From: Cyanobacteria bacterium FACHB-DQ100
Lineage (GTDB): Bacteria > Cyanobacteriota > Cyanobacteriia > Leptolyngbyales > Leptolyngbyaceae
Direction of reading: 5' to 3'
Assembly: GCA_014695195.1 (NCBI GenBank)
Contig: JACJNW010000032.1
Span: 186,001-250,000, forward strand
Length of the DNA stretch: 64,000 nt
This document shows, piece by piece, positions 1 to 64,000 of this stretch; the stretch's first letter is position 1, and every line of letters begins with the position of its first letter. The notes beneath the pieces were generated by a model that saw only the letters and a list, made by a program, of their open reading frames with translations, made no database searches and was not told where the DNA came from. A program made the position numbers and the translations under genes.

Positions 1-393
1 GACTTTCTTCTGAATTTCGACTTGGGCGCGATGGCGTTTGAGGCGCGCCGCGATCGTATCGAGCAATTCAACGCGCCGAAACGGTTTGACAAGATAGTCG
101 TCGGCTCCCAAATTCATGCCGTGCCGAATTTCGGCTTTGTCCGCTTTTGCGGTGAGAAAGATGAACGGGATCATGGCGGTTTGGGGATCTTGCCGCAGGG
201 CTTCTAGAACGTGGTAGCCGTCAAAATCGGGCATTTTAATGTCGCACAAGATCAGATCGGGCGATCGTTCTTTTGCCAGTTCTACGCCCATTCGTCCATT
301 GTCTGCATTCAGCGAGTCGAATCCTCCAGAAGCCAAAATCTCAACAATATTGAGGCGCACGTCCCTTTCGTCTTCGATGACTAAAATCTGCAT
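1..393 (-). CDS. Response regulator receiver protein (3' part outside window)
   Basis: The minus strand from 393 reads as a CheY-like receiver domain: it opens MQILVIEDERD with the acidic pocket, then DLILCDIKMPDFDGYH with the phosphoacceptor Asp, then IPFIFLTAK with the conserved Thr and Lys, and DDYLVKPF with the switch Lys-Pro. The frame stays open for 131 codons to the window edge, where it continues as RLKRHRAQVEIQKKV, so an output domain or kinase/coil region may follow outside. The role is phosphorelay from an unseen histidine kinase. A two-component output is certain at the family level; the specific pathway cannot be told. Confidence 0.9.
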   Translation of the reverse strand, partial: MQILVIEDERDVRLNIVEILASGGFDSLNADNGRMGVELAKERSPDLILCDIKMPDFDGYHVLEALRQDPQTAMIPFIFLTAKADKAEIRHGMNLGADDYLVKPFRRVELLDTIAARLKRHRAQVEIQKKV

Positions 394-1105
394 CAAATCT
401 TCCCTTAGCGTCGGTTGCAGCGATTGAGGGTTATTCTTTCGAGTCATTGCACGGCTGACTAAATCTGAAGATAGATTTGCTGGAAAATTAGCGGTATTAT
501 ACTAATCCGGTCATTTTTCTGGTAGGTATTACCTGTGCTGCTCATTAGATGAAACCGCTTTTTAGCGTTAGCCAAAACATTCTGTATAAGTGGAATGTCA
601 CCTTAAAAATTTCATCTTAAAGATGCTGTATCAGTTGCAGATACTCATGATCTTTCTAGCCAGAAACCTAGAATCCTGAAAGCTTCTACTGTTTTTTCAT
701 AAAAACATCGCTAAATTTACATCAATTTATTTGCACAAATTCAATACTTTTACTTCTGTGTAGAAAGGTTGTCCTTGAGATAGATCCGATTCTATCTCTA
801 AAGCGGTTGCTTAATATAGCTTAAAGGTCATTATGTTGAGCACTACGAAGCTGATTCACGGTTGGGTTTCCGTATTAATTTGCTATTCAGAGCAATATTA
901 CTGGTTAGAAATCGATCCCTGGAATTACTGAGAAGTGATTGAGCAGGCTGAACAGCGATCGGGTTTGAGTTGTGAACGCTAAAACGACACCCCACTCCCC
1001 GACTGATTCAGGGTCGCCCCTACAGGAGTCAGAGTTGGCACGACATCCGCTACTGTAGGAAGCGATTTTCGATTAGGCTAGAAAGCGAAATTTTACCGAT
1101 CGCTC
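394..1105. other. Intergenic region, no gene seen
   Basis: About 710 bases separate the divergent response regulator and reductase genes. Both promoters should lie here. A short inverted repeat (agatagat/attctatct) is visible near 778-800. I see no ORF with a credible family match, no tRNA and no clear riboswitch. Confidence 0.5.
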
Positions 1106-2323
1106 ATGCAAAATTACGATGTTATTGTTTGCGGTGCGGGCCCGTCTGGAACGATCTCGGCTGCAAAGTTGGCTCAAGCAGGATTGAAAGTAGCGCTGCT
1201 CGAAAAGCAGTTTTTACCGCGTCATAAGACTTGCGGTGGTGGAATGCCGATGGTGATGCAGGATCAACTGCAAGATTTGGCTCCGGAGGCGTTTGTGGAG
1301 TCGGATGTGACGATGATGCGGCACACCTGGAAGTTTGAGGATGCGTATTTGGGCTTGATGAATCCACGATCGACAGATGAGCGGTTGTCGTTGTGGATGG
1401 TGCAGCGCCCGATTTTTGATCAGGTTTTGGCGCAGAGAGCGCTGAAATTTGGAGCCGAGTTAAGGGATGGGATTGCGGTGCGATCGGTGGAGCCAGAATC
1501 GAATGGCGTGATCGTGAGAGCGCAAGGCTTTAAGACAGGCAGTGAATTTACCGCAAAGGCGCGATATGTGATCGGCGCAGATGGCGCAAACGGAGTCGTG
1601 GTGAAGGCAACACAGCTAAGGAAGAAGCCGACGATCGCGCTGGCGATGGAGATTGAGCATCCGCATCAATGGGGCGAGGGTCATGCGGATTTGCGTCCGG
1701 ATATTGCTCATTTAGAATACGGGGCGGTAAAACGGGGCTATGCGTGGATTTTCCCGAAGGGTGATCATTTAAATATTGGGGCGGGTGCGTTTCGTCCGAA
1801 TTCGCTGGACGCAAGGAGCGATCGTGCTTTACCCGCGCAGTTGAAGCAGACGATTTTTGAATATATGGATGCGCTGGGGGTGAAGTATGACCCGGATGCG
1901 CTGAAGTTTCATGCTCATCCGCTGCCGATTTGGGGTGGAAAAGAGCGACTGCATGAAGGACGAATTTTACTCGTTGGGGATGCGGCGGGGTTGATTAATC
2001 CCCTGTTTGGTGATGGAATTTTACACGCGGTGAAGAGTGGTGCGATCGCGGCAGATTCGATTATTGATGAGGCAACCGATGAGTACACGAATCGTATTCA
2101 TGCGGAATTTGCGGCAAATTTCGATGCGGCGTTGAATTTGGCGCGGATTTTCTATCAGTGGACGGGGGCTTGCTACAAGTACGGTGTGAAGTATGACAAG
2201 GCGACGCGGTATGCAACGCAGCTTTTGTGCGGGGAGTTGTTGTTTACCGAGATGGCGGGTCGAGCGATGCGGCGACTGAAGCGATCGGTCGGGGAGAACT
2301 TCTTTCCAGCGTTTAATTGGTAG
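1106..2323 (+). CDS. Geranylgeranyl reductase family flavoprotein
   Basis: FAD-dependent oxidoreductase of the geranylgeranyl reductase / squalene-epoxidase-like superfamily, 405 aa. The N-terminal Rossmann motif is VIVCGAGPSG (residues 6-15), followed by LLEKQ for ribose binding. The CGGGMP segment (about 43-48) corresponds to the CGG motif of the GGR family, and GDAAGLINPLFGDGI near 290-305 is the second FAD motif. Such enzymes reduce isoprenoid double bonds of chlorophyll side chains, tocopherol or archaeal-type lipids. Its N-terminus differs from the usual cyanobacterial ChlP, so I take it as a paralog of unknown substrate. It stands alone, with a repeat-rich region downstream. Confidence 0.85.
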   Translation: MQNYDVIVCGAGPSGTISAAKLAQAGLKVALLEKQFLPRHKTCGGGMPMVMQDQLQDLAPEAFVESDVTMMRHTWKFEDAYLGLMNPRSTDERLSLWMVQRPIFDQVLAQRALKFGAELRDGIAVRSVEPESNGVIVRAQGFKTGSEFTAKARYVIGADGANGVVVKATQLRKKPTIALAMEIEHPHQWGEGHADLRPDIAHLEYGAVKRGYAWIFPKGDHLNIGAGAFRPNSLDARSDRALPAQLKQTIFEYMDALGVKYDPDALKFHAHPLPIWGGKERLHEGRILLVGDAAGLINPLFGDGILHAVKSGAIAADSIIDEATDEYTNRIHAEFAANFDAALNLARIFYQWTGACYKYGVKYDKATRYATQLLCGELLFTEMAGRAMRRLKRSVGENFFPAFNW

Positions 2324-2335
2324 GACTGAAGAATT

Positions 2336-2591
2336 GCACTGTTTTAGTGCAACGGATCACTGAAATAGTGCAACGGATCGCTGAAATAGCGATCGCGTGA
2401 ACTGTTTTAGCGATCGCGTGAACTGAAATAGCTCATCGATGAACTGAAATAGCGATCGCGTGAACTGAAATAGCTCATCGGATCACTGAAATAGCGATCG
2501 CGTGAACTGTTTTAGCGATCGCGTGAACTGAAACAGTGCAACGGATCACTGAAATAGCGATCGTGACCACTGGAATAGTGCATCAGATCAC
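2336..2591. repeat. Tandem ~21-bp mini-hairpin repeats with HIP1 spacers
   Basis: About eleven imperfect units of ACTG(AAA or TTT)TAG alternate with spacers such as CGATCGCGTGA, TGCAACGGATC and CTCATCGATGA. Many units can fold as tiny hairpins with matching ends (CACT-gaaat-AGTG, CGCT-gaaat-AGCG), so the stems co-vary while the loop is kept. They follow the reductase stop codon at 2323. Function unknown. Confidence 0.8.
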
Positions 2592-2660
2592 AATCGTCCG
2601 AAGTCCTAGTCGATTTCACGGAGTTCGATAAAAATTATCCGCTTCGTTGATTGCCTTTGC

Positions 2661-2866
2661 TAGCCCCCTAAATCCCCCACGAGTGGGGGACTTATACCGA
2701 ATTAAACATAGAATGCGACAGATCATACTCAAAGTCCCCCAGAATGGGGGATTTAGGGGGCGAGAATCTGTCGCATCCACAAATCAATCTGGTATTAGAA
2801 AACAAAACTAAAATTGGGAGTTTTCCAACCTTCAAAGTCCCCCAGAATGGGGGATTTAGGGGGCAA
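2661..2866. repeat. C-rich dispersed inverted repeats (three copies of TAAATCCCCCA / TGGGGGATTTAG)
   Basis: Copies at about 2663-2691, 2733-2762 and 2836-2864 share the core CCCCCTAAATCCCCCA or its complement TGGGGGATTTAGGGGG. The first two face each other and can form a long hairpin; the third is in the same orientation as the second. The same family occurs at 15153-15240. It resembles dispersed intergenic repeats seen in cyanobacteria. Confidence 0.85.
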
Positions 2867-2965
2867 GAAGCCGGTAAAACGAAGCAGGAAAACTCGTCGA
2901 ACTGACGTTAGATGAGGAGACATCACCCGACTCAGCCGCAGCGAAAAACTCTCCCAGACCGATCG

Positions 2966-4765
2966 TTAAATCCCCTCGATCGCCGCCTGCAATCCCTGAC
3001 TCATCAGCACTTGCAGCAGTTCATCTGCCTCGGTGCGATCGCGAAACGCACCCGCCTGCATCACATTCCGTCCCCGCAGCGAAAACGCACCCGGAACTAC
3101 CGATCGCAATTGCGACTGTTCAATATCCGTATTCGCTCTCACAATCACCCGAAACCGAAACCCTAAACTCGCCGCTTGACTCACCACCGCTGCGCTCCGT
3201 GCTCCCCCTCCTCGCCAAACCCGCACCGTCGTTCCGCGTGTATTCCCGATCGGCGGTACAGCACGAGGCACAGGTAAGAGCCCTGCTGGAACAGCGCGCC
3301 GAGCCTGAAACGCAGAAGGCTGCGAGACCGGCGCTCGCGAGATGCTATTGATCTGGATTGGTGTCGCTGATCGAGGAAACGCTGATGCCGGCAGTAGAAT
3401 GCTCTGCCCGACAGGGAGCGACGCACTTTGCCTCGGTTCAGTCGGACGCGGAAACGCCGATCGCGCGATCGGCAATGATGCAGATTGCCCAGAATCCATT
3501 GGGCGTGCAAACGTCGATCGCGCGATCGGCAGGGGTGCAAATTGTCCAGAATTCATTGGGCGTGGGAACGCCGATCGGGCAATTCGGCGCTGCACCACAG
3601 GAGTCGGATTGCTCATCGGAGCTGGAACCGGAATCTCAATCGCGCCTGAAGCCGAGGCGGAACGACTACGACCAACTGGAGATCTGGCATTAATGGTGAT
3701 CGGAGTCAGACTGGTCAAAGGTCGCGCCTGTCCGAACCCAGTCGAAGACGCAATATTTGTTGTAATCGGTGGAGTGTTGTCAATTCCAGATAAATCCAAC
3801 CGTCCGATCGTCCGGGCAGAGAGTTGATTTCCAAAGGCTGGAACCGTTTGCGTCGTCCTCTGAGCATTGACATCAAACTGACGATTACTCACAAACGTAT
3901 TGTTACCCGGATCAGCCGAAGTACCCAAATCCGGACGAGACTGCGCGATCGAAACAATGCCATCGCGATCGTTACTGTCGATCACATTGTTTCGCAAAAT
4001 CGGCTGAGCATTACCCTGAATCACAATGCCGTCTTTGTTCAGAGTAATCCGATTGCCGATCAGCCTCGGAGCCGCATTTTGAGAAATGTTTACGCCAAAT
4101 CCAGTCCGTTCAAAAATGTTCTCTTGAAGCTCAGGGCGTGAAGTGCCATAAATTGTGATGCCGTTTGCACCATTTTGGTGGAAATAATTGTTTTTCAGAA
4201 TCGGAGCGCTATTGCCTACGATCGAAGCGCCGTCATGACTGCTCCCGGCGAAAGTATTCGCCACAACCACCGGACTACTCGATTCTGTCCAAAGTCCATA
4301 TCCTTGCGGGTTCGGATTGGTTACTGTAACTCCGGTTAAAGTCGCCCCATTCGCCCCCAAAATCGTGACATTCTGCCGCGCAAACGATCGACTCAAAAAC
4401 ATATCGCCGCCGCGAATCACCACATTCTGCCCCCGATCGCGGGGATCGCCCTGAACCGTGACGCTGGGTTTAAGCTGGATCGGGAAAACCTCCCCAGTTT
4501 CGACACTATAGACTCCAGGTAAGAGAACGATCGTCGAATTTGGAGCCGCACGATCGAGCGCCACCGTAATCGTTTTAAGCGGAGAATTCGCTTGACCCAA
4601 CGCACTATCACTACCGATCGCGGGATTCACATAAATTACAGAGCCAGTCGATCGAATCATCTGATCAGGAATCGGATTTGCACTGGCAAGCGGTGCAGCG
4701 AGTCCCGATACACTAAAGACAGCAAATACCGAGAAAGCAAAACGGGGCTGAAAAGGGCGATTCAC
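2966..4765 (-). CDS. Secreted DUF1565 right-handed beta-helix protein with C-terminal SPOR-like domain
   Basis: After a signal peptide (FAFSVFAVFSVSGLAAPLASA) the protein has a DUF1565-type start (IYVNPAIGSDSALGQANSPLKT, cut here to its sense: Asn-Pro-x-x-Gly-x-Asp) and a run of beta-helix turns such as GNSAPILKNNYF, GTSRPELQENIF and GNAQPILRNNVI. A Pro/Ser/Arg-rich linker with three repeats of IARSxFxRPxxxxQxAxLP follows (about residues 390-460). The last 65 residues (FRVIVRA... MQAGAFRDRTEADELLQVL) look like a SPOR peptidoglycan-binding domain. I chose the GTG at 4765 because AGGAG lies 7 bases upstream; a longer frame starts at 4801. Likely periplasmic or wall-associated. Confidence 0.8.
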   Translation of the reverse strand: MNRPFQPRFAFSVFAVFSVSGLAAPLASANPIPDQMIRSTGSVIYVNPAIGSDSALGQANSPLKTITVALDRAAPNSTIVLLPGVYSVETGEVFPIQLKPSVTVQGDPRDRGQNVVIRGGDMFLSRSFARQNVTILGANGATLTGVTVTNPNPQGYGLWTESSSPVVVANTFAGSSHDGASIVGNSAPILKNNYFHQNGANGITIYGTSRPELQENIFERTGFGVNISQNAAPRLIGNRITLNKDGIVIQGNAQPILRNNVIDSNDRDGIVSIAQSRPDLGTSADPGNNTFVSNRQFDVNAQRTTQTVPAFGNQLSARTIGRLDLSGIDNTPPITTNIASSTGFGQARPLTSLTPITINARSPVGRSRSASASGAIEIPVPAPMSNPTPVVQRRIARSAFPRPMNSGQFAPLPIARSTFARPMDSGQSASLPIARSAFPRPTEPRQSASLPVGQSILLPASAFPRSATPIQINSISRAPVSQPSAFQARRAVPAGLLPVPRAVPPIGNTRGTTVRVWRGGGARSAAVVSQAASLGFRFRVIVRANTDIEQSQLRSVVPGAFSLRGRNVMQAGAFRDRTEADELLQVLMSQGLQAAIEGI

Positions 4766-5025
4766 AGTTGTTCTCCTACATACGGCTTGTTCGGATAACA
4801 TGGCGCACGCAAATGGATCGGTTACAGAGATTTCAGTCTACATAGGAAATCTAAATCGACCTCTGTAGAACTACTGGAACCTTGAGCAAGAGGCGATTTC
4901 TACGTAAATTACCACGCTGGGATGAAATTCTCTCAGTTAATCTACTGACAGATAGTTAAAGATTCTTTATAAAAGCGTTAGGTCTCGCACCCCTGATACG
5001 ATAAACAATCAATAGGACTGATCGA

Positions 5026-6114
5026 ATGGGCAATTCAGCGCAGTTTCAACCCCTTATGCAGCCAGCACTATACCGAATTTTAGATGCGAACCTCGATCGT
5101 GCCCGCGAAGGCTTACGGGTGATTGAGGAATGGTGTCGCTTTGGCTTAGAGGATGCCACGTTAACCGAACAGTGCAAAGACTGGCGGCAAGAACTCGCCC
5201 ACTGGCATGAGTCAGAACTGCGTGCGGCTCGAAATACCCCGGATGATCCTGGCACCGACTTAACCCATCCCCAGGAAGCAGTCCGCACTAGCGTCGAACA
5301 AGTGCTACAAGTGAATTTTGCCCGCGTAGAAGAGGCACTTCGAGTGCTGGAAGAATATGGCAAAGTCTATCGATCGGAGATGGCAAGCGCGGTCAAACAA
5401 ATGCGCTACCAAGTCTACACGCTCGAAAGCCATTTACTCTCGATCCAGCGCCGTCAGCAATTAGAATCTGCACGGCTATACCTCATCACCTCACCGACCG
5501 ACGACCTACTCAGCACCGTAGAAGCAGCCCTACAAGGTGGACTATCCCTGGTGCAGTATCGCGATAAAGAAGCAGACGATTCTGTCCGGCTCAAGAATGC
5601 TCAAAAGTTACGCCAGTTGTGCCGGGAATATAACGCGCTATTTATCGTCAACGATCGCGTCGATCTGGCATTAGCCGTGGATGCTGACGGCGTTCACCTC
5701 GGACAAGACGACCTGCCGCTAGAGTGGGCACGCCAAATGCTCGGTCAACACAAAATTATTGGTCGATCGACCCACAGCCCAGAGCAATTAGAGCAAGCGA
5801 TCGCGCAGGGAGCCGACTATGTTGGAGTCGGGCCTGTTTACGAAACGCCGACAAAAGCAGGCAGACCCGCAGCAGGCTTAGACTATGTGCGATACGCAGC
5901 CGCACACTGCTCGATTCCCTGGTATGCGATCGGTGGGATTGATACGCAAAATGTCTATGAAGTGTTAACCGCCGGAGCCGATCGCATTTCTGTGGTGCGG
6001 GCGATTATGCAAGCCGACCAGCCCACCTTTGCGACCCAGTTTTTTGTCGCCCAATTAGAGCAGAAACGCCGATTTCGGGCGCACACCACGCCCGATCCGT
6101 GGGGGGACGCATGA
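5026..6114 (+). CDS. thiE: Thiamine phosphate synthase with N-terminal ThiD2-type domain
   Basis: Joins the thiazole phosphate and HMP pyrophosphate to give thiamine phosphate. Residues 14-140 form the cyanobacterial N-terminal extension (RILDANLDRAREGLRVIEEW), related to the ThiD2 domain. Residues 150-345 are the TIM-barrel ThiE: LVQYRDKE, FIVNDRVDLA, ADGVHLGQDDLP, IIGRSTHS, DYVGVGPVYETPTK and WYAIGGI are all present, including the diphosphate-binding and Mg-binding residues. An AGGA box lies 8 bases before the ATG. The stop codon overlaps the thiS start in ATGA at 6111-6114, so the two are translationally coupled. No TPP riboswitch was recognised upstream. Confidence 0.95.
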   Translation: MGNSAQFQPLMQPALYRILDANLDRAREGLRVIEEWCRFGLEDATLTEQCKDWRQELAHWHESELRAARNTPDDPGTDLTHPQEAVRTSVEQVLQVNFARVEEALRVLEEYGKVYRSEMASAVKQMRYQVYTLESHLLSIQRRQQLESARLYLITSPTDDLLSTVEAALQGGLSLVQYRDKEADDSVRLKNAQKLRQLCREYNALFIVNDRVDLALAVDADGVHLGQDDLPLEWARQMLGQHKIIGRSTHSPEQLEQAIAQGADYVGVGPVYETPTKAGRPAAGLDYVRYAAAHCSIPWYAIGGIDTQNVYEVLTAGADRISVVRAIMQADQPTFATQFFVAQLEQKRRFRAHTTPDPWGDA

Positions 6115-6314
6115 TCACGCTACAAGTGAACGGAGAAACTCAAACCTGTGAGGCAGCTTTAACGCTGCCGAAATTTCTCGAATCGTTAGGGCTAAATCCC
6201 CGCTTAGTCGCGGTCGAATACAACGGCGAAATCCTGCATCGCCAGTTTTGGGACGAAACCGAAGTGAAAAACGGCGATCGGCTAGAGATCGTGACGATCG
6301 TCGGTGGCGGCTAA
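6111..6314 (+). CDS. thiS: Sulfur carrier protein ThiS
   Basis: A 67-residue ubiquitin-like sulfur carrier for thiazole synthesis. It starts MITLQVNGE and ends in the Gly-Gly tail (VTIVGGG) whose C-terminus is adenylated and thiocarboxylated in this family. The start is the ATG overlapping the thiE stop codon; an upstream in-frame ATG at 6099 lies inside thiE and is less likely. The thiE-thiS pair forms a small thiamine operon. Confidence 0.95.
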   Translation: MITLQVNGETQTCEAALTLPKFLESLGLNPRLVAVEYNGEILHRQFWDETEVKNGDRLEIVTIVGGG

Positions 6315-6482
6315 CTTCTAGTACGGAAATCTCTCCTAAAACGTATCGCTTAGGACATTTGCAACCTCTATTGAAAGCGATACAGTAGATCTGTGAGCTT
6401 AAAACTCTGTAACAAAGAGTTAAGACAAGCCGGACGGCTGAACCTGACTTCTCTCCGTCTGGAAGCGATAGGGGAAAGATTT

Positions 6483-7433
6483 ATGAAGATTTCAAAACGA
6501 TTTAAAGCCTTACTCCGTCCGGTGATCGCACTGGCGCTAGTGATTACGCTGGCGTTTGGTCATGCGGATGGTGCGCTGGCAGCAAGCGGTGGACGGATTG
6601 GTGGCGGCTCATTTAGAGCGCCGGCTCGGAGCTATTCGCCTCCCAGCCGGACTTATTCTCCACCTGGAGGCGGTTACGGTGGTGGCTATTACCCCGGTGG
6701 CGGTGGGTTCTTCCCGTTTGTCTACTTCCCGTTCTTTGGCACTGGAGGCGGACTGGGTGGCGTGTTCTCGCTGTTCATTCTGATTTCGGTTGCAGGCTTC
6801 TTGGTCAACAGCTTCCGCCGCGCTAGCAGCGATGGCGAACTGGATTACGGCTCTTCGACCGTTTCGGTAGCGAAAGTCCAAGTCGGGCTGCTAGCTCAAG
6901 CACGGGAACTGAAAGCCGATCTCGATCGCATCGGTGAACGCGCCGATACGGAAACCTCGGAAGGCTTAGCTCAAGTGCTGCAAGAAGTAACGCTGGCTCT
7001 GTTACGTAATCCTCAGTATTGGGTGTACGGCATTGCCGAATCGAGCCAAGCTCGACTTGAAGCCGCAGGTGCAGAGTTCAATCGTCTGGCGTTATCTGAG
7101 CGCAGCAAGTTCAATGCAGAAACCCTCTCAAACGTAAACAATCAACTGAAACCTGCTTCATCGAGTGCGTTGACTGTTGCAGAAAAAGGTGGCGCATTAT
7201 CAGAGACTTCCGGCGAGTACATTGTTGTAACACTGCTGGTGGGAACTCAAGGTAAGTTGCAGCTTCCACAGATTAATAGTGCTGAAGACCTGCGACGATC
7301 GTTGGGTCAGTTGGGTAGTGTTTCAAGCGATCAGCTTCTAGCTTTGGAAGTGCTATGGACTCCGCAAGCTGAAGGTGATGTTCTGACTCGCGATGATCTG
7401 TTGGCAGAGTATCCGAACTTAAAGATGGTTTAA
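6483..7433 (+). CDS. DUF1517 family membrane-associated protein
   Basis: The start at 6483 follows GGGGAAAGA. A signal peptide or first membrane segment (VIALALVITLAFG ... ALAASGG) is followed by a Gly/Tyr/Pro-rich stretch (residues 40-75), a second hydrophobic segment (FSLFILISVAGFLVNSF, about 105-122) and a soluble alpha/beta domain with VAKVQVGLLAQA, NPQYWVYGIAES and VTLLVGT. This is the pattern of the DUF1517 family shared by cyanobacteria and plastids; its function is not established to my knowledge. A good terminator follows. The longer frame from 6393 lacks a signal peptide at its start and is not preferred. Confidence 0.85.
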   Translation: MKISKRFKALLRPVIALALVITLAFGHADGALAASGGRIGGGSFRAPARSYSPPSRTYSPPGGGYGGGYYPGGGGFFPFVYFPFFGTGGGLGGVFSLFILISVAGFLVNSFRRASSDGELDYGSSTVSVAKVQVGLLAQARELKADLDRIGERADTETSEGLAQVLQEVTLALLRNPQYWVYGIAESSQARLEAAGAEFNRLALSERSKFNAETLSNVNNQLKPASSSALTVAEKGGALSETSGEYIVVTLLVGTQGKLQLPQINSAEDLRRSLGQLGSVSSDQLLALEVLWTPQAEGDVLTRDDLLAEYPNLKMV

Positions 7434-7442
7434 GCCATTGAG

Positions 7443-7473
7443 AAAAGGGGCGAATCATTCGCCCCTTTTTTGT
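7443..7473 (+). terminator. Rho-independent terminator after the DUF1517 gene
   Basis: The inverted repeat AAAGGGGCGAA / TTCGCCCCTTT with a TC-rich loop is followed by a T run, ten bases after the stop codon. The remaining bases up to 7740 hold no gene and should contain the promoter of the histidine kinase. Confidence 0.9.
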
Positions 7474-7740
7474 GTCAAAAATTTCTCCCTGTTTTGATAC
7501 CGATTCAAAAACAAATTCCGCAGCGATCAATCGGGCGCAAAACTCATAAATCAAATTGGTATTACGATCTATTTAGAATTACAGACAGAGTAATCATCAC
7601 ATTAAGGGAACCTTCATAAAGTTCAGGTCGCCTGAAATCAGACTGATAATAAAGGAACACTTCCGACGGACGATGCTCAACACCCCGCAGTGTAATAGAG
7701 TCAATCGCTTCCTCTAAACCTGCCGCTTGCTCTCCCGGAT

Positions 7741-9525
7741 ATGCCTAGCTTCCAGAACCTGAGTCAAACTTCTTCCTGGATTGTGTTTAACCAAGTCGGA
7801 AGCTTGCTCCAACAGATGGTTGGATCAGATGCGATCGTATTGACAGAAGCCAATTTTCCTCAAATTGCCTCTCGCTTTGTTCTTGTAGCATCGCCCGACT
7901 TTAGCGCCTTGCTGCTAGGAGCACCCCTAGATTCAGAGCACTGTTGTCTAAAACTATCGTTTTCGCCTACTGAGATCGCCGACTTTCTCAGCACTTTAAG
8001 CCATCCGCCTACCTTTTCATTCGAGCTACAGGAAAACAACAGCGATCGCCAAAGTGAATTCGCACTAAAACTGATCGAACTGTTGTCCCATCCTGCACCG
8101 GATGCTGCAATGTTTCATCAAGTCGAGCAAGAACGCCTACTGAGCCAGGTCACGACTTTAATTCGGCACAGCTTAAATCTGCCTGTGATTCTCGAAACCG
8201 CAGTTCACCGAGTGCGCGATTTTCTGCAAGCCGACCGTGTAATCATTTATCAATTCAACTTTCCGGCTCCTTCTTGTGCAATTGATCCGATGACAAGCTC
8301 GATCGCTGACGGCATGATTCAGAAGCTGGATGGTATTACCTATGAGTCACGCAGTAACGACGCGATTGCTTCGATTCTGCATGTGATGAGTGAATATAGT
8401 GCTGCCAGTCTACAGCGTCTTCAGAAAACTCAGCACGAATCGATTACCTGGACAGTGAACGGACGTAAATCCTCAACAGTTGCCTCGTTGTTGGATCAGT
8501 TCTCACTCGATATGCAAGCGGAACTGGTCACTCCGATCGTTGTACAAGATGAGCTTTGGGGATTGCTGATCGTGCATCAGTGCCAACAGCCCCGTCAGTG
8601 GAACGATCGCGAAAAAGTCCTGCTTCAGCGCATCGCCGAACACCTCGCGATTGCCATTTATCAAGCAAAACTTTACAGCGAACTAGAAGAGCAGAAAGAC
8701 ACGCTAGAGCAGCAAGTTATCGATCGCACTCAAGAACTGAGAGATACTTTGATCGCTGCTCAATCTGCTAGCCGTGCTAAATCAGAATTTCTCGCTACGA
8801 TGAGTCACGAACTACGCTCTCCCCTCACGACGATTATCGGCATGGCTTCAACGCTATTACGCTGCTATAACCAGGATGTCAGTTATACACTGGCTCCCCA
8901 AAAGCAGCGGGAATATCTCCAAACGATTCAAGATCGCGGCGAACATTTGCTGACACTTATCAACGACATTCTCGATTTGTCAGAAGTACAAGCGGGGAGA
9001 ATGTTTCTGCAAATTCAACGATTTTCCCTCGCTGACCTGGCTCAGCAAACCATTCAACTGCTGCGGGATAAAGCCGATGCGAAACAGGTAGAACTATCGC
9101 TAGAACTGCTGCCACAACGATCTCAAAGTGCCATAGAGCGATCACAAGACTTTCTATTTCAAGCTGATCCACAGCGAGTCCAGCAAATTTGCCTCAATTT
9201 GCTCAACAATGCGATTAAGTTCACTCCAGCGCAAGGTCGCGTCACGATGCGCGTCAGAATTAGCCGAGAAGCCGCAGTCTTACAAGTCGAAGACACGGGA
9301 ATTGGCATTCCTAGCCATCAGCGATCGTTTCTGTTTCAGAAGTTTCAGCAGTTAGATGCGTCATATGACCGCAAGTATGAAGGAACGGGGTTAGGACTCG
9401 CGCTCACCAAGCAATTAGTCGAGCTACACGGAGGTTCGATCGAAGTTGAATCGACGGTTGGGGTTGGCTCAAAGTTTACCGTGTACTTACCGATGCAGGT
9501 ACTTTCGGCGATCGAGCATAGCTGA
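7741..9525 (+). CDS. GAF-domain sensor histidine kinase
   Basis: A soluble kinase of 594 aa. An unassigned N-terminal region (1-140) precedes a GAF domain (about 145-310) of the phytochrome-like type (VHRVRDFLQADRVIIYQF ... ELVTPIVVQDELWGLLIVHQC). A coiled coil (EELEEQKDTLEQQVIDRTQEL region) leads to the HisKA box FLATMSHELRSPL with the phosphoacceptor at about His356. The HATPase domain has NNAIKFT (N box), DTGIGIP (G1), FQKFQQ (F box) and GTGLGLAL (G2). There is no obvious chromophore Cys in the GAF, so bilin binding cannot be assumed. No response regulator is adjacent. Confidence 0.88.
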   Translation: MPSFQNLSQTSSWIVFNQVGSLLQQMVGSDAIVLTEANFPQIASRFVLVASPDFSALLLGAPLDSEHCCLKLSFSPTEIADFLSTLSHPPTFSFELQENNSDRQSEFALKLIELLSHPAPDAAMFHQVEQERLLSQVTTLIRHSLNLPVILETAVHRVRDFLQADRVIIYQFNFPAPSCAIDPMTSSIADGMIQKLDGITYESRSNDAIASILHVMSEYSAASLQRLQKTQHESITWTVNGRKSSTVASLLDQFSLDMQAELVTPIVVQDELWGLLIVHQCQQPRQWNDREKVLLQRIAEHLAIAIYQAKLYSELEEQKDTLEQQVIDRTQELRDTLIAAQSASRAKSEFLATMSHELRSPLTTIIGMASTLLRCYNQDVSYTLAPQKQREYLQTIQDRGEHLLTLINDILDLSEVQAGRMFLQIQRFSLADLAQQTIQLLRDKADAKQVELSLELLPQRSQSAIERSQDFLFQADPQRVQQICLNLLNNAIKFTPAQGRVTMRVRISREAAVLQVEDTGIGIPSHQRSFLFQKFQQLDASYDRKYEGTGLGLALTKQLVELHGGSIEVESTVGVGSKFTVYLPMQVLSAIEHS

Positions 9526-9769
9526 AAATGATCCGCTATTTGGGGAGCGATCGGATTGTTCAGGATTGATTTTCTAGAGGAAGTCACTAGACTGAATTGT
9601 AAGGTGCAAGGTCTAGAATTATTGATTTTTTCCCACCTGCTCGAATCTCCGGCTTCAGACAGGTTTTTTGTTAATGCGAAATAACCATGTTCAGCTCAAG
9701 GAACTTAACTTCTAGCTGCAAAGTCAATCAAGACATCGCCGCTAGATTCAGACTTGAAGGACAAAAATC

Positions 9770-10456
9770 ATGTTGAACCTGAAAAAACTACAGTCCGGGA
9801 CTGCACTTGCCCTGACATTAGGTGTAACAGCAACCGGAGCTGCCCCGATCGTCTTGGCAAAAGACGCGGTTGCTGCCCCTGCTTCCATGCAGATTGCTCA
9901 GCTTTTTCCCTCGCAACCCCGCTCTACGGGAGCAGTTCGCATCCCCGCCAATACTACTCTGCGCCTAGCTTACCGCGATGCTGAAAAAATTCTGGTTGCC
10001 CCTAATGAGCGTCTTCCCATTACCCTAACGATCCCCAACAACGTTCGCACCTCGAATGGAGCGCTGCTCATTCCCGCAGGTAGCCAAGTCAAAGGCGAAT
10101 TCCAGCCCGCCAGCGGTGGAACGCGCTTTGTCGCCAATACGCTGGTCTTGACCAACGGCACTCAACTCGCACTCGATGCCCAAACCGATGTGATCAGCCG
10201 GACTGAAGAGATTCGACGCGGAGTCAGCACCGATGCCATCCTCAAAGGAGCCGCGATCGGGTCTGGTGCGGCGGCGATTATTTCCGCTGTCAGTGGAAAT
10301 CGTCGGGTTTCCCTGGGTAAGGTTTTAATCGGAACAGGCGCAGGTGCATTAGGCGGCTTGATCTTCGGACGCAACACAAATCAGGTCATTTCGGTTAATT
10401 CTCAAAGCGATCTAAATCTCCGCCTTAACTCATCGCTAGCGCTTAATCCGCTTTAA
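9770..10456 (+). CDS. Exported protein with glycine-zipper segment, function unknown
   Basis: A 228-residue protein with a signal peptide (ALALTLGVTATGAAPIVLA) and a beta-rich middle containing RIPANTTLRL, LPITLTIPNN and LLIPAGSQVKGEF. The last third has a Gly/Ala-rich stretch (LKGAAIGSGAAAII ... LIGTGAGALGGLIFGR) typical of glycine-zipper membrane-inserting segments. I recognise the type as a conserved cyanobacterial exported protein, not a characterised family. An envelope location is inferred. It converges with the PadR-like gene across a shared terminator. Confidence 0.7.
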   Translation: MLNLKKLQSGTALALTLGVTATGAAPIVLAKDAVAAPASMQIAQLFPSQPRSTGAVRIPANTTLRLAYRDAEKILVAPNERLPITLTIPNNVRTSNGALLIPAGSQVKGEFQPASGGTRFVANTLVLTNGTQLALDAQTDVISRTEEIRRGVSTDAILKGAAIGSGAAAIISAVSGNRRVSLGKVLIGTGAGALGGLIFGRNTNQVISVNSQSDLNLRLNSSLALNPL

Positions 10457-10484
10457 CTGGATTTAACGTATTAGAACGCATTAG

Positions 10485-10523
10485 ACTGTCCGCCGCCCCT
10501 GCGATCGGCGGACAATTGTTTTT
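10485..10523. terminator. Bidirectional-looking terminator between convergent genes
   Basis: TGTCCGCCG and CGGCGGACA form a 9-bp perfect stem (10487-10514) with a T-rich tail on the plus side. It lies between the exported protein gene and the PadR-like gene. Confidence 0.85.
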
Positions 10524-10530
10524 GAGAAAC

Positions 10531-10929
10531 TTAAACCACGGGGGTTGGCTCTGGAGTTGAGCGATCGGCAGGAGCGAGTCCCATATGCTCCCACCAGAGC
10601 TTTGCCAAGTCTTCTGCTTTAGACCGAGCTTCCGGGCGCAGGTGATACATTCGGCGCGGACGACCCCGCTTTTCTAGTTTTTTCCAGTAGCTTGTGATCA
10701 GGGCTTGTTTTTCCAGAAACCGCAGCGAATTTTGCAGAATCGTGTCTGACAGCCGATAGTTGGGGTAGTCCTGCTGTAGCTGTTGTACCAGTTCTGTCCC
10801 ATAGGACTCAGAGCGAACTAGCACCGACATCAAATAGCAAACTGTGAGTTCTTGATTGAGAAAGACCGGCTGCGGGGTTTGAAAAAATTGATAAATTCCC
10901 TCGAAAGTTAAGCGTTGAGCATTCATCAT
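10531..10929 (-). CDS. PadR-like winged-helix transcriptional regulator
   Basis: A 132-residue regulator. The segment TVCYLMSVLVRSESYGTELVQQL (in parts) followed by DTILQNSLRFLEKQALITSYW and RGRPRRMYHLRPEAR is the classic PadR winged helix: first helix, recognition helix, then the beta-wing with RGRPRR-x-Y. Cyanobacterial Pex, a clock-period modifier, belongs to the same fold family, but nothing here proves that identity. Two adjacent ATGs are possible starts. It is a single gene. Confidence 0.82.
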   Translation of the reverse strand: MMNAQRLTFEGIYQFFQTPQPVFLNQELTVCYLMSVLVRSESYGTELVQQLQQDYPNYRLSDTILQNSLRFLEKQALITSYWKKLEKRGRPRRMYHLRPEARSKAEDLAKLWWEHMGLAPADRSTPEPTPVV

Positions 10930-11069
10930 AGAGAATCACCGTCTAAGTTAGGGCAAGCTATTCCTAATGATAGATGTGAATTACAAAAAAAGACTGATGA
11001 AAATTTGTTCTGTCGATCGTAACTTCTAATACCAAATTTCTTTCGTTACCGATCAAAGCGAGCAATCAA

Positions 11070-11553
11070 TCACAACGCAACTCGCTCTAGCCCCACCAAT
11101 ACCGCAGTGATCCCTACTGCTAAGGCAAACAAAACGAGGTTATTTTCGCCGCCTGCTCTGAGAGCAAAGCTGAGCGAAGTAGCAACCGCAGGAGGATGAA
11201 CAACATCTAGATCATCAACACGATCGTCAGAATCATCGCGCTTCCGGCGGCGAAATACCCTGCTCCCAACCACCAAAACGTCAGCCAACCGATCACGGCT
11301 GACATAATTTGCGCTGAAACCAAAGTTCGGACGGAGTTTGTTCCATGCTGCGGATCGAGATAAATCAAAAACGCACTTGCAGCTAAAGAAGCAAACAATA
11401 GGCGTTGCCGACTCAGCACTTCAACCAGAGCTAGGACACGCTCAATACAACGACGGTTGGAGCCGTTGCCAGCAAGAGTTCCCCTTTAATTCCCAATCTG
11501 CGCCGCATTGTGCGATTTGCACCTTCGATCGGCTTTAAGCTTTTTCGACTCAT
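11070..11553 (-). pseudogene. HPP family membrane protein broken by two frameshifts
   Basis: Three overlapping minus-strand frames together make one HPP-family protein. Piece 1 (11553 to about 11440) is MSRKSLKPIEGAN ... LLLATAPTVVVLSV. Piece 2 (about 11440-11210) is LALVEVLSRQRLLFASLAAS ... YLDPQHGTNSVRTLVSAQIM ... AMILTIVLM. Piece 3 (about 11210-11070) is LDVVHPPAVATSLSFAL ... ITAVLVGLERVAL, which holds the HPP motif. Both junctions need one extra base, that is, two apparent 1-base deletions. The ATG overlaps the stop of the DUF1622 gene (TGATG), showing that it was the second gene of that operon. Either a real pseudogene or sequence errors. Confidence 0.8.
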
Positions 11554-12062
11554 CACACTCTCGGTTGTGCAGGTTGCTCGGACATCCGATTTTGTTCGCC
11601 TTGCTGGATTTCGCGCTCTAGGAAATGGTTCAACAGGGTTCGCAACAGCACGATCGCACCCAAATTTAGAATGTCTTGACGAGTTGGAGCAACCGCAGTA
11701 CGAAGAATGTCGCTCGCAACCGTAAACTCTAATCCCAGCGCCAGAACTCGCCCCAATTGTAGGCGAATCCCTTCGGTGGCATCCAAATGTTGCCTCCGAG
11801 AAAACACTTGCCGCCCATAGCTCACGATGCCACGAAGCACCGCCGCTCCGATTACAAATGCTGCCGCCATTTCCGCCCCGGCGGCTAAGTAACTCACAAG
11901 CAACTTCAGCCAAGCCTCCAACGGACTGCTTTCTGTCGTTTCTGAGCTAGTCTGTCCTGCATTGAGGCTGAGCAAGAGTACGAGACCTAAAATCAGAGTG
12001 AGCGGTAACACCAGAGACGCGATCGTGTCTCTGGACGAATCTGGTTTTCTTTCCCAGTTCAT
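11553..12062 (-). CDS. DUF1622 family membrane protein
   Basis: A 169-residue membrane protein. It has an N-terminal segment SLVLPLTLILGLVLLLSL, a second region LLVSYLAAGAEMAAAFVIGAAVLRG, and the DUF1622 hallmark LQLGRVLALGLEFTVASDILRTAVAPTRQDI followed by GAIVLLRTLLNHFLERE (quoted in parts). The role of DUF1622 proteins is not established. The stop codon overlaps the start of the broken HPP gene by one base, so the pair was co-translated. Confidence 0.85.
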   Translation of the reverse strand: MNWERKPDSSRDTIASLVLPLTLILGLVLLLSLNAGQTSSETTESSPLEAWLKLLVSYLAAGAEMAAAFVIGAAVLRGIVSYGRQVFSRRQHLDATEGIRLQLGRVLALGLEFTVASDILRTAVAPTRQDILNLGAIVLLRTLLNHFLEREIQQGEQNRMSEQPAQPRV

Positions 12063-12221
12063 AGAGGTTCGTCCTTGAGCGGCAGTTTAGCGCTACGTTA
12101 GCGTAAGCAGCCCGGTGCAAAATTGCTTCTCTCTTAGGATTGTTTATTGCAGGTGTGATCGTGGCAGAATACCTACCGGATTTGCGATCGTAGGCTGCCT
12201 ATCTCGCAAGCCTCTTCAATC

Positions 12222-14984
12222 TCAGCCGCTAAATTCTCGCTCAACGAGGATTACGTTTTCTGTGACTTTCTCGAAGGTGTCATCGTGGCTAATCACAAAC
12301 AGTTGACGGAAGGATTTGATGTTACCGATCGCTTCGGCTAAGCTTTCTCGTCTGGGTCGATCCATGTTTGTAGTGGGTTCATCAAAGAAAGCAATGTCGA
12401 TGTCTGCCAGTACCTTTAACAGGGCTAAACGCACGGCTAAAGCGGCACACATCTGCTCACCGCCAGATAGATTGATGAATCTGCGGGAATGTGCGCCTTC
12501 TTGCACCATGATTTCATAATCGCGTGTCCATTGCAGGGCAACATTCGGACGGTTGAGCAATTCTCTAAACAAGCGATCGGCTTCATGAGAAATTGTTTGC
12601 ACATAGCGTTCTGTGATTCTAGGTGCGGCTTCTTTGTAGGATTTTCGCGCAAACTTGATAAATCGTTCAGTCTTTTGTTTTTGCTTGAGTTGGGCTTGGG
12701 CTTCGGTTCGCTTTTGCTGAATGGCTTGTAGGCGAGATAGCCTGGTTTCGCATTCTTCTAGGCGCTTGGTTTCGATCGGGAGTGTTGTGCTAAGTGAGAT
12801 TTTTTGACGGTTGGCTTCTTCGTACTCAGCATTAATCTGTTTAACTTGCTCTGGATCGTAGCTTTCTTCTAGCCGTGCTTTTTGATTGGTTAATGTTTGA
12901 AGTTGTGATTGATATTGATTTAACTGTGCGATCGCTTCTTCTAGCTGTGCTTTTCGGTCTTTGAAACTGTTTGCGGATTGCTGGTGAGCTAGATAAAGCT
13001 GATAGTCTTCTCTGTAGCGATCGCGTAAGTTCTGCTGTTCCTGAATTTGATCGGCTAAGTTCTCAAAAGTCTTTAACTCCAAGTCGATCGCGGTGATTGC
13101 GTCTTGCCCGTTTTTCAGTTCTGATTGGACTTGAGTAAGTTCAGCATCCAGACCTGCTAAAGCTTTTAGATCGCGTGTGAGATACCGACTACGATCGCGG
13201 GGATTGTCTAGTGCTTGTAGTTGTGCTGTAATTTCAGCGAGTTTTGCTGTGAGTTCGGGTTCTGTGAGCAGTTGGGATTGATGTTCAGCAATCAGCGATC
13301 GGAGTTCTGCAACTTCCGCAGCAAGTCTTTCTTCTTGATCAAACTTCGCGTCTAGACTGCGATACTGTGTTTCTTGATCGCGAACCGTTTTAAGCTGAGT
13401 TTGAGTTTCTTTGAGTAATTGTTTTAAGCGATCGACCACTAGCTGCTGGGATAAATCATCTAAGATTTCTTGAAGATCCTGCATCAAAAGATGATTGAGC
13501 TTTGAGCTATGGGCGATCGTGGTTAACACTGTTTCAAGCTGAGATTGCCAAAGCGGTGTTGCTTGTTGCAGTTCTTTTAATGTTACGGTTGCCGCTCGAA
13601 TGTGTTGGGTTTGAATGTTCTCGCGCTTCTGGGCTTGTGAGATAATTTGGCGCAAGTCTGCCTCGAATTGAGTAGCAGCTTCGATGCGGCTGAGTTGTTG
13701 TTGATAGCGCTGCTGTTGTTCCTCAAGCTGAGGAATTTGTTTGACGATCGCGCCTAATCCCTCTAATCGCTCGATTTCATCGCTCAGTTGTTTTTGATTC
13801 TGCTGAAGTTGCACTAGCCGCTTTTCATCGCGCTGCATAGTTTGCTTCCAGCTTTGACAGGCCTGGAGTTGCTGATTGAGTTGGGTTTGCTGTTGCTCTA
13901 GTTCAGATTGTTGCTGGATTAATGGTTCTAATTGCTTGAGATCCGCTTCGATTTGCGATCGACGCTCACCTTTTTGAGTTAAAACCGCTAACTTGGATTG
14001 ATAGGCACTGAAAGATTCAATTCGCGTTTGGCGATCGCGCAATAGTTTCTCTTGCTGAGTCCGACTTTGATCGAATGCTTGCAAAGCTTGGTCAGCTTGC
14101 ATATAAGTTTGATAACTCTCACGGCGCTCTGTACAGATAGCAACCGATTTTTCCGCCGTCTCTAGTTCTAGCTTCAATCGCTGGACATTTAGTTCCTCAG
14201 CCCGCATTCGACTGGCGATCGCTTCTAAATTAGCAGTAAGTTGCTGAACCTGAGCCGCGATCACACTGTACTGCTCTTGATCTGCTTTGAGCCGATCGTA
14301 TTGCTGCTCCCAATGCTTCAGGTCAATTTGAATCTGCGCGATCGTCTGGCTAAGCGCTTCTTTCTGCTGACTCAGTTCATCCCATTCTTGCAGGGATTCC
14401 TCATACTGCTGGATATCACGCTCTAACTTCTCAGATTGAGCTTTGGCAAACTTTTCTAAGTCGCCTAACTCTTTATAGACTTTCTTGTACTCTTCAACCT
14501 TCAGAATCGGATCAAAGACCTTCTTGCGCTCCTCTGCGGTCTTGAGAAAATCAACTGTAAACGTGCCTTGCGGAACCCCGATCGTATTGCGAAACAGATC
14601 GGATAAATTTGTCCCTATTGGCACTCCCAAATGTTCTCTCAGCCAGGGAAGGACATCTTCTTTTTTGGTGTAATTGAGCTTTTCGCCCAGTTCCGGATCA
14701 TAAATGGTGTAGCTCGATCGCGTACAGCGACTTACATCATAGGTGCGCTGATCCCGGCTCGAAACAAAGCTTACCCGCACTTGGGCACTATTGGAGCCAT
14801 TGCGAATCAAATCATCTTTGGTGTACGCGCCCGTATAGTCAAACAATACCCACGCGACCGCTTCGAGAATGCTCGTCTTGCCTGCACCATTCTCACCACA
14901 AATCGCATTTGTCCCCGGCTGAAACGAAAAGGAGCGATCGCTGTGAAACTTGAAGTTTTTAAGACTAACCGAGAGTATTTCCAT
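12222..14984 (-). CDS. Rad50/SbcC-like SMC-type ATPase
   Basis: A 920-residue ATPase for DNA-end or hairpin metabolism. The N-terminal lobe has Walker A GENGAGKTS (Lys36) and the Q-loop region FRNTIGVPQGTFTVDFL. A long Gln/Glu-rich coiled coil spans about 170-800. The C-terminal lobe has signature LSGGEQ (about 839), Walker B AFFDEP (about 865-870), a D-loop and the switch His in ISHDD. I saw no CxxC zinc hook at the coiled-coil apex, which classic Rad50/SbcC proteins have. No sbcD/mre11 gene is adjacent. Possible alternatives are a RecF/SMC-like variant, but the lobes read as Rad50. Confidence 0.85.
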   Translation of the reverse strand: MEILSVSLKNFKFHSDRSFSFQPGTNAICGENGAGKTSILEAVAWVLFDYTGAYTKDDLIRNGSNSAQVRVSFVSSRDQRTYDVSRCTRSSYTIYDPELGEKLNYTKKEDVLPWLREHLGVPIGTNLSDLFRNTIGVPQGTFTVDFLKTAEERKKVFDPILKVEEYKKVYKELGDLEKFAKAQSEKLERDIQQYEESLQEWDELSQQKEALSQTIAQIQIDLKHWEQQYDRLKADQEQYSVIAAQVQQLTANLEAIASRMRAEELNVQRLKLELETAEKSVAICTERRESYQTYMQADQALQAFDQSRTQQEKLLRDRQTRIESFSAYQSKLAVLTQKGERRSQIEADLKQLEPLIQQQSELEQQQTQLNQQLQACQSWKQTMQRDEKRLVQLQQNQKQLSDEIERLEGLGAIVKQIPQLEEQQQRYQQQLSRIEAATQFEADLRQIISQAQKRENIQTQHIRAATVTLKELQQATPLWQSQLETVLTTIAHSSKLNHLLMQDLQEILDDLSQQLVVDRLKQLLKETQTQLKTVRDQETQYRSLDAKFDQEERLAAEVAELRSLIAEHQSQLLTEPELTAKLAEITAQLQALDNPRDRSRYLTRDLKALAGLDAELTQVQSELKNGQDAITAIDLELKTFENLADQIQEQQNLRDRYREDYQLYLAHQQSANSFKDRKAQLEEAIAQLNQYQSQLQTLTNQKARLEESYDPEQVKQINAEYEEANRQKISLSTTLPIETKRLEECETRLSRLQAIQQKRTEAQAQLKQKQKTERFIKFARKSYKEAAPRITERYVQTISHEADRLFRELLNRPNVALQWTRDYEIMVQEGAHSRRFINLSGGEQMCAALAVRLALLKVLADIDIAFFDEPTTNMDRPRRESLAEAIGNIKSFRQLFVISHDDTFEKVTENVILVEREFSG

Positions 14985-15150
14985 ACACTGATTCGGGGCG
15001 CAGATCAGATGTTCTGATCTTAAATCGGAATGGAACTGATTCTAGCGTCGATCGTCTCATCTGAGAAAAAAGAAATCCTCACAGCAATGCTCATCAAATC
15101 TCCGATCGCTGTTGTCATACCAAATTAATTTTTGAGTGCTACAGATCTTG

Positions 15151-15243
15151 GAAGCCCCCTAAATCCCCCACGAGTGGGGGACTTCAAGCCAAATCTGTTT
15201 CGGATTCTCAAAGTCCCCCAGTATGGGGGATTTAGGGGGCGAA
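15151..15243. repeat. C-rich dispersed inverted repeat, second locus
   Basis: CCCCCTAAATCCCCCACGAG (15154-15173) and its near-complement (TGGGGGATTTAGGGGGC, about 15224-15240) face each other around a short spacer containing a third partial copy. It is the same family as at 2661-2866. The rest of the 15018-15446 gap shows no gene. Confidence 0.85.
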
Positions 15244-15446
15244 GGATCTGTCGCATTAACAAATTGATTCGGTATCACGGCAGCGAATCGATTTCTTCCT
15301 ATTTTTATTCAGCAAAGTTCCGATTTCTCTAGAAACAGTAAGCTGCTTTAAATGGATTTCAGCGTATGTGCAGATTGCGGCGGAGGGGTGCGATCGTATG
15401 AACGTCTTTGCTCCCCCTCAACCGCTTAGTCTTACCCCGTAAGCTG

Positions 15447-16949
15447 CTACAGTCCTAAATCCACTGCAATCCGATGGGCACAGGCAAATCCTGAAAACGC
15501 TACCGCATTCAAACCCTGTCCAGGAAAGGTACTATCACCCACGCAGTAAAGATGAGGAACCGCAGTCCGATTAAACGGCATTCCCAATAATCCCAGCAGT
15601 TTGCGCGAGGGAATCGGGCCATACGTGCCATTGTCACGCCCCAGATAGCGGCGATGGCTTCTCGGTGTCCCAACTTCCTCAAAATCTAAACCACGATCGA
15701 GATCCGGAATAATCTGTGTTAAACGATCGATTAAGCGATCGGCAGCTTTCTCTTTCTTCTCGGCGTATTCGCTCGGAGACAAGTTCTCCCATTCCTGCAT
15801 CCAGCTAGGGGTAAAGGTATGAACAATGTGATGTCCTTCTGGTGCCAAACTCGGATCAAGCAGCGTCGGAATCGAGACGAAAATCGTTCCTTGTTCTGCT
15901 TCCATATCCTCCCAATTCTCTAGCAAGATGTGATGACATTCGATTCCAGCAGGTAATGATTCAGCCTTGACTCCAAGATGCAAACTCAAAAAACTTGGGG
16001 ATTGCTGATAGCGTTTTTGCCATTTTTTCTCAGAGGTTGGCTTCTGCGTTTCGGGAAGTAATTTCTCAAACGTATCCCAGCGTGTTGCATTAGAAACAAT
16101 CCGCTTTGCTCGGAATGTTTCCCCGGAGGCTAACTTAACCCCCACCGCGCGATCGTTTTCAGTGACGATTTCCGTCACTCTTGCTTTGTACTTGATGTGA
16201 CTTCCAGCCTTCTCTAATCCTTCGACTAATTTTTGTGCAATCTGCCCGACACCGCCTTTCGGATAGTTGATGCCGCCGTAATGTCGATCGCTAAATACCA
16301 TCCCCGCATTGATCATCGGAGTACGATCGGCAGGCACAACCGACCAGATATAACATTCCGCATCAATAAATTTCAGCAATTGCGGATCGTGAATATACCG
16401 ACGGGCAATATCTCCAGCATTCTGCGGCAAATATTTCACTAAGCCCAAACAAGCAAAGGGATGTTGGAAAAACACTCGCGTCAGATATCGCGGTTCTTCT
16501 AATGACAGCAGCTCCATCGCATTCAGGCAATTAAATACCTTCCAGCACTCATCATAGAATTGCCGAATTCCCTTTTCTTCGTGTGGAAAGTAGGCGATCA
16601 ATTCGTGCAAAAACTTCTCGTAATCGCGATGAACTTTCAGATCCAATCCATCCGGCAAGTGATAGTGAACCTGAACCGGATCGGGAATCGTTTCGATCGA
16701 CATTCCCACGCCATCCAAAGCGCGGGTGAGTAAATTCGTCGTTCCCTTGTCCCCAAACCCAAAAATCATTGATGCCCCGACATCAAAGCGGTAGCCTTCC
16801 TCACGATCGAAATAGCCTGCACTGCCTCCAGGAATCAGATACCGCTCTAAAACTAAGACGCTGGCTCCTTTTGCCGCGAGCTGAGTGGCTGTCACCAAGC
16901 CGCCAATGCCTGACCCAATTACAATCACATCGTAGTCGGTAGAATTCAT
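15447..16949 (-). CDS. crtH: Carotene (prolycopene) isomerase CrtH
   Basis: Converts poly-cis lycopene to all-trans lycopene in carotenoid synthesis. The 500-residue protein has the FAD dinucleotide motif [11 protein letters not shown] (residues 8-18) and the phytoene-desaturase-type signature near the N-terminus ([27 protein letters not shown]). [12 protein letters not shown] mid-protein and the C-terminal [17 protein letters not shown] flavin motif fit CrtISO/CrtH of cyanobacteria and plants; length is normal. pyrB lies upstream on the same strand, about 55 bases away. Confidence 0.93.
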
Positions 16950-17009
16950 GAAACCCGCGATCGCTCAACAGTTCTCAGTGTATCCAGATTCGGTCACAAT
17001 TCGGCAGCT

Positions 17010-18005
17010 TTAACCGACCTTACCGCCGCCCATGAGATAGAGCAGTGCCATTCGCACAGCGACTCCGCTCGTCACCTGTTGAGAAATTAAACTCAAAACC
17101 GGATCATCCATCAAGTCCGAGCTAATCTCGACCCCACGATTTACGGGGCCTGGATGTAAAACTCTCACCTCTGGCTTACACAACTTCAGGCGATCTCGAG
17201 TGATCCCAAACTGCTGATGATACTCCCGCAGACTCGGCAGCAAATGACTGGTCATCCGTTCTTTCTGCAATCTCAGCGTCATGACAAAATCCGCATCAAT
17301 CAGAGCAGGTTCTAACGTCCAATGAATGAACAACTGACGCGAAATTTCCGGGTTACTGTCTTTCACAAACGCTGCAAATGCTTTTGGTAACAAGGTCGGA
17401 GGTGCAGCTAAATGCACTTCTGCACCACTTGCTGTCAAGCTCCAAATATTCGATCGCGCTACTCGCGAATGCAAAATATCTCCCACGATCGCGACTTTCT
17501 TTCCAGTTAATAACGTCGAGCGCGGCTTCTCCACATCAATCAGCGAACAGATTGTAAACAAATCTAGCAACGCCTGCGAGGGATGCTCATGCTGTCCGTC
17601 GCCTGCGTTTAACACGCCAACTTTCACGTTTAAGCGATCCATCTCATCGGCGATCGCCTGCGGTACTCCTGCTTCTTTATGCCGAATCACCATCATGTCC
17701 GTTCCCATTGCTAGATACGTTTTCGCCGTATCCAGAATGGTTTCGCCTTTTGTAATTGAAGAAGTGCTGGCTGCAAAATTTAATGTATCGGCAGATAATC
17801 TTTTTGCCGCAAGCTCAAAACTACTGCGGGTGCGGGTTGAGGGTTCAAAGAACAAATTTGCTACCACTTGCCCTTGCAGGGTCGGGACTTTTTTAGTGCG
17901 GCGCGTTAATACTTCTCGAAAACTGCTCGCCGTTTGCAGAACGGTATCATATTCCGCAGGCGAGAAATCAGCCAGCGAGAGAACGTGACGACGATTCCAA
18001 CTCAT
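17010..18005 (-). CDS. pyrB: Aspartate carbamoyltransferase catalytic subunit
   Basis: Carbamoylates aspartate in pyrimidine synthesis. Carbamoyl-phosphate motif [13 protein letters not shown], the HRGxx-equivalent VIRHKEAG, the [19 protein letters not shown] block, [12 protein letters not shown] and [13 protein letters not shown] are all intact. I chose the ATG at 18005 ([11 protein letters not shown]), which matches the usual start of cyanobacterial PyrB; a GTG 30 bases upstream is possible. The promoter and 5' half of a broken tRNA-Ser lie just upstream on the opposite strand, so this is the last normal gene before the island. Confidence 0.95.
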
Positions 18006-18120
18006 ATATCGCAGTAACTGAGGGCGTGAACTCACTATTCATACCGCAAAACGTTCCGCTCAGCACGGCTTGATCGAGATAGAGTTTTGGAAATTTGGGC
18101 GATCGTGCAAGAAAAAAATC

Positions 18121-18219
18121 AGGATGCACCAAGTTCTGCTGTGGTAGAAATTCTGTGGCTTGAAAAAGCTGCCCATCTGGAGAGATGGCCGAGTGGTTTA
18201 AGGCGCAGCACTGGAAATG
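18121..18219 (+). pseudogene. Promoter and 5' half of tRNA-Ser(GGA): left attachment site
   Basis: Bases 18179-18219 equal the first 41 bases of the intact tRNA-Ser at 56461, through the anticodon arm (CTGGAAATG). After that the sequence differs, so no tRNA can be made. The 58 upstream bases are also duplicated: 96 of 99 positions match 56403-56501. All three mismatches fall in the -10 area (TGTGGTAGAAA here, TATAGTATAAA there). I read it as attL of a tyrosine-recombinase element. Confidence 0.85.
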
Positions 18220-18505
18220 GTTTGAAGGAATTGACTCTACAAGGATTCCAAGAACGATTTAGCCATAATTTAGACATTAGAGGAATACAGGAATAGAGGA
18301 AAGCAAGCTTAACATTGCTTCTTTTTTGCTATTTAGGCAAAGCTCTTTCACTTTTAACAAGCCGCTAAGACAGCAGGAATTTTCTAAAGTTGATCGTGAT
18401 CTTGACTTAATTTATTTACTTTAGAGATTTTTGTTTCTAAAGCTGAGGAAGTTTCCTTCTAAAATCTGCTCAACGAAAGAAGTTGCTGCTCAATCTAAAT
18501 TTAAT

Positions 18506-18931
18506 TTACCGTGATGAAGTACTCTGCTCTATGAAGGGAGATTGGCTTCCTAGACACCGCTTCATTGCATCATTTTGAGATCGAGGACTTTGATAGTCGG
18601 CCTCCCAAGAAGCAAGATTATGTAACGTACCAAAAAGTAAATTTCCAATAGTGGGTTGGTGCAAAACAAGTGTTTCCTTACTGTCAGCAGTTTTGAAATT
18701 AACCACGTAAAAGTCAGGTAATGTATAGGTTCCAATTGAGGCAGTAGTGCTACCTCTTGCCGATAGTCCCTGATAGCAGAGGCGATCGCCGTTGGCTGAA
18801 ATTTGAATGTACTTAGACCCAATTCGATACATGCCTTCCTGAAGAGGCAAAGCCATCGCAGGAATACTGGAGCAGCAAAGCGCAAGCGTGGAGAAGAACG
18901 CACTCCATAGTTTGACGGAAGCAGTTTTCAT
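18506..18931 (-). CDS. Small secreted protein, unknown function
   Basis: 141 residues with a signal peptide (LWSAFFSTLALCCSSIPAMALP). The mature part (about 115 aa) has EGMYRIGSKYIQIS, DRLCYQGLSARGS and VNFKTADSKETLVLHQP, suggesting a small beta-rich domain, and two Cys that could pair. GAGG lies 6 bases before the ATG. I do not recognise the family. It is the first gene inside the island. Confidence 0.7.
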   Translation of the reverse strand: MKTASVKLWSAFFSTLALCCSSIPAMALPLQEGMYRIGSKYIQISANGDRLCYQGLSARGSTTASIGTYTLPDFYVVNFKTADSKETLVLHQPTIGNLLFGTLHNLASWEADYQSPRSQNDAMKRCLGSQSPFIEQSTSSR

Positions 18932-19212
18932 ATCATCCTCGATGAAATCAACAGAGTTTATAGCCTATGCAGAAAAGCTTCTCTTACATAATATTCAGGA
19001 TACAGCTAGATAACCGATGGACTGCTGAACTTGAACAGATAGCAATGCATAAAAATTAAACTAGATGTCGATAAAAAAGGATACAAGATTAGAAAAATGG
19101 CGGTGTCGCTTCGGGAAGGGTGAGAAAAATAGACTAAAACGAGCAACCTCATCTACAAGGCAGGCAGCTATGCCTGATTATTCTTCATCCTTTTCGAAAT
19201 AGGATCACCTGG

Positions 19213-19525
19213 GGTTGAACGGGATCTTAGACAGAATAGTATAATTTTCTTTGAGAGGAAATACTGAAGTTTCCGTCTATTTCCTCTGCGGAGGGGTAAT
19301 ATGCGGAATATGAGTCGGGCTAACGTTTCAAATCCCGGTATTAGATAGAAAGAGTCGGTCTAATGTCTCAGTTTGGGGTGTTATACCGACTTCGAGCGGC
19401 CTAAATCGCCCTGGCAGAATGTTATGCCGACCATTTTCGGTCTATCGTCCAGATGTGGATGATTAGGCAGAAAGAGTCAGTCTAAACAATTGTTATGCGG
19501 CTCAATCTGCTGGTGAGGGCGATAG
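19213..19525. repeat. H element copy 1: array of six short attC-like hairpins
   Basis: At least six units of about 30 bp, each beginning like GNCTAA and ending like TTATGC or ATTAGAC, are spaced by 10-13 bp. Examples are GGTCTAAT...GTTATACC (19357-19387) and GGCCTAAA...GTTATGCC (19398-19429). Each can form a hairpin. A diverged copy is at 23795-24106. The ends mimic the R''/R' boxes of integron attC sites but the units are far shorter than known attC sites. It lies directly upstream of the first cassette gene. Confidence 0.75.
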
Positions 19526-19563
19526 TTGTAAGTCTTCGGTGGAGCAATTAAAGTTAAGTTGAC

Positions 19564-19570
19564 GTTAGGC
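19564..19570 (+). other. GTTAGGC box: possible left boundary of the cassette array
   Basis: A perfect R'-type box (GTTRRRY) lies 26 bases before the first methyltransferase start. In integrons this box marks attI or the end of the preceding attC. No full attC can be seen to its left. The attI reading is inference. Confidence 0.4.
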
Positions 19571-19596
19571 TAAACCGACGTTGTATAAAATTGCTC

Positions 19597-20439
19597 ATGG
19601 TGGACCAACTTGAATTGAATGAATACAAGCAAGAGGTCGCAGACTCATACGATCATAGAAGTCAAGCCTATGACGATAGCGATTGGCACGTACAGATTTG
19701 TCATCGTCTGCTTGAGTATTCTCACGTTAGGACTGGACAGACGGTTTTAGATATTGGAACTGGAACAGGTCATCTGCTGATCGCAGCCGCTCAGGTTGTT
19801 GGTGATCGAGGACAGGTGATTGGAATCGACATTTCTGCCCGAATGTTGGAGCAAGCGCAAAGCAAAGTTGACGCATTAGGACTCAAGAACGTAGAGTTTC
19901 AACTTGCAGATGCTGAGGTGCTTGATTATCCACTCAACCATTTCGATCAGATCTTATGTGCAAATACATTTCCCTGGATGGAACGCAAAGAAGCGACGTT
20001 AAAGCTGTGGCATCAATTCCTCAAGCCAGGTGGTGGAATCGGTGTTCATACTCCTGCTGACACAGCATATATTGGTGCGGTTGTTTTACGAAGAGTATTG
20101 GCAAAATATGATGTCTCGTTAGAAGCTAGCAATCGGATTGGATCAATTGAGCAGTGTCAAAATTTGTTTAGCAACGCTGGCTTTGAGGCAGTTGAAGTCA
20201 AAACAGAGCAGCACGGCAGCTACACGAGTTTGGATAAAGCAAAGGCAACTTGGGAAGGAGTCATTGTGCATCCTTCGTCTACCTCGCTCAAGGTATTTGG
20301 CAGTGGGTTGTCACAATTGACATCAGCACAGTTGGCGCAAGTCAAGGCTGAATTTGATGCAGAGTTAGAATCTCTTCAAACTAATCAGGGAATCTGGGAT
20401 GATCTCACTACTTTATATATCCTGGGTCGTAAAATTTAA
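19597..20439 (+). CDS. Class I SAM-dependent methyltransferase (cassette 1)
   Basis: A 280-residue methyltransferase. Motif I is VLDIGTGTGHLL, the acidic loop is VIGIDISARML, and NVEFQLADAEVL and FDQILCANTFPWM are the post-I and motif II regions. The C-terminal part (about 180-280) is unassigned. Substrate unknown; the UbiE/small-molecule type is the closest likeness. I start at the ATG at 19597 rather than the TTG at 19591. It lies between a GTTAGGC box and an attC site in the same orientation, the usual layout of a single-gene integron cassette. Confidence 0.82.
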   Translation: MVDQLELNEYKQEVADSYDHRSQAYDDSDWHVQICHRLLEYSHVRTGQTVLDIGTGTGHLLIAAAQVVGDRGQVIGIDISARMLEQAQSKVDALGLKNVEFQLADAEVLDYPLNHFDQILCANTFPWMERKEATLKLWHQFLKPGGGIGVHTPADTAYIGAVVLRRVLAKYDVSLEASNRIGSIEQCQNLFSNAGFEAVEVKTEQHGSYTSLDKAKATWEGVIVHPSSTSLKVFGSGLSQLTSAQLAQVKAEFDAELESLQTNQGIWDDLTTLYILGRKI

Positions 20440-20468
20440 AGTAGAGGTTTGTAGAGTTATTGATCGCC

Positions 20469-20555
20469 GCATAACAACCCTAGTGCAGCGGACGGTTGAG
20501 AGATTTGGGTGGTGATACAAAAGTGATCTGCCGCCGCTGACCAGGAACGTTAGAC
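20469..20555 (+). repeat. attC site 1 (integron cassette recombination site)
   Basis: R'' box GCATAAC (20469-20475) and R' box GTTAGAC (20549-20555) flank an imperfect inverted repeat: TAGTGCAGCGG pairs with CCGCTGACCAGGA, leaving unpaired bases as attC sites do. The length is 87 bp. It lies 30 bases after the methyltransferase stop codon. Confidence 0.8.
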
Positions 20556-20782
20556 CGCTAAATTACTAATGGAGTTGAAATTGAAAATTCATCTGTGGGT
20601 TGTATCAATCAAGCAAAATCTTCAAGAGTATTCACTGTAGCAAAGGTGATGAAACCCAACAGTTAGCTACATTCATTTAACATTTAGTCTTTGCCTGGAA
20701 GTATCTGTTAAATAATAGGAATAGGTAACCACATTCGTAGCCGCAGCCTGCTTTAATTCTCTTGATTTGCAGGGTTAACACA
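20556..20782 (+). other. Cassette 2: no convincing gene
   Basis: The 227 bases between attC 1 and attC 2 contain only a 23-codon reading frame (ATG at about 20570, MELKLKIHLWVVSI...). Such short or gene-free cassettes exist in integron arrays and may carry promoters or small RNAs. Whether the peptide is made is unknown. Confidence 0.55.
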
Positions 20783-20871
20783 GTCTAACAACCCCATTGC
20801 ACACCGACTGTATCAAGTCTCTCTGCCGAGTTCAAGAAGTTGTTAGCGGCGGGTGAATGGGGTCGTTAGGC
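20783..20871 (+). repeat. attC site 2
   Basis: R'' GTCTAAC (20783-20789) and R' GTTAGGC (20865-20871). The arms AACCCCATTGCACACCG and GGCGGGTGAATGGGGTCG are nearly perfect complements with extra-helical bases. This is the cleanest attC in the window, 89 bp. Confidence 0.88.
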
Positions 20872-20966
20872 AGCACCCAATTAAGAAGCTACACTTGGAC
20901 TCTTAAATGTAGGCAACTTCATTAAATGTTCAGTTTATCCAGATTAAAAGACAAGGAATTTGTAGA

Positions 20967-21941
20967 ATGATTAAGATTTTATCGATTGATGGTGGGGGTA
21001 TTCGAGGGATTCTCCCAGCAATGTTGTTAGCCGAAATTGAAGACCGGACAAATAGACCAACCGTAGAACTATTTGATTTAATTGCTGGTACTTCTACTGG
21101 TGGAATTCTAGCCTTGGGACTCAATAAGCCAGACTTGAATTCTGAAGGGAAGCCACAGTACAGTGCTAAGAAATTGGTAAACCTATATGAAAATGAAGGC
21201 AGTAAGATTTTTCCCCTTCATCTGTACGATAGTTTCTACAGTAAGCTTGGAGCTATAGATCATCCCAAATACCCTTTTCAACCGCTTGAGGAGATTTTAG
21301 ATACCTACTTTGGTGAAACTCGCCTTAGTGAATCTCTAAAGGATGTTTTGATCACAAGTTATGACCTTGAACGTCGCCGTCCTCATCTTTTTCTAAGTAG
21401 TCAAGCAAGGAATAGAGCTAGCGAAGACTTTCTGATGAAACAGGTCGGACGTGCAACTTCTGCTGCGCCGACGTACTTTGAACCCCTTAAATTGAAGAAA
21501 CCTAGTTCATCGGATTACTATGCTTTGATAGACGGTGGTGTTTTTTCCAACAATCCTACTTTGTATGCTTATGCGTATGCTTCTGCGGAGGCAAGACGGG
21601 TTCATAGAGATGCAAATGATTTCTTACTCATCTCACTTGGTACTGGAGAACTTGCTCCCAGAATGCCGTACGAAGAGGCAAGAACATGGGGATTAGTTGA
21701 GTGGGCACAGCCAATTCTAAACGTTGTTTTTGATGGTGTTAGTGATGCCGTACATTCTCAGCTTCAGCAGTTGTTTCCTGAAGATAGGTATTACCGTATT
21801 CAAGCTGCACTTGGTGGGATAGGTGATCGCATGGATAATGCCAACAAAGACAATATCACCGCACTAAAAATCTTGGCAGACAACATGATTAAGGACAATG
21901 ATCGATTAATCGATAAACTATGTGAGCTTCTAGTTAAATAA
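20967..21941 (+). CDS. Patatin-like phospholipase (cassette 3)
   Basis: A 324-residue lipid acyl hydrolase. The oxyanion loop DGGGIRG (residues 8-14), the nucleophile elbow GTSTGG with Ser43, and the catalytic Asp in DGGVFSNNP (Asp189) are all present. There is no signal peptide, so it acts from the cytoplasm, probably on membrane phospholipids. Homologous enzymes serve as CBASS effectors (CapV), but no cyclic-nucleotide synthase is next to it here. AAGGA lies about 10 bases before the ATG. It is the single gene between attC 2 and attC 3. Housekeeping lipid turnover or stand-alone defence are both possible. Confidence 0.9.
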   Translation: MIKILSIDGGGIRGILPAMLLAEIEDRTNRPTVELFDLIAGTSTGGILALGLNKPDLNSEGKPQYSAKKLVNLYENEGSKIFPLHLYDSFYSKLGAIDHPKYPFQPLEEILDTYFGETRLSESLKDVLITSYDLERRRPHLFLSSQARNRASEDFLMKQVGRATSAAPTYFEPLKLKKPSSSDYYALIDGGVFSNNPTLYAYAYASAEARRVHRDANDFLLISLGTGELAPRMPYEEARTWGLVEWAQPILNVVFDGVSDAVHSQLQQLFPEDRYYRIQAALGGIGDRMDNANKDNITALKILADNMIKDNDRLIDKLCELLVK

Positions 21942-21977
21942 GTATAGACAGCTTGCATTATTGTCATTTTCAAAGCT

Positions 21978-22063
21978 GCCTAACAACCGCGCTGCACCGG
22001 AATGCCCTAGATAGTGGTTAAGTTGCAAAAGTCTTCTGTCTCCGGTGAGCGCGACCGTTATGC
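21978..22063 (+). repeat. attC site 3
   Basis: R'' GCCTAAC (21978-21984) and R' GTTATGC (22057-22063). The arms AACCGCGCTGCACCGGA and TCCGGTGAGCGCGACC are complementary with one or two extra-helical bases. 86 bp, 37 bases after the patatin stop codon. Confidence 0.88.
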
Positions 22064-22179
22064 TGCTTGGCTATCAGTGAGGGCAGTGTTGCAACGTTAT
22101 TGGTTTTTGTTGAGAATCAAGGCAGAGTAAGGTAAGGGCTGAATTTGTATAGTTCGTCAATTTAGTTGAGTTAAAGGAC

Positions 22180-22809
22180 ATGCACTCTGATCCTGTTCAA
22201 AACGAATACGCCCATCTTGCGCCTCGGTATGATCGTCGTTGGTCGTTTTATGTGAATGCGACTGTTCAGGAAACTATGCATCGTTTAGATCTCAATTCTC
22301 ATGAGCGCATCTTGGATCTTGGTTGTGGAACAGGAACGTTAATTCAGCGCCTTTTGCACTTGGCTCCAGACACAGAGATTGTTGGATTAGATCCTTCCGC
22401 AGAAATGTTGAGTGTAGCCCGACAGAAATTACCGAAGTCAGTTGAGTTGCAACTCGGTAGTGCAGATAGTATTCCATTTCCGAACGAGAGTTTTGATTTG
22501 GTGATTTCAACCAATGCATTTCATTACTTTCGCCATCCTTCCCAAGCGATTCAAGAAGTAAAGCGAGTTCTAAAGCCTAATGGGCATCTAGTTATTACAG
22601 ATTGGTGCGATGATTATCTGACGTGTCGTATCTGTGATATTCTGCTACGTCTTTTTAATCGCGCTCATTTTCGGACGTATGGTACAAGTGAGTGCCAGAG
22701 AATGCTTCAAGATGAAGGATTAGCCAGGGTTTCAATTGAGAAATACAAAATTGATTGGTTGTGGGGGATGATGACAGCAACGGCTGTTAAGGAGTTGATC
22801 GCAGCATAA
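22180..22809 (+). CDS. Class I SAM-dependent methyltransferase (cassette 4)
   Basis: A 209-residue methyltransferase of the Methyltransf_11/UbiE type. Motif I is ILDLGCGTGTLI, the acidic loop ends in IVGLDPSAEML, motif II region is FDLVISTNAFHYF, and the post-motif EVKRVLKPNGHLVITD is complete. Substrate unknown. It differs from the cassette 1 enzyme in length and sequence, so it is not a duplicate. Its TAA stop lies inside the R'' box of attC 4, a very tight gene-attC junction typical of cassettes. Confidence 0.85.
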   Translation: MHSDPVQNEYAHLAPRYDRRWSFYVNATVQETMHRLDLNSHERILDLGCGTGTLIQRLLHLAPDTEIVGLDPSAEMLSVARQKLPKSVELQLGSADSIPFPNESFDLVISTNAFHYFRHPSQAIQEVKRVLKPNGHLVITDWCDDYLTCRICDILLRLFNRAHFRTYGTSECQRMLQDEGLARVSIEKYKIDWLWGMMTATAVKELIAA

Positions 22810-22891
22810 CGTTCCTGGTGGAGCGGACTTACAGAGAGATCTTGTCTGTATTGCGAAGGCTACTTGCAACCGCTCAGCAGGAACGTTATGC
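22804..22891 (+). repeat. attC site 4
   Basis: R'' GCATAAC (22804-22810) and R' GTTATGC (22885-22891) are exact complements. The arms GTTCCTGGTGGAGCGG and CCGCTCAGCAGGAAC pair with extra-helical bases. 88 bp. The D element begins 4 bases after R'. Confidence 0.9.
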
Positions 22892-22894
22892 TGT

Positions 22895-23365
22895 GCCAGA
22901 TATGCTGTTAACTCCTATTGAAAGTCTCCTAAGACAGCTTGTGGAGTTACGATCTAGTGCTGTTAACGTTGCTGTCTAACAAATCCACTGCACTATAACA
23001 CTGAATTTTTGGTTGAGTTTCAAGAATTATCCGCATCTGGTGATCGGAGCCTTTGTTTCACAAGTGACTTGAAAAATGTAAATCTAACTTTAGGATTCAC
23101 CCAGCTTTTTCTAGAGATTTGGCGATTTATCTTCCACTCTTTTTATTTCAATTCAATTAAAGCCGCGCCTTCTCACGATCCAGAAATAGGATCTGAAAAA
23201 AGTAAGTTACAGAAAATTCCTGCAGAAAATTCAAGAAATTCAAGAAACTAACTAGAGCGGTTCACCAAGCTCAGTTAACTTAGTTTTTTCGAGAACTAGC
23301 GATTCTAATACAGCGCAAGTTCCCTTCCTATAATTTGATTAATTTTTGGACTCAAAACTGAATTG
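22895..23365. repeat. D element copy 1
   Basis: The first ~175 bases (22895-23070) match 24973-25148 with only about seven differences; weaker likeness continues to about 23365. It contains a hairpin (GTTAACTCC / GGAGTTAC) and an unpaired R''-like box GTCTAAC (about 22975). It follows attC 4 directly. A possible 80-codon ORF here (23009-23251) is not conserved in copy 2, so I treat D as non-coding. From 23366 to 23794 I see no gene. Confidence 0.8.
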
Positions 23366-23794
23366 AAACCCCGCTTTTTATTGCCTAAAAACGCCTAAAC
23401 GCTTCTTGGGCGTTCTAGAAGCCAATCAAAGCATTTTTAATGAATGACCTACGACATCTGAAATCATTTTGAGCTTGGATACTGGTCATTCTCAGAGGAC
23501 TATTTAGAGGAGTATCACCATTTAAAGATCGATTCCAAGTCAAAATTTAGAATCTACTCAATCTTTCTCAGGACTTCAATTGGAATGAATTTATGCTTTT
23601 CATTTTTCAAAGCGATACCAATTAGCGGGGATCACTCTAATTTCTCTACAGATTTGAGATAAAAGGCGCGGGTCTTTTTCCCCAACTTCCTTTCATCGTT
23701 GACCGAACCCAACCTGCTCAGTTTCATCAAGCAATCGGTCTAATAGCTTTTTGAGTGGTGGGGTCATCTAATTCAAGGCTTATCGGGTAAATGT

Positions 23795-24106
23795 GGTTGA
23801 ACGGGCTCTTAGGCAGAATAGTACAAGCCTCTTTAAGAAGTACTGAAAGATTCAGTCTAATTACCCTGACGAGGGGTAATATGCGGAATATTGAGTCGAT
23901 CTAATACTCCAATTTCTGGCATTAGACAGAACGAGTCGATCTAATCGCCCAGTTTGGGATGTTATGCTGACTCCCAGCAGCCTAGCTCGCTCGATGAGGA
24001 CATTAGATCAACAAAATTCGGACTAGCGTCCGGATTGAGGTAGTTTAGGTGGAAAGAGTTAGTCTAAATAATAGTTATCTTGCTCGGTTTATGGGTGAGG
24101 GCAGTA
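23795..24106. repeat. H element copy 2: attC-like hairpin array
   Basis: It has the same order of units as copy 1 at 19213-19525, but with diverged bases. Clear units are GTCTAATTACCC...GGGGTAATATGC (about 23854-23884), GATCTAAT...ATTAGAC (23898-23927) and GATCTAATCGCCCA...TGGGATGTTATGC (23938-23967). Hairpins are kept although loops and some stems changed. It lies about 70 bases before the next gene. Confidence 0.75.
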
Positions 24107-24174
24107 GTTTCAAAGCTATCTGTTCGTATTTGAGATCAAGTAAGATTCAGCAAGTGATCATAGAAGCAACCTAA

Positions 24175-24927
24175 ATGAAGCCTGAAGTAATCACTGCAAT
24201 CATTGCGGCGATTGTTGCAATTACTAGCGCAATTATCAGTATTTACGGTCAAAATCGCATTACCCGATTAACTGACCGACTCACAAAGCAGCGCGAAGCC
24301 GAATCGCGCGAAGCTCAAACTGCTGCTTTGATGTCTAAGTACCGAAACCCTTTATTGCGCTCAGCGATTGATCTTCAGAGCCGCTTGTACAACATTCATC
24401 AGAACAGGTTTTTGGAGCGTTTTTATCATCAGTCGCCATCCGCGCAGAGCTATGCGATTAACAACACCTTATACGTTGTGGCGGAGTATCTTGGATGGGT
24501 AGAAATTTTACGCCGGGAAATTCAGTTTTTGGACTTGGGTGATCTAGAACTGAATCGTCGCTTGAGTGAACTACTGGTTAATATCAATCAAGCATTTGCA
24601 CATTATAAAGCCGGAAGCACTTTCCAACTCCATAACGGTGAACAGCGAGCAATTGGGGAAATTATGACAGTTCCTCGTTCTAATAGTGAAGCGATTGGAT
24701 ATGATTGCATCGGTTATGCGATGTTTGTGAAAAAGATGAGCGATCCGGAGTTTGCGGGTTGGTTTGCGAAGCTGAAAGATGATATTGACACGATGGGAGA
24801 TGCGCCAAAGGTTGATGCTGAGAGACTTGTATTGATTCACAGTAAGCTCATCGATCTCATTGATTTCCTTGATCCTCATCACATCAGAGTGCCGCCGCAG
24901 TACAGGACTAGGATTGAAGAGAAATAA
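24175..24927 (+). CDS. Membrane-anchored protein, unknown function
   Basis: 250 residues. One N-terminal membrane segment (VITAIIAAIVAITSAIISIYG, residues 5-25 in part), then a charged coil (RLTDRLTKQREAESREAQTAAL) and a helical cytoplasmic domain with YRNPLLRSAIDLQSRLYNI, YVVAEYLGWVEILRREI and VLIHSKLIDLIDFLDPH. I recognise it only as a type of conserved bacterial hypothetical protein. It lies between H copy 2 and D copy 2, like the cassettes between H copy 1 and D copy 1, but no attC is visible after it. Confidence 0.72.
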   Translation: MKPEVITAIIAAIVAITSAIISIYGQNRITRLTDRLTKQREAESREAQTAALMSKYRNPLLRSAIDLQSRLYNIHQNRFLERFYHQSPSAQSYAINNTLYVVAEYLGWVEILRREIQFLDLGDLELNRRLSELLVNINQAFAHYKAGSTFQLHNGEQRAIGEIMTVPRSNSEAIGYDCIGYAMFVKKMSDPEFAGWFAKLKDDIDTMGDAPKVDAERLVLIHSKLIDLIDFLDPHHIRVPPQYRTRIEEK

Positions 24928-24972
24928 AAACCTTGTTTGCAATTGTGTTAGAGCGTAAGTCAAATCGGCAAC

Positions 24973-25400
24973 GCCAGATACGCTGTTAACTCCTATTGAA
25001 AGTCTCCTAAGACAGCTTGTGGAGTTACGATCTAGTGCTGTTAGCGTTGCTGTCTAACAAATCCACTGCACTATAACACTGAATTTTTGACTGAGTTTCA
25101 AGAATTATCCGCATCTGGTGATCCGAGCTTTTGTTTCATAAGTGACTTGAGATGTAATATCAAACTCTAGAATTCACCCAGCTTTTTCAAAAAATTGGCG
25201 ATTTAGATTCTGCCCCTTTTATTTCAATTTAAGTAAAGCCGCACCTTTTCTCCGTCCAGAAGTAGGGTTGCGGAAAATTAATTTATAAAGAGATCGCTTC
25301 AAACCCTTTCAGAGAATTCATTTAATTCATCCTTACTCAAATCAGTTCCGTTCCTAAAACTTTCTTAATTTCCCGAACTGAAATCAGAAAATTTACCCTT
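24973..25400. repeat. D element copy 2
   Basis: Direct repeat of 22895-23365: nearly identical for the first 175 bases, then drifting. It starts at the same base (GCCAGATA) as copy 1, 45 bases after the stop codon of the membrane-anchored protein. Confidence 0.8.
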
Positions 25401-25439
25401 TAAAAAGATATCTTGAAAGTCCATCATCCGACTTTAAAT

Positions 25440-25700
25440 CTAGTCAAAAACTAGTCAAAAAAGTCAGAGTTGTCGATTTAGTTAAATACAAAAGCTTTAT
25501 AACAAACACTTTGTTTAGATTTTCTATCTCACTTTTTTCTAAATCCTCATAGAATTTAGGGATAGACACAATTTGTTTCTTTCGTAACGCATTTGATTCA
25601 ATTTGATCTTAAAAGACACTTTTTGCTTCTTGTTTCTTGTGTCATTTTGAAATAAATTGCTTTACAATGAATTAAATAGAAACAGTTTGTGTCTGTTTGA
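25440..25700. promoter_or_regulatory. Repeat-rich region upstream of parM-like gene: possible centromere/operator
   Basis: AGACACAATTTGTTTC (about 25564-25579) and GAAACAGTTTGTGTCT (about 25680-25695) are near-perfect complements, and related TTGTTTCTTGTGTC and AACACTTTGTTTAG motifs lie between and before them. In type II plasmid partition systems parC repeats sit just upstream of parM and also serve as the operator. That role is inferred from position. Confidence 0.5.
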
Positions 25701-25725
25701 AGAAAGTAATAAAAAGGTGAAAAAT

Positions 25726-26790
25726 ATGGTTCAAGCAGTTGAGATTATTGAGTTAATCAAGAAGCATCCAACAAAGGTTTTTTCATTTGGTTTCGATATT
25801 GGAAATCTTCACGGGAGAATCCAATGGGGTAAGAAAAAAAGTGAGAGACAAATTTGTGCAAGCTATGTTTTAGAAATTGAGGAAGATAAAAGCTTTCCTG
25901 GAATGTATAAGTGTTTAACTAGTACAGCGAGCCATAAATATGTGAATAAGTGCTGGTTAACTGGAGCTGAAGCGTTAGATGTTAATCAACGTGCGGGGAG
26001 CTGGGTAAAGAATGACAACGTTGGGAAGGCTGAGCTAGCATTTCCAATTTTTGCTCATCTTGCTTGGGATGAGATTGAAGCAGAGAATACTGTTCTGAAC
26101 GTGGCACTGTCCGTACACGATCCTGCGGCTTTGAAAAAACAAGCCAAGGCTAATTTAGAAGGAATTCACGAAGTTGAGAAAGATGGTGTTGTTAAGAAAT
26201 TTGAGATTAAGGTACTTGCAGTTTATGCAGAAGGAATTGGTGTAATTCGAGGTGAGAAAGCCAAGAAGCTCTCATTCTTATTTGACTTAGGTTCCAATAC
26301 TTTAATTGGGAGCGCTTTTGTTGGTTATGAATCAAGATGCGAACCTTGGTATGGGGAGTTTATCGCTGGAAATCAATTGATTACAAATATTGCTTCTTGC
26401 TCCAAGATCTCCGAAATCTTAAAAAGAAAGCCGACTTTTGAGGAAGTTAGACAATGTTTAGAAAATCCTGTTGCGGAAACGAAAGTAAATAAAAAAGGCG
26501 AGAGCAGAAATATTAGCAAATATAAGATCGCTGGCAAGGATATCACAGAGGTTGTAAACTGCGAAGCTGAGAAATGGCTAAAAGAAGGGTTGAATGATTT
26601 GGAAGGAATGCACCGAAAGAACATTGTTGAGTCTCAAGACAAAATCGCGACTGGCGGTTGCTGCCTGATTCCTAAAGTCAAGGAGATCTTACAGGCTAGA
26701 GGATATCGGATCGCTGCTGAACCTCTTTGGAGTAATGTCAACGGTCTATTTGAAATTGCCGAAACATTAACCAAAAAAGTAGGAGGTTAA
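25726..26790 (+). CDS. ParM/Alp-like actin-family ATPase for DNA segregation
   Basis: 354 residues. The actin-fold nucleotide motifs are visible: phosphate 1 FGFDIGNLHGR (Asp24), phosphate 2 FLFDLGSNTL (about 187) and the adenosine motif TGGCCLIPKVKEIL followed by AEPLWSNVNGLFEIA. In plasmids such proteins polymerise and push sister copies apart. AGGTGA lies before the ATG chosen here; the longer frame (from 25657) has no ribosome site. A small gene follows after 3 bases with a strong GGAGG site, as in parM-parR operons. This points to a plasmid origin or an extrachromosomal phase of the island. Confidence 0.75.
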   Translation: MVQAVEIIELIKKHPTKVFSFGFDIGNLHGRIQWGKKKSERQICASYVLEIEEDKSFPGMYKCLTSTASHKYVNKCWLTGAEALDVNQRAGSWVKNDNVGKAELAFPIFAHLAWDEIEAENTVLNVALSVHDPAALKKQAKANLEGIHEVEKDGVVKKFEIKVLAVYAEGIGVIRGEKAKKLSFLFDLGSNTLIGSAFVGYESRCEPWYGEFIAGNQLITNIASCSKISEILKRKPTFEEVRQCLENPVAETKVNKKGESRNISKYKIAGKDITEVVNCEAEKWLKEGLNDLEGMHRKNIVESQDKIATGGCCLIPKVKEILQARGYRIAAEPLWSNVNGLFEIAETLTKKVGG

Positions 26791-26793
26791 CTT

Positions 26794-27084
26794 ATGCCCA
26801 GTCCTCAACTTAGAATTAATTCTGAACTTATTCAAACTTTTAGAAGTAGATTTTCTGATGTCTTCTACTTAAATGATAAAGATTTTATTGAATGGACTTT
26901 ATCTCATATGTGGGAAGTTTATTCAAAAGTGTCTCCACCTTCTTTAGCCAATATCCCTGCTATTTCTTCATTTTTTTCCACGCAGCAACATAAATACGAA
27001 GACGATGATAGCTATGTAGATAAAGGATCTGCATCTTCGAATGAGGATGACAGTTGGCGAAATGATATCCCTTTAGACAATTAG
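26794..27084 (+). CDS. Small acidic protein, possible ParR-like partner
   Basis: 96 residues following the ParM-like gene after 3 bases, with GGAGG 7 bases before the ATG. The N-terminal 50 residues are mixed helical (LRINSELIQTFRSRFSDVFY, DKDFIEWTLSHMWEVY); the C-terminus is Asp/Glu/Ser-rich. ParR proteins have a DNA-binding N-terminus and a flexible C-terminus that binds ParM. This fits by position and size, but no sequence motif proves it. Confidence 0.6.
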   Translation: MPSPQLRINSELIQTFRSRFSDVFYLNDKDFIEWTLSHMWEVYSKVSPPSLANIPAISSFFSTQQHKYEDDDSYVDKGSASSNEDDSWRNDIPLDN

Positions 27085-27138
27085 CCGCTTAATGTTTTAC
27101 CCCCGCGATTGATCTTTTTATAAACAAGAAGTAACAAA

Positions 27139-27352
27139 ATGAAGAATTCAGAATGGACGACTTTAATTTCGGATTCTAAGATTCAAGAATTAGCTAGATT
27201 GTTTAGTGCTACTCCAGAGCAGATTATTGAAGGTGTTTGATTTACTTGAGGATTATCTAGGCGAGGAATATGGTTATCCGTTTGAGCCTAAGAATGCAAA
27301 AGCACGACTTAAATCAAAGTTGAAAATTGAAGATGATGACATTCTATTTTAA
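27139..27352 (+). CDS. Two tiny overlapping ORFs, possibly one frameshifted gene
   Basis: ORF a (27139-27240, 33 aa: MKNSEWTTLISDSKIQELAR...) ends inside ORF b (27233-27352, 39 aa from GTG, ...LLEDYLGEEYGYPFE..., ending DDDILF). A one-base shift near 27235 joins them into a ~72-residue acidic protein, or the overlap couples translation. A terminator follows at once, so the unit looks like the end of the par operon. Family unknown. Confidence 0.45.
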
Positions 27353-27363
27353 GTAGGATAATT

Positions 27364-27389
27364 GCCCTCCCAATCGGGGGGCTTTTTAG
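27364..27389 (+). terminator. Terminator of the par-like operon
   Basis: GCCCTCCC-aatc-GGGGGGC hairpin followed by five T. It ends the unit that begins at 25726. Confidence 0.85.
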
Positions 27390-28315
27390 TGGGAATCTTA
27401 AGAAGACGCGACTGTTTTGCGGAATCAATTTATCCAGGACGAAGCCATTTCAAACACCTGCTACTCCCCCCCAGGGGTCGAGTCCAAATAATTTTCAGTG
27501 CTGCACCTTTAAATCCTGGAAATGAAGATTCCAAAAGTGATGTCTGCTGAAAAGGTGGGGGTCGATCGATGAGCAGAAAAATGGGTTTGTTCTTTCTGAT
27601 TATGCATTGGGATGAATGACCCACTTCTTTTGTTGCAGAACGTGATGTAAAAAGTGCAAAAAAGCATCAACAAGTTACAAAAGAATTAAAATTACTCCTT
27701 TAAAACTGTCCAGGAATACTGGCATTCTTGAAGCGGTGAGGTGATTCATCCTTATGTTTTTATTGATCGATAGCCTTCTGACCACTCAGAAGTTGGTTTT
27801 TTGGCTCCTACCCTTATGCTTCAGAAGAATTTCTAGGAGTTCATCAAATAATTGATGAACTTGTAACAGCAACGCTCAGTAGAGTAGTGTCGAATGCAAA
27901 GAATTCCTGGTTTCTTGAATCAAACGTCCTTTTCAGAATTCTTCTCAAATCGATCGTGATAATTTGAATCCTCAAGAATTCCCCAAACCCCATCGAAGCG
28001 AATTAGAAAATCTGCTTCACACTGATCCTGATAGAAGTTATACGTTTCTGCTCTGATGGGTATTCAACTGGCTTAAACCGGCACGTCCCTCAAAAAAGGT
28101 GTATTTTTACGGAGCCTAATTCAACAGATAGCAAGTATATTACAAAATATTGTGGACTTAAAGAAGCCCAAGCTGAGGTAACAGCAGAATCTCGTTAATC
28201 CACAAATTGAGTTCAGCTAACCTACTTGAAAGCGTGATTTATAGCTATTGATGTTGGATCAAGTTAGTCAGCTCATCTTCTCAGTGCCATAATTTTGTTT
28301 CCAGGAACATAAAGT
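27390..28315. other. Gene-poor stretch with possible remnants
   Basis: About 900 bases without a credible complete gene. Short open stretches near 28050-28195 (for example SKYITKYCGLKEAQAEV) may be debris of a decayed ORF. No attC, tRNA or IS end was recognised. Confidence 0.4.
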
Positions 28316-28942
28316 ATGAATCATGTTAATACAACGAGGTTCTATTGGGAGCAACAGGAAGATAACAGTAATGGGATGTTACTGAACCCTGATGCTGCAG
28401 TTATCGATGAACTGGAGAAGCAAGAAATCATCGGTTATCTACCTCCGCTGGAAGGAGCTGAAGTTTTAGAGTTGGCTGCAGGCATCGGACGCTACACAGC
28501 TTTTTTTGCTAGTGTAGCCGATCACGTTACGGCTGTAGATTTTGTCGAAAAATTCATCAAGAGAAATCAAGAAATTAATAGAGCATCTTCAAACATCACT
28601 TACTACTGTAGAAATGTTATGGAGGTGAACTTTGATACTGGTAAATTTGATTTCATTTTTATTAATTGGTTGCTCATGTATCTAGAGGATCATGAAGTGC
28701 AGCTACTGGTTCAACGTATGTACCAATGGATTAAGTTGAATGGAAGCCTTTTTGTTAGAGAAAGTTGCTTTACTTCTTCAAATCCTGACCGTATACATCC
28801 CCACACCTACTACAGAAGCTCGAACTTCTACTTGAATCTGTTCAGTCAACACTTTAAACTTGTCTCTCATGGCAACATCTCAGTGTATGAGAAGAAGTAT
28901 CAGAATCCCAATCAATTGTATTGGCTATTCCAAAAAAACTAG
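28316..28942 (+). CDS. Phosphoethanolamine N-methyltransferase-like SAM methyltransferase
   Basis: 208 residues. Motif I is VLELAAGIGRYTAFFA (about 50-65), then VTAVDF and the block FIFINWLLMYLEDHEVQLLV and LNGSLFVRESCF. The NWLLMYL and RESCF segments are characteristic of plant and nematode phosphoethanolamine methyltransferases, where a conserved HYR-type Tyr pair follows (here HTYYRSSNFYLNLF). The likely reaction is stepwise methylation of phosphoethanolamine toward phosphocholine, or methylation of a similar amine. AGGA lies upstream. It converges, with a 14-base gap, on the HAD gene. Substrate is inferred from motif likeness only. Confidence 0.72.
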   Translation: MNHVNTTRFYWEQQEDNSNGMLLNPDAAVIDELEKQEIIGYLPPLEGAEVLELAAGIGRYTAFFASVADHVTAVDFVEKFIKRNQEINRASSNITYYCRNVMEVNFDTGKFDFIFINWLLMYLEDHEVQLLVQRMYQWIKLNGSLFVRESCFTSSNPDRIHPHTYYRSSNFYLNLFSQHFKLVSHGNISVYEKKYQNPNQLYWLFQKN

Positions 28943-28956
28943 TTCTTTCTAGTGCC

Positions 28957-29775
28957 TTAGAGCTTAGAATCAACTAAGGAGACAATCATATGAGGAGTAA
29001 GCTCTTTCACAGACTGTAAAACTACGTTCGCTCCTGCTTCAATTAGCGTTTTTTCATACGCTTGGGCCGTTGAATCTGCTTTCTGAACGTGCGGTGGTAG
29101 GACACCAATGCTTAACCACTTCCGATCAGGTACAACAAGGCGAGATCGATGTATGGTTTCTACTTCGGCTGTTGTATCTCCTACAAATATCACTGGAATG
29201 GAATTGTCTAGTCTTCCTACACACTCTAGCTGATTAACTACTGACAACAGATTTGTTGGATCAGGTTTGCCAGGGCCATCTTCAAAAGCCGCTATAGTTG
29301 GAGAAGCGAGTTTGAGGCGGCTTTCGAGAACATAACTAGCAGATCGTCGAGTTGTTCCAGTGAAAAATCCCCAAGGAATGCCAAATCGCTTCAATTGGTC
29401 AAAGTAATCTCGATCGACTAGTAGTGTTTCTTGGTAAACGTAGCCTAAATTACTTCCTGAGTTCTGCCCCCAATAGCAACCTTCAAAAAATTCAACTAAT
29501 GCTTCATAATTCAGTTCAATCTGTCCTCTAGAATACCCTTGACCCTCGAAATAGCGGTAGATAAGTTCTTGAGAGGCAAGCCAATCGTTATTCCAAGTTC
29601 CCTCTGCTGTGAGTATATCAATGTCTTCTAAGGTGGGACAGTAAACTCCATCAGTGAAATGCACAACAGTATCAGCCATTGCTCGGAAATGAGAACTAGC
29701 AGCATCTCGAATGACACCATCAACGTCAAAAATAACAATGGCTGGAGTATGGGAATGAGCAGAAGATTTCGACAT
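28957..29775 (-). CDS. HAD-family phosphatase
   Basis: 272 residues. HAD motif I is IFDVDGVIRD (Asp17, Asp19), motif II is FFTGTTRRSA, motif III lies in FEDGPGKPDP and motif IV is VIFVGDTTAEVE. A helical cap (about 30-130) makes it a subfamily I phosphatase, resembling the TIGR01548-type HAD group of cyanobacteria. It should remove phosphate from a small metabolite. It is downstream of the PLP enzyme gene (109-base gap, same strand) and convergent with the methyltransferase. Confidence 0.8.
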   Translation of the reverse strand: MSKSSAHSHTPAIVIFDVDGVIRDAASSHFRAMADTVVHFTDGVYCPTLEDIDILTAEGTWNNDWLASQELIYRYFEGQGYSRGQIELNYEALVEFFEGCYWGQNSGSNLGYVYQETLLVDRDYFDQLKRFGIPWGFFTGTTRRSASYVLESRLKLASPTIAAFEDGPGKPDPTNLLSVVNQLECVGRLDNSIPVIFVGDTTAEVETIHRSRLVVPDRKWLSIGVLPPHVQKADSTAQAYEKTLIEAGANVVLQSVKELTPHMIVSLVDSKL

Positions 29776-29884
29776 ATAGGCTCAAGCTCATAATTAGCTT
29801 GAAGGAAATGTTGTACATAAGCCCGGCTAGAAATTTTAGGAACTCAGCCTGAACCAAATTCTGTGCTTTCCACCTAGCAAGATA

Positions 29885-31093
29885 CTATGCAGCTTGCATA
29901 GCTACTTCATAATCATACTCAAGTGGAAGGCTGTAAATACTGTTTATCGCATTGATAATTGCTTGATTCTCTCCTTTAGTTCTGGCAGCAATTCTGACAA
30001 ACTGCCCGTCTAGCCCAATCTTATCTGAGCAGCTTCTAGTGTAGATATGATGCTGAACAAGCATTTTAATAAAGAAGTCAGCAGCACGGGAACCATCGAT
30101 CAGTTCAACGAGAGCAAAATTTGCCATACTGGGATACACTTTTATGCTAGGAATTTTTGAAAGATTCTTAAAAAAGGTTTGAGCTTCCTGGACATACTGG
30201 ACTCTAACCTTTTCATATTCCCGCGAAAACTCTTCTCTCGCATAGAGATTGAAAAAGTACTGGGCTAACCCAGATACATTCCATAGGTATCCATTCTTGA
30301 GCAGATAGTTGACTTTAGCTTCGCTCATCACTGCATAACCAGCGCGAATACCAGCAATGCCAAAATCCTTGGACATGCTTTTGATAATAATCAAGTTGTT
30401 GAAGTGTCTAGATAACTCTAGGGCGCTCCTAAATTTGTTCACACGTTCTTCAAAGGAAAAGTGAATGAAGCTTTCATCAATGATGATGTTGTCTACTTCC
30501 CTTAGTTCCTCTAGTAAATGCTGAATTTCTGCAAATCCAATATACCCGCCATCTGGATTGTTTGGATTAATCAATACGACAGTGTCTGGTTTCTCTCGCT
30601 TTATGGTTTGAAGATAAGAATCTATATCTAATCTAAAGTTGTTGTCCTTGTCGAGCTTAAAATAAAGCACCTGAACATCATCTTTTGCAAACTCGTAATA
30701 GGATGAAAACGTTGGGATATTCACCAAAATCTTCTTGGTTGTGAAGTTGTGGATGACTGCTTGAATAATTTCGGCGGCTCCATTACCAACAAAGATTTTT
30801 CCCGTAGGCACATCTAAATGCTCTTCTAGAGCGCTCGCAATTACCTGATTTTGGGACGGGTAGAACTCCAAGAAGTCTCTTAACCTTCCAGTGTCAATTA
30901 GCTCGCGCCTGAGAAAGTTCAGAAATAATTCTGTTGCATAAGGGTTAGACAAATAGCAGGCATCAATCTTGACCCTTAGCTCAGGGAGATTTTCAAAGAG
31001 CGTAAACACGCTTGGAGAATGAGATCCTGCTTTTGACTTCATTTCAGCAATGCTTGCTGCGATCGCTTTTTCTTGCTCAGTTAGAATTAACAT
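29885..31093 (-). CDS. PLP-dependent fold-type I enzyme (HisC/CobD-like aminotransferase or decarboxylase)
   Basis: 402 residues. PLP-binding features are NGAAEIIQAVI, the NPNNPDGG loop, Asp206 in IIDESF and the Schiff-base lysine in IKSMSKDFGIAG (Lys242); the late Arg in RIAARTK binds the substrate carboxylate. The HisC branch also contains CobD, a threonine-phosphate decarboxylase, so either transamination or decarboxylation is possible. GGAG lies 8 bases before the ATG. Neighbours are a HAD phosphatase downstream and a sensor kinase upstream. If it decarboxylated phosphoserine it would feed the neighbouring methyltransferase; that is speculation. Confidence 0.8.
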   Translation of the reverse strand: MLILTEQEKAIAASIAEMKSKAGSHSPSVFTLFENLPELRVKIDACYLSNPYATELFLNFLRRELIDTGRLRDFLEFYPSQNQVIASALEEHLDVPTGKIFVGNGAAEIIQAVIHNFTTKKILVNIPTFSSYYEFAKDDVQVLYFKLDKDNNFRLDIDSYLQTIKREKPDTVVLINPNNPDGGYIGFAEIQHLLEELREVDNIIIDESFIHFSFEERVNKFRSALELSRHFNNLIIIKSMSKDFGIAGIRAGYAVMSEAKVNYLLKNGYLWNVSGLAQYFFNLYAREEFSREYEKVRVQYVQEAQTFFKNLSKIPSIKVYPSMANFALVELIDGSRAADFFIKMLVQHHIYTRSCSDKIGLDGQFVRIAARTKGENQAIINAINSIYSLPLEYDYEVAMQAA

Positions 31094-31157
31094 GATTAAG
31101 GCTCCACTTTTTCAGATAAACAACGCGGGTAGGTGTTAGTTTTGGAAGCTTGGAAAA

Positions 31158-33416
31158 CTAAGGCTTTCGGTGATTTTCAGCTTTATTCGTGAGCTGTTTG
31201 CCAAGATGAATTGGGATTTTGATAACAAACTTTGTACCTTCTCCAGGAGTTGAGACACACTGCAATTCCCCTTGATGATTCTCTGTGATGATTTGGTAGC
31301 TGATTGACATTCCTAAGCCTGTTCCTTTGCCTACAGATTTTGTTGTAAAGAAAGGATCAAACAAGCGTTTCTTTGTTTCTTCCAGCATTCCCGGACCATT
31401 ATCGATAATCTCAATTTCGATCCAGCCAGAGCGTGCTTGCTTTGTCACAATTTTAATAATTGCCGCTTGTCCTGCTGAGGAGAGCTTGTCTTGATATTCC
31501 TCTAGGGCATCGATCGCATTAGCAAGAATATTCATGAATACCTGATTAAGCTGACCAACATAACACTCGACTAATGGTAGGTTACCGTACTCCTTAATAA
31601 CCTGTACTGGAAGACGATCGGATGTACCTTTCAAGCGGTTTTGCAATATCATCAGCGTGCTATCTAAACCCTCATGAATGTCAGCATCTTTAATCTCAGC
31701 CTCGTCAAGGCGAGAGAAACTGCGAAGAGATCTGACAATTTCTTTGATTCGGGATGTTCCTATCTCCATTGAAGAGAGAAGATTCGGGAAGTCTTCTGCT
31801 AAAAACTCCAAATCAATCTCTTCTGCTTTTCTCTGAATCATCAAAGGTTGTCGCTCGAATTGCGCTTGATAAAGACATAGAAGTTCCAATAATTCCTGTA
31901 CGTATTGACTGGCATGAGTGAGATTGCCGTGGATAAAATTAACTGGATTATTAATTTCATGTGCCACTCCAGCAACGAGTTGTCCTAGGCTTGACATCTT
32001 CTCGCTATGCACCAATTGAGCTTGAGTTTCCTGCAATTCGCGCAAAGCTTCTTCTAAGCGCAGGTTTCTATCATTCAGCTCTTTTGTTCGTTGCTCAACG
32101 CGCACTTCTAGCTCTTCATTCGTAGTTTTTAATGTGCTAAACGACTCTCGTAATCTTTGTGCCATTAGGCTGAAGGAATGTGCTAGAAAATCTAGTTCGT
32201 CTATGTTTCCTCTTAGTAAAAAGGAAGATTGCTTTTCGTCGGAACTAGTTGTAGAAGAAATTGAATAAGTTACAGTTTCCATCGCATTGGCTGTCGCTAA
32301 ATCGCTACATTCCTTCAGAATGGGCTGTAAACGTTGATTGAGGCGGTGGACAAATAAGGCGACAACTAATGCCAGCAAAACTCCAGCTCCTAGTGCTCCA
32401 GTGAGTGTTCCAACTAGCACAGGCCCTAAAACCACAGATTGAGGAACTGCGGCAATCATTAACCAATTAGTCGCAGGGATTCTTTGATAAGCCCAGAAAA
32501 TACCATCTGACTGGATCAGTCCTGATTGATCTGCCTGAATCTGATTCCAAATAGACTTTAGTGCTGGTACTTCTTGATAACTTGCTCGAACTTTAGCCTT
32601 TTCAGAATTAGGAGGATACGCGAGTAGTTTGCCTTGCTCACTCAATATAATAAAGTAGCCTCCGCCGGAAGTTACAGAACTTTTTACTTGATTTCCCAGA
32701 GCAGTTACATTAACATCAGCTCCAGCGACACCAAGCATTTTGCCGGTGTTATCAAAGAAAGGGTTTAAGAGGCTTGTCATTGTAATCCCATACCAGTCGT
32801 ATGGTTCTATCCAAACCGCCTTTCTGGTTGCAACAGGAGTTTTGTAGTAATCCTGCTCTGGATATTTATCGTCAACGGCTAAATCTGCATAACGAATTGA
32901 GTTGTGAGGAGCTGGAAGCAACTGTCCGACTGCTCCCGGAACTCCTTGATCAGCGTAAAAGTAGGGCCAATACCACTGAGAATCGGGCGTAATTGCGAAG
33001 GGAGTTTGCCCAAAACCAGCCGCCATCATTAGACTTGGGCGTTTTTGAAAGACTTCAAAAACGATTTGTTTATATGCATCTGGATCATTAATTCCCAAAC
33101 GTTGCATATTTTTGATTGCTGCTGACATGGTAATCATGGAAGTTTCCGTTTGGGAAAGCAGACCATCAATTGCTTCAACTTGGGTGCTAAGTGTGCCTTG
33201 AATCTCAGTTTTTATTCGGTTCTCCGATACAACATAGAAGAAGTAAGATAAGCAGGTTAATCCAACTAAAGCACTGCCTAAAACATTAAGAAAAAGCCTG
33301 GAACCAATAGAGTTCAGACCTAAAAAAACCAATTTAGAAGATTTTTGCGATTCTGCATTGGTACCACAACGTTGCTTGAGCACAGAAGATCCCATGACGT
33401 GAATATCGAGTTGCAA
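31158..33416 (-). CDS. dCache-HAMP sensor histidine kinase
   Basis: 752 residues. First membrane segment about 40-63, a double-Cache ligand-binding region about 64-330 (YWPYFYADQG, KAVWIEPYDWYGITMTSLLNPF, GVAGADV), second segment about 330-352 (GTLTGALGAGVLLALVVALFV), HAMP and coiled coil to about 470. HisKA is GQLVAGVAHEINNPVNF (His near 486) and the HATPase has NILANAIDAL, DNGPGM, FDPFFTTK and GTGLGMSIS. It senses an extracytoplasmic small molecule, often an amino acid or amine in this domain class. It lies 64 bases upstream of the PLP gene on the same strand, so it may control or be co-transcribed with it. Confidence 0.9.
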   Translation of the reverse strand: MQLDIHVMGSSVLKQRCGTNAESQKSSKLVFLGLNSIGSRLFLNVLGSALVGLTCLSYFFYVVSENRIKTEIQGTLSTQVEAIDGLLSQTETSMITMSAAIKNMQRLGINDPDAYKQIVFEVFQKRPSLMMAAGFGQTPFAITPDSQWYWPYFYADQGVPGAVGQLLPAPHNSIRYADLAVDDKYPEQDYYKTPVATRKAVWIEPYDWYGITMTSLLNPFFDNTGKMLGVAGADVNVTALGNQVKSSVTSGGGYFIILSEQGKLLAYPPNSEKAKVRASYQEVPALKSIWNQIQADQSGLIQSDGIFWAYQRIPATNWLMIAAVPQSVVLGPVLVGTLTGALGAGVLLALVVALFVHRLNQRLQPILKECSDLATANAMETVTYSISSTTSSDEKQSSFLLRGNIDELDFLAHSFSLMAQRLRESFSTLKTTNEELEVRVEQRTKELNDRNLRLEEALRELQETQAQLVHSEKMSSLGQLVAGVAHEINNPVNFIHGNLTHASQYVQELLELLCLYQAQFERQPLMIQRKAEEIDLEFLAEDFPNLLSSMEIGTSRIKEIVRSLRSFSRLDEAEIKDADIHEGLDSTLMILQNRLKGTSDRLPVQVIKEYGNLPLVECYVGQLNQVFMNILANAIDALEEYQDKLSSAGQAAIIKIVTKQARSGWIEIEIIDNGPGMLEETKKRLFDPFFTTKSVGKGTGLGMSISYQIITENHQGELQCVSTPGEGTKFVIKIPIHLGKQLTNKAENHRKP

Positions 33417-34150
33417 TTCTCAAGAAGATAAAGCCTTAATCTATTACAGTCTTGCAATGAGTTGCTTCATCAGCTAGCAGTCTGGTAGTTTTATTCCCAT
33501 ATTCCCTTGCAAGTCTTTCTACAACCTCTTAATGGAAGTATCCGAAGTTGAAAGCAGATGACCTTAAATGTATTTTCGCTAATTTTCTTGGCAAAAGAAT
33601 GAGCTATTCCACGTATTCAATATATGAATTTACGTAGAAGTAACCGTAGTAATACGGAAACGCTGCATTTGAACCTTAGACATGAAGACTTACCGCTTTT
33701 ATCGATTCATGCGCGATTCAAGATGCTCAAATTTCAATTAAAGGAGCGATGACAGAATTTATTATTGCGTGAAATTACTGAGTCCAAGTAACGATTGTAT
33801 AGTCAGGTCAAATCGCTCTAATAACATCAAATGGAAAGATAAATCAGCCAGTCATGCCCGTGGTGCTCAACCTAATGTCTCAAAAAGAGCAAACACTTCT
33901 GATGCATCTTTCAAAAACTGAACTTCCCTTGCTTATAGCAACTAAAGACGTTTCTCTAAGATAGAAGTGCTTTATAGAGCGCTTTTTCCATTGAATTTCA
34001 TAGGATGTTGAAGCAGGTTAGGTTAGAACCGACATGACATGTCTATAGCTAACTCAGATCTTTAATGGAATTTTTTAAAGAGCCGATAAAGGGTGAGATA
34101 GTAATGCTCGTTCCAGGAATAATGAGGCATGCCTCAGCCAACTTATCAAC
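33417..34150. other. Intergenic region, no gene seen
   Basis: About 730 AT-rich bases upstream of the sensor kinase gene. It should hold its promoter. No ORF, repeat family or RNA gene was recognised. Confidence 0.4.
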
Positions 34151-34608
34151 GTGAACAAGCAAATTGCCACGGGTACAGTCCTTGCACTAAGCAACCCAAT
34201 TATCAATGCAACTGCTAATGCTATTAGAGTTGCTAAAACTGGAACCGCGATCGCAACCTCACATCGAGCAGCCCATACCAGTGCTACAGCAGCCTAGGTT
34301 GGATTTGGCAGCATGAAAGCTGGCATGTTTGTGATGGGTGCTTTTCCTGTCATTGGGGACTGCTGATTCTTGATGCCATCTGTGGTCGCGATCCTGGAGT
34401 ACCAATGATTGATTGGTATGAAGAAGCCTGGAAGAGATATGAAGCCCAAGCTGAACTGGAGGAAATGAAGAAGACAGTCAAGGTAGATCCTGACCATCAA
34501 GTGAGGACAAAGCAAGCTGCTTCATTAAGCCAATTAAATGATCAGTTCCGAGCGCTTGAAGTTGAGCATGAGCTTTATTTAATGAAAAAAGAGTTGGGAC
34601 TTATCTAA
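34151..34608 (+). pseudogene. Decayed gene for a small membrane protein
   Basis: From the GTG at 34151 the frame reads NKQIATGTVLALSNPIIN ... SATAA, hits TAG at 34295, continues VGFGSMKAGMFVMGAFPVIG, then needs a one-base shift near 34357 to go on as LLILDAICGRDPGVP-MIDWYEEAWKRYE ... LYLMKKELGLI, ending at 34608. The continuous sense across stop and shift suggests one former protein of about 150 aa with a hydrophobic middle. The piece from 34405 alone is an open 67-codon frame. Confidence 0.6.
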
Positions 34609-34889
34609 TTGAGTGGACAAAGAATCCAAAATGGGAAGAAGTTGAAATGCTACTTCCCATTTTCTTTCACTTGAGTTAAGATTCTGGATGTTAACTGAGG
34701 TGAATTGAGTGCCTTAGAGGTCTGTCATAACCTATCTATTTTCTTTTCTAGAGAGTAATAGATAGTAAAAATAGTCTTGCGATAGCGGCTTTTTAAGCGC
34801 GGTGAACGTGGTGAGGATTAATTTCTTTCCGCAAGGTTTGGTTGTGGCAATAGCTGGTTGACAAGTTATCTCCAGAATTTTCTCCGCGC

Positions 34890-35030
34890 GCTTCTTGCAT
34901 CTCTTTTGCATTTCTTTTGCATTTCTTGATCATCTCCTTTGCACCTCATTGGGAAGTGAGATAGTCTTTCCATTTCTTTTGCACTCCAGCATTTTTTTGC
35001 TCCCTATGAGGTGCAAAGAAGTGCAAGAGC
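34890..35030. repeat. TTTTGCA-type iterons, partly at 11-bp spacing
   Basis: TTGCA occurs at 34895, 34906 and 34917 (exactly 11 bp apart), again at 34939 and 34978, and as the complement TGCAA at about 35012 and 35022 (11 or 10 bp apart). The consensus is CTTTTGCATTTC. One-helical-turn spacing is typical of ribbon-helix-helix operators, centromeres and replication iterons. A 57-residue ribbon-helix-helix-like gene starts at 35242. Confidence 0.65.
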
Positions 35031-35241
35031 GCCAAGCGGGAGTAATTTTGTGTCCCAATAGAGCTAAATCAGTTGGGGTTCAACCTACAGGATCGATCGC
35101 CCCAACCCAACCAGAATAAACTGAGTGCGCATATTTTTATTTATAAAGATGAGGAGCACTGAGCAGATTGGAGCAGCTTCAGTTTCTGTTCAGGAAGCAA
35201 TATGATTTTTATATTGGAAAAATCACAACTCAAATTTATAA

Positions 35242-35415
35242 ATGAGCCAAACATCGAAAAGAAAACGAGGTCGTCCCAAAATTCTGGCTAAATCTACAAC
35301 TTATACCTTTCAGATCGAGCAAGAGCTTTTGGATAAGATAAAGCAAGATGCCAAAGAAAAAGAAGTTCCAACTGGAATCTTAATCCGGCAGATATTAGCT
35401 GATAGATACCCTTAG
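35242..35415 (+). CDS. Ribbon-helix-helix (CopG-like) small DNA-binding protein
   Basis: 57 residues: a basic N-terminus (SKRKRGRPKI), a beta strand (TTYTFQIEQ) and two helices (ELLDKIKQDAKEKE and TGILIRQILADRY). This is the MetJ/Arc/CopG layout. Likely binds the TTTTGCA repeats upstream and represses itself or acts in plasmid copy control or partition. The lipoprotein gene starts 17 bases later. Too short to assign a named family. Confidence 0.72.
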   Translation: MSQTSKRKRGRPKILAKSTTYTFQIEQELLDKIKQDAKEKEVPTGILIRQILADRYP

Positions 35416-35431
35416 AATTGTTACCAGAACG

Positions 35432-35839
35432 ATGAGATTGAAACTTGGAATCATGGCTGCATTGCTAATTTTCATTTGGGGATGCAGCAGCGCCCCTTCG
35501 AATCAAGAACAGCTCAAACAATTAGAAAAACTTCAAGCAAGTCCGAAGGCATCAATCTCTTCATCTCCTAGTCCAACTGTTTCTGCTTCTCCCTCTCCAC
35601 CGATCGCTCCCTCAGCAGAGGCTTCTCCATCAATTGCGCCGGAACCTGAAAAGAAGTTGGATTCCCAGGAACAAGGAAAATCTCAACCTGTTGAACCGCA
35701 GCAGAACTCAAATGAAATTCCTTTGTTTGCCAATTGCAAAGAAGCAAAAGCAAATGGTTACAGCAATATCAGTGTCGCGGAGCATCCAGAGTATGCATCT
35801 AAGGATCGAGATAAGGATGGAATTGCTTGTGAATCTTAA
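35432..35839 (+). CDS. Lipoprotein with C-terminal Excalibur calcium-binding motif
   Basis: 135 residues. A lipobox signal (LIFIWGCSS) anchors it to a membrane. A Ser/Pro/Ala-rich linker (about 35-90) leads to an Excalibur domain: FANCKEAKANG ... DRDKDGIACE, with the paired Cys and DxDxDGxxCE calcium loop. The Excalibur motif is often fused to secreted nucleases, and the next gene is one, so the two may act together at the cell surface. Confidence 0.85.
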   Translation: MRLKLGIMAALLIFIWGCSSAPSNQEQLKQLEKLQASPKASISSSPSPTVSASPSPPIAPSAEASPSIAPEPEKKLDSQEQGKSQPVEPQQNSNEIPLFANCKEAKANGYSNISVAEHPEYASKDRDKDGIACES

Positions 35840-35887
35840 TTGTGACTGAGTGGGAATTCTAATATTGCGCCTTATTGACGTTAGACC

Positions 35888-36556
35888 ATGAAGAAAACAA
35901 TTCTTTTATCTGCGATCGCATCTCTGATAATTAGTCCTGCTGCGATTGCTCAATCTCGCACTCCTGCTACAATCCTTTCTGTGGGAGATGGAGACACCGT
36001 CCGAGTCAAAGAGGGCAACAGAACTGTGACTGTTCGATTATCCTGCATTGATGCACCAGAAATGGCGCAGCGCCCTTATGGAGAGGGAGCATCAGCAAGA
36101 CTCAAACAACTCTTGCCAGTGGGTCAATCAGTGCAATTGAGGACAATCACTATAGACAGATATGGTCGGAAAGTTGCTGAAGTTTTCAAAGGTGAGCAAT
36201 CAATCAATTTAGCAATGGTTGCAGAGGGACAAGCTGCTGCATATCGGCAGTATTTGAGTGGTTGCAACGCGGATCAATATTTGAAGGCTGAGGCTCGTGC
36301 GAAAAGTCAACGGTTAGGATTCTGGAATCAATCAAGACCAGTCATGCCTTGGGATTTTCGCAGAGGTGGGCAACGTGCTACTTCTAAAACAGTGGCTCAA
36401 CCTTCAAATAACTTTCCTGCTTGTGTGAATAGTGATTGCGATTGCAGTGACTTTAAAACTCAAGCTGAGGCTCAACGAGTTCTAGTTGCTTTTCCTGGCG
36501 ATCCATTTAGGTTAGATGGGGACAAGAATGGCAGAGCTTGTGAGAGGTTGCCTTGA
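35888..36556 (+). CDS. Secreted thermonuclease (SNase) with Excalibur domain
   Basis: 222 residues. Signal peptide (ILLSAIASLIISPAAIA), then a staphylococcal-nuclease-type domain (about 26-150): VGDGDTVRV, VRLSCIDAPEM with a catalytic-site Asp, and DRYGRKVAEV. The C-terminal part (about 178-222) is an Excalibur calcium motif (DCSDFKTQAEAQ ... DGDKNGRACE). It should cleave DNA or RNA outside the cytoplasm with calcium. It follows the Excalibur lipoprotein by 48 bases in the same direction, probably one operon. Confidence 0.9.
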   Translation: MKKTILLSAIASLIISPAAIAQSRTPATILSVGDGDTVRVKEGNRTVTVRLSCIDAPEMAQRPYGEGASARLKQLLPVGQSVQLRTITIDRYGRKVAEVFKGEQSINLAMVAEGQAAAYRQYLSGCNADQYLKAEARAKSQRLGFWNQSRPVMPWDFRRGGQRATSKTVAQPSNNFPACVNSDCDCSDFKTQAEAQRVLVAFPGDPFRLDGDKNGRACERLP

Positions 36557-36887
36557 GAGGATGTCTGAGAAGCAGAAAAGCTGTTTTCGAGTGTGGCGAC
36601 TGGATGGAACTTGGGGTAACTTTTACCCAACTGCATTCAAGTCATAGCAATTGGGTAAAAGCTGCTGCAATACCCTTCAATTTGGCTTCTGATTCTGAGC
36701 CAAAGCTGTACGTTAGATGTGGAGTATAGTCGTTGATTTAGATCACAATTTTGAGCAGTAATTATCACTAAAAAGGAGGGAACTATAGCAACTACGTAGT
36801 GTCTTTCAGCGTAGTTAATTCTTGGGATGTTTCTAAACAAGTCAAACACTCCTGAAATTATTCACCTTATTGCTGAGGAAAAGAATT

Positions 36888-37364
36888 ATGGCAACTTGGA
36901 AACAATTTACAGCGGTATTATTGGGAGCCGCCATTTTGAGCAGCTTGTGCATTACTGCTGCTGAGGCAAAACCTAGCAAGGGCAAAAAAGGTGAACAATC
37001 GAATATAGTGCAGCCCACTACGTCTTCTACCCAAACCACCACAATTTCTTCTTTTTCTTCCGAACAACGAACCCAGTTGACAGCGCTGCTAAGTGGCAGA
37101 GTCGTGCGCAATGATGTTCTGAATGTCAGCACTCGCAATCTGGTCGCCAGCCAAATTTCTTCCCTGCCCCCTGGAATTCAAAAGCGGTTAGCTCGTGGGA
37201 AAGGCTTGCCCCCTGGCATTGCTAAAAAAGTAATTTTGCCCAGAACGGTTAACACATACCTCAATATTCCGGCTCAGTATGAGTTGGTTGTCATTGGATC
37301 TAATGTCGTCCTCTGCGATTCTGCGACAAAGATCGTAGTCGATTTGATCTCCCAATTCATTTAG
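36888..37364 (+). CDS. Secreted CigR/RcnB-like small protein
   Basis: 158 residues from the ATG at 36888, which follows GAGG by about 9 bases. A signal peptide (LLGAAILSSLCITAAEA) precedes a Ser/Thr linker and the segment LPPGIQKRLARGKGLPPGIAKK, the double LPPG-x-x-K/R-x-L-x-x-G motif of RcnB/CigR-type periplasmic proteins. The C-terminus YELVVIGSNVVLCD fits the same group. Function in this family is poorly known. A strong terminator follows. The 36557-36887 gap before it contains one IS-like end (GAGGATGTCTGAGAAGC near 36558). Confidence 0.72.
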   Translation: MATWKQFTAVLLGAAILSSLCITAAEAKPSKGKKGEQSNIVQPTTSSTQTTTISSFSSEQRTQLTALLSGRVVRNDVLNVSTRNLVASQISSLPPGIQKRLARGKGLPPGIAKKVILPRTVNTYLNIPAQYELVVIGSNVVLCDSATKIVVDLISQFI

Positions 37365-37417
37365 GGTTTGGCTCCCTGGATAAGCTATCCAAACTGATGG
37401 CTCTTTACGTGAACAAT

Positions 37418-37458
37418 AAAGCCAGATCGCTCTTTCCAGCGATCTGGCTGATTGTTTT
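37418..37458 (+). terminator. Terminator after the CigR-like gene
   Basis: AGCCAGATCGCT and AGCGATCTGGCT form a 12-bp perfect stem with a short TTTCC-type loop, followed by GATTGTTTT. Confidence 0.85.
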
Positions 37459-37459
37459 A

Positions 37460-37614
37460 GAGGATGTCTGAAAAGACTATCAAGCCAAACAACGTAGCAT
37501 CAATCGAATGTTCGCGACATAGAAAGGCTCTCAGAATGCTGTCGTGTTTTTGTTGTAATTGACAGCCTATCGTTTTGAGAGCTTTTCTATTTCATTGTCT
37601 TCTCAGACATTCTC
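37460..37614. mobile_element. Probable 155-bp MITE
   Basis: GAGGATGTCTGAAAAGAC at the left and the complement of GAGAATGTCTGAGAAGAC at the right make imperfect terminal inverted repeats. A nested inverted pair (GGCTCTCAGAA / TTTTGAGAGC) lies inside and there is no ORF. A lone related end occurs near 36558, and a fragment GAATGTCTGAGGATGTC lies at 56711. The parent IS is not in the window. Confidence 0.6.
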
Positions 37615-37666
37615 TGAGGAGCAAGGTTTTACCTTATTAATATAAAATAAATTGGCTAGAAACACG

Positions 37667-37891
37667 ATGACCGATCCTGAAATGCCAGGGAATGATCCGG
37701 CTGTTTATGCTGGAGAATTAGTGATCCAACCTGTTCAGCGTTGGACAAGAGAGCAGCAGCTTGCTTTATTAGATTGGCATCCAATGTTTACTGGAAGATG
37801 TCCTAATTGTGAGCGAACAATTCTGCAAACTCATCCAGCGCGGGTAAATTGGGATTGTGAGCAGTGTGGCTGGAAAGATGACTTAGTTTAG
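37667..37891 (+). CDS. Small zinc-ribbon protein
   Basis: 74 residues. CPNC (about residue 46) and CEQC (about 66) form a CxxC-CxxC zinc ribbon; the N-terminal half (QRWTREQQLALLDWHPMFTG) may be helical. I start at the ATG at 37667; a TTG 15 bases earlier is possible. Such proteins often bind DNA or other proteins; no family is named. Confidence 0.65.
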   Translation: MTDPEMPGNDPAVYAGELVIQPVQRWTREQQLALLDWHPMFTGRCPNCERTILQTHPARVNWDCEQCGWKDDLV

Positions 37892-38000
37892 ATGCATTCA
37901 TCTACGATCGCGCTTCTATCATTTCTTCTCAATCGACCAGCATACAAGTTGATGAATTTCAGGTTCATTGATTTATGCCATTCTTCTTCAGCTAGCCAAG

Positions 38001-38801
38001 TTAGACGCAATATCGTTCACCCCAATTCGGCTTTCTAGTATCCCGTCCAGGTTCTAGACACTGAAACGACTCGATTTTTCCACCTGGAAATACTCCAAAT
38101 GAGTCAACATTGCCTGTTCTCCACACTCCAAACGTCACCATTCCAGTTGAGCTACAGTTTTGAATAACTTTGGTAGCGACCGACTTTAAAAACTGAGGTG
38201 ATTCCATCAATGAGTGTGCGCTTCTCCCTTGAAAGAGAAAGCGGTACTCTACTGGTCGATTCTCTGGGTGATCAGAGTAATCGCTAGAGATGTCATGTGG
38301 CTCAGTAGAAATGACTTTCACGGATCGACCCGTCTCAAATTGTCTACGAGCATTTTCTAGTGCTGCCGTACATTTCCCAGATGAGTTTTCTGCTCTGAGT
38401 ACGACAGGCTTAGGAGATGAAGATCGCGACTCGCTTTTCTCAAGCTGCCAATGACGCAGAATTAGCCGACCTCCACCAACAGTGACAACAGCAAGTTTTC
38501 GACCATCTGCTGCGGCAAATTCAAACCGGCAAAATCCCATTCCTGTGCCAGAGCAACTGACCACTTCGTTGTAGCCCCGATCAAGAGCAGGTTCTATCCA
38601 ACTCCTTGAGCCTGCTTCACGTTGCAGAGGCGGAATCTCGATCGCTTGCCATCCTGCATTAATTAGAATCTCTCTTGCCTCTGAGTAATGCATTCCCTGT
38701 TTTAGACGCGGTACTTCTTGAGCTTGTACTGTTCCCTGTAAAGCTGTGATTACTCCAGCAAGAGTTCCAATGATCGAGAGGGCAATAGTTTTTGCGTTCA
38801 T
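38001..38801 (-). CDS. Secreted protein, unknown function
   Basis: 266 residues with a signal peptide (IALSIIGTLAGVITALQGTVQA). The first domain (about 30-120) has LKQGMHYSEAREILINAGWQ, the form seen in small secreted cyanobacterial domains; after a Ser/Pro linker a second domain has five or more Cys (KCTAALENARRQFETG, VIQNCSSTGMVTFGVWRTGN, FQCLEPG, RYCV). Probably periplasmic with disulfides. Not assigned to a characterised family. Confidence 0.7.
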   Translation of the reverse strand: MNAKTIALSIIGTLAGVITALQGTVQAQEVPRLKQGMHYSEAREILINAGWQAIEIPPLQREAGSRSWIEPALDRGYNEVVSCSGTGMGFCRFEFAAADGRKLAVVTVGGGRLILRHWQLEKSESRSSSPKPVVLRAENSSGKCTAALENARRQFETGRSVKVISTEPHDISSDYSDHPENRPVEYRFLFQGRSAHSLMESPQFLKSVATKVIQNCSSTGMVTFGVWRTGNVDSFGVFPGGKIESFQCLEPGRDTRKPNWGERYCV

Positions 38802-38942
38802 TTGATGGCAAAGCCAAAATTCTAATTAGTGTTCTTAGAGGCTACAGAATTCCTGTCCTCACATTTCATTGTTTGAAGATCACTTCATGGAGAAATCTCT
38901 GTACCATCGAAATTATTTACGGAAAATGAAGCAGCATTAGTA

Positions 38943-41132
38943 TTAAATTCCTGGTAATGCCAATTGCTCTTCTTCAGCCCCCAAATCTCGTTTAGGAACA
39001 CGCTTAAATACAAAGGAGAAGGTATCTCCACTGCTAATCACCTGGGTCATCTCCTCATACATTGGGTAGTGACCACTTCCACTAAGTGTTGCCCATCCCC
39101 TAGAACGGGTTAACGCAGTGAAGACCTGGTTTCGGAGAGTTATATTGCTCTCGTCCTTAGCTACTTGGTCGAAGCCCACAACATAAACTACATCAGCTTC
39201 ATTACCCTTAGCTCTGTGAATCCGAGATACAGTCACCGCTCCTTCACACCAAAATTTATTTGGATCAATATTGGGATATCTGGGCTTGAGAACATTCGCC
39301 GTGAGCGCACTGGGAATAAAGATGTTTAATCCTTGCTTCATTAAGAAGCCTGCTACGTGATTTTCTAATTCCATAGCCTCGAAAGTAGAACCCAGCACAA
39401 CAACTAGGATGTTGCGGCTAGGCTGCAGCCCCTCATTCTTCAAGTTGCTATGAATGTTTGCAGCAAGAGCGCTTAATTCTTCTTGCCGAGAGTGATAAGT
39501 TTGAAACTCCAGAACTGGTCCTCCCCAGAGGTAGGGAATAAGGTTGGGAGAATTTTCTGGAGGACGATGAATTGTGACTTGCTGACCTGGAATAAATTTA
39601 CCTGTTACCTTGTAACCGATCGCATTCCAGTCTTTTTGTGTTGTTAATCCAGACAGCATTCCATCAGGGCGCAGTAACCCCATTCCAATAGCATGAGCAG
39701 ATGTCAAAATTGAGCCAGGAGTCCGATAGCATCGGTGCATAATTTCACTCTTTTTAATGCCACCAGCATGTGCTCCTGTCACAAGGTTGGTCAACTTCTC
39801 TCCCAGCAATTCCTTGGCTTGGGGAATCTTGAGATTGTCTAGACTCTGCGCTTCATCATACGCCCAAATAAGTCTGCGTTGTTCTGGTTGAGCTGGATCA
39901 ACAGGGTGCAGAGTTTGGTAAGCCATCCAGTAAAAAGGCTGCTTTCCTTCAATTTTCAGGTCATCATCAACAACTAAATCTTGTCCCTCATCAATTAAGA
40001 TGGCATCAAATATTGGCTTGATCTCTACAGTTTCTAGTAAAGTTCGACATACATCTGCGAGAGCCTCATTCGGTTTCTTCCTGTCACTGTTTAAGGGGGT
40101 TAAACGTTTGACATTATGTGCTTTACAGATCTCTCCATAGAGTCCGGCTTGGTCTTTAGCTCCCCAAGCATGTAATACTCTGAGTTTAGAAGTGTTGGAG
40201 TCATATTGAACGTCTCCTCCACTAAAATGCCGTAACCATTTGTCTACCTGCTCAATGATCTGACTATACAAGCTGCGTGTGAAGAAGACCAAAGCAATAT
40301 TCCAATCAGGGTGCTTCAAGTGCATATGTGCAGCTTTTTGGCACAGCAACACGGTCTTGCCAGAACCAGCAATCCCACGAATTCTCTGCGGGCCAGGAGG
40401 AATCTCTTTACCAATATGCTCCTGTTGTAAATCGAGATCATACAGCTTTTCGCGCAATGTGCTGACAACACTGGAGCGGGTTTTTTCAAGAGTAATTGTT
40501 GTGTAGGTAGGTTTTCGATAAACTGGAGTGCCAGCCAAAACTCCAAGCAGCAACTCCCATTGCTCAGTATCTAGAGCTTTTCCTGTCATAAGTGGAGGAG
40601 TATGCTGAATACGCCTCAATATACTGACATCTCCCAAGTCGTTCTTGAAGAGAATAGGTGGACAACTAGGCAGTCGATCCAAACCTTTTTGCTGCCACTC
40701 CTTCTCAGTAATTAGCGGGAGTGCCACTAAAGCTCTTCCATAGACTTGGCGACGAATACCAGGTTCTCGATCGCAATACCCTAGAATTGAAAAGAGTTGA
40801 TTTTCAGCTTGTTGGTAAGGGTTGCCTTGAGACTGGTAGAAATTCTGGAATTGCCACTGATGCCCGTTAATAGCTGAGATTTGATCGATTGTGATTGATT
40901 TCACCTCAATCACCGTTAACCCCAACTCAAAATCAGCAATTAAAATATCCGGCTCTTTTCGTGTTTCTCCTGTATTAGAGAAGATGGGGTATCTCCAATA
41001 TGCAATACAGTCACGACTGGAAAAAGCACTGCGAACAGCATCCCAAACTTGTTGTTCAGCTTTTTCTCCGTTCTTATTGAGCGGTTCAGTCGTAATGAAT
41101 TTACGTCCTTGATCCCCATCATTAACAGGCAT
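38943..41132 (-). CDS. NERD nuclease - UvrD/REP-like helicase fusion
   Basis: About 729 residues. The N-terminal NERD-type PD-(D/E)xK domain has GEKAEQQVW, then EPDILIADFELGLTVIEVKS with the Asp and Glu-x-Lys. The SF1 helicase part has Walker A GIAGSGKTVLL (about 250), Walker B ILIDEGQDL (about 376), a late SRIHRAKGNEADVVYVVG motif (motif V) and motif VI FTALTRSRGWATLSG. Nuclease-helicase fusions of this kind are frequent in defence islands and in mobile elements. I start at the ATG at 41132; a GTG 18 bases earlier is possible. It stands alone. Confidence 0.88.
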   Translation of the reverse strand: MPVNDGDQGRKFITTEPLNKNGEKAEQQVWDAVRSAFSSRDCIAYWRYPIFSNTGETRKEPDILIADFELGLTVIEVKSITIDQISAINGHQWQFQNFYQSQGNPYQQAENQLFSILGYCDREPGIRRQVYGRALVALPLITEKEWQQKGLDRLPSCPPILFKNDLGDVSILRRIQHTPPLMTGKALDTEQWELLLGVLAGTPVYRKPTYTTITLEKTRSSVVSTLREKLYDLDLQQEHIGKEIPPGPQRIRGIAGSGKTVLLCQKAAHMHLKHPDWNIALVFFTRSLYSQIIEQVDKWLRHFSGGDVQYDSNTSKLRVLHAWGAKDQAGLYGEICKAHNVKRLTPLNSDRKKPNEALADVCRTLLETVEIKPIFDAILIDEGQDLVVDDDLKIEGKQPFYWMAYQTLHPVDPAQPEQRRLIWAYDEAQSLDNLKIPQAKELLGEKLTNLVTGAHAGGIKKSEIMHRCYRTPGSILTSAHAIGMGLLRPDGMLSGLTTQKDWNAIGYKVTGKFIPGQQVTIHRPPENSPNLIPYLWGGPVLEFQTYHSRQEELSALAANIHSNLKNEGLQPSRNILVVVLGSTFEAMELENHVAGFLMKQGLNIFIPSALTANVLKPRYPNIDPNKFWCEGAVTVSRIHRAKGNEADVVYVVGFDQVAKDESNITLRNQVFTALTRSRGWATLSGSGHYPMYEEMTQVISSGDTFSFVFKRVPKRDLGAEEEQLALPGI

Positions 41133-41224
41133 AAAACTACTACCACACACTTATTCCGGTAGTGTGACAGATTTAACCTCAATTGGCACGCGAATTTTTA
41201 TTACTTTCATTTATATCTGGAAAA

Positions 41225-41506
41225 CTATGAAGATATTCTCAATTTTTGCCCAACTTCTATGGTTTCGGGATGAAGTGAACCGACTTGACAGTTGAATCTT
41301 CCGTCTAAGTAAGCGTAGATTCTTTCACTGCCATGAAAGTAAAGACTGATACCTTGACTATGTTGTTGGACTAAAACAATTTGGCTTTGCTGCTGAGGTT
41401 CGAGGAGAAAATTCATCCACTCAGCAATATCTTTAAATGGTAGATACAATCGTCCCAGACGTACTCCATCACAAACTTCTATAACGAATTCAGGCTCTGC
41501 AAACAT
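41225..41506 (-). CDS. Small protein, unknown function
   Basis: 93 residues (MFAEPEFVIEVCDGVRLGRLYL in part), apparently beta-rich with IVLVQQHSQGISLYF and RIYAYLDGRFNC. I start at the ATG at 41506. No family recognised. The 41507-42017 gap above it shows only short spurious frames. Confidence 0.5.
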   Translation of the reverse strand: MFAEPEFVIEVCDGVRLGRLYLPFKDIAEWMNFLLEPQQQSQIVLVQQHSQGISLYFHGSERIYAYLDGRFNCQVGSLHPETIEVGQKLRISS

Positions 41507-42017
41507 ATGAACTACCAATCGACAGATATAGTATATATGAACTGATTAAAGTATTCAACCAGCAAGAGACAGAGGGATTGTAGAAATCTTTCAATAATTG
41601 CGACAAACAGTACCGATCCACTGCATCGATGCTGCAGGGATGATCATTCTTAGCCAACTTTACAGGGAAGTAATACACAGTGCCGTTCAACTCATTGAAT
41701 ACTGGGGAACTCTGGGATCACAATCCATTTATTCAGGCTGTCCCGCTTCTATCAATAAACGATGTCGAACTTATCCTGGAAAGAAATTCTAAAGTCTCAA
41801 CAGCAAGATTTTATTGAGCGATTCAAGATCAGATACAGCAAATATGAAATACGGGAAGCCATTGATTTAAGCTGTGCGACTTAAAGAAGAACTTATTGCT
41901 TACCTTATTGTTTCAGTGAGGTAATCAGAATTAATCTTGCAGAATCCGAAATCACTTTTGACTCACCTTGAAAGCAGAGCCATACTCATTTAGCCAGATT
42001 GGAGTTTATACAGAGAT

Positions 42018-42476
42018 ATGACTGGAACTAGAGAAAGAGCTAACTCATCCTTGGATGGCAATGTCGGCCAAGAGCGATATGAACTGTATAAATCAGCATT
42101 CACTTGGATCAAAGAGGCAATTGATAATGGTTATTACTTAGAGGCAATCAGTATTGTTGAGAGCCTCATATGCGATCGCCTGGAAAGTCATGTATCTGTT
42201 CTTCTCAATAAAGACTTCGGTTTCAAGACATTGGGTACATTAATTAACGCCATAAAGCAGCATGAGACAGATCCTAGTCTACGTTCCCTCATTCTTGATG
42301 AGCTTGATGAATGGAGAAAAGCTAGAAATAGAGCAGCACATGAGATGGTCAAAATAGAAGCTGGCAAGCAAATTAGTTGGAGTGAAAGGGTAAAAATAAA
42401 TGAATTAACAGCAAAAGAAGGTTTAGCACTTTTACGTAAGATTGATCGCCAAGTGAGAGTGCTGCGTACTAAGTAA
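42018..42476 (+). CDS. HEPN-domain protein
   Basis: 152 residues, all helical. ERYELYKSAFTWIKEAIDNGYYLEAISIVESLI is a HEPN first helix pair, and EWRKARNRAAHEM contains the R-x4-H motif (Arg103, His108) of the HEPN RNase site. Related proteins act as toxins, often with a MNT nucleotidyltransferase antitoxin, or as domains in defence systems. No MNT partner is adjacent. A hairpin (GATAAAAGG...CCTTTTATC, 42545-42579) ends the unit. Confidence 0.72.
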   Translation: MTGTRERANSSLDGNVGQERYELYKSAFTWIKEAIDNGYYLEAISIVESLICDRLESHVSVLLNKDFGFKTLGTLINAIKQHETDPSLRSLILDELDEWRKARNRAAHEMVKIEAGKQISWSERVKINELTAKEGLALLRKIDRQVRVLRTK

Positions 42477-42544
42477 GTTTACTAGAAATGGCAGAGCTAG
42501 ATTAGTTTGTCGATTTATATTCCTGAACAGCTAGGGTATTTGTA

Positions 42545-42579
42545 GATAAAAGGCGTTCTTTCTGAGAACCCCTTTTATC
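42545..42579. terminator. Hairpin between convergent genes
   Basis: GATAAAAGG and CCTTTTATC flank a loop containing a second small inverted repeat (GTTCT/AGAAC). It separates the HEPN gene from the small minus-strand gene. Confidence 0.6.
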
Positions 42580-42588
42580 TCTAAATTA

Positions 42589-42798
42589 TCAACCTTCAAT
42601 TTCTTCAATTACCGAAAAGTATCTGCCCTTCCACACTAGTGTGGCTAGTTTGCCACCAACGTTTTTAAGAGCATAAATTCCATCTTCTTGCCATCCTGAT
42701 GAGCTTGATGACGGATAAGAGAATATCAATCCTTTCCGATCGCAATATCTTTGATAAGCCTTGGATGCAAGAGCAAATATTTTAGATTCATTTAACAT
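42589..42798 (-). CDS. Small hypothetical protein
   Basis: 69 residues, MLNESKIFALASKAYQRYC with a Ser-rich loop and a C-terminal GGKLATLVWKGRYFSVIEE. It looks like a small conserved cyanobacterial hypothetical protein; no function can be named. Confidence 0.5.
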   Translation of the reverse strand: MLNESKIFALASKAYQRYCDRKGLIFSYPSSSSSGWQEDGIYALKNVGGKLATLVWKGRYFSVIEEIEG

Positions 42799-43013
42799 AA
42801 TTTATTTCTGCTTTTAGTTTCTAGTTATTAGCTTCAATTAAATTTAGTGCGATTGTAATGCAGAATTATTCAGACAGATCACAAAGTCTCGAAAAAAGCC
42901 CCGCCTTTTTTAGACAGAGCTGAAGATGATTTAGTTGATCGAGAATTATACCTTCCCAAATGAGCGGTGGGCATCAGGGCTAAGTAGATTCGTCGTACTT
43001 TATTTACATAGAT

Positions 43014-43778
43014 CTACGCTGATTGCTTACAGACTAAAGGTGTAACTTTCCTCTGCTCCATCAGATTTGCTCTGAATGCCCATTCAACTGCTTTTAACGG
43101 ATCGGTGTTCTTTTGAGAGATTAATTTCATTGCTAAATTCTCAATACGTTCTACATCCAGTAAATCTTGAGTGCTCATTAAATCTCTTACTTTTTCTTGG
43201 AAAGTGCAGGACAAAATAGCTTGTAGTTTTTTATTGTCTGCTCCAAATAAAAGACGATATAGTTTATTGGTTGTATTGGAGTAGAGCCATTTAGCTTGAT
43301 TAGTTCCTTGAAGCTTATTACGATCGATATACTCAGCGATTTCATCCTGGAGTGTCTTGCGGGTTGATTTACTTGCTTGACGTACTTTAAGATATCCTTG
43401 TCTTGCTTGTTTATCTAACTCTCTACCAGCAGCATCGCAAAACAACTGCTTTAAACTCAGTCCAATTAAATCTCTGGACATACCGATCGCTTTTTGATTT
43501 CCTTTGAGTGCGAGTTCAAATAAAAGCTTCTCAAACATCACTAAGGAAATGGCATTAACAGGCTTAGGATTTAGGGAAGTTTGGATCTTGTCGAACTGAA
43601 AACCGTTTCCCAATAAGCGTTTGATATCTCTTGAAGCTTGGTTCTTGTCGAACTGGAATTGCTCAGCAACTTGAGAAGCGGCAACGTAGAAGTCTTGCTC
43701 TACAGCTTCATTCTCTAGACCTTCGATAGACAAATAACCAACCGGAACCGGAAAAATGCGAGCTTTGATAGTTGTCAT
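43014..43778 (-). CDS. Possible phage-type antirepressor-like protein
   Basis: 254 residues. The N-terminal 85 residues (FYVAASQVAEQFQFDKNQASRDIKRLL ... FDKIQTSLNPKPVNAISLVMFEKLLFELALKGN, in parts) read like the HTH-bearing N-terminal domain of phage antirepressor/Bro-type proteins. The rest is helical with DEIAEYIDRNKL and WLYSNTTNKLYRLLFG. Function unproven; a regulator of element replication or excision is plausible given its position between small DNA-binding genes. Confidence 0.5.
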   Translation of the reverse strand: MTTIKARIFPVPVGYLSIEGLENEAVEQDFYVAASQVAEQFQFDKNQASRDIKRLLGNGFQFDKIQTSLNPKPVNAISLVMFEKLLFELALKGNQKAIGMSRDLIGLSLKQLFCDAAGRELDKQARQGYLKVRQASKSTRKTLQDEIAEYIDRNKLQGTNQAKWLYSNTTNKLYRLLFGADNKKLQAILSCTFQEKVRDLMSTQDLLDVERIENLAMKLISQKNTDPLKAVEWAFRANLMEQRKVTPLVCKQSA

Positions 43779-43848
43779 AGGTTAAAGACAGATAAATTTA
43801 CTAAATTCAATTAAATGTATGAGGCAAGTTCTTTTTAGAGCCTGCTTT

Positions 43849-43992
43849 TTATTTACCGTGTTTTATTAGAAACTCTTCAACGGCGCGAACAATGATCCAA
43901 TTCACTTTTCGCTCTTGCTCTAAAGATAATTTCTCCATTCTTTCAAGTTGACCTTCTTGAAATCTTACAGACTTAGAAGAAACTTTATTCAT
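43849..43992 (-). CDS. Tiny ribbon-helix-helix-like protein
   Basis: 47 residues: SSKSVRFQEGQLERMEKLSLEQERKVNWIIVRAVEEFL in parts. A strand (SVRFQE) followed by two helices, with WIIVRAVEEFL as the second, matches the CopG/Arc fold. It lies about 70 bases upstream of the antirepressor-like gene on the same strand, so the two may form an operon. Confidence 0.6.
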   Translation of the reverse strand: MNKVSSKSVRFQEGQLERMEKLSLEQERKVNWIIVRAVEEFLIKHGK

Positions 43993-45161
43993 AATTAGAA
44001 GTATCACTAAGTAATACTCTTTTAATATAAACTACATTTCCAAAGATGTGTAATGTGTTATCTAATTAATTTCGATTTTTAACTTAAAGAGGCTGTGACC
44101 TAGATAAAGAATTAATCAATGACTTCTATTCACTTCGAGATTAATTACGCGCCTTATCTTCAACTGATAAGTTCTGATTCTCAGGATACTTTGGTATCAG
44201 TCTTGATTAAGATCCATCAGGTGCGATCGCATTTCATACATTTCTAACTGGAGTGGAGATTCTAAAGCGGCGACTGTTTTCTGGAATCAGGTCTCGTAGG
44301 ATACACTGATATTTTTATAAGGTGATGCCCCCTAGCCTGTGCAAGTCAATTAATTTTCCAGCATTGATTAACCAATTCCTGAGACAAGAAACTTTTAATT
44401 AGAAGCCAGAATCATTCGATTCGATTTGAAATCCAAGCGAATGATTTGCTTCAAAACTGATTGCAGAAATTGTAAAAATTGCAGAAACTCTCAGTTTGAT
44501 AGGAATAAATACGAAAAATCACCTGTTTGAGCAAGAATATCTAGCGTCTAAAATCGTCTACAAGCTGCGTTGGAGCGCTTGTTGGTGTGATTCATCCTCC
44601 GGTATCTGAGAGTTTTATGCTTATGGGCAACTAAAAATACTTCTGTGATGGAGAAGTATTTTATGGAGCGCTTGATTTTACTGGGCTTGAGGATATCGGA
44701 AATAACCAGGCATCCTTTTACTTGAACTGAGCGATCGGCCTACTGAAGGTCAGAAGAGTCAGAACATTCAATTAAAAAGCAGGCGGGCATTCACTCCGAC
44801 CTGGTTTACTTGATGATTTAGTTGTTAGATCCTAATTAATTTAGAATGCGCTCTCTCAGAAAAGTATTTCTCCTATCAATGATATTTCTATCTACAGCAA
44901 GGTCGATTGATCATCAAAGCTCAGATTAGTCTTCAGTAATTTATGGAAGAAGCGAATTTATTTAACTTCCACTTCTTTATCTAATCTATTTGCGATTTGC
45001 ACAGCTCTTGCAGATCGATTTTGCAATAATCAAGTTGGCGGTGAGTTTTGTCCTTCTTACCGCTTTTCCAAAAACGAACAAGGAATTATTTAATTTGCTC
45101 ATTTCATTCCAGGTTATTTGTGTTATTAAGAAGAAGAAAGAAGAATAAAAGAGATTTAAAT
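43993..45161. other. AT-rich gap without a recognised gene
   Basis: About 1.2 kb lies between the divergent minus-strand regulators and the plus-strand replication unit. It probably contains promoters for both. No long ORF, tRNA or strong repeat was seen. It may be a regulatory switch region as in temperate elements. Confidence 0.4.
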
Positions 45162-45347
45162 ATGATCCCTAATGATTTGATTAGTACAAGGGAAGCCAGA
45201 GTAATTCTAGCTGTTCGCACAGTTGAAGCTGTTAGATATTACGTCAATACAGGTAAGCTGCGCGGATTTAAGAATCAACGAGGTTATATGTTTGTGAGTA
45301 AAGCTGAGGTTGAAGTGTTGAAGCGCGGCTCATTTACTCAAGTGTGA
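45162..45347 (+). CDS. Excisionase/AlpA-like helix-turn-helix protein
   Basis: 61 residues. LISTREARVILAVRTVEAVRYYVNTGKLRGFKNQRGYMFVSKAEVE (in parts) is the winged-helix form of Xis/AlpA/MerR-type small binders: HTH, then a wing with GKL-x-G-x-K. In integrative elements such proteins steer excision or activate replication genes. The start at 45162 is chosen because the upstream extension is not protein-like. It precedes the VapE gene by 118 bases, with an AACCCG/CGGGTT hairpin between (45398-45429). Confidence 0.72.
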   Translation: MIPNDLISTREARVILAVRTVEAVRYYVNTGKLRGFKNQRGYMFVSKAEVEVLKRGSFTQV

Positions 45348-45397
45348 TCTCTCGCCTACGAATCGAATAAAAAAATCTGAATTAATTGAAAAGCAAG

Positions 45398-45429
45398 AAC
45401 CCGGCCACTCTGCAAAGTGAATCGGGTTC
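45398..45429 (+). promoter_or_regulatory. Hairpin between HTH gene and primase-helicase gene
   Basis: GAACCCG and CGGGTTC enclose a loop with a second small pair (CACT/AGTG). No long T run follows on the plus strand, so it may be an attenuator or an operator rather than a simple terminator. Confidence 0.5.
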
Positions 45430-45465
45430 GAAATTAAAAAATATTAAAAAGGACTGAATTAAATA

Positions 45466-47913
45466 ATGACTATTTCGACATTATCCTCCACTAAAGACGT
45501 TGGGGAGCAGGTTAATCCTGCGAATTATGCCTCTATTATGGTGTGTTTTGGAGCTAATGAGAAGGTAATCGATAAAAGTGGCACTACTCAATTAAGTCAT
45601 TCGGACGCTTTTTCTAAAAAATCTGGAACGGTTAGAGATTTAGCGATTCATATTTACAAGGGTCATCCTTGGATGCCTGCAATCTTAGATAGAGGTCAAC
45701 CTCGTAAGAAAGAGTATGCCAATTACGCAGAACTAGTGGCGTTGGATTTTGACTCTGAAGTTACGATCGATGAAATTAAATCCCATCCATTTGTTAAAGA
45801 GTTTTGCTGCCTTGGAATAGAATCTGCAAGCAGCACTCCAGAAAACAATAAATTCCGTTTAGTCTTCAGATATAACATCCCAGTACAAGACTGGCAGAAC
45901 ATCGAGATCGGTCAACAATATTTAATGAGCCTGTTCCCCCAAGCGGATCAATCCTGCAAAGATGCTTCCAGATTCTTCTTTGGAGCCAAGGGTAAAGATC
46001 CATTTATTAAAAACTGGAACGTTGCGCTTCCTGAAGACTTTATGGAAGAAGCGATTAACCGGAAAGAAGCTCAAGAAACGAGTATTAGTGCTGAAGAATT
46101 AAAGCAAGCGCGACTAACTGAAGAAGAATATGGATTCAATGCTGACACCAATCAAGCGATTGAGACTGTACGGGAAGCATTGAAATATATCCCAGGCAGA
46201 GGTAATGCGGGAAGTGGCCGCTACCCAGAATGCCTAAAGATTATGGTCTGTCTGAAGGCGGCATTTGGGGAAGCTACAGCAAAAGAGTTAATTGAAGAAT
46301 GGTCGCCCACTGATATTTGCAACGGTTGGAATGTCTCAAAAAGATTAGCCAGTCTTGCCGCTACTTCAAAGGGATCTGAAGTTGGCTTCATTGTAAATCG
46401 AGCAAAAGAATACGGCTTCAAACCTAAATCAAGTAAGAAAACAGTTGGAGCAGTCAATTCAGCTTTAGAGGATCTAGCTAAGTCTGACTTCAAAGGGTTC
46501 TCAGATAAAGTATCTAAAGGTTTGGAGCAAGCCAAGGAGGAGGAAAAACAAGAGTACAAAATAGAGGTACTGACTGTTTCTCTGAAGCACCACTCCAAAT
46601 TTCAGGTGAAGCAGGTGATTAAGTCAATCAACTTTCAAGCGAATGAAGAGACAAAGTTAGAAGATTTTTTGATGTCGATCGCTTCTGAAATCTCTAAAGG
46701 AATGAGGGAAGCTAAACAAATCAAGGAGTTATGCAGCCTTAGCGGTCATTACATCTGGCTAAGTCTGGAAGAAGACAAGATTTTCTATGACTTCGCTAAC
46801 CTGATTCATACCTTTGGGGATCGATTAAAGTACAACACCTTTAAAAAGCAAGTTGAACTCGATGGCGAATTCTTTGAGGTGGGGACTGCTAAAACTCAAA
46901 TCACGATCAAACATAATTTCGTGGCGAGAAGTAAAACAGAGTTTCCAGATATCTTCTTGATAGCGGCAAAAGAAAACTCCTACAGCCCGTTGGTTGATTA
47001 TCTTGATTCAGTTCATCAGAAGTATGGCAAGTCAACTGAAATCTTGGAAGGAATGGCAAAGCGCTATTTTGGTCAGGATTTAGAGATTTACAATCAAATG
47101 CTGAAGAAAACTCTGATCAGCGCAGTAGCTAGAGCTTACAAGCCTGGATGTAAAGTGGATACTGCTTTGATCCTGCAAGGTAAGCAAGGTTTCAGAAAAT
47201 CTACATTCTTCAAGGTTCTGGCAGGTGGAGATGAATACTTTGAAGATTCATTCAACGGAGTAGGTCAGAAAGATGAAATCCTTAAGATCCATCAAGCTTG
47301 GTTTTCTGAATGGGCTGAATTAGAAACAGTCTTCAAAAGAAAAGAAGTTGCGGCAGTAAAAGCGTTTCTAACCTCATCCACCGATAATCTCCGCCCTCCC
47401 TATGGACGGGACATTATTGCAATGCCCAGAGGAGGAGTAATTTGCGGAACAACTAATGAATCTGAGTTTCTCAGTGACTCTACAGGAAACCGACGATTCT
47501 GGCCGATCCCAGTTTTACAGAAAATTCCAACTGATTTACTGGAGCAGGAGCGAGATCAAATCTGGGGAGCGGTGGTTGAACTTTATAAACAAGGTGAAAT
47601 TTGGTACTTAACCGATGAGGAAGAGGAACAAGTTAAAGAGTTAAGTCAGGAATTCCAAAGTAGCGATGTTTGGGACAATCATGTTGAGCAGTACATGGAA
47701 GAAAATGAATTTATTCAAATCCCAGAGCTTTTAGAGTCGATCGGTATCGATATTGCAAGACAATCTAAAGCTGAGCAAATGAGAGTTTCAAACATTCTGA
47801 AAAGAAAAGGTTGTATTCAGGAGAGAAGAAACAGAGACGGAAAAAGGATTAGAGGTTGGGTTAGTCCAAACGCAAAGCAAAACGACGATCCCCTAGCAGA
47901 TTGCCCCTTCTAA
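45466..47913 (+). CDS. VapE-type primase-helicase replication protein
   Basis: 815 residues. The N-terminal ~190 residues look like a primase-polymerase-type domain: ELVALDFDSEVT (DxD acidic pair), FCCLGIESASSTPENNKFRLVFRY and DASRFFFGAKGKDPF. A linker region (200-380) follows. The C-terminal VapE/SF3-like ATPase has Walker A LQGKQGFRKSTFF (about 570), AWFSEWAELE, KAFLTSSTDNLRPPYGR and ICGTTNESEFLSDSTGNRRFWPI. Such proteins start replication of plasmids and phage satellites. A terminator and iteron-like repeats follow at once, suggesting that the origin is next to it. Confidence 0.88.
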   Translation: MTISTLSSTKDVGEQVNPANYASIMVCFGANEKVIDKSGTTQLSHSDAFSKKSGTVRDLAIHIYKGHPWMPAILDRGQPRKKEYANYAELVALDFDSEVTIDEIKSHPFVKEFCCLGIESASSTPENNKFRLVFRYNIPVQDWQNIEIGQQYLMSLFPQADQSCKDASRFFFGAKGKDPFIKNWNVALPEDFMEEAINRKEAQETSISAEELKQARLTEEEYGFNADTNQAIETVREALKYIPGRGNAGSGRYPECLKIMVCLKAAFGEATAKELIEEWSPTDICNGWNVSKRLASLAATSKGSEVGFIVNRAKEYGFKPKSSKKTVGAVNSALEDLAKSDFKGFSDKVSKGLEQAKEEEKQEYKIEVLTVSLKHHSKFQVKQVIKSINFQANEETKLEDFLMSIASEISKGMREAKQIKELCSLSGHYIWLSLEEDKIFYDFANLIHTFGDRLKYNTFKKQVELDGEFFEVGTAKTQITIKHNFVARSKTEFPDIFLIAAKENSYSPLVDYLDSVHQKYGKSTEILEGMAKRYFGQDLEIYNQMLKKTLISAVARAYKPGCKVDTALILQGKQGFRKSTFFKVLAGGDEYFEDSFNGVGQKDEILKIHQAWFSEWAELETVFKRKEVAAVKAFLTSSTDNLRPPYGRDIIAMPRGGVICGTTNESEFLSDSTGNRRFWPIPVLQKIPTDLLEQERDQIWGAVVELYKQGEIWYLTDEEEEQVKELSQEFQSSDVWDNHVEQYMEENEFIQIPELLESIGIDIARQSKAEQMRVSNILKRKGCIQERRNRDGKRIRGWVSPNAKQNDDPLADCPF

Positions 47914-47933
47914 AAATTAAGGTTTAAGGACTG

Positions 47934-47960
47934 AGGAGCTTCAATTGAGGCTCCTTTTTT
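47934..47960 (+). terminator. Terminator after the primase-helicase gene
   Basis: AGGAGC / GCTCCT stem with a ten-base loop, then six T. Confidence 0.8.
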
Positions 47961-47970
47961 CTGGGGAAAT

Positions 47971-48434
47971 CGGGACAACCTCATCCTGTAAAAGTTGTCC
48001 CAAACTTCAATTTCTTGTATATCAAGCGGTTCAGCCTGTTTTGTGACTTTGACAGACTGTTTTTTTGGGACAACCGGGACAACCTGGGACAACCTTTTGC
48101 GGAGAGGTTGTCCCGGCCTCAATCCCTTGTATATCAGGCGCTTCCGCCTGACCTGGACAACCTGGACAACCTTTTTCTATAAAAGTTCATTTTTTTGAAA
48201 TATAAACTAAAGTTATCTAAATTTAAAATTTATAAATCTAAAATTATGATTTTAGATCCGCCGACACTCAACTGGCTGTAAATTGATAGAAATTGAAAGT
48301 TTGGCGCAAAAGGTTGTCCAGGTTGTCCGACTGCTCGGAATTCTTGCAGTGTAAGGAGTTGAGCCTGGACAACCTCAAGTAAAAGGTCGGTCAGGGGTTG
48401 TCCATCAAGTTGTCCAGGTTGTCCAAGTTGTCTC
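47971..48434. repeat. GGTTGTCC iteron cluster: possible replication origin or centromere
   Basis: About 14 copies of GGACAACC or its complement lie in two groups: 47973-48171 and 48312-48433. Several are 9-10 bp apart, for example GGGACAACC three times in a row from 48067. Inside the left group a longer block is repeated (TTGTATATCAAGCGGTTCAG near 48014 and its variant near 48127). The cluster lies directly after the primase-helicase gene and before a ribbon-helix-helix gene. Short ORFs across it owe their GQPGQ and TTWTTW runs to the repeat itself. Confidence 0.8.
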
Positions 48435-48604
48435 CATGCTGATGAACCAATTGCCGTTTCTTTCAAGTTCAGAAATACAGCGCTATTCCACAAACTTAGA
48501 GAAACTGTGAGGTCGATCGACCTACTTAAGAAATTCAAGCTAAAGAAGCGCGCTGCCATTGCTTAATAGTTTGAGATCTCCAAGTAGAGCCTCATTTTTT
48601 GTTT

Positions 48605-48777
48605 GATTTTTATGCCCACAAAAATCAGAATATTTTAATTCTTCAGATCCTGTTGCTAACGCTGCCTCGATTCTGATGGTACGCGGCTCTCAAAAATATT
48701 TTAGTTCTTCCTGATTTTTATGCCCACAAAAATGGGATTAGCGAGTTAAGATACTGGAAATATATACCCACAAAAAT
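48605..48777. promoter_or_regulatory. Three TATGCCCACAAAAAT repeats upstream of the ribbon-helix-helix gene
   Basis: GATTTTTATGCCCACAAAAAT occurs at about 48605-48625 and 48713-48732; a shorter form, ATATACCCACAAAAATA, lies at 48762-48778 and ends 6 bases before the ATG. The flanking ATATTTTA(A/G)TTCTTC is also repeated. The last copy overlaps the ribosome-binding region, so autorepression by the encoded protein is likely. Confidence 0.7.
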
Positions 48778-48783
48778 ACGGCT

Positions 48784-49371
48784 ATGGTAAGTAGGCTAGG
48801 GCGCGGCAGACCCAAGTTAGGAAATCTGACCGATTCACTAAGATTGCGATTAGAGATCGATGTGTATGAGGAATTGAAATTAGAAGCTGCGGCTCAAGGC
48901 GTTGATGTCAGTGAATATATTCGCCGGATTCTCAGGAATAGAGAGAAACCGAGTTTTGAAGGAGTAGAAAAAGGACTCGCTGCTCAACCAAGTAAACCTG
49001 CTAAAAAGACAGTTAAGTTAGACACCTCGATCGCTGACAACTACTTCAACTATGTTCTTGAAAGTACTGCCCATATGATTCTTGAAGAAGATTTACAACA
49101 GATCGATGAATTGCTGAAGCGGGAATTTGAAGAGGAGACTGGTGAAAATGGTAGGAAATGGATCTGTTTCCACGCCTTGGAGAAGTTGGTAAGTCAAATT
49201 TGTGAAAGAGATCCGCGCACCAGTGGAGGAGTAGGGAATTGGGAATCTAATCTAATTAGAATCTATGCTCACCGTCGAGGTATAGATTGGGTTGAAGTTG
49301 GAGCACGGATGGGATTTAGGAAGGAGGTGGATAAAAGGAGGGGGCTGATCGTCAAAGAGTATCTGACGTAA
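48784..49371 (+). CDS. Ribbon-helix-helix DNA-binding protein with unknown C-terminal domain
   Basis: 195 residues. Residues 6-58 (GRGRPKL, then LRLRLEIDVYEELKLEAAAQG and DVSEYIRRILRNRE) are a ribbon-helix-helix domain. After a linker the C-terminal 110 residues are helical (LQQIDELLKREFEEET, WICFHALEKLVSQIC) and end in a motif with a second possible helix-turn-helix (RGIDWVEVGARMGFRK). Candidate partition, copy-control or origin-binding factor, given the iterons on one side and its own operator repeats. Confidence 0.72.
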   Translation: MVSRLGRGRPKLGNLTDSLRLRLEIDVYEELKLEAAAQGVDVSEYIRRILRNREKPSFEGVEKGLAAQPSKPAKKTVKLDTSIADNYFNYVLESTAHMILEEDLQQIDELLKREFEEETGENGRKWICFHALEKLVSQICERDPRTSGGVGNWESNLIRIYAHRRGIDWVEVGARMGFRKEVDKRRGLIVKEYLT

Positions 49372-49772
49372 AACAAGGCGGGGTAGCAATTCAGCTGCGC
49401 TTTCTTACTTTTCTCCCAGTCTTGCTGCCTTGATCGATCACCTTTTGAGCCAGTTAATTGAGTGGCATTAGCTTTGTCTCCCCAAAAGGTGTGTTGATTT
49501 GATCCTGCTTAAGAAATTAACTCTTTAAGTAATTCTCCAACAGCAGTAGAACGAAGATCCGCCAAAAGTTAAAAACCTCTGCAAATCTATCTCCGCAACC
49601 AATAAATCTAAATCTATTGATTGCTTAAATTAAGTACGAATACTTAGCAATTGCTCCTTCGAGAATGCCCAAGCTGCCGCCCGCAAGAAGTTGTTAGTAC
49701 GATCCATCCTTCGATTCTGCACGAAAAATAGCGGCTACAAGGTCTGTATTTTAGTTAAAGAAACGATCTTGT
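49372..49772. other. Intergenic region, nothing recognised
   Basis: About 400 bases between the plus-strand ribbon-helix-helix gene and the convergent NERD gene. No clear terminator or repeat is seen. Confidence 0.4.
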
Positions 49773-51659
49773 TTAAGAAGCTTCCTGGTTCCCAAAATAC
49801 GGAGGTTGCCTTCTAACAGGTCTTCCGCAAATCAAATCATTTAGCTGCTCTACAGACAATGAGCTAAGTCGATGTCGATTTCTTTCAGCAAAAGCAAGTT
49901 CAAGATCCTGAATCACTTGCACAAGTCGCTCTAGAGTTGTGACTCGATAATAACCGCCAATCTCAGGCTGAATATAAGAAATATCCGCTCCTTCTGGAAA
50001 AACAATGATTCCGTAAACTCCAATTCTTCCACCCGCTCTGCTTAATTGCACTCGATCCATCATTGAATCTGTGTAGCCAACAACCTGCATATAAGGATTT
50101 TCGCGACTTGCGCCTCTAACAGAAAGATCTCTACCTGCTGGTGTTCTGCAAGTCCATTGCGTATTTCGCACATCTCCTTCAGCCAAGATTTTGCCTACGT
50201 AGTACTTAACCTCAACAATAAACACGCAAGATTGACCAATAACTATGAAATCAGTGAGTTGGCGCGATCGCCTCCCTTGACCTACATCAAATTGAGAACG
50301 AAGTCGCCATTGTCTTGCTTGATATCTCCGGCTGCCTTCCAAGCATTTTTGAATAGTGCGCTCAAACTCATTGAGGAAATCATTTAATTCTTCTTCTTGA
50401 CGCAGAGTAGCAATTTGTTCTTCTAGCAGACGAATATCCTCAGCATCTCGACATTCTTTTGCTTTTAACTGATTAATGGTCTGCTCCGCTTCCTGTAGTT
50501 TTAGATTTGCTTGCCGCTCCCGCTGTTTTAACTTCTCGGCTTGTGTTTTCAGAAAGGTTGTCTGTTGCTCTGTTTCTGATTGAAGATCCTCGACCTGATG
50601 TTTATAGTTTTGACTTTGCTCTTCAATAATTGTGTTACGTCGCTTAATTGCTTCTAGTTCTTGCTTCAGCTTGTTTACTAAATCATTGTTTTGTTGATTC
50701 TGTGATTGCTGTATTTGCTGTTGAAGAGTTTCGATCGTTTGTTGATTTTTCTGATTCTCCTCTTGCAACACCGAATAAGTTTTCCTTAGAGCCTCATCCT
50801 TGTGGTTCTGTGCAAGCTGATTTTCAAGATATTCAATTATTTGCTTGCTTGCTTGACTTTCTTGTTGCAGATCAGCTTTCAATTTCTCAACAAATTGTTC
50901 CTTCTCAGCAATGAGACAAGATATTTGAGATAACTGCTCTTTCCCTTGCAGGCGCGATTGCTCTAATTGGTCAAGGAGTTGACGCTTTTGTATCCGCTTC
51001 TGTTTATGGATTCGCTCAATATAAATAAAAGCTGCCAGTCCAGCGAATCCAAATAGTCCTAATGCCAGAGAGTAATATTTCTGCGCTCCACTATCCGATA
51101 ACAAACTACCTGGAAGTCGGTTTATCCATTTCGGATATTCTGTCCAAAACTCTGGAGATATGCCTCGAACATAGTAAACCCGCCCAATGATTTCTCCTGA
51201 GTTAATTCTTCCAGTTGTTAGCCAGGTAGATTGACGATTACTCATCATCTCCGTTTCTGTAACTACTGGAGGTGGATTTCGTAAAATACTGTAAGGCGCT
51301 TCTGCGAGTTTCTCAACTGTTAGTTGTTGCTTCCATTCTCGATTTGAGTTAGTAGAGTATAGCATCTGTTGACCGGGACAGTTTGTTTCCAGAGTGATGC
51401 AATTTGTAACAACCATCCCGAATAATCCATAATTGCTATCAAGAGTTCGTTGAACCTCCTCAGTGTTATTTTCTATGAGTGCTAAAGACAGCTTTGTTGG
51501 CAGTGTGTGCTTCAGGATATTGAAGTCAGTTGTCTGTACTCGCAGGATCGTACCGTTCCAATAACCTTGATGGTTTGCCCAGTTCGTCACTGTAGTAGCG
51601 CAAAAACTTGCAAGACCAATAATTCCAAACCGTCCAACAGAACCTAGAAGATGTTTCAT
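49773..51659 (-). CDS. Membrane-anchored protein with external sensor region, coiled coil and NERD nuclease domain
   Basis: 628 residues. TM1 about 8-26 (GIIGLASFCATTVT), an extracytoplasmic region 27-195 with two Cys (NCITLETNCPG), TM2 about 196-214 (LALGLFGFAGLAAFIYI), a very Gln/Glu/Lys-rich coiled coil 215-425, and a C-terminal NERD domain about 430-600: LTDFIVIGQSCVFIVEVKYYVG with the Asp and Glu-x-Lys of PD-(D/E)xK nucleases, then QVVGYTDSM and YGIIVFPEGAD. GGAG lies just before the ATG. It looks like a sensor that could release or switch on a cytoplasmic nuclease. I know no named system with this exact layout. Confidence 0.78.
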   Translation of the reverse strand: MKHLLGSVGRFGIIGLASFCATTVTNWANHQGYWNGTILRVQTTDFNILKHTLPTKLSLALIENNTEEVQRTLDSNYGLFGMVVTNCITLETNCPGQQMLYSTNSNREWKQQLTVEKLAEAPYSILRNPPPVVTETEMMSNRQSTWLTTGRINSGEIIGRVYYVRGISPEFWTEYPKWINRLPGSLLSDSGAQKYYSLALGLFGFAGLAAFIYIERIHKQKRIQKRQLLDQLEQSRLQGKEQLSQISCLIAEKEQFVEKLKADLQQESQASKQIIEYLENQLAQNHKDEALRKTYSVLQEENQKNQQTIETLQQQIQQSQNQQNNDLVNKLKQELEAIKRRNTIIEEQSQNYKHQVEDLQSETEQQTTFLKTQAEKLKQRERQANLKLQEAEQTINQLKAKECRDAEDIRLLEEQIATLRQEEELNDFLNEFERTIQKCLEGSRRYQARQWRLRSQFDVGQGRRSRQLTDFIVIGQSCVFIVEVKYYVGKILAEGDVRNTQWTCRTPAGRDLSVRGASRENPYMQVVGYTDSMMDRVQLSRAGGRIGVYGIIVFPEGADISYIQPEIGGYYRVTTLERLVQVIQDLELAFAERNRHRLSSLSVEQLNDLICGRPVRRQPPYFGNQEAS

Positions 51660-51746
51660 AAAGCTCCTGCAAGTTAAGTAGCGAGTAATCTCCTGAAGTT
51701 AAAAGGAGCCAAGTTAATAAACTCGACTCCCAAATGAGCTTTGAAC

Positions 51747-52787
51747 TTACACTTCTTCTGATCCAAAAGTAAGTTGAACTTCTAATGGCGTTGATCCTGG
51801 TGGAAGCATCACAGTCTTTTTATCAAGTCGTCGCCAAAACTCAGCATCCCCCAGTTGAAATTCTGAAGTTTTAATAGGTGCGATCGCACTCATATCAACT
51901 TGCACTGGTTCAACAGACTGCTCAACCTGTAATGAAGCTGGCTCAAATTGATAAGGCTGCACAACTACATCTTCAACCAATGTGGTCATTGGTGCTTTGC
52001 CAGCAGGTGCGGTAACTTCAGTTTGTTCAACCACACCTGGAGTAACTTGAGATTGAGGGGTAATTTGAATTTCTGTCACATCATCAACAGCTTGAGCGAT
52101 CGGTGCTGATTGACTTAATTGAAACCATCTAGCCTGGAACAACTGCCAATCCGTATAAGCTGTAGATTCAAAAGTTCCGTCCGCGCTCAATGAATACCAC
52201 CGGAAGTCATATTGTGCATTTCCATTAGCGTCAAAACTTTGAACAGAAGTAGTAATTGGCAGTCCCGCAGGTAAAGTTTCCAATAGCTTTCGCACTTCAT
52301 CAGCAGTCGGAATATAATCATTGCTTATCAGCAATGACCCCATATAACTGATCAATGCTGAATAACCGATTATCGAAAAATCAATAGGGCTTTTGAAGCC
52401 TCCTCTTAACTGGATTTTTGGATTGAAATCCGCAGTTAAAATACTTGGCAGATTAGATTTGTTAGGTGTAAAAGCTTGAGGCGCTTCAGTTAAAGGCGGA
52501 ATTTCCAAAGAAGGTAGAACTTCAACCAAAGGGGTTGTTTCTAAAAAAGGTGGGACGGAATCTAAATCAGTAAAAGCTGGAGCAGGTGGTGTGGGGACAG
52601 GAGCTGGATTAAAGAATTGTGCTCCCTCTGTTTGACCCTGCTGAAAGATTTCTTCAGTTGTCAATTCATTCCCTGAAGGAGCGTAGCAAATCGATGGCAC
52701 TGATTGAAAAATCAGGCGTGTTTGATCGGTTGGTGGCTGAATTGCAGCAGTGAGTTCCTGAGAAGTGCTAGAAGGTGTTGAAAACAT
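51747..52787 (-). CDS. Unrecognised Pro/Val-rich protein upstream of the membrane NERD gene
   Basis: 346 residues, no signal peptide. Pro-rich linkers (PAPVPTPPAPAF, LVEVLPSLEIPPLTEAP) flank a middle domain (about 120-220: IDFSIIGYSALISYMGSLLI, IPTADEVRKLLETLPAGLP, YDFRWYSLSADGTFES). The C-terminal third is acidic and ends in a short conserved-looking block (FWRRLDKKTVMLPPG). It lies 87 bases upstream of the NERD gene on the same strand, so co-expression is likely. Family unknown. Confidence 0.6.
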   Translation of the reverse strand: MFSTPSSTSQELTAAIQPPTDQTRLIFQSVPSICYAPSGNELTTEEIFQQGQTEGAQFFNPAPVPTPPAPAFTDLDSVPPFLETTPLVEVLPSLEIPPLTEAPQAFTPNKSNLPSILTADFNPKIQLRGGFKSPIDFSIIGYSALISYMGSLLISNDYIPTADEVRKLLETLPAGLPITTSVQSFDANGNAQYDFRWYSLSADGTFESTAYTDWQLFQARWFQLSQSAPIAQAVDDVTEIQITPQSQVTPGVVEQTEVTAPAGKAPMTTLVEDVVVQPYQFEPASLQVEQSVEPVQVDMSAIAPIKTSEFQLGDAEFWRRLDKKTVMLPPGSTPLEVQLTFGSEEV

Positions 52788-53022
52788 TGCAGGCAGGTGA
52801 ATGTGCGTAGTTACACATTCTGCTTCTCTCAGTGAAATCCGGGAAGTGAGAAGTTTGCTACATTACGAGTTTTTACACAGGGTTCACTGATTCTTGATGA
52901 AGCTTTAAAAATATGCAGATTTCTATATACAGCTTTTTGCTTGCTGCTAATCAGTAATAAGAAATCAAATAAGTCCGCTATTTAAAGCTAATATTCTTTG
53001 AAGCTTCTATTGGAGTTCTACT

Positions 53023-53661
53023 ATGCCCAGCTTTGAAGAATTAAATGCCGAAACTAAAGTACAAATCGCAAAAGCCATCTTTATTTTCGAGTCGATTGGT
53101 AAGCTGAATACTGTAGAACGTAAATTTGAAATTGATGCTGATACGGTTCAGCAAATCAAGAAACAGGCAGAGCAAGCATTAACGACTGCGTTTGCAGACC
53201 TGGAAGATCAGCCGCTAATCATCGATCCTGATTTAATCTTTGCTTATATCGAGGGAAAACCAGAACCTGAAGCAACTGAACCAACTCAAGACGAGGAGCC
53301 AAAAAGAACTAGAAAAAAGTATCCCGATTTAACTGATGAGCAGAAGAAGCAGTTAAAGATAATTCTCCAAAAAATTAGAGATTACAACAAGAAACATCCC
53401 AATACTCCAGTCAAAGCTAGTGAAGGAATCCTGCAAGCTGGATTAGAACACTATGAAATGTCTGCTCCAGTTGTTATCACTAAATTGAATCAAACAAATG
53501 ACGCAGATCTTCTCAAAGAGATTGAAGAAATTGATGCGGCTACAGAAAGCGTCTATCAGAAAAAAGGTAGTAAAAGTCCTGTTGGTAAGAATGCAGGAAA
53601 ATTAGTGACAGATTTTGTTAAATACCTTACCACCGATAAAGAAAAGCCTGCCTCTAAATAA
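53023..53661 (+). CDS. Unknown protein with N-terminal helical domain
   Basis: 212 residues. Helical N-terminus (LNAETKVQIAKAIFIFESIGKLNTVERKFEI), a linker rich in Pro/Glu and a basic patch (KRTRKKYPDLTDEQKKQLKIIL), then helices ending in a Lys-rich tail. Divergent from the Pro-rich gene. GGAG lies 8 bases before the ATG. Could bind DNA through the KRTRKK region; function unknown. Confidence 0.55.
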   Translation: MPSFEELNAETKVQIAKAIFIFESIGKLNTVERKFEIDADTVQQIKKQAEQALTTAFADLEDQPLIIDPDLIFAYIEGKPEPEATEPTQDEEPKRTRKKYPDLTDEQKKQLKIILQKIRDYNKKHPNTPVKASEGILQAGLEHYEMSAPVVITKLNQTNDADLLKEIEEIDAATESVYQKKGSKSPVGKNAGKLVTDFVKYLTTDKEKPASK

Positions 53662-53807
53662 ACCCAATCAATAATTTGAAGATTTGAAACTTCATTTAAT
53701 TATTGATTGTGAAGTAAGAAATCACACCTCAAAATCTTTTTCAATTACTAATTCGCTCGATCTGATAATTTCCTAAGATTTAAATTAATTAAATTTAGGA
53801 AAATTGA

Positions 53808-54140
53808 ATGATGGATGAGCTTACAGATCTAGAACTTCAAACGGCTGAAATGAGTTTGACAAGTATTTCAGTTAAATTAAAAGAGCGGTTGACTTTCTTA
53901 AATAATCGAGATGTATCGATCCTAGATGAACAAGAAATAGCATTCTTGAATTTTCAGATTTCTAGCCTTTCTTCAAAATTCAATTCAATCTCAGCAACTC
54001 TGAACTGGATTTCCAGAGAAATTGCAATGCGAAAAACTGGACAATTTGAAGAGCAATGGGAAATTATCGATCGACTAAGAGTTTTGTGCGGCGAGACGGA
54101 TGAAGAAGATGAGGAAGAAAACTTAGAAGAACCTGAATAA
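53808..54140 (+). CDS. Small helical acidic protein
   Basis: 110 residues, almost all helix (LETAEM-type heptads, LKERLTFLNNRDVSILDEQEI) with an acidic tail EDEEENLEEPE. AGGA lies before the ATG. It follows the previous gene by 146 bases and ends before a hairpin terminator. No family known. Confidence 0.5.
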   Translation: MMDELTDLELQTAEMSLTSISVKLKERLTFLNNRDVSILDEQEIAFLNFQISSLSSKFNSISATLNWISREIAMRKTGQFEEQWEIIDRLRVLCGETDEEDEEENLEEPE

Positions 54141-54144
54141 TCAA

Positions 54145-54177
54145 ACAAAGCTCGTTAATTAGTCAACGAGCTTTGTT
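54145..54177 (+). terminator. Terminator-like hairpin
   Basis: AACAAAGCTCGTT and AACGAGCTTTGTT flank a short loop; the stem is 13 bp and nearly perfect. It lies just after the small acidic gene. Confidence 0.75.
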
Positions 54178-54953
54178 AAAGTTCCGATATATCAATTAGG
54201 AAATGCCGCGTTTAGGCAATCAAATCTAAACGCTTTTAAGCTTAAAGAAGAGGTTTGCTGATACTTTAATACTTTAGTGATCGCTTTTACTGAATTTAGA
54301 AACTTATGATCTTTGTATCCTTTGCGATTCAATAGCAATGCTGAATCCATCTTCTAGCGAATATATCAAAACGGGAAAAATCTCATCAGATGTGCGCTCT
54401 ATACAAATTGAGCGCAAAAGTAATCACTCCAACTGATCACAAGCAAGTACTTTAATCTGATCTCTAACACTTAACGTCTGGCTTATCTCCATAGAGACAA
54501 GTCTTTGATCTCTACAAGCGATCAGTTGAATCTTAATCTCATCTATGAGCGATCAGTTAAAGATCAATCTAAATAATTCAATTTACCGCGCAAACAGGCA
54601 AAACTACTATATATACAAACTGAGCCACAGCCAATCTGGCTCAAAGTACTAGACCAGCGTTCCTTTGAGTTCACTCTACAGGTGTTAGCAATACTACACT
54701 TGGGTTCTTGCTAAGTTACTTAAGAGGGTTAAGCTTTTATTGTGTGTAGGCTAGAGGTACTAGACGAAGCGTTCTCTCTATCTACCAATCAGTTTGCATC
54801 TTCGTTTCGCGGACTAGCCCTTGCAGCAAGGAAGTTTGCTCCACCAATATAAACCCTGAAGCTGACAAAATCAAGATCTTAATTAACGAGCTTCTTCAAC
54901 AAGATCAACGGATCTGTTTTGATTGAAATTCAGCAAGCTTACCGATCGCACAC
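54178..54953. other. Gap before the integrase gene, no gene seen
   Basis: About 780 AT-rich bases. Several direct and inverted AGCGATCAGTT-like motifs (about 54519-54560) and two TACTAGAC(C/G)(A)AGCGTTC blocks (54648 and 54758) occur. They may be integrase arm-type or regulatory sites, but this is only a guess. Confidence 0.35.
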
Positions 54954-56159
54954 TTAGAGTTTAGGTACGTCAATCGAAGAAGCACAGCCTAAATAATGTT
55001 TAACTAAAACTTCTGGAGAATTACCAACAATCTTTGCAACGTGATGAATAGGCATTCCCGCTTCTATTGCCATTGAGATAAAGCTGTGTCTGGTGGAATA
55101 CAGATTGCGGTAATGATCCACCAGCCCTTCTTTCTCCAATTTAGTAACAATGCCATCGATCCATTTTCCCTGCTGCCTGCAACCCTTCCAACAAAGAGCG
55201 CTGAATGTATGAGTGTTGATCGCTTTACCCTTCAAACTGGGGAACAGGTAATCTTCATCTTTATTCTTCAGACTCTTTCTTCTCAAGTTGATTAGGAAAC
55301 TCTGCATTTGCTCATTGCAGGGAAACTTTCTAGATTTTCCAGTCTTAGTTCCTTTATGAATCTTGCGGCTACTAACATTGACTATTGCTTCTGAAATACT
55401 GATGAATTGAAAATTATGATCGATATGCTTCCATTTCAAAGCCACTACTTCACTTGTGCGGCATCCACTGAAGAATAGAAACCAAACAAACGGAGCATAA
55501 GATTTATAAATCTCATGTTCTGCAAAAGCTTGAATAATCACGTCTCTCTCTTCAGCAGTGAATGGATCTGGTTCTTCGTCTTGATCAATCTCGATTTCCA
55601 AAGCCATTCCTGAAAAAAGATTATGTTCGATCAATCTGCGCTTTACTGCCCAACTACAAGCAGCATTAATCTCCATCAGAAGAAACTTCGCCGTCTTCAA
55701 GCTGTTGTTTTCTAACCAATGCTGACGGATCTCTAAAGCCTCAGAAAGTTTTTTGTAAGGTAACTTTTCCAGGTGATTAGAAACGCGCCTGTAATGAGTC
55801 AGGGCCGTTGTCTTCTCAACTAATGGAGTTTTGTACTGAATGTACTTCTCCCAAATCTCAATCAAGTTCAAGGTATCGATCGCTGGTAGAGGAAATGTAG
55901 AGTGAGTTTGAGACTGCTCTGATACCACCACCTTTCTGCGGGGATCGTATTTGGCTAGAGTCGCATCAAATCTTTCATAGATAATGTCCGACTCAATTTC
56001 CTTGGCTTTGGCTTGAGCTAACTTAAGGTTCTCTTTGTCTGAATATCGCAACCCAGGCAGATTGAGATTATATGCCTTGCCTAAATAAGTCCATCTCAGT
56101 CGAATAGATCCATTGTTGTCTTGGACATTGACACTGCCTTTAGCTCTTCTGGATTGCAT
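54954..56159 (-). CDS. Tyrosine recombinase (integrase) of the island
   Basis: 401 residues from the ATG at 56159, which follows GAGG by 5 bases. A beta-rich arm-binding start (GSVNVQDNNGSIRLRWTYLGKAYN in parts), a SAM-like core-binding region (about 95-180) and the catalytic domain: Arg in FFSGCRTSEVVALKW, Lys in KTGKSRKFP, the box YSTRHSFISMAIEAG, GNSPEVLVKHYLG with the nucleophile Tyr. The usual HxxR and GH positions are YSTR and GN, changed but within family variation. It lies next to the tRNA-Ser and should catalyse integration there. Confidence 0.88.
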   Translation of the reverse strand: MQSRRAKGSVNVQDNNGSIRLRWTYLGKAYNLNLPGLRYSDKENLKLAQAKAKEIESDIIYERFDATLAKYDPRRKVVVSEQSQTHSTFPLPAIDTLNLIEIWEKYIQYKTPLVEKTTALTHYRRVSNHLEKLPYKKLSEALEIRQHWLENNSLKTAKFLLMEINAACSWAVKRRLIEHNLFSGMALEIEIDQDEEPDPFTAEERDVIIQAFAEHEIYKSYAPFVWFLFFSGCRTSEVVALKWKHIDHNFQFISISEAIVNVSSRKIHKGTKTGKSRKFPCNEQMQSFLINLRRKSLKNKDEDYLFPSLKGKAINTHTFSALCWKGCRQQGKWIDGIVTKLEKEGLVDHYRNLYSTRHSFISMAIEAGMPIHHVAKIVGNSPEVLVKHYLGCASSIDVPKL

Positions 56160-56292
56160 ACCCACCTCTAGTCAACCTATAGGTGGCTAAATCTCTTGAA
56201 ATTCCTTTTATTCTCTGATTGTATTTTTAGCCGTTATTTAGACATAAACTGATCAGGGATATTTTCTCTCGATATCGAAATAAAATTTCTTC

Positions 56293-56344
56293 AGGGAGAG
56301 AGGGATTTGAACCCTCGGATAAGTCACCCCATCACAGCATTTCC
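56293..56344 (-). pseudogene. Inverted 3' half of tRNA-Ser(GGA)
   Basis: Read on the minus strand from 56344, GGAAATGCTGTGATGGGG and the following bases match the 3' half of the intact tRNA at 56495-56547, with one difference in the T-loop (GTTCAAATC against GTTCGAATC) and a changed end. The breakpoint GGAAATG is the same as in the left attachment site. Its upstream part (TCAGCGCTTCCCC) is not tRNA. Confidence 0.85.
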
Positions 56345-56402
56345 GGGGAAGCGCTGACCCATATTTGCCTTATTTCAAGCCATTTTCAAAAAACAGATCT
56401 CA

Positions 56403-56501
56403 AGGATGCACCAAGTTCTGCTATAGTATAAATTCTGTGGCTTGAAAAAGCTGCCCATCTGGAGAGATGGCCGAGTGGTTTAAGGCGCAGCACTGGAAAT
56501 G
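56403..56501 (+). repeat. Right copy of the 99-bp attachment repeat
   Basis: This copy matches 18121-18219 except at three positions in the -10 region, where it has the better promoter (TATAGTATAAA). It forms the promoter and 5' half of the working tRNA. Confidence 0.85.
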
Positions 56502-56547
56502 CTGTGATGGGGTGACTTATCCGAGGGTTCGAATCCCTCTCTCTCCG
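56461..56547 (+). tRNA. tRNA-Ser (anticodon GGA)
   Basis: 87 nt. Acceptor stem GGAGAGA / TCTCTCC with discriminator G, D arm GCCGAGTGGTTTAAGGC, anticodon stem CAGCA / TGCTG with loop CTGGAAA (anticodon GGA at 56495-56497), a long class II variable arm (GATGGGGTGACTTATC) and T arm CGAGGGTTCGAATCCCTC. No CCA is encoded. It is the integration target of the island and is rebuilt by the island's right end. Confidence 0.97.
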
Positions 56548-56576
56548 TTCTAAAACTTTGGTGTATCACGGCTTTT

Positions 56577-56611
56577 AGAGAACCCTCGAAGTTTCGAGGG
56601 TTTCTTTTTGG
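56577..56611 (+). terminator. Terminator after tRNA-Ser
   Basis: GAACCCTCGAA and TTTCGAGGGTTTC form a strong stem followed by TTTTT, 30 bases after the tRNA end. Confidence 0.85.
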
Positions 56612-56664
56612 GCGATCGATTGGGTGACTTTGAAGGTCTTTAGACACCTTTTGACTATTAGTTG

Positions 56665-56704
56665 ACTATCCCGCGTTGAGCGGTATGGCTCAACGCGGGA
56701 TAGT
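56665..56704. repeat. Perfect 17-bp inverted repeat
   Basis: ACTATCCCGCGTTGAGC and its exact complement flank the six-base spacer GGTATG. It lies between tRNA-Ser and the M16 gene. A partial direct copy of its left shoulder (TTGACTAT) is just before it. There is no T run, so a protein-binding or recombination site is as likely as a terminator. Confidence 0.7.
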
Positions 56705-56766
56705 GGTGAATGTCTGAGGATGTCAAAAAAAATAAGCGTTCGGGGACACTGGTATGGCAGCAAGGA

Positions 56767-58059
56767 TTAAGCAAGATGCAAATTCTCGATCGCCTCTGCT
56801 GGGCCTAGTAAAGAAACGTAAGGAGAACCAAAATACCGACCAGCAACTTCTTGTGCGGTTTCTGGGGTGACGTTGGCGATCGCGGCTTGAAACTGCGCGT
56901 CAAATTCGACCCCTAATCCTAAGGTTTCGTACCAGCCAAAAATTTGTGCGAGTTGAGAGTTGGTCTGTTTACCCAGAGCGTATTGTCCGAGTAGCTTATT
57001 TTTGGCAGTCTGGATCTCCTCTTCGCTCAAAGGTGCATCGCACAGGCGATCGACTTCTGTTTTCAAGCCGGAAAGCGCGATCTCTGTATTTCCTGGAGCC
57101 GTACCCATGTAGGTAACAAAATATGAGGTATCAAGCCGCGTCGGGTAAAAGGCAGACACTTCATAAGCCAAACCTCGCTTCTCACGCAGTTCAACAAACA
57201 GCCGGCTGGATAAACCATTGCCTAAATAGGTGTTTAGCAACTTGAGAGCAGCGTAATCTGCCATCGTACTCGATTGAACCGAGGGCGCAAGATAGCCGAG
57301 GATGACGATCGATTGCTGTGTCTCTTGGGGAATGCTGTTGCGGGTTGGATTGGATGTGACGATCGGTAACGTGAGATCCGCAACCGGTGTCGAGGGTGCC
57401 TTCCAGTCTCCTAAAATTTCTTCAACCTGCGATACCGCTTGATCCGGTGTAATTCGACCTGCAATGCTAATGATCAAGTTATCGGGGCGGAAGTATGTTT
57501 TGTAGTAATCTTGGAGATCCTGACGGGTCAACTTCTCGACGGTACTGGTCGTTCCCAAACCTGAAAGTGCGTAAGGATGTTCGCCGTACATTGTCTGGCG
57601 TAAATGATCGAGCGCAACCGTGAAGGGTTGCTCCTGCTGAGAGCGAATGGCTTGGAGTGTGAGCCGTCGTTCTAGCTCAACTTCTGCCTCTGGAAAAGTT
57701 GCCGATCGTAAAAGTTCTCCTGCCAAGTCCAGCATTTCAGGAAAATCGGCGGAGACAGTTTTTAAGCTGAGTAGAAAATAGTCCGAAGCGGCATCGGTGC
57801 CTAGACTCGCCCCGATCGATTCAACTCGTTCTGCGATTTCCAAGGACGAATGCTCTTCTGTGCCTTTCGTCATCACCGCTGCGACGAGGTGCGAAAGTCC
57901 CGCTTTATCGTATGGCTCCCAACGGCTTCCAGTTTTCAGAAACAAACGAGCCGCAATAATATCAGCCGACGGATTTTCGGTGACAAGCACTGTGATGCCA
58001 TTGCTTAACACAGTGTGGTGAACCATTCGATTTTGAGACAGGGTGATAGTTGAAGTCAC
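56767..58059 (-). CDS. M16 family peptidase homolog, non-catalytic partner
   Basis: About 430 residues with M16 fold features (VLSNGITVLVTENPSADII, GLSHLVAAVMTKGT, LREKRGLAYEVSAFYPT). The zinc motif HxxEH of active members is replaced by HLVAAVMTKG, so this subunit should be inactive by itself. In the family, active and inactive subunits form heterodimers. I choose the GTG at 58059, which aligns with the usual N-terminus and leaves 41 bases after the active-subunit gene; the longer frame (to 58197) would overlap it. Confidence 0.87.
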   Translation of the reverse strand: MTSTITLSQNRMVHHTVLSNGITVLVTENPSADIIAARLFLKTGSRWEPYDKAGLSHLVAAVMTKGTEEHSSLEIAERVESIGASLGTDAASDYFLLSLKTVSADFPEMLDLAGELLRSATFPEAEVELERRLTLQAIRSQQEQPFTVALDHLRQTMYGEHPYALSGLGTTSTVEKLTRQDLQDYYKTYFRPDNLIISIAGRITPDQAVSQVEEILGDWKAPSTPVADLTLPIVTSNPTRNSIPQETQQSIVILGYLAPSVQSSTMADYAALKLLNTYLGNGLSSRLFVELREKRGLAYEVSAFYPTRLDTSYFVTYMGTAPGNTEIALSGLKTEVDRLCDAPLSEEEIQTAKNKLLGQYALGKQTNSQLAQIFGWYETLGLGVEFDAQFQAAIANVTPETAQEVAGRYFGSPYVSLLGPAEAIENLHLA

Positions 58060-58100
58060 GATCGTTCTGAAAACTACATGCGTTGATTCTAGCAACCTAG

Positions 58101-59465
58101 TTACATCGGTTTCACGACGATCGCAGCATAGTGATAGGGCGAAAGATAGTGACTCGCCAGATCGCGTAAATCTTCGGTTGTGAATGATTGAATCCAATGA
58201 GGGTAAGCGATCGCGGCTTCGATTTGAGCGAGAGAATGATAATAGCCGTATAGTCCTGCAAGCTGTCCGGGGGTTTCGGTTGAGAAGGCGTGATCGTTGC
58301 AGAGTAGTCGTTTTGTGCGATCGAGTTCAGCCTGAGCAATGGGGATCGTCATCAAATGAGACAAGCGATCGCAAATCAGCGCTTCGACTCGCTCTAAATC
58401 TTCGGGATCGAGCCAAGCGGCAATTGTAAATAAACTCGAATCCCGTTGTAGAGAGAAGCTACAGTCGATCGCCTGCACCAGTTGACGCTCTTCGCGTAGT
58501 TCTTGAACAAATCGTGAGGTGCGCCCAGAGGCAAGAACGGCTGAGAGCAAATCTAGTCCACAGGCTGCTTTTAATGGATCTTGTTGGTTCGATCGCTCAA
58601 ATCGTTTCCAGGGGAGCGGCTCGTCGGCATCATCCTGCTGGAGCGGTTCAACTCCTGGCGCAATCCAAGCCATCAGCAATCGAGCTTGTTCGAGTCTGGG
58701 TAGATAGAGTTCTTCGCGTCGGATGCTGGTGATTGGCGGTTCGGCTTCCGCTTCGTGCCGTGGGCAGGACATTGAATTGGGGAATGGATGAAATGCTTTT
58801 TCGACCTGAAGTTTTGCTTCGTCGAGATCAATATCGCCTGTAACCACCACAGTCATATTTTCCGGTTGGTAGTGGGTGCGATGAAACGATCGCATTTCCT
58901 CTGCCGATCGCGGCATTAAGCTCTCTTCTGTTCCTAAAATCGGTCTGCCGTAGGGATGCCGCTGATAGACCAATTCCGACAGCACCTGAAACGCGATCGC
59001 GTCGGGATCATCATAAGTCTGCAAAATTTCTTCCAGTACAACGTCGCGCTCCCGCCCAAACTCATCATCGGGAATTGCCGCATTGAGCAACAGTTCACCC
59101 AGGTAGGGTAGGGTTTCCGCAAAATCTTTTGATGCGGTCGTCATATAGAAGTGCGCGTAATCATAGCTCGTGGCTGCGTTCGTCATTCCGCCCCGGTTTT
59201 CGATCGCTTGATCAAATGCTCCGGGTGCAAGCTTACTCGTTCCTTTGAAAATCATGTGTTCAAGGAAATGAGCCATTCCCGACCACTCATTCGGTTCTAC
59301 GATCGAGCCTGCATTCACCCAGACATCGATTGCGCTGACTCCAGTTGCGGGGAGATGATGGTGAATCAGCGTTAGTCCATTGTCTAGCTGATGTACGGTT
59401 GCAGGCAAAGCAAGAGGGATTTGGGGCGATCGGTAAATATTCAAGGGATTAACTGATCGATACAA
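58101..59465 (-). CDS. M16 family zinc peptidase, catalytic subunit
   Basis: 454 residues. The inverted zinc motif HFLEH (residues 66-70) and the distal Glu in RERDVVLEEI (about 143) complete the M16 site; ELREERQLVQAI near 325 is the second-domain R/Y motif region. It digests peptides, in the style of mitochondrial processing peptidase. The partner gene follows on the same strand. No signal peptide is evident. Confidence 0.92.
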   Translation of the reverse strand: MYRSVNPLNIYRSPQIPLALPATVHQLDNGLTLIHHHLPATGVSAIDVWVNAGSIVEPNEWSGMAHFLEHMIFKGTSKLAPGAFDQAIENRGGMTNAATSYDYAHFYMTTASKDFAETLPYLGELLLNAAIPDDEFGRERDVVLEEILQTYDDPDAIAFQVLSELVYQRHPYGRPILGTEESLMPRSAEEMRSFHRTHYQPENMTVVVTGDIDLDEAKLQVEKAFHPFPNSMSCPRHEAEAEPPITSIRREELYLPRLEQARLLMAWIAPGVEPLQQDDADEPLPWKRFERSNQQDPLKAACGLDLLSAVLASGRTSRFVQELREERQLVQAIDCSFSLQRDSSLFTIAAWLDPEDLERVEALICDRLSHLMTIPIAQAELDRTKRLLCNDHAFSTETPGQLAGLYGYYHSLAQIEAAIAYPHWIQSFTTEDLRDLASHYLSPYHYAAIVVKPM

Positions 59466-59780
59466 GTAGAGGACAATGGTTAGAAAGGGTTAGAAGCTGC
59501 GGTATGTGATCCTGTTAACTTACAACACTGAAATAGGTGTGAGAAGATCAAAACGATCAAGACTATTTTTTAATCATTTATGCTAAATTTCTCGCGCCAA
59601 AATGCAGAGATTTGATCTCTCGATCGACGGATTTTCCAGAGTTCTGAATTAAAACATTGTTGGCATAAAATTTAATCAAAAATCGATTTCATAATAAATT
59701 TTAATCAAACTTTCGTGAGCAAGAAATAATAGAATTTTTTGCAATAAAAATTCCCTCACTTAATCAGTAAGGGATCGAAA
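59466..59780. other. Intergenic region, nothing recognised
   Basis: About 315 AT-rich bases upstream of the M16 genes. The hairpin CCCTCACTTAATCAGTAAGGG (in parts, about 59753-59774) lies at its right end, next to the structured stretch described separately. Confidence 0.4.
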
Positions 59781-59785
59781 AAGTA

Positions 59786-59902
59786 GGACACCGCAGCGCC
59801 GTCTTACCTCAGCTTTTGACCTGGTTAAAACCAGGTGGGTGTCGAAGTAGCGGATTTGAAGTTTCCGAGTACAAGCTCGGTCTACTGCCATCAGCCTTTT
59901 TT
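59786..59902 (+). ncRNA. Candidate structured RNA
   Basis: Nested stems are visible: GACACC (59787) pairs with GGTGTC (59838); inside it ACCTGGTT-aa-AACCAGGT (59819-59836) is a perfect 8-bp hairpin; then AGTAG (59846) pairs with CTACT (59882) around CCGAG-tacaag-CTCGG. A T6 run follows at 59897. The plus strand is chosen for the T run. It is not adjacent to a gene that would make it a riboswitch, so a free small RNA is likelier. I cannot match it to 6S, SRP, RNase P or tmRNA. Confidence 0.45.
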
Positions 59903-60045
59903 GACTCCCAGATTCAAAAAACATAGATCATAAAACATTGTTGGCAGTCACCAACGCCGCAGCAAATCCTTCATTTATTGTAGCGGGTCAGTTTGGAGTT
60001 GGAAAGTCTATTCTCAATTCTTCCACCCCATTTGTGACTCTAGGC

Positions 60046-60357
60046 TTACTGCTTCTTCTGAGCAGGAGGCTGAGCGGATTCGGTTGATTTTTCTTTTGCA
60101 GCATCGTTAGTTTTCTTGGCTGCATCGCTTGTCTTTTTAGCTGCTTCGCCTGCTTTGGCTTTTGTCGCTTCTCCAGACTTTTTAGCTGCTGTACCTGGCT
60201 TCTTGGCATCTCCGGCTTTCTCAACTGGTGTCGCAGGCTGTGCAGCGGGCGATGCAGGAGGTGAAGGGGGGGCTGCTTGCTCTGAACCGGAACATGCAGT
60301 AAGACTGGTTGCTAGAGCGAGTCCAGCTAGAATGCCGATCGCGTTTGATTTCTTCAT
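60046..60357 (-). CDS. Small lipoprotein, Ala/Lys/Pro-rich
   Basis: 103 residues from the ATG at 60357. Lipobox LATSLTACSGS, then low-complexity Pro/Ala and repeated AKK(T/S)xDAAKKT-type units (about 45-95). Probably an extended envelope protein. Function unknown. Confidence 0.75.
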   Translation of the reverse strand: MKKSNAIGILAGLALATSLTACSGSEQAAPPSPPASPAAQPATPVEKAGDAKKPGTAAKKSGEATKAKAGEAAKKTSDAAKKTNDAAKEKSTESAQPPAQKKQ

Positions 60358-60470
60358 GGTGTTTCTCAAGTCCTAATAGATTCTTTGTTCGGAGGAGACA
60401 CCATAATTTACCCTAGATTGCAAAATCTAACGCAGTCATTATTCGTTTTTTGGATTGTTTCTGAACTGGA

Positions 60471-60692
60471 CTATTGAATTCTGTCGCTGCTCTTTTGCCA
60501 CAGGCGTTCTAACATTTCAATTTGTCGCTTTAAAGTCTGGCGTTTTTGCTTTTTATGGGCCAAAACTGCAAAAAATATGCTAAAAGGCAACGCAATCGCA
60601 ATCAGTCCTTCAGAAATGGCGGTAGTATCGCTATCAACGCGAATAGTTGAGATCGGCGATGAGGCTTGAATTGCCCGAAAATCCGAGTGCAT
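60471..60692 (-). CDS. Small single-pass membrane protein
   Basis: 73 residues. One hydrophobic segment (GLIAIALPFSIFFAVLA) followed by a basic helix (HKKQKRQTLKRQIEMLERLW). GGAGA lies before the ATG. Function unknown. Confidence 0.65.
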   Translation of the reverse strand: MHSDFRAIQASSPISTIRVDSDTTAISEGLIAIALPFSIFFAVLAHKKQKRQTLKRQIEMLERLWQKSSDRIQ

Positions 60693-60797
60693 AAAAAAGA
60701 GTCTCCAGAACAGATCTAAAATTTGATGAATAAATTTTATTGTGGCACTAGGATCTCTACACCTTGCTCTACCATTAGGTTTGTTTAAAGGTTAGGG

Positions 60798-61532
60798 TTA
60801 GCGAATATCGTTATAGAAGCGTTTCAATCTTGTAGCAGAAACACCAAGCCCCCAGAGTATGCCGATGTATAGATAGAGAGCGGTTGCTTTCCAAGCTCCC
60901 CATTTTGCGACTCGACGATCGGAGCTTTGGACGATGCGATTGATTTGACGAATTCTGCCTTTGCGAATCAGCCGTAAACAGAGGTTGCCGTCTTCCATAA
61001 TGGGGAGCGCTTCATCGAATCCGCCACATTCCCAGAAGTCAGATCTGCGACAAAACATGACTTGATCGCCAAATAGTAAACGCAACCCTTTGATAAAGAG
61101 ATGAGGGCGAAAAAGTAGGGGGGCGTAGTAGGTTTTGAGAAAGTTGTGCAGAGAGATTCCCCAACGTGTTTTGCGATCGCCGGTCATGATCGAGATAAAG
61201 CCAGCGCAGGCGATAGCCGGATCGGCTAGAGTTTCGCGGATTAGCGCGATCGCGTCGTCGGGAATTTGAGTATCGGCGTGGAGAAAGCAGAGAATGTCAC
61301 CCGTTGCCTGGGCGGCTCCGTGATTGAGCTGAATGGCACGACTGGGACGATCGCAGTGAAGAATTTGAGCGAGATTAGTTTGCTTGACAAGAGCGATCGT
61401 GTTGTCTGTACTGCCGCCATCGACGATGATGATTTCCCAAGCAGCGGGGGCGAGAATTGCAAGCTGTCTGAGGGTGCGATCGATGCTGCGGCTTTCGTTT
61501 AGGGTTGGGATGATGATGGAAACACGAGACAT
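60798..61532 (-). CDS. Family 2 glycosyltransferase, TIGR04283-like
   Basis: 244 residues. VSIIIPTLNESRSI, IIIVDGGSTDNT (DxD-type donor site region), GDILCFLHADTQIP and CGGFDEALPIMEDGNLCLRL match GT2 enzymes of the TIGR04283 group, some of which are annotated in arsenosugar synthesis. A C-terminal hydrophobic patch (ALYLYIGILWGLG) may contact the membrane. The gene begins two bases after the acyltransferase stop, so it is in one operon with the acyltransferase and rhodanese genes. Confidence 0.88.
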   Translation of the reverse strand: MSRVSIIIPTLNESRSIDRTLRQLAILAPAAWEIIIVDGGSTDNTIALVKQTNLAQILHCDRPSRAIQLNHGAAQATGDILCFLHADTQIPDDAIALIRETLADPAIACAGFISIMTGDRKTRWGISLHNFLKTYYAPLLFRPHLFIKGLRLLFGDQVMFCRRSDFWECGGFDEALPIMEDGNLCLRLIRKGRIRQINRIVQSSDRRVAKWGAWKATALYLYIGILWGLGVSATRLKRFYNDIR

Positions 61533-61533
61533 A

Positions 61534-62622
61534 TTATTTCAATCCGAGAAGCGATCGCGTGATCCAAATTTTACGCACGAACAATTCATAAACCAGGAGC
61601 GTGATCAAGACGGTTGCGCTGCTGATGATAAGGAATTTTGCAGCAATATTGACGCTCCATTGCACCACGAAAAACGCGATCGTGACTAGAATCGTTTGGT
61701 GTAACAAATACACTGGATATGCTGCTTCGTTTAGGTAATTCAGAATTGCATTGCGATGTTGGAAAAAGCGTTGTCCTAAGCTGAGAAATGCGAGAACGCA
61801 GACCCAAGAATTTATTCCTCGAAAGGCTTGATAGCTCATGTATGCAAGTGAGTAAGCGCGATCGGGAACGACATCAGCAATCCATAATCCGATGAAAATT
61901 GACATCAGCACGATCGCACTTCCGATAATCCAAGAACGATATTGATCGAGCAGTTCGGTAAACTGCGATCGAGCGACTAAGCCATATCCGTAAATAAAGT
62001 AAGTCAGGTATAGTAACACATTTGCCCAATCATCGTATAAGTTTTGAAATCCAATCCATTTCGGTCGAAATATCGCTTCAATCAACGCAAGAGGTAATGC
62101 GAGTAGAATCAAGTTGATTCGGTAATTCGCAGACTTTAGAAATGAGAATATCGGTAGTGCAACTAGCGAGAAAACAAACAGGTAAACAATAAACCAAAGA
62201 TGCGCCCATTCAAAATTTCCAGCAGGACGAATTCCGTTAAAGAACTGGGGATAAAACTCGAAGTAAGAGCCTTGAAAGCGCGATCGTGAAAGCAGTGAAA
62301 GATAAACCTGTGGCGGGACAAGCACAAACAATCCAAACACGAACGGGATTAATAATCGCTGCACTCTTTCTTTAAGATAATCTTTGGACGATCGCTTCTC
62401 TAAAGCAAACCAACTTGCTGCCCCAGAAACAAAGAAAAAGAGCGGCATATGCCACTGATGAATGAACAAAATCAGGAATTCCAACGCTGAATTGGTGGGT
62501 TGATTCACCACATAAAACTCACCCAGATCGCCGCGATAGAACACTGCGGCTGCATGAAAATAAATCAATACTGCAACCGCAAAAACGCGCAGCCAGTCTA
62601 AATCATTCCGTCGTTTATTCAT
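61534..62622 (-). CDS. Acyltransferase 3 (OafA/YrhL-like) membrane protein
   Basis: 362 residues, about ten membrane segments. The start DLDWLRVFAVAVLIYFHAAAVF carries the R/K-x10-H motif of the family, and HQWHMPLFFFVSGAAS, FIVYLFVFSLVALPIF and AAYPVYLLHQTILV are typical later blocks. It should acylate a sugar or lipid at the membrane. The 8-base overlap with the rhodanese gene upstream and the two-base spacing downstream show an operon. Confidence 0.9.
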   Translation of the reverse strand: MNKRRNDLDWLRVFAVAVLIYFHAAAVFYRGDLGEFYVVNQPTNSALEFLILFIHQWHMPLFFFVSGAASWFALEKRSSKDYLKERVQRLLIPFVFGLFVLVPPQVYLSLLSRSRFQGSYFEFYPQFFNGIRPAGNFEWAHLWFIVYLFVFSLVALPIFSFLKSANYRINLILLALPLALIEAIFRPKWIGFQNLYDDWANVLLYLTYFIYGYGLVARSQFTELLDQYRSWIIGSAIVLMSIFIGLWIADVVPDRAYSLAYMSYQAFRGINSWVCVLAFLSLGQRFFQHRNAILNYLNEAAYPVYLLHQTILVTIAFFVVQWSVNIAAKFLIISSATVLITLLVYELFVRKIWITRSLLGLK

Positions 62623-63070
62623 CGATCGTGGCTCTGAGTTCAGGGTTTAGCAGCTTTCCCCACCGGGCGTTGTAGGGATGAACCGATCGCACCAATCGCC
62701 CGTTGTTTTGGTAAAGTGATCGTGCCTCATTTGCCCATTGAAAAATGCTGCCTTCTAGGTTCCATACATCAGTAAAGCCATGCTTCTGAAGCTGTTGGGC
62801 AACTTTAGCGCTGCGATATCCCACCGAGCAATATACGACGATCGCAAAATTCTTGGGTAAGTGCTTCCAGTTTGGCTGACGCGGATCAATTCGCTGGGCA
62901 GTTTTAAGATGACTCACCGCAAATTCTGGCACAGTGCGAGCATCCAGAAGAATAGGAGGTATTCGGTTAGGATCTTGCAGCCAGCGATCGAGGTCTTGAG
63001 TCGAAAGCGATCGAACTGTGGGAAACTGAAACCTTATCCAAAGCTTGAGCAATTTAAATAGAAGTCTCAC
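62615..63070 (-). CDS. Rhodanese-like domain protein
   Basis: 151 residues from GTG. ILLDARTVPEFAVSHLKTAQRI and the active-site loop VVYCSVGYRSAKVAQ with a Cys nucleophile mark a single rhodanese domain, followed by a C-terminal NGRLVRSVHPYNARWGKLL extension common in cyanobacteria. It moves sulfane sulfur or acts as a redox/phosphatase-like enzyme. First gene of the operon with the acyltransferase and glycosyltransferase. Confidence 0.88.
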   Translation of the reverse strand: MRLLFKLLKLWIRFQFPTVRSLSTQDLDRWLQDPNRIPPILLDARTVPEFAVSHLKTAQRIDPRQPNWKHLPKNFAIVVYCSVGYRSAKVAQQLQKHGFTDVWNLEGSIFQWANEARSLYQNNGRLVRSVHPYNARWGKLLNPELRATIDE

Positions 63071-63123
63071 AGCAAAATAGTCTTACAATTTTGCTCGATC
63101 GTACCCTTTCGCGTACTACGTTT

Positions 63124-64000
63124 ATGACTGTCTCTCGTACCATTTGTTTAGGGTTTCTAGCGTTGATTCTGGCTGGGACGGCTCTTCTGATGTTGCCGAT
63201 TTCGACTGCTAGTGGCGAATGGAACAACCTCGTCACGGCTCTATTTACGTCAACTTCATGCGTCTGTGTGACCGGGCTATCCGTTGTCGATGTGGGTAAG
63301 TATTACTCCTTTTGGGGGCAGCTTTTCATGGTGGTGCTGGTTCAAGTTGGGGGACTGGGCTACATGACCGCAACAACGGTGCTACTGCTGCTGCTCGGTA
63401 AGCGGCTGGGACTGAGAGAGAAAATTGCGGTGCAGCAGTCGCTTGACGTGCCGGGATTGTCGGGATTGGCGGGGTTATTACGATCGATTATTGCCACAAC
63501 TCTACTGTTTGAGCTAACCGGGGTGATTTTGCTGATGACGGTGTTTCTGCCGCAGTTTAGCGATCGACCGCTTTGGGCACTGTGGCAATCGATTTTTCAC
63601 AGTGTCAATTCGTTTAACAATGCTGGATTTAGCTTGTTTTCGGATAATTTGATCCAGTATGTGACTAATCCGATCGTCAATTTCACCGTGTCAGGATTGA
63701 TTATTTTTGGCGGAATTGGCTATCAGGTGATTATGGAGATGTATTTTTGGGGACGCGATCGCCTCAACCGTAATCCCAGACGAACCAGTTTTTCGTTGAA
63801 TTTTCGCGTTGCAGTCAGTATGACGATCGTGCTGTTGATTATGGGAACGATTGCCATTCTCGCAACCGAATTCCGCAATCCGAATACGCTCGGTGCACTG
63901 AGTTTTCCTCACAAACTCATGGCAGCTTGGTTTCAGGCGGTTGTTCCCCGGACGGCTGGATTTAACACGATCGACATTACTAAAATGACCACTGCTGGAT
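63124..64000 (+). CDS. KtrB/TrkH-type potassium transporter (3' part outside window)
   Basis: 292 codons are visible. The first P-loop has ALFTSTSCVCVTGLSVVDVG, where the Gly of the selectivity filter lies in VTGLS, and the second has FHSVNSFNNAGFSLFS; a third begins QAVVPRTAGFNT at the edge. These and the hydrophobic segments match KtrB/NtpJ K+ uptake channels, which need a cytoplasmic KtrA gating subunit (not in view). ATG at 63124 is the first Met. Confidence 0.9.
   Translation, partial: MTVSRTICLGFLALILAGTALLMLPISTASGEWNNLVTALFTSTSCVCVTGLSVVDVGKYYSFWGQLFMVVLVQVGGLGYMTATTVLLLLLGKRLGLREKIAVQQSLDVPGLSGLAGLLRSIIATTLLFELTGVILLMTVFLPQFSDRPLWALWQSIFHSVNSFNNAGFSLFSDNLIQYVTNPIVNFTVSGLIIFGGIGYQVIMEMYFWGRDRLNRNPRRTSFSLNFRVAVSMTIVLLIMGTIAILATEFRNPNTLGALSFPHKLMAAWFQAVVPRTAGFNTIDITKMTTAG

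What the first reader, a model, noticed from the sequence alone, without database searches (positions are those of the whole stretch)
49773..52787. Membrane-anchored sensor - coiled coil - NERD nuclease with an unrecognised partner
Seen: two membrane segments bracket a 170-residue outside region, then a 210-residue coiled coil and a NERD domain with Asp and Glu-x-Lys; a 346-residue protein of unknown family is encoded just upstream on the same strand. A nuclease tied to a membrane sensor would suit detection of envelope injury or phage DNA entry. I know of no described system with this composition.
Basis: partly seen in the sequence, partly recalled or inferred. Interest (0 to 1): 0.72.

Follow-up and report, generated by a model that had tools for sequence, protein, structure and literature searches.

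The report
Membrane sensor with swappable toxin ends
A cyanobacterial gene on a mobile DNA element makes a membrane receptor that ends in a predicted DNA-cutting enzyme, and its relatives carry the same outside sensor on quite different inside ends, among them predicted RNA-cutting toxins, a kinase and an immune-type protease, which suggests a little-known family of alarm receptors.

Summary
The anatomy is real: 49773-51659(-) encodes a membrane helix, a ~170-residue outside domain, a second helix, a ~210-residue coiled coil and a NERD domain (Pfam E=5.4e-11) whose catalytic-type residues are invariant in 14 of 14 relatives aligned. The outside domain models confidently (pLDDT 94) and most resembles extracytoplasmic PDC/PAS-like sensors (Z at most 7.3, suggestive only). 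The 346-residue "partner" is not conserved (2 of 58 relatives, once without the sensor).

The unexpected finding is modularity. The same sensor-coiled coil carries NERD, HicA, Gp49/RelE-type toxin, DUF2325 or histidine-kinase ends, and once the sensor ends a CHAT-STAND protein. In one Nostocales clade the NERD form is followed by a phosphonate-type binding protein, usually fused to SNase. NERD forms occur on plasmids, between phage portal and capsid genes, and here in a ~38-kb element in tRNA-Ser (empty site seen in a relative).

Best reading: a one-protein transmembrane receptor that releases a nuclease or toxin on a periplasmic cue, probably for defence. Modularity is shown; ligand, activation and defence are inferred. 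Nutrient or DNA-scavenging sensing, and mobile-element maintenance, remain live rivals.

The parts
49773..51659 (-). sensor-coiled coil-NERD protein, 628 aa
   Evidence: ORF; relatives; Pfam; model
51585..51653 (-). first membrane helix (about residues 3-25)
   Evidence: hydropathy; inside helix 2-62 of the model
51159..51554 (-). outside PDC/PAS-like sensor core (residues 36-167, the range aligned to the leading structures)
   Evidence: model pLDDT 94.0; VIA matches; conservation
51006..51080 (-). second membrane helix (about residues 194-218), followed by a basic stretch (by eye)
   Evidence: hydropathy; sequence
50385..51005 (-). coiled coil (residues 219-425)
   Evidence: helix to 425; structure matches of coiled-coil type over 213-428
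49995..50369 (-). NERD domain (residues 431-555) with E433, D470, E483, K485, Q525
51747..52787 (-). 346-aa protein of unknown family, proposed partner; not conserved with the sensor
54954..56165 (-). phage-type integrase of the mobile element that carries the locus
   Evidence: PF00589 E=2.2e-14
18121..18228 (+). left end: upstream stretch and 5' half of tRNA-Ser; likeness to the empty site of a relative stops at 18228
   Evidence: direct repeat; comparison
56403..56669 (+). right end: copy of the upstream stretch and complete tRNA-Ser(gga) 56460-56548, matching the empty site of a relative as far as 56669
35888..36556 (+). SNase with a signal-like N-terminus (by eye) in the same element, 13 kb from the sensor; possible functional link only
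   Evidence: PF00565 E=6.4e-21

Best explanation
A single-protein transmembrane receptor with a nuclease end. Shown by sequence and model: membrane helix, outside PDC/PAS-like domain, second membrane helix, long helix, NERD domain with intact PD-(D/E)xK-type residues; the same receptor front occurs with several unrelated inside ends. Inferred: a periplasmic cue (a small ligand, or a ligand-loaded binding protein as in LuxPQ) changes the outside domain, the change runs down the coiled coil, and the NERD domains of a dimer become active on DNA, damaging incoming or host DNA; in relatives the same signal frees an RNA-cutting toxin or drives a kinase. The likely purpose of the NERD and toxin forms is defence or growth arrest; NERD forms at least are often carried by mobile elements.
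For: Same sensor, different ends by Pfam: NERD; HicA E=4.6e-15 (more); Gp49 E=2.9e-10 and 5.1e-15 in two genomes; ParE/RelE E=3.6e-4, just under the cut-off, with PDB RelE-type matches; DUF2325, all just or well under the cut-off; histidine kinase with a response regulator next door (by eye; annotated); CHAT-nSTAND1. Residues kept: NERD 14 of 14, HicA GSH histidine 17 of 17 copies, near-copies included. Tree of 81 sensors: at least 10 changes among six states (no end counted as one), 5 being the minimum. Sensor fold: leading VIA rows are nearly all extracytoplasmic PDC/PAS-like sensors incl. LuxQ. Binding-protein gene directly downstream in 10 of 10 loci of one Nostocales clade with intact NERD end and 3' flank. 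Mobile context: element with empty site, plasmids, portal-sensor-capsid order. Patchy: 27 of 291, 16 of 386, 4 of 42 genomes.
Against: No activity, ligand or phage phenotype is known. Sensor fold matches reach Z 7.3 at best and Foldseek gave none at E<=0.001. The window's genome has no homologue of the binding protein, nor do the HicA and DUF2325 stretches held. No PADLOC family matches beyond weak coiled-coil hits. Several HicA forms sit beside housekeeping genes such as enolase or a ribosomal-protein-S1-type gene, not in defence islands. In the Obscuribacterales-type group the sensor has no recognised effector end and is followed by a SWIM-SNF2-type helicase gene in 29 of 34 loci, which suggests another, stable role there. 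No relative in phage records or viral contigs. In G444 the protein ends before the second membrane helix, so that fusion may be a broken gene.
Confidence: 0.5

Rival explanations
1. A nutrient or extracellular-DNA sensor: the outside domain reads phosphate, phosphonate or nucleotide supply through the binding protein, and the linked secreted nuclease and acid phosphatase release phosphorus from DNA; NERD processes DNA taken up.
For: Downstream genes in one Nostocales clade: phosphonate-type binding protein, SNase, HAD acid phosphatase; in G194 a histidine-kinase form lies near all three kinds of gene; an SNase in the window's own element.
Against: Toxin ends (HicA, Gp49, RelE) do not fit scavenging unless they cause arrest; no ABC permease is named beside the binding protein in the two plasmid annotations seen, though one of them names a tricarboxylate-transporter-type permease just upstream of the sensor; binding protein absent from the window's genome and from the HicA and DUF2325 stretches held.
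Confidence: 0.2
2. A mobile-element fitness gene: a superinfection-exclusion, incompatibility or plasmid-stabilising receptor that acts for the element, not for the host.
For: Window element at tRNA-Ser, plasmids, three phage-like loci with the gene between portal and capsid genes; toxin ends as in addiction modules; small HTH_3 genes near seven sensor loci that could be regulators or antitoxins.
Against: Several HicA and DUF2325 forms are beside housekeeping genes; no antitoxin family in 10 neighbouring proteins tested; phage and viral sets empty.
Confidence: 0.17
3. A cell-architecture protein that ties the nucleoid to the membrane, NERD binding DNA without cutting it, as proposed with caution for SmdA of S. 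aureus.
For: SmdA is a membrane-anchored NERD-like protein with septum phenotypes (passages of PMC9040797); long coiled coil.
Against: Catalytic-type residues kept, while SmdA is said to lack several of the most conserved ones; patchy distribution; unrelated toxin ends on the same sensor.
Confidence: 0.08

Closest known systems
PDC/Cache-like transmembrane receptors, LuxQ with LuxP in particular (PDB titles; grouping and general knowledge recalled)
   Same: Two membrane helices around a PAS-like outside domain, signalling helix, modular inside ends; a binding protein encoded next door in part of the family
   Different: Ends are nuclease and toxin domains as well as kinase; no Pfam sensor model matched; binding protein absent from the window's genome
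Class 14 'SMC-HicA' proteins (PMC10865869; section 12 and passages seen; tables not seen)
   Same: Coiled coil with C-terminal HicA, NERD mentioned in some; the one HicA form tested here matches SMC models over the coiled coil only, so some may be in that class
   Different: A text search of that paper for 'membrane' and 'transmembrane' found nothing; no SMC ATPase part matched here; in the proteins seen here NERD and HicA are alternatives
ToxM membrane BECR toxins (PMC11980606; passages seen)
   Same: RelE-type toxin tied to the inner membrane with an outside domain; passage of foreign DNA proposed as the trigger
   Different: Toxin is N-terminal there and C-terminal here; co-transcribed ToxR antitoxin there, no antitoxin recognised here
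SmdA (PMC9040797; passages seen)
   Same: Membrane-anchored NERD-like protein
   Different: One membrane helix, short outside N-terminus, several conserved NERD residues missing
Kiwa and Zorya defence systems (recalled, no call)
   Same: Membrane component senses infection and a DNA-directed effector acts inside
   Different: Separate proteins; no PADLOC match here beyond weak coiled-coil hits

Membership tests
NERD (PF08378) | profile match above the curated cut-off | tested here: met
   43.4 bits against 22.1, residues 431-555
NERD (PF08378) | PD-(D/E)xK-type residues E, D, ExK, Q conserved | tested here: met
   E433, D470, E483, K485, Q525 invariant in 14 of 14; that these are the catalytic positions is recalled from the family literature
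NERD (PF08378) | nuclease activity | not testable with these tools
   no assay; no convincing solved relative by sequence
PDC/Cache-like sensor | extracytoplasmic PAS-like fold after a long helix, between two membrane helices | tested here: inconclusive
   pLDDT 94.0; best rows Z 7.3, 7.0, 7.0, 6.7 are such domains, but Z under 8 and no Foldseek match at E<=0.001
PDC/Cache-like sensor | sequence match to a Pfam sensor model | tested here: not met
   no sensor family over residues 1-225 at E<=0.1, nor over the sensor of the relatives
Type II toxin-antitoxin module (toxin-ended relatives) | antitoxin gene adjacent | tested here: inconclusive
   no antitoxin family in 10 neighbouring proteins of eight loci, seven of them toxin-ended; other neighbours seen only as ORFs; an HTH_3 gene lies 1.5 kb from the HicA form of L026
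SMC-HicA class 14 | SMC ATPase part | tested here: inconclusive
   SMC models match only coiled-coil residues 207-511 of L013, one HicA form tested; class tables not seen
ToxM | N-terminal BECR toxin, outside C-terminal domain, upstream antitoxin | tested here: not met
   toxin is C-terminal; definition from passages
Known defence systems in PADLOC | match to a system protein beyond coiled coil | tested here: not met
   for the window protein only weak matches over the coiled coil, E>=0.0025
SmdA | single membrane helix and degenerate NERD | tested here: not met
   two membrane helices and the full residue set; SmdA description from passages

The most novel reading that the evidence does not exclude
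A hitherto undescribed family of one-protein transmembrane immune receptors in cyanobacteria and kin: one conserved outside sensor, a coiled-coil lever, and an inside end drawn from a repertoire of killers (DNA nuclease, HicA, Gp49 and RelE RNases, CHAT-STAND) or a two-component output, with a binding protein and secreted nuclease that may turn phage or foreign DNA in the periplasm into the ligand.
Probability: 0.38. Interest if true: 0.9.

Novelty: new variant of a known kind. Interest (0 to 1): 0.72.

Why it matters
Modular receptors with kinase or cyclase ends are common knowledge; receptors whose inside end is a nuclease or a toxin domain, with no antitoxin recognised, would be a direct route from an outside cue to self-harm or DNA destruction. 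Because the same sensor occurs with a histidine kinase and response regulator, a reporter can be built from the harmless form to find the cue that the lethal forms obey. This makes the question 'what tells a toxin that a phage has arrived at the envelope' testable in laboratory cyanobacteria.

Tried and rejected
Partner hypothesis: the 346-aa protein was sought in 58 relatives, 386 cyanobacteria, plasmids, phages and viral contigs; rejected as a conserved partner. Its only family signals are below cut-off or weak (PF24225 E=0.0099; phrog_897 E=0.002); no NCBIfam match.

Fold search with the full-length model returned coiled-coil matches; it says nothing on the two end domains. The sensor model gave no viral match at E<=0.001. 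The NERD profile found no convincing solved relative.

Gene order pyrB-M16 peptidase as an empty-site test: the two genes lie apart in the three same-genus genomes with few contigs (G002, G004, G006), so the chromosome to the right of the tRNA has also been rearranged. I compared the flanks themselves instead, which worked as far as 56669.

Tree limits: quick method, long branches flagged for L086, L100, L108, L102, L101, L014 and others; the place of those rows is unsure, so the count of 10 changes leans on uncertain rows. Rows found later (L127-L164) are not in the tree. Before the tree I dropped near-copies and fragments (L088-L092, L095, L096, L017, L020, L042, L028, L084, L103-L105, L081, L044, L011) and rows covering under 150 model positions; six rows of unknown or missing end were left out of the typed count, and the Gp49 and RelE rows were lumped as one state.

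Antitoxins: I first took the toxin-ended forms to stand without antitoxin. A later look found small HTH_3 genes of one kind within the stretches of seven distinct sensor loci (L034, L037, L039, L041, L110, L121, L136/L164; the profile was built from five of these), 40 bp upstream of the sensor in L164 and about 0.8 to 4.3 kb off in the others. None of these seven is toxin-ended; whether they regulate or inhibit the sensor is open.

Prevalence samples overlap and are not independent. Prevalence in Obscuribacterales could not be measured.

Literature: the searches listed no paper whose title or shown abstract describes this sensor or its NERD form; most subscription journals and supplementary tables are outside what was searched, and class 14 of PMC10865869 may contain the HicA form.
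Full report
OBSERVATION. The 628-residue protein has two hydrophobic segments about 170 residues apart, predicted helix from 193 to 425 with one short break and a NERD domain at 431-555 (E=5.4e-11). In the alignment of 14 NERD-type proteins, some of them near-copies, 20 positions between 425 and 559 are invariant, among them E433, D470, E483, K485, N521-P522-Y523 and Q525 (the same residues are invariant in an 11-row alignment). That these are the catalytic-type positions of a PD-(D/E)xK nuclease is recalled from the family literature. No solved structure matched the NERD part convincingly by sequence, so the fold rests on Pfam and on the predicted order of elements.

THE SENSOR. The outside region with its two helices was modelled alone on 61 sequences: mean pLDDT 94.0, pTM 0.81. 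Foldseek gave nothing at E<=0.001. VIA-align over Foldseek's candidates put extracytoplasmic PDC/PAS-like sensors on nearly all of the leading rows: LapD-type 4u64 Z 7.3 (88 residues, 2.6 A), 3cwf Z 7.0, LuxQ 3c30 Z 7.0, WalK 4ywz Z 6.7, LuxP-LuxQ 2hj9 Z 6.7, CitA, CusS, DcuS (that these share a PDC-type fold is recalled). Z is below 8, so this is suggestive, not proof. No Pfam sensor model matches by sequence.

THE PARTNER. A relative of the 346-aa protein occurs in 2 of 58 genomes, the window's own included; the other, G003, has no sensor gene. In 386 cyanobacterial genomes only the window's own matched. Plasmids, phages and viral contigs: none. It is a local neighbour, not a conserved partner.

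MODULARITY. Of 58 genomes, the window's own included, 7 have the sensor. Their C-terminal ends differ: NERD (window, G027), DUF2325 (G002 and G039 at 33.1 bits against a cut-off of 33.6; G008, whose gene is interrupted, at 21.7), HicA (G055, E=4.6e-15), histidine kinase (G049). A genome-contig scan with the sensor alignment gave 71 loci, a phylum sample 16 of 386 genomes, and order samples 27 of 291 and 23 of 243 (overlapping) and 4 of 42 for the window's own order. Further ends: Gp49 in G160 (E=2.9e-10) and G527 (E=5.1e-15); a RelE/ParE domain on a Synechococcus elongatus plasmid (Pfam E=3.6e-4, 21.5 bits against a cut-off of 23; PDB matches Rv2866 E=0.0018 and RelE E=0.068), with three plasmid records of equal length and score; a CHAT-nSTAND1 protein in G444 with the sensor at its C-terminus (CHAT 2.4e-13, nSTAND1 5.1e-125), which ends before the second membrane helix and may be broken. 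The ends of L019 and L162 match nothing, and L138 shows no end. In Marinobacter (L086) a 245-aa sensor gene is followed by a separate gene with a DUF2325-like stretch (by eye). The GSH histidine of HicA is kept in 17 of 17 HicA-ended copies, several of them near-copies and one the downstream piece of an interrupted gene. The sensor of types not used to build the search model still matches strongly (G160 E=9.7e-57; G444 E=5.5e-63; S. elongatus tblastn E=2e-23).

EVOLUTION. A quick tree of 81 sensor rows needs at least 10 changes among six states (NERD, HicA, DUF2325, kinase, Gp49/RelE lumped, and no end), where 5 is the least possible; NERD alone needs 6, of which strongly supported branches force 3. 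Several rows are long branches, so the exact number is soft. The window's sensor is nearest to that of G027 (NERD, 61% identity), then to a DUF2325-ended protein of Elainella.

NEIGHBOURS. In one Nostocales clade of the tree, the distinct loci with intact NERD end and 3' flank (L036, L037, L038, L039, L040, L041, L043, L078, L109, L110) have a lipoprotein of phosphonate-binding type directly downstream on the same strand in 10 of 10; it carries a C-terminal SNase domain in 8 of these, and an acid phosphatase of HAD type follows in 7. Left out of that count: L034 and L098 (no NERD end), L035 (contig end), L042 and L099 (copies of L040 and L109). The NERD loci outside the clade do not have it in the stretches held: window, L010, L021, L022, L023, L027 and the Nostoc plasmid locus L106. 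Among seven histidine-kinase rows three have a relative of the binding protein nearby (L033, L079, L097/L121); in G194 it is fused to a protein kinase domain and stands beside sensor kinase, response regulator (by eye), acid phosphatase and, 3 kb on, SNase. The HicA and DUF2325 stretches scanned have none, though the genomes of G002 and G160 hold a relative elsewhere; the window's genome has none. A small HTH_3 gene of one kind lies within the stretches of seven distinct loci of NERD, kinase, DUF2325 or missing end, 40 bp upstream of the sensor in L164. In 29 of 34 loci of the Obscuribacterales-type group (record titles also say Melainabacteria, cyanobacterium, bacterium, and once each Actinobacteria and Proteobacteria) the effector-less sensor is followed within 320 bp by an ORF of one N-terminal pattern, about 1080 aa where not cut by the contig (by eye), identified as SWIM-SNF2 helicase in the two tested; four of the other five end at or near the contig edge and L069 has a different start. 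Ten proteins of eight loci beside sensors contain no antitoxin family.

MOBILE CONTEXT. The window locus lies in an insertion of about 38.2 kb in tRNA-Ser(gga): a direct repeat of 131 nt at 18121 and 56403, spacing 38282, an integrase at 54954-56165, a complete tRNA at 56460-56548. In the same-genus genome G007 the two flanks are contiguous: the left flank matches up to 18228 and the right flank from 56403 to 56669 around one complete tRNA-Ser next to pyrB, so the site is empty there; two further genomes, G004 and G006, also have the complete tRNA beside pyrB. Beyond 56669 the order differs, the M16 peptidase gene lying elsewhere in relatives. Other NERD forms are on plasmids of Nostoc MS1, Nostoc C052, Cylindrospermopsis and Calothrix. 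In Nodosilinea and Leptolyngbya (L021, L023, L027) the gene lies between a portal-type gene and scaffold/capsid-type genes; the PHROG assignments (terminase E=2e-14, portal E=1.1e-28, major head protein E=1.9e-94) were made on L023. No relative is in the phage records or viral contigs searched.

MECHANISM. Shown: the domain order, the kept residues, the shared sensor with exchangeable ends, the mobile and patchy occurrence. Inferred: that the sensor binds a ligand or a loaded binding protein, that the coiled coil transmits the change, that NERD then cuts DNA, and that the purpose is defence. The kinase-response regulator form makes signalling through the membrane likely; toxin ends make a harmful output likely. 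The binding protein, secreted nuclease and phosphatase point to nucleic acid or phosphorus compounds outside the membrane as the cue; this fits phage or foreign DNA and equally phosphorus scavenging, which is why the defence reading is held at about one half.

KNOWN WORK. Passages of PMC9040797 describe SmdA, a NERD-like membrane protein with a cell-division role that lacks several conserved residues. PMC10865869 (section 12 and passages) describes coiled-coil 'SMC-HicA' fusions, some with NERD; because the HicA-ended member tested here matches SMC models over the coiled coil only, that class may include some, but a text search of that paper for 'membrane' found nothing. PMC11980606 (passages) describes ToxM, a membrane RelE-type toxin of reverse order with an antitoxin. 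PMC12458937 (passages) mentions a NERD nuclease in a rare defence system. The searches listed no description of this sensor family.

Noticed in passing
window 18121-56669: About 38.2-kb element inserted in tRNA-Ser(gga); it duplicates the 5' half of the tRNA with its upstream stretch, and an inverted copy of the 3' half lies at 56296-56354, which suggests a more complex history than one insertion.
   Followed up: partly
window 25657-26790 and 45466-47913: Actin-like protein (PF17989, just under cut-off) and VapE-type replication protein in the element, as in an integrated plasmid or satellite.
   Followed up: no
window 38943-41150: 735-aa protein with a UvrD-type helicase C-terminus; its N-terminal part looks nuclease-like by eye but matched no Pfam nuclease. 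A second possible DNA-conflict gene in the same element.
   Followed up: no
window 48155-48328: Imperfect 50-nt inverted repeat with doubled GGTTGTCC at its ends, downstream of the replication gene, possibly an origin region.
   Followed up: no
L160:4677-7736: CHAT-nSTAND1 protein whose C-terminus is the same membrane sensor, cut short before the second helix, next to a DUF1822 gene.
   Followed up: partly
L045-L077, L087: In the Obscuribacterales-type group the effector-less sensor gene is followed by a SWIM-SNF2-type helicase gene in 29 of 34 loci.
   Followed up: partly
L034, L037, L039, L041, L110, L121, L164: A small HTH_3 gene of one kind recurs in the neighbourhood of the sensor, 40 bp upstream of it in L164; regulator or inhibitor unknown.
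   Followed up: partly
L081:4929-6251: Scytonema MAG ORF that joins the first membrane helix of the sensor directly to the binding protein.
   Followed up: no
L121:4214-7060: Protein kinase fused to a phosphonate-type binding protein, encoded directly upstream of a sensor histidine kinase.
   Followed up: no
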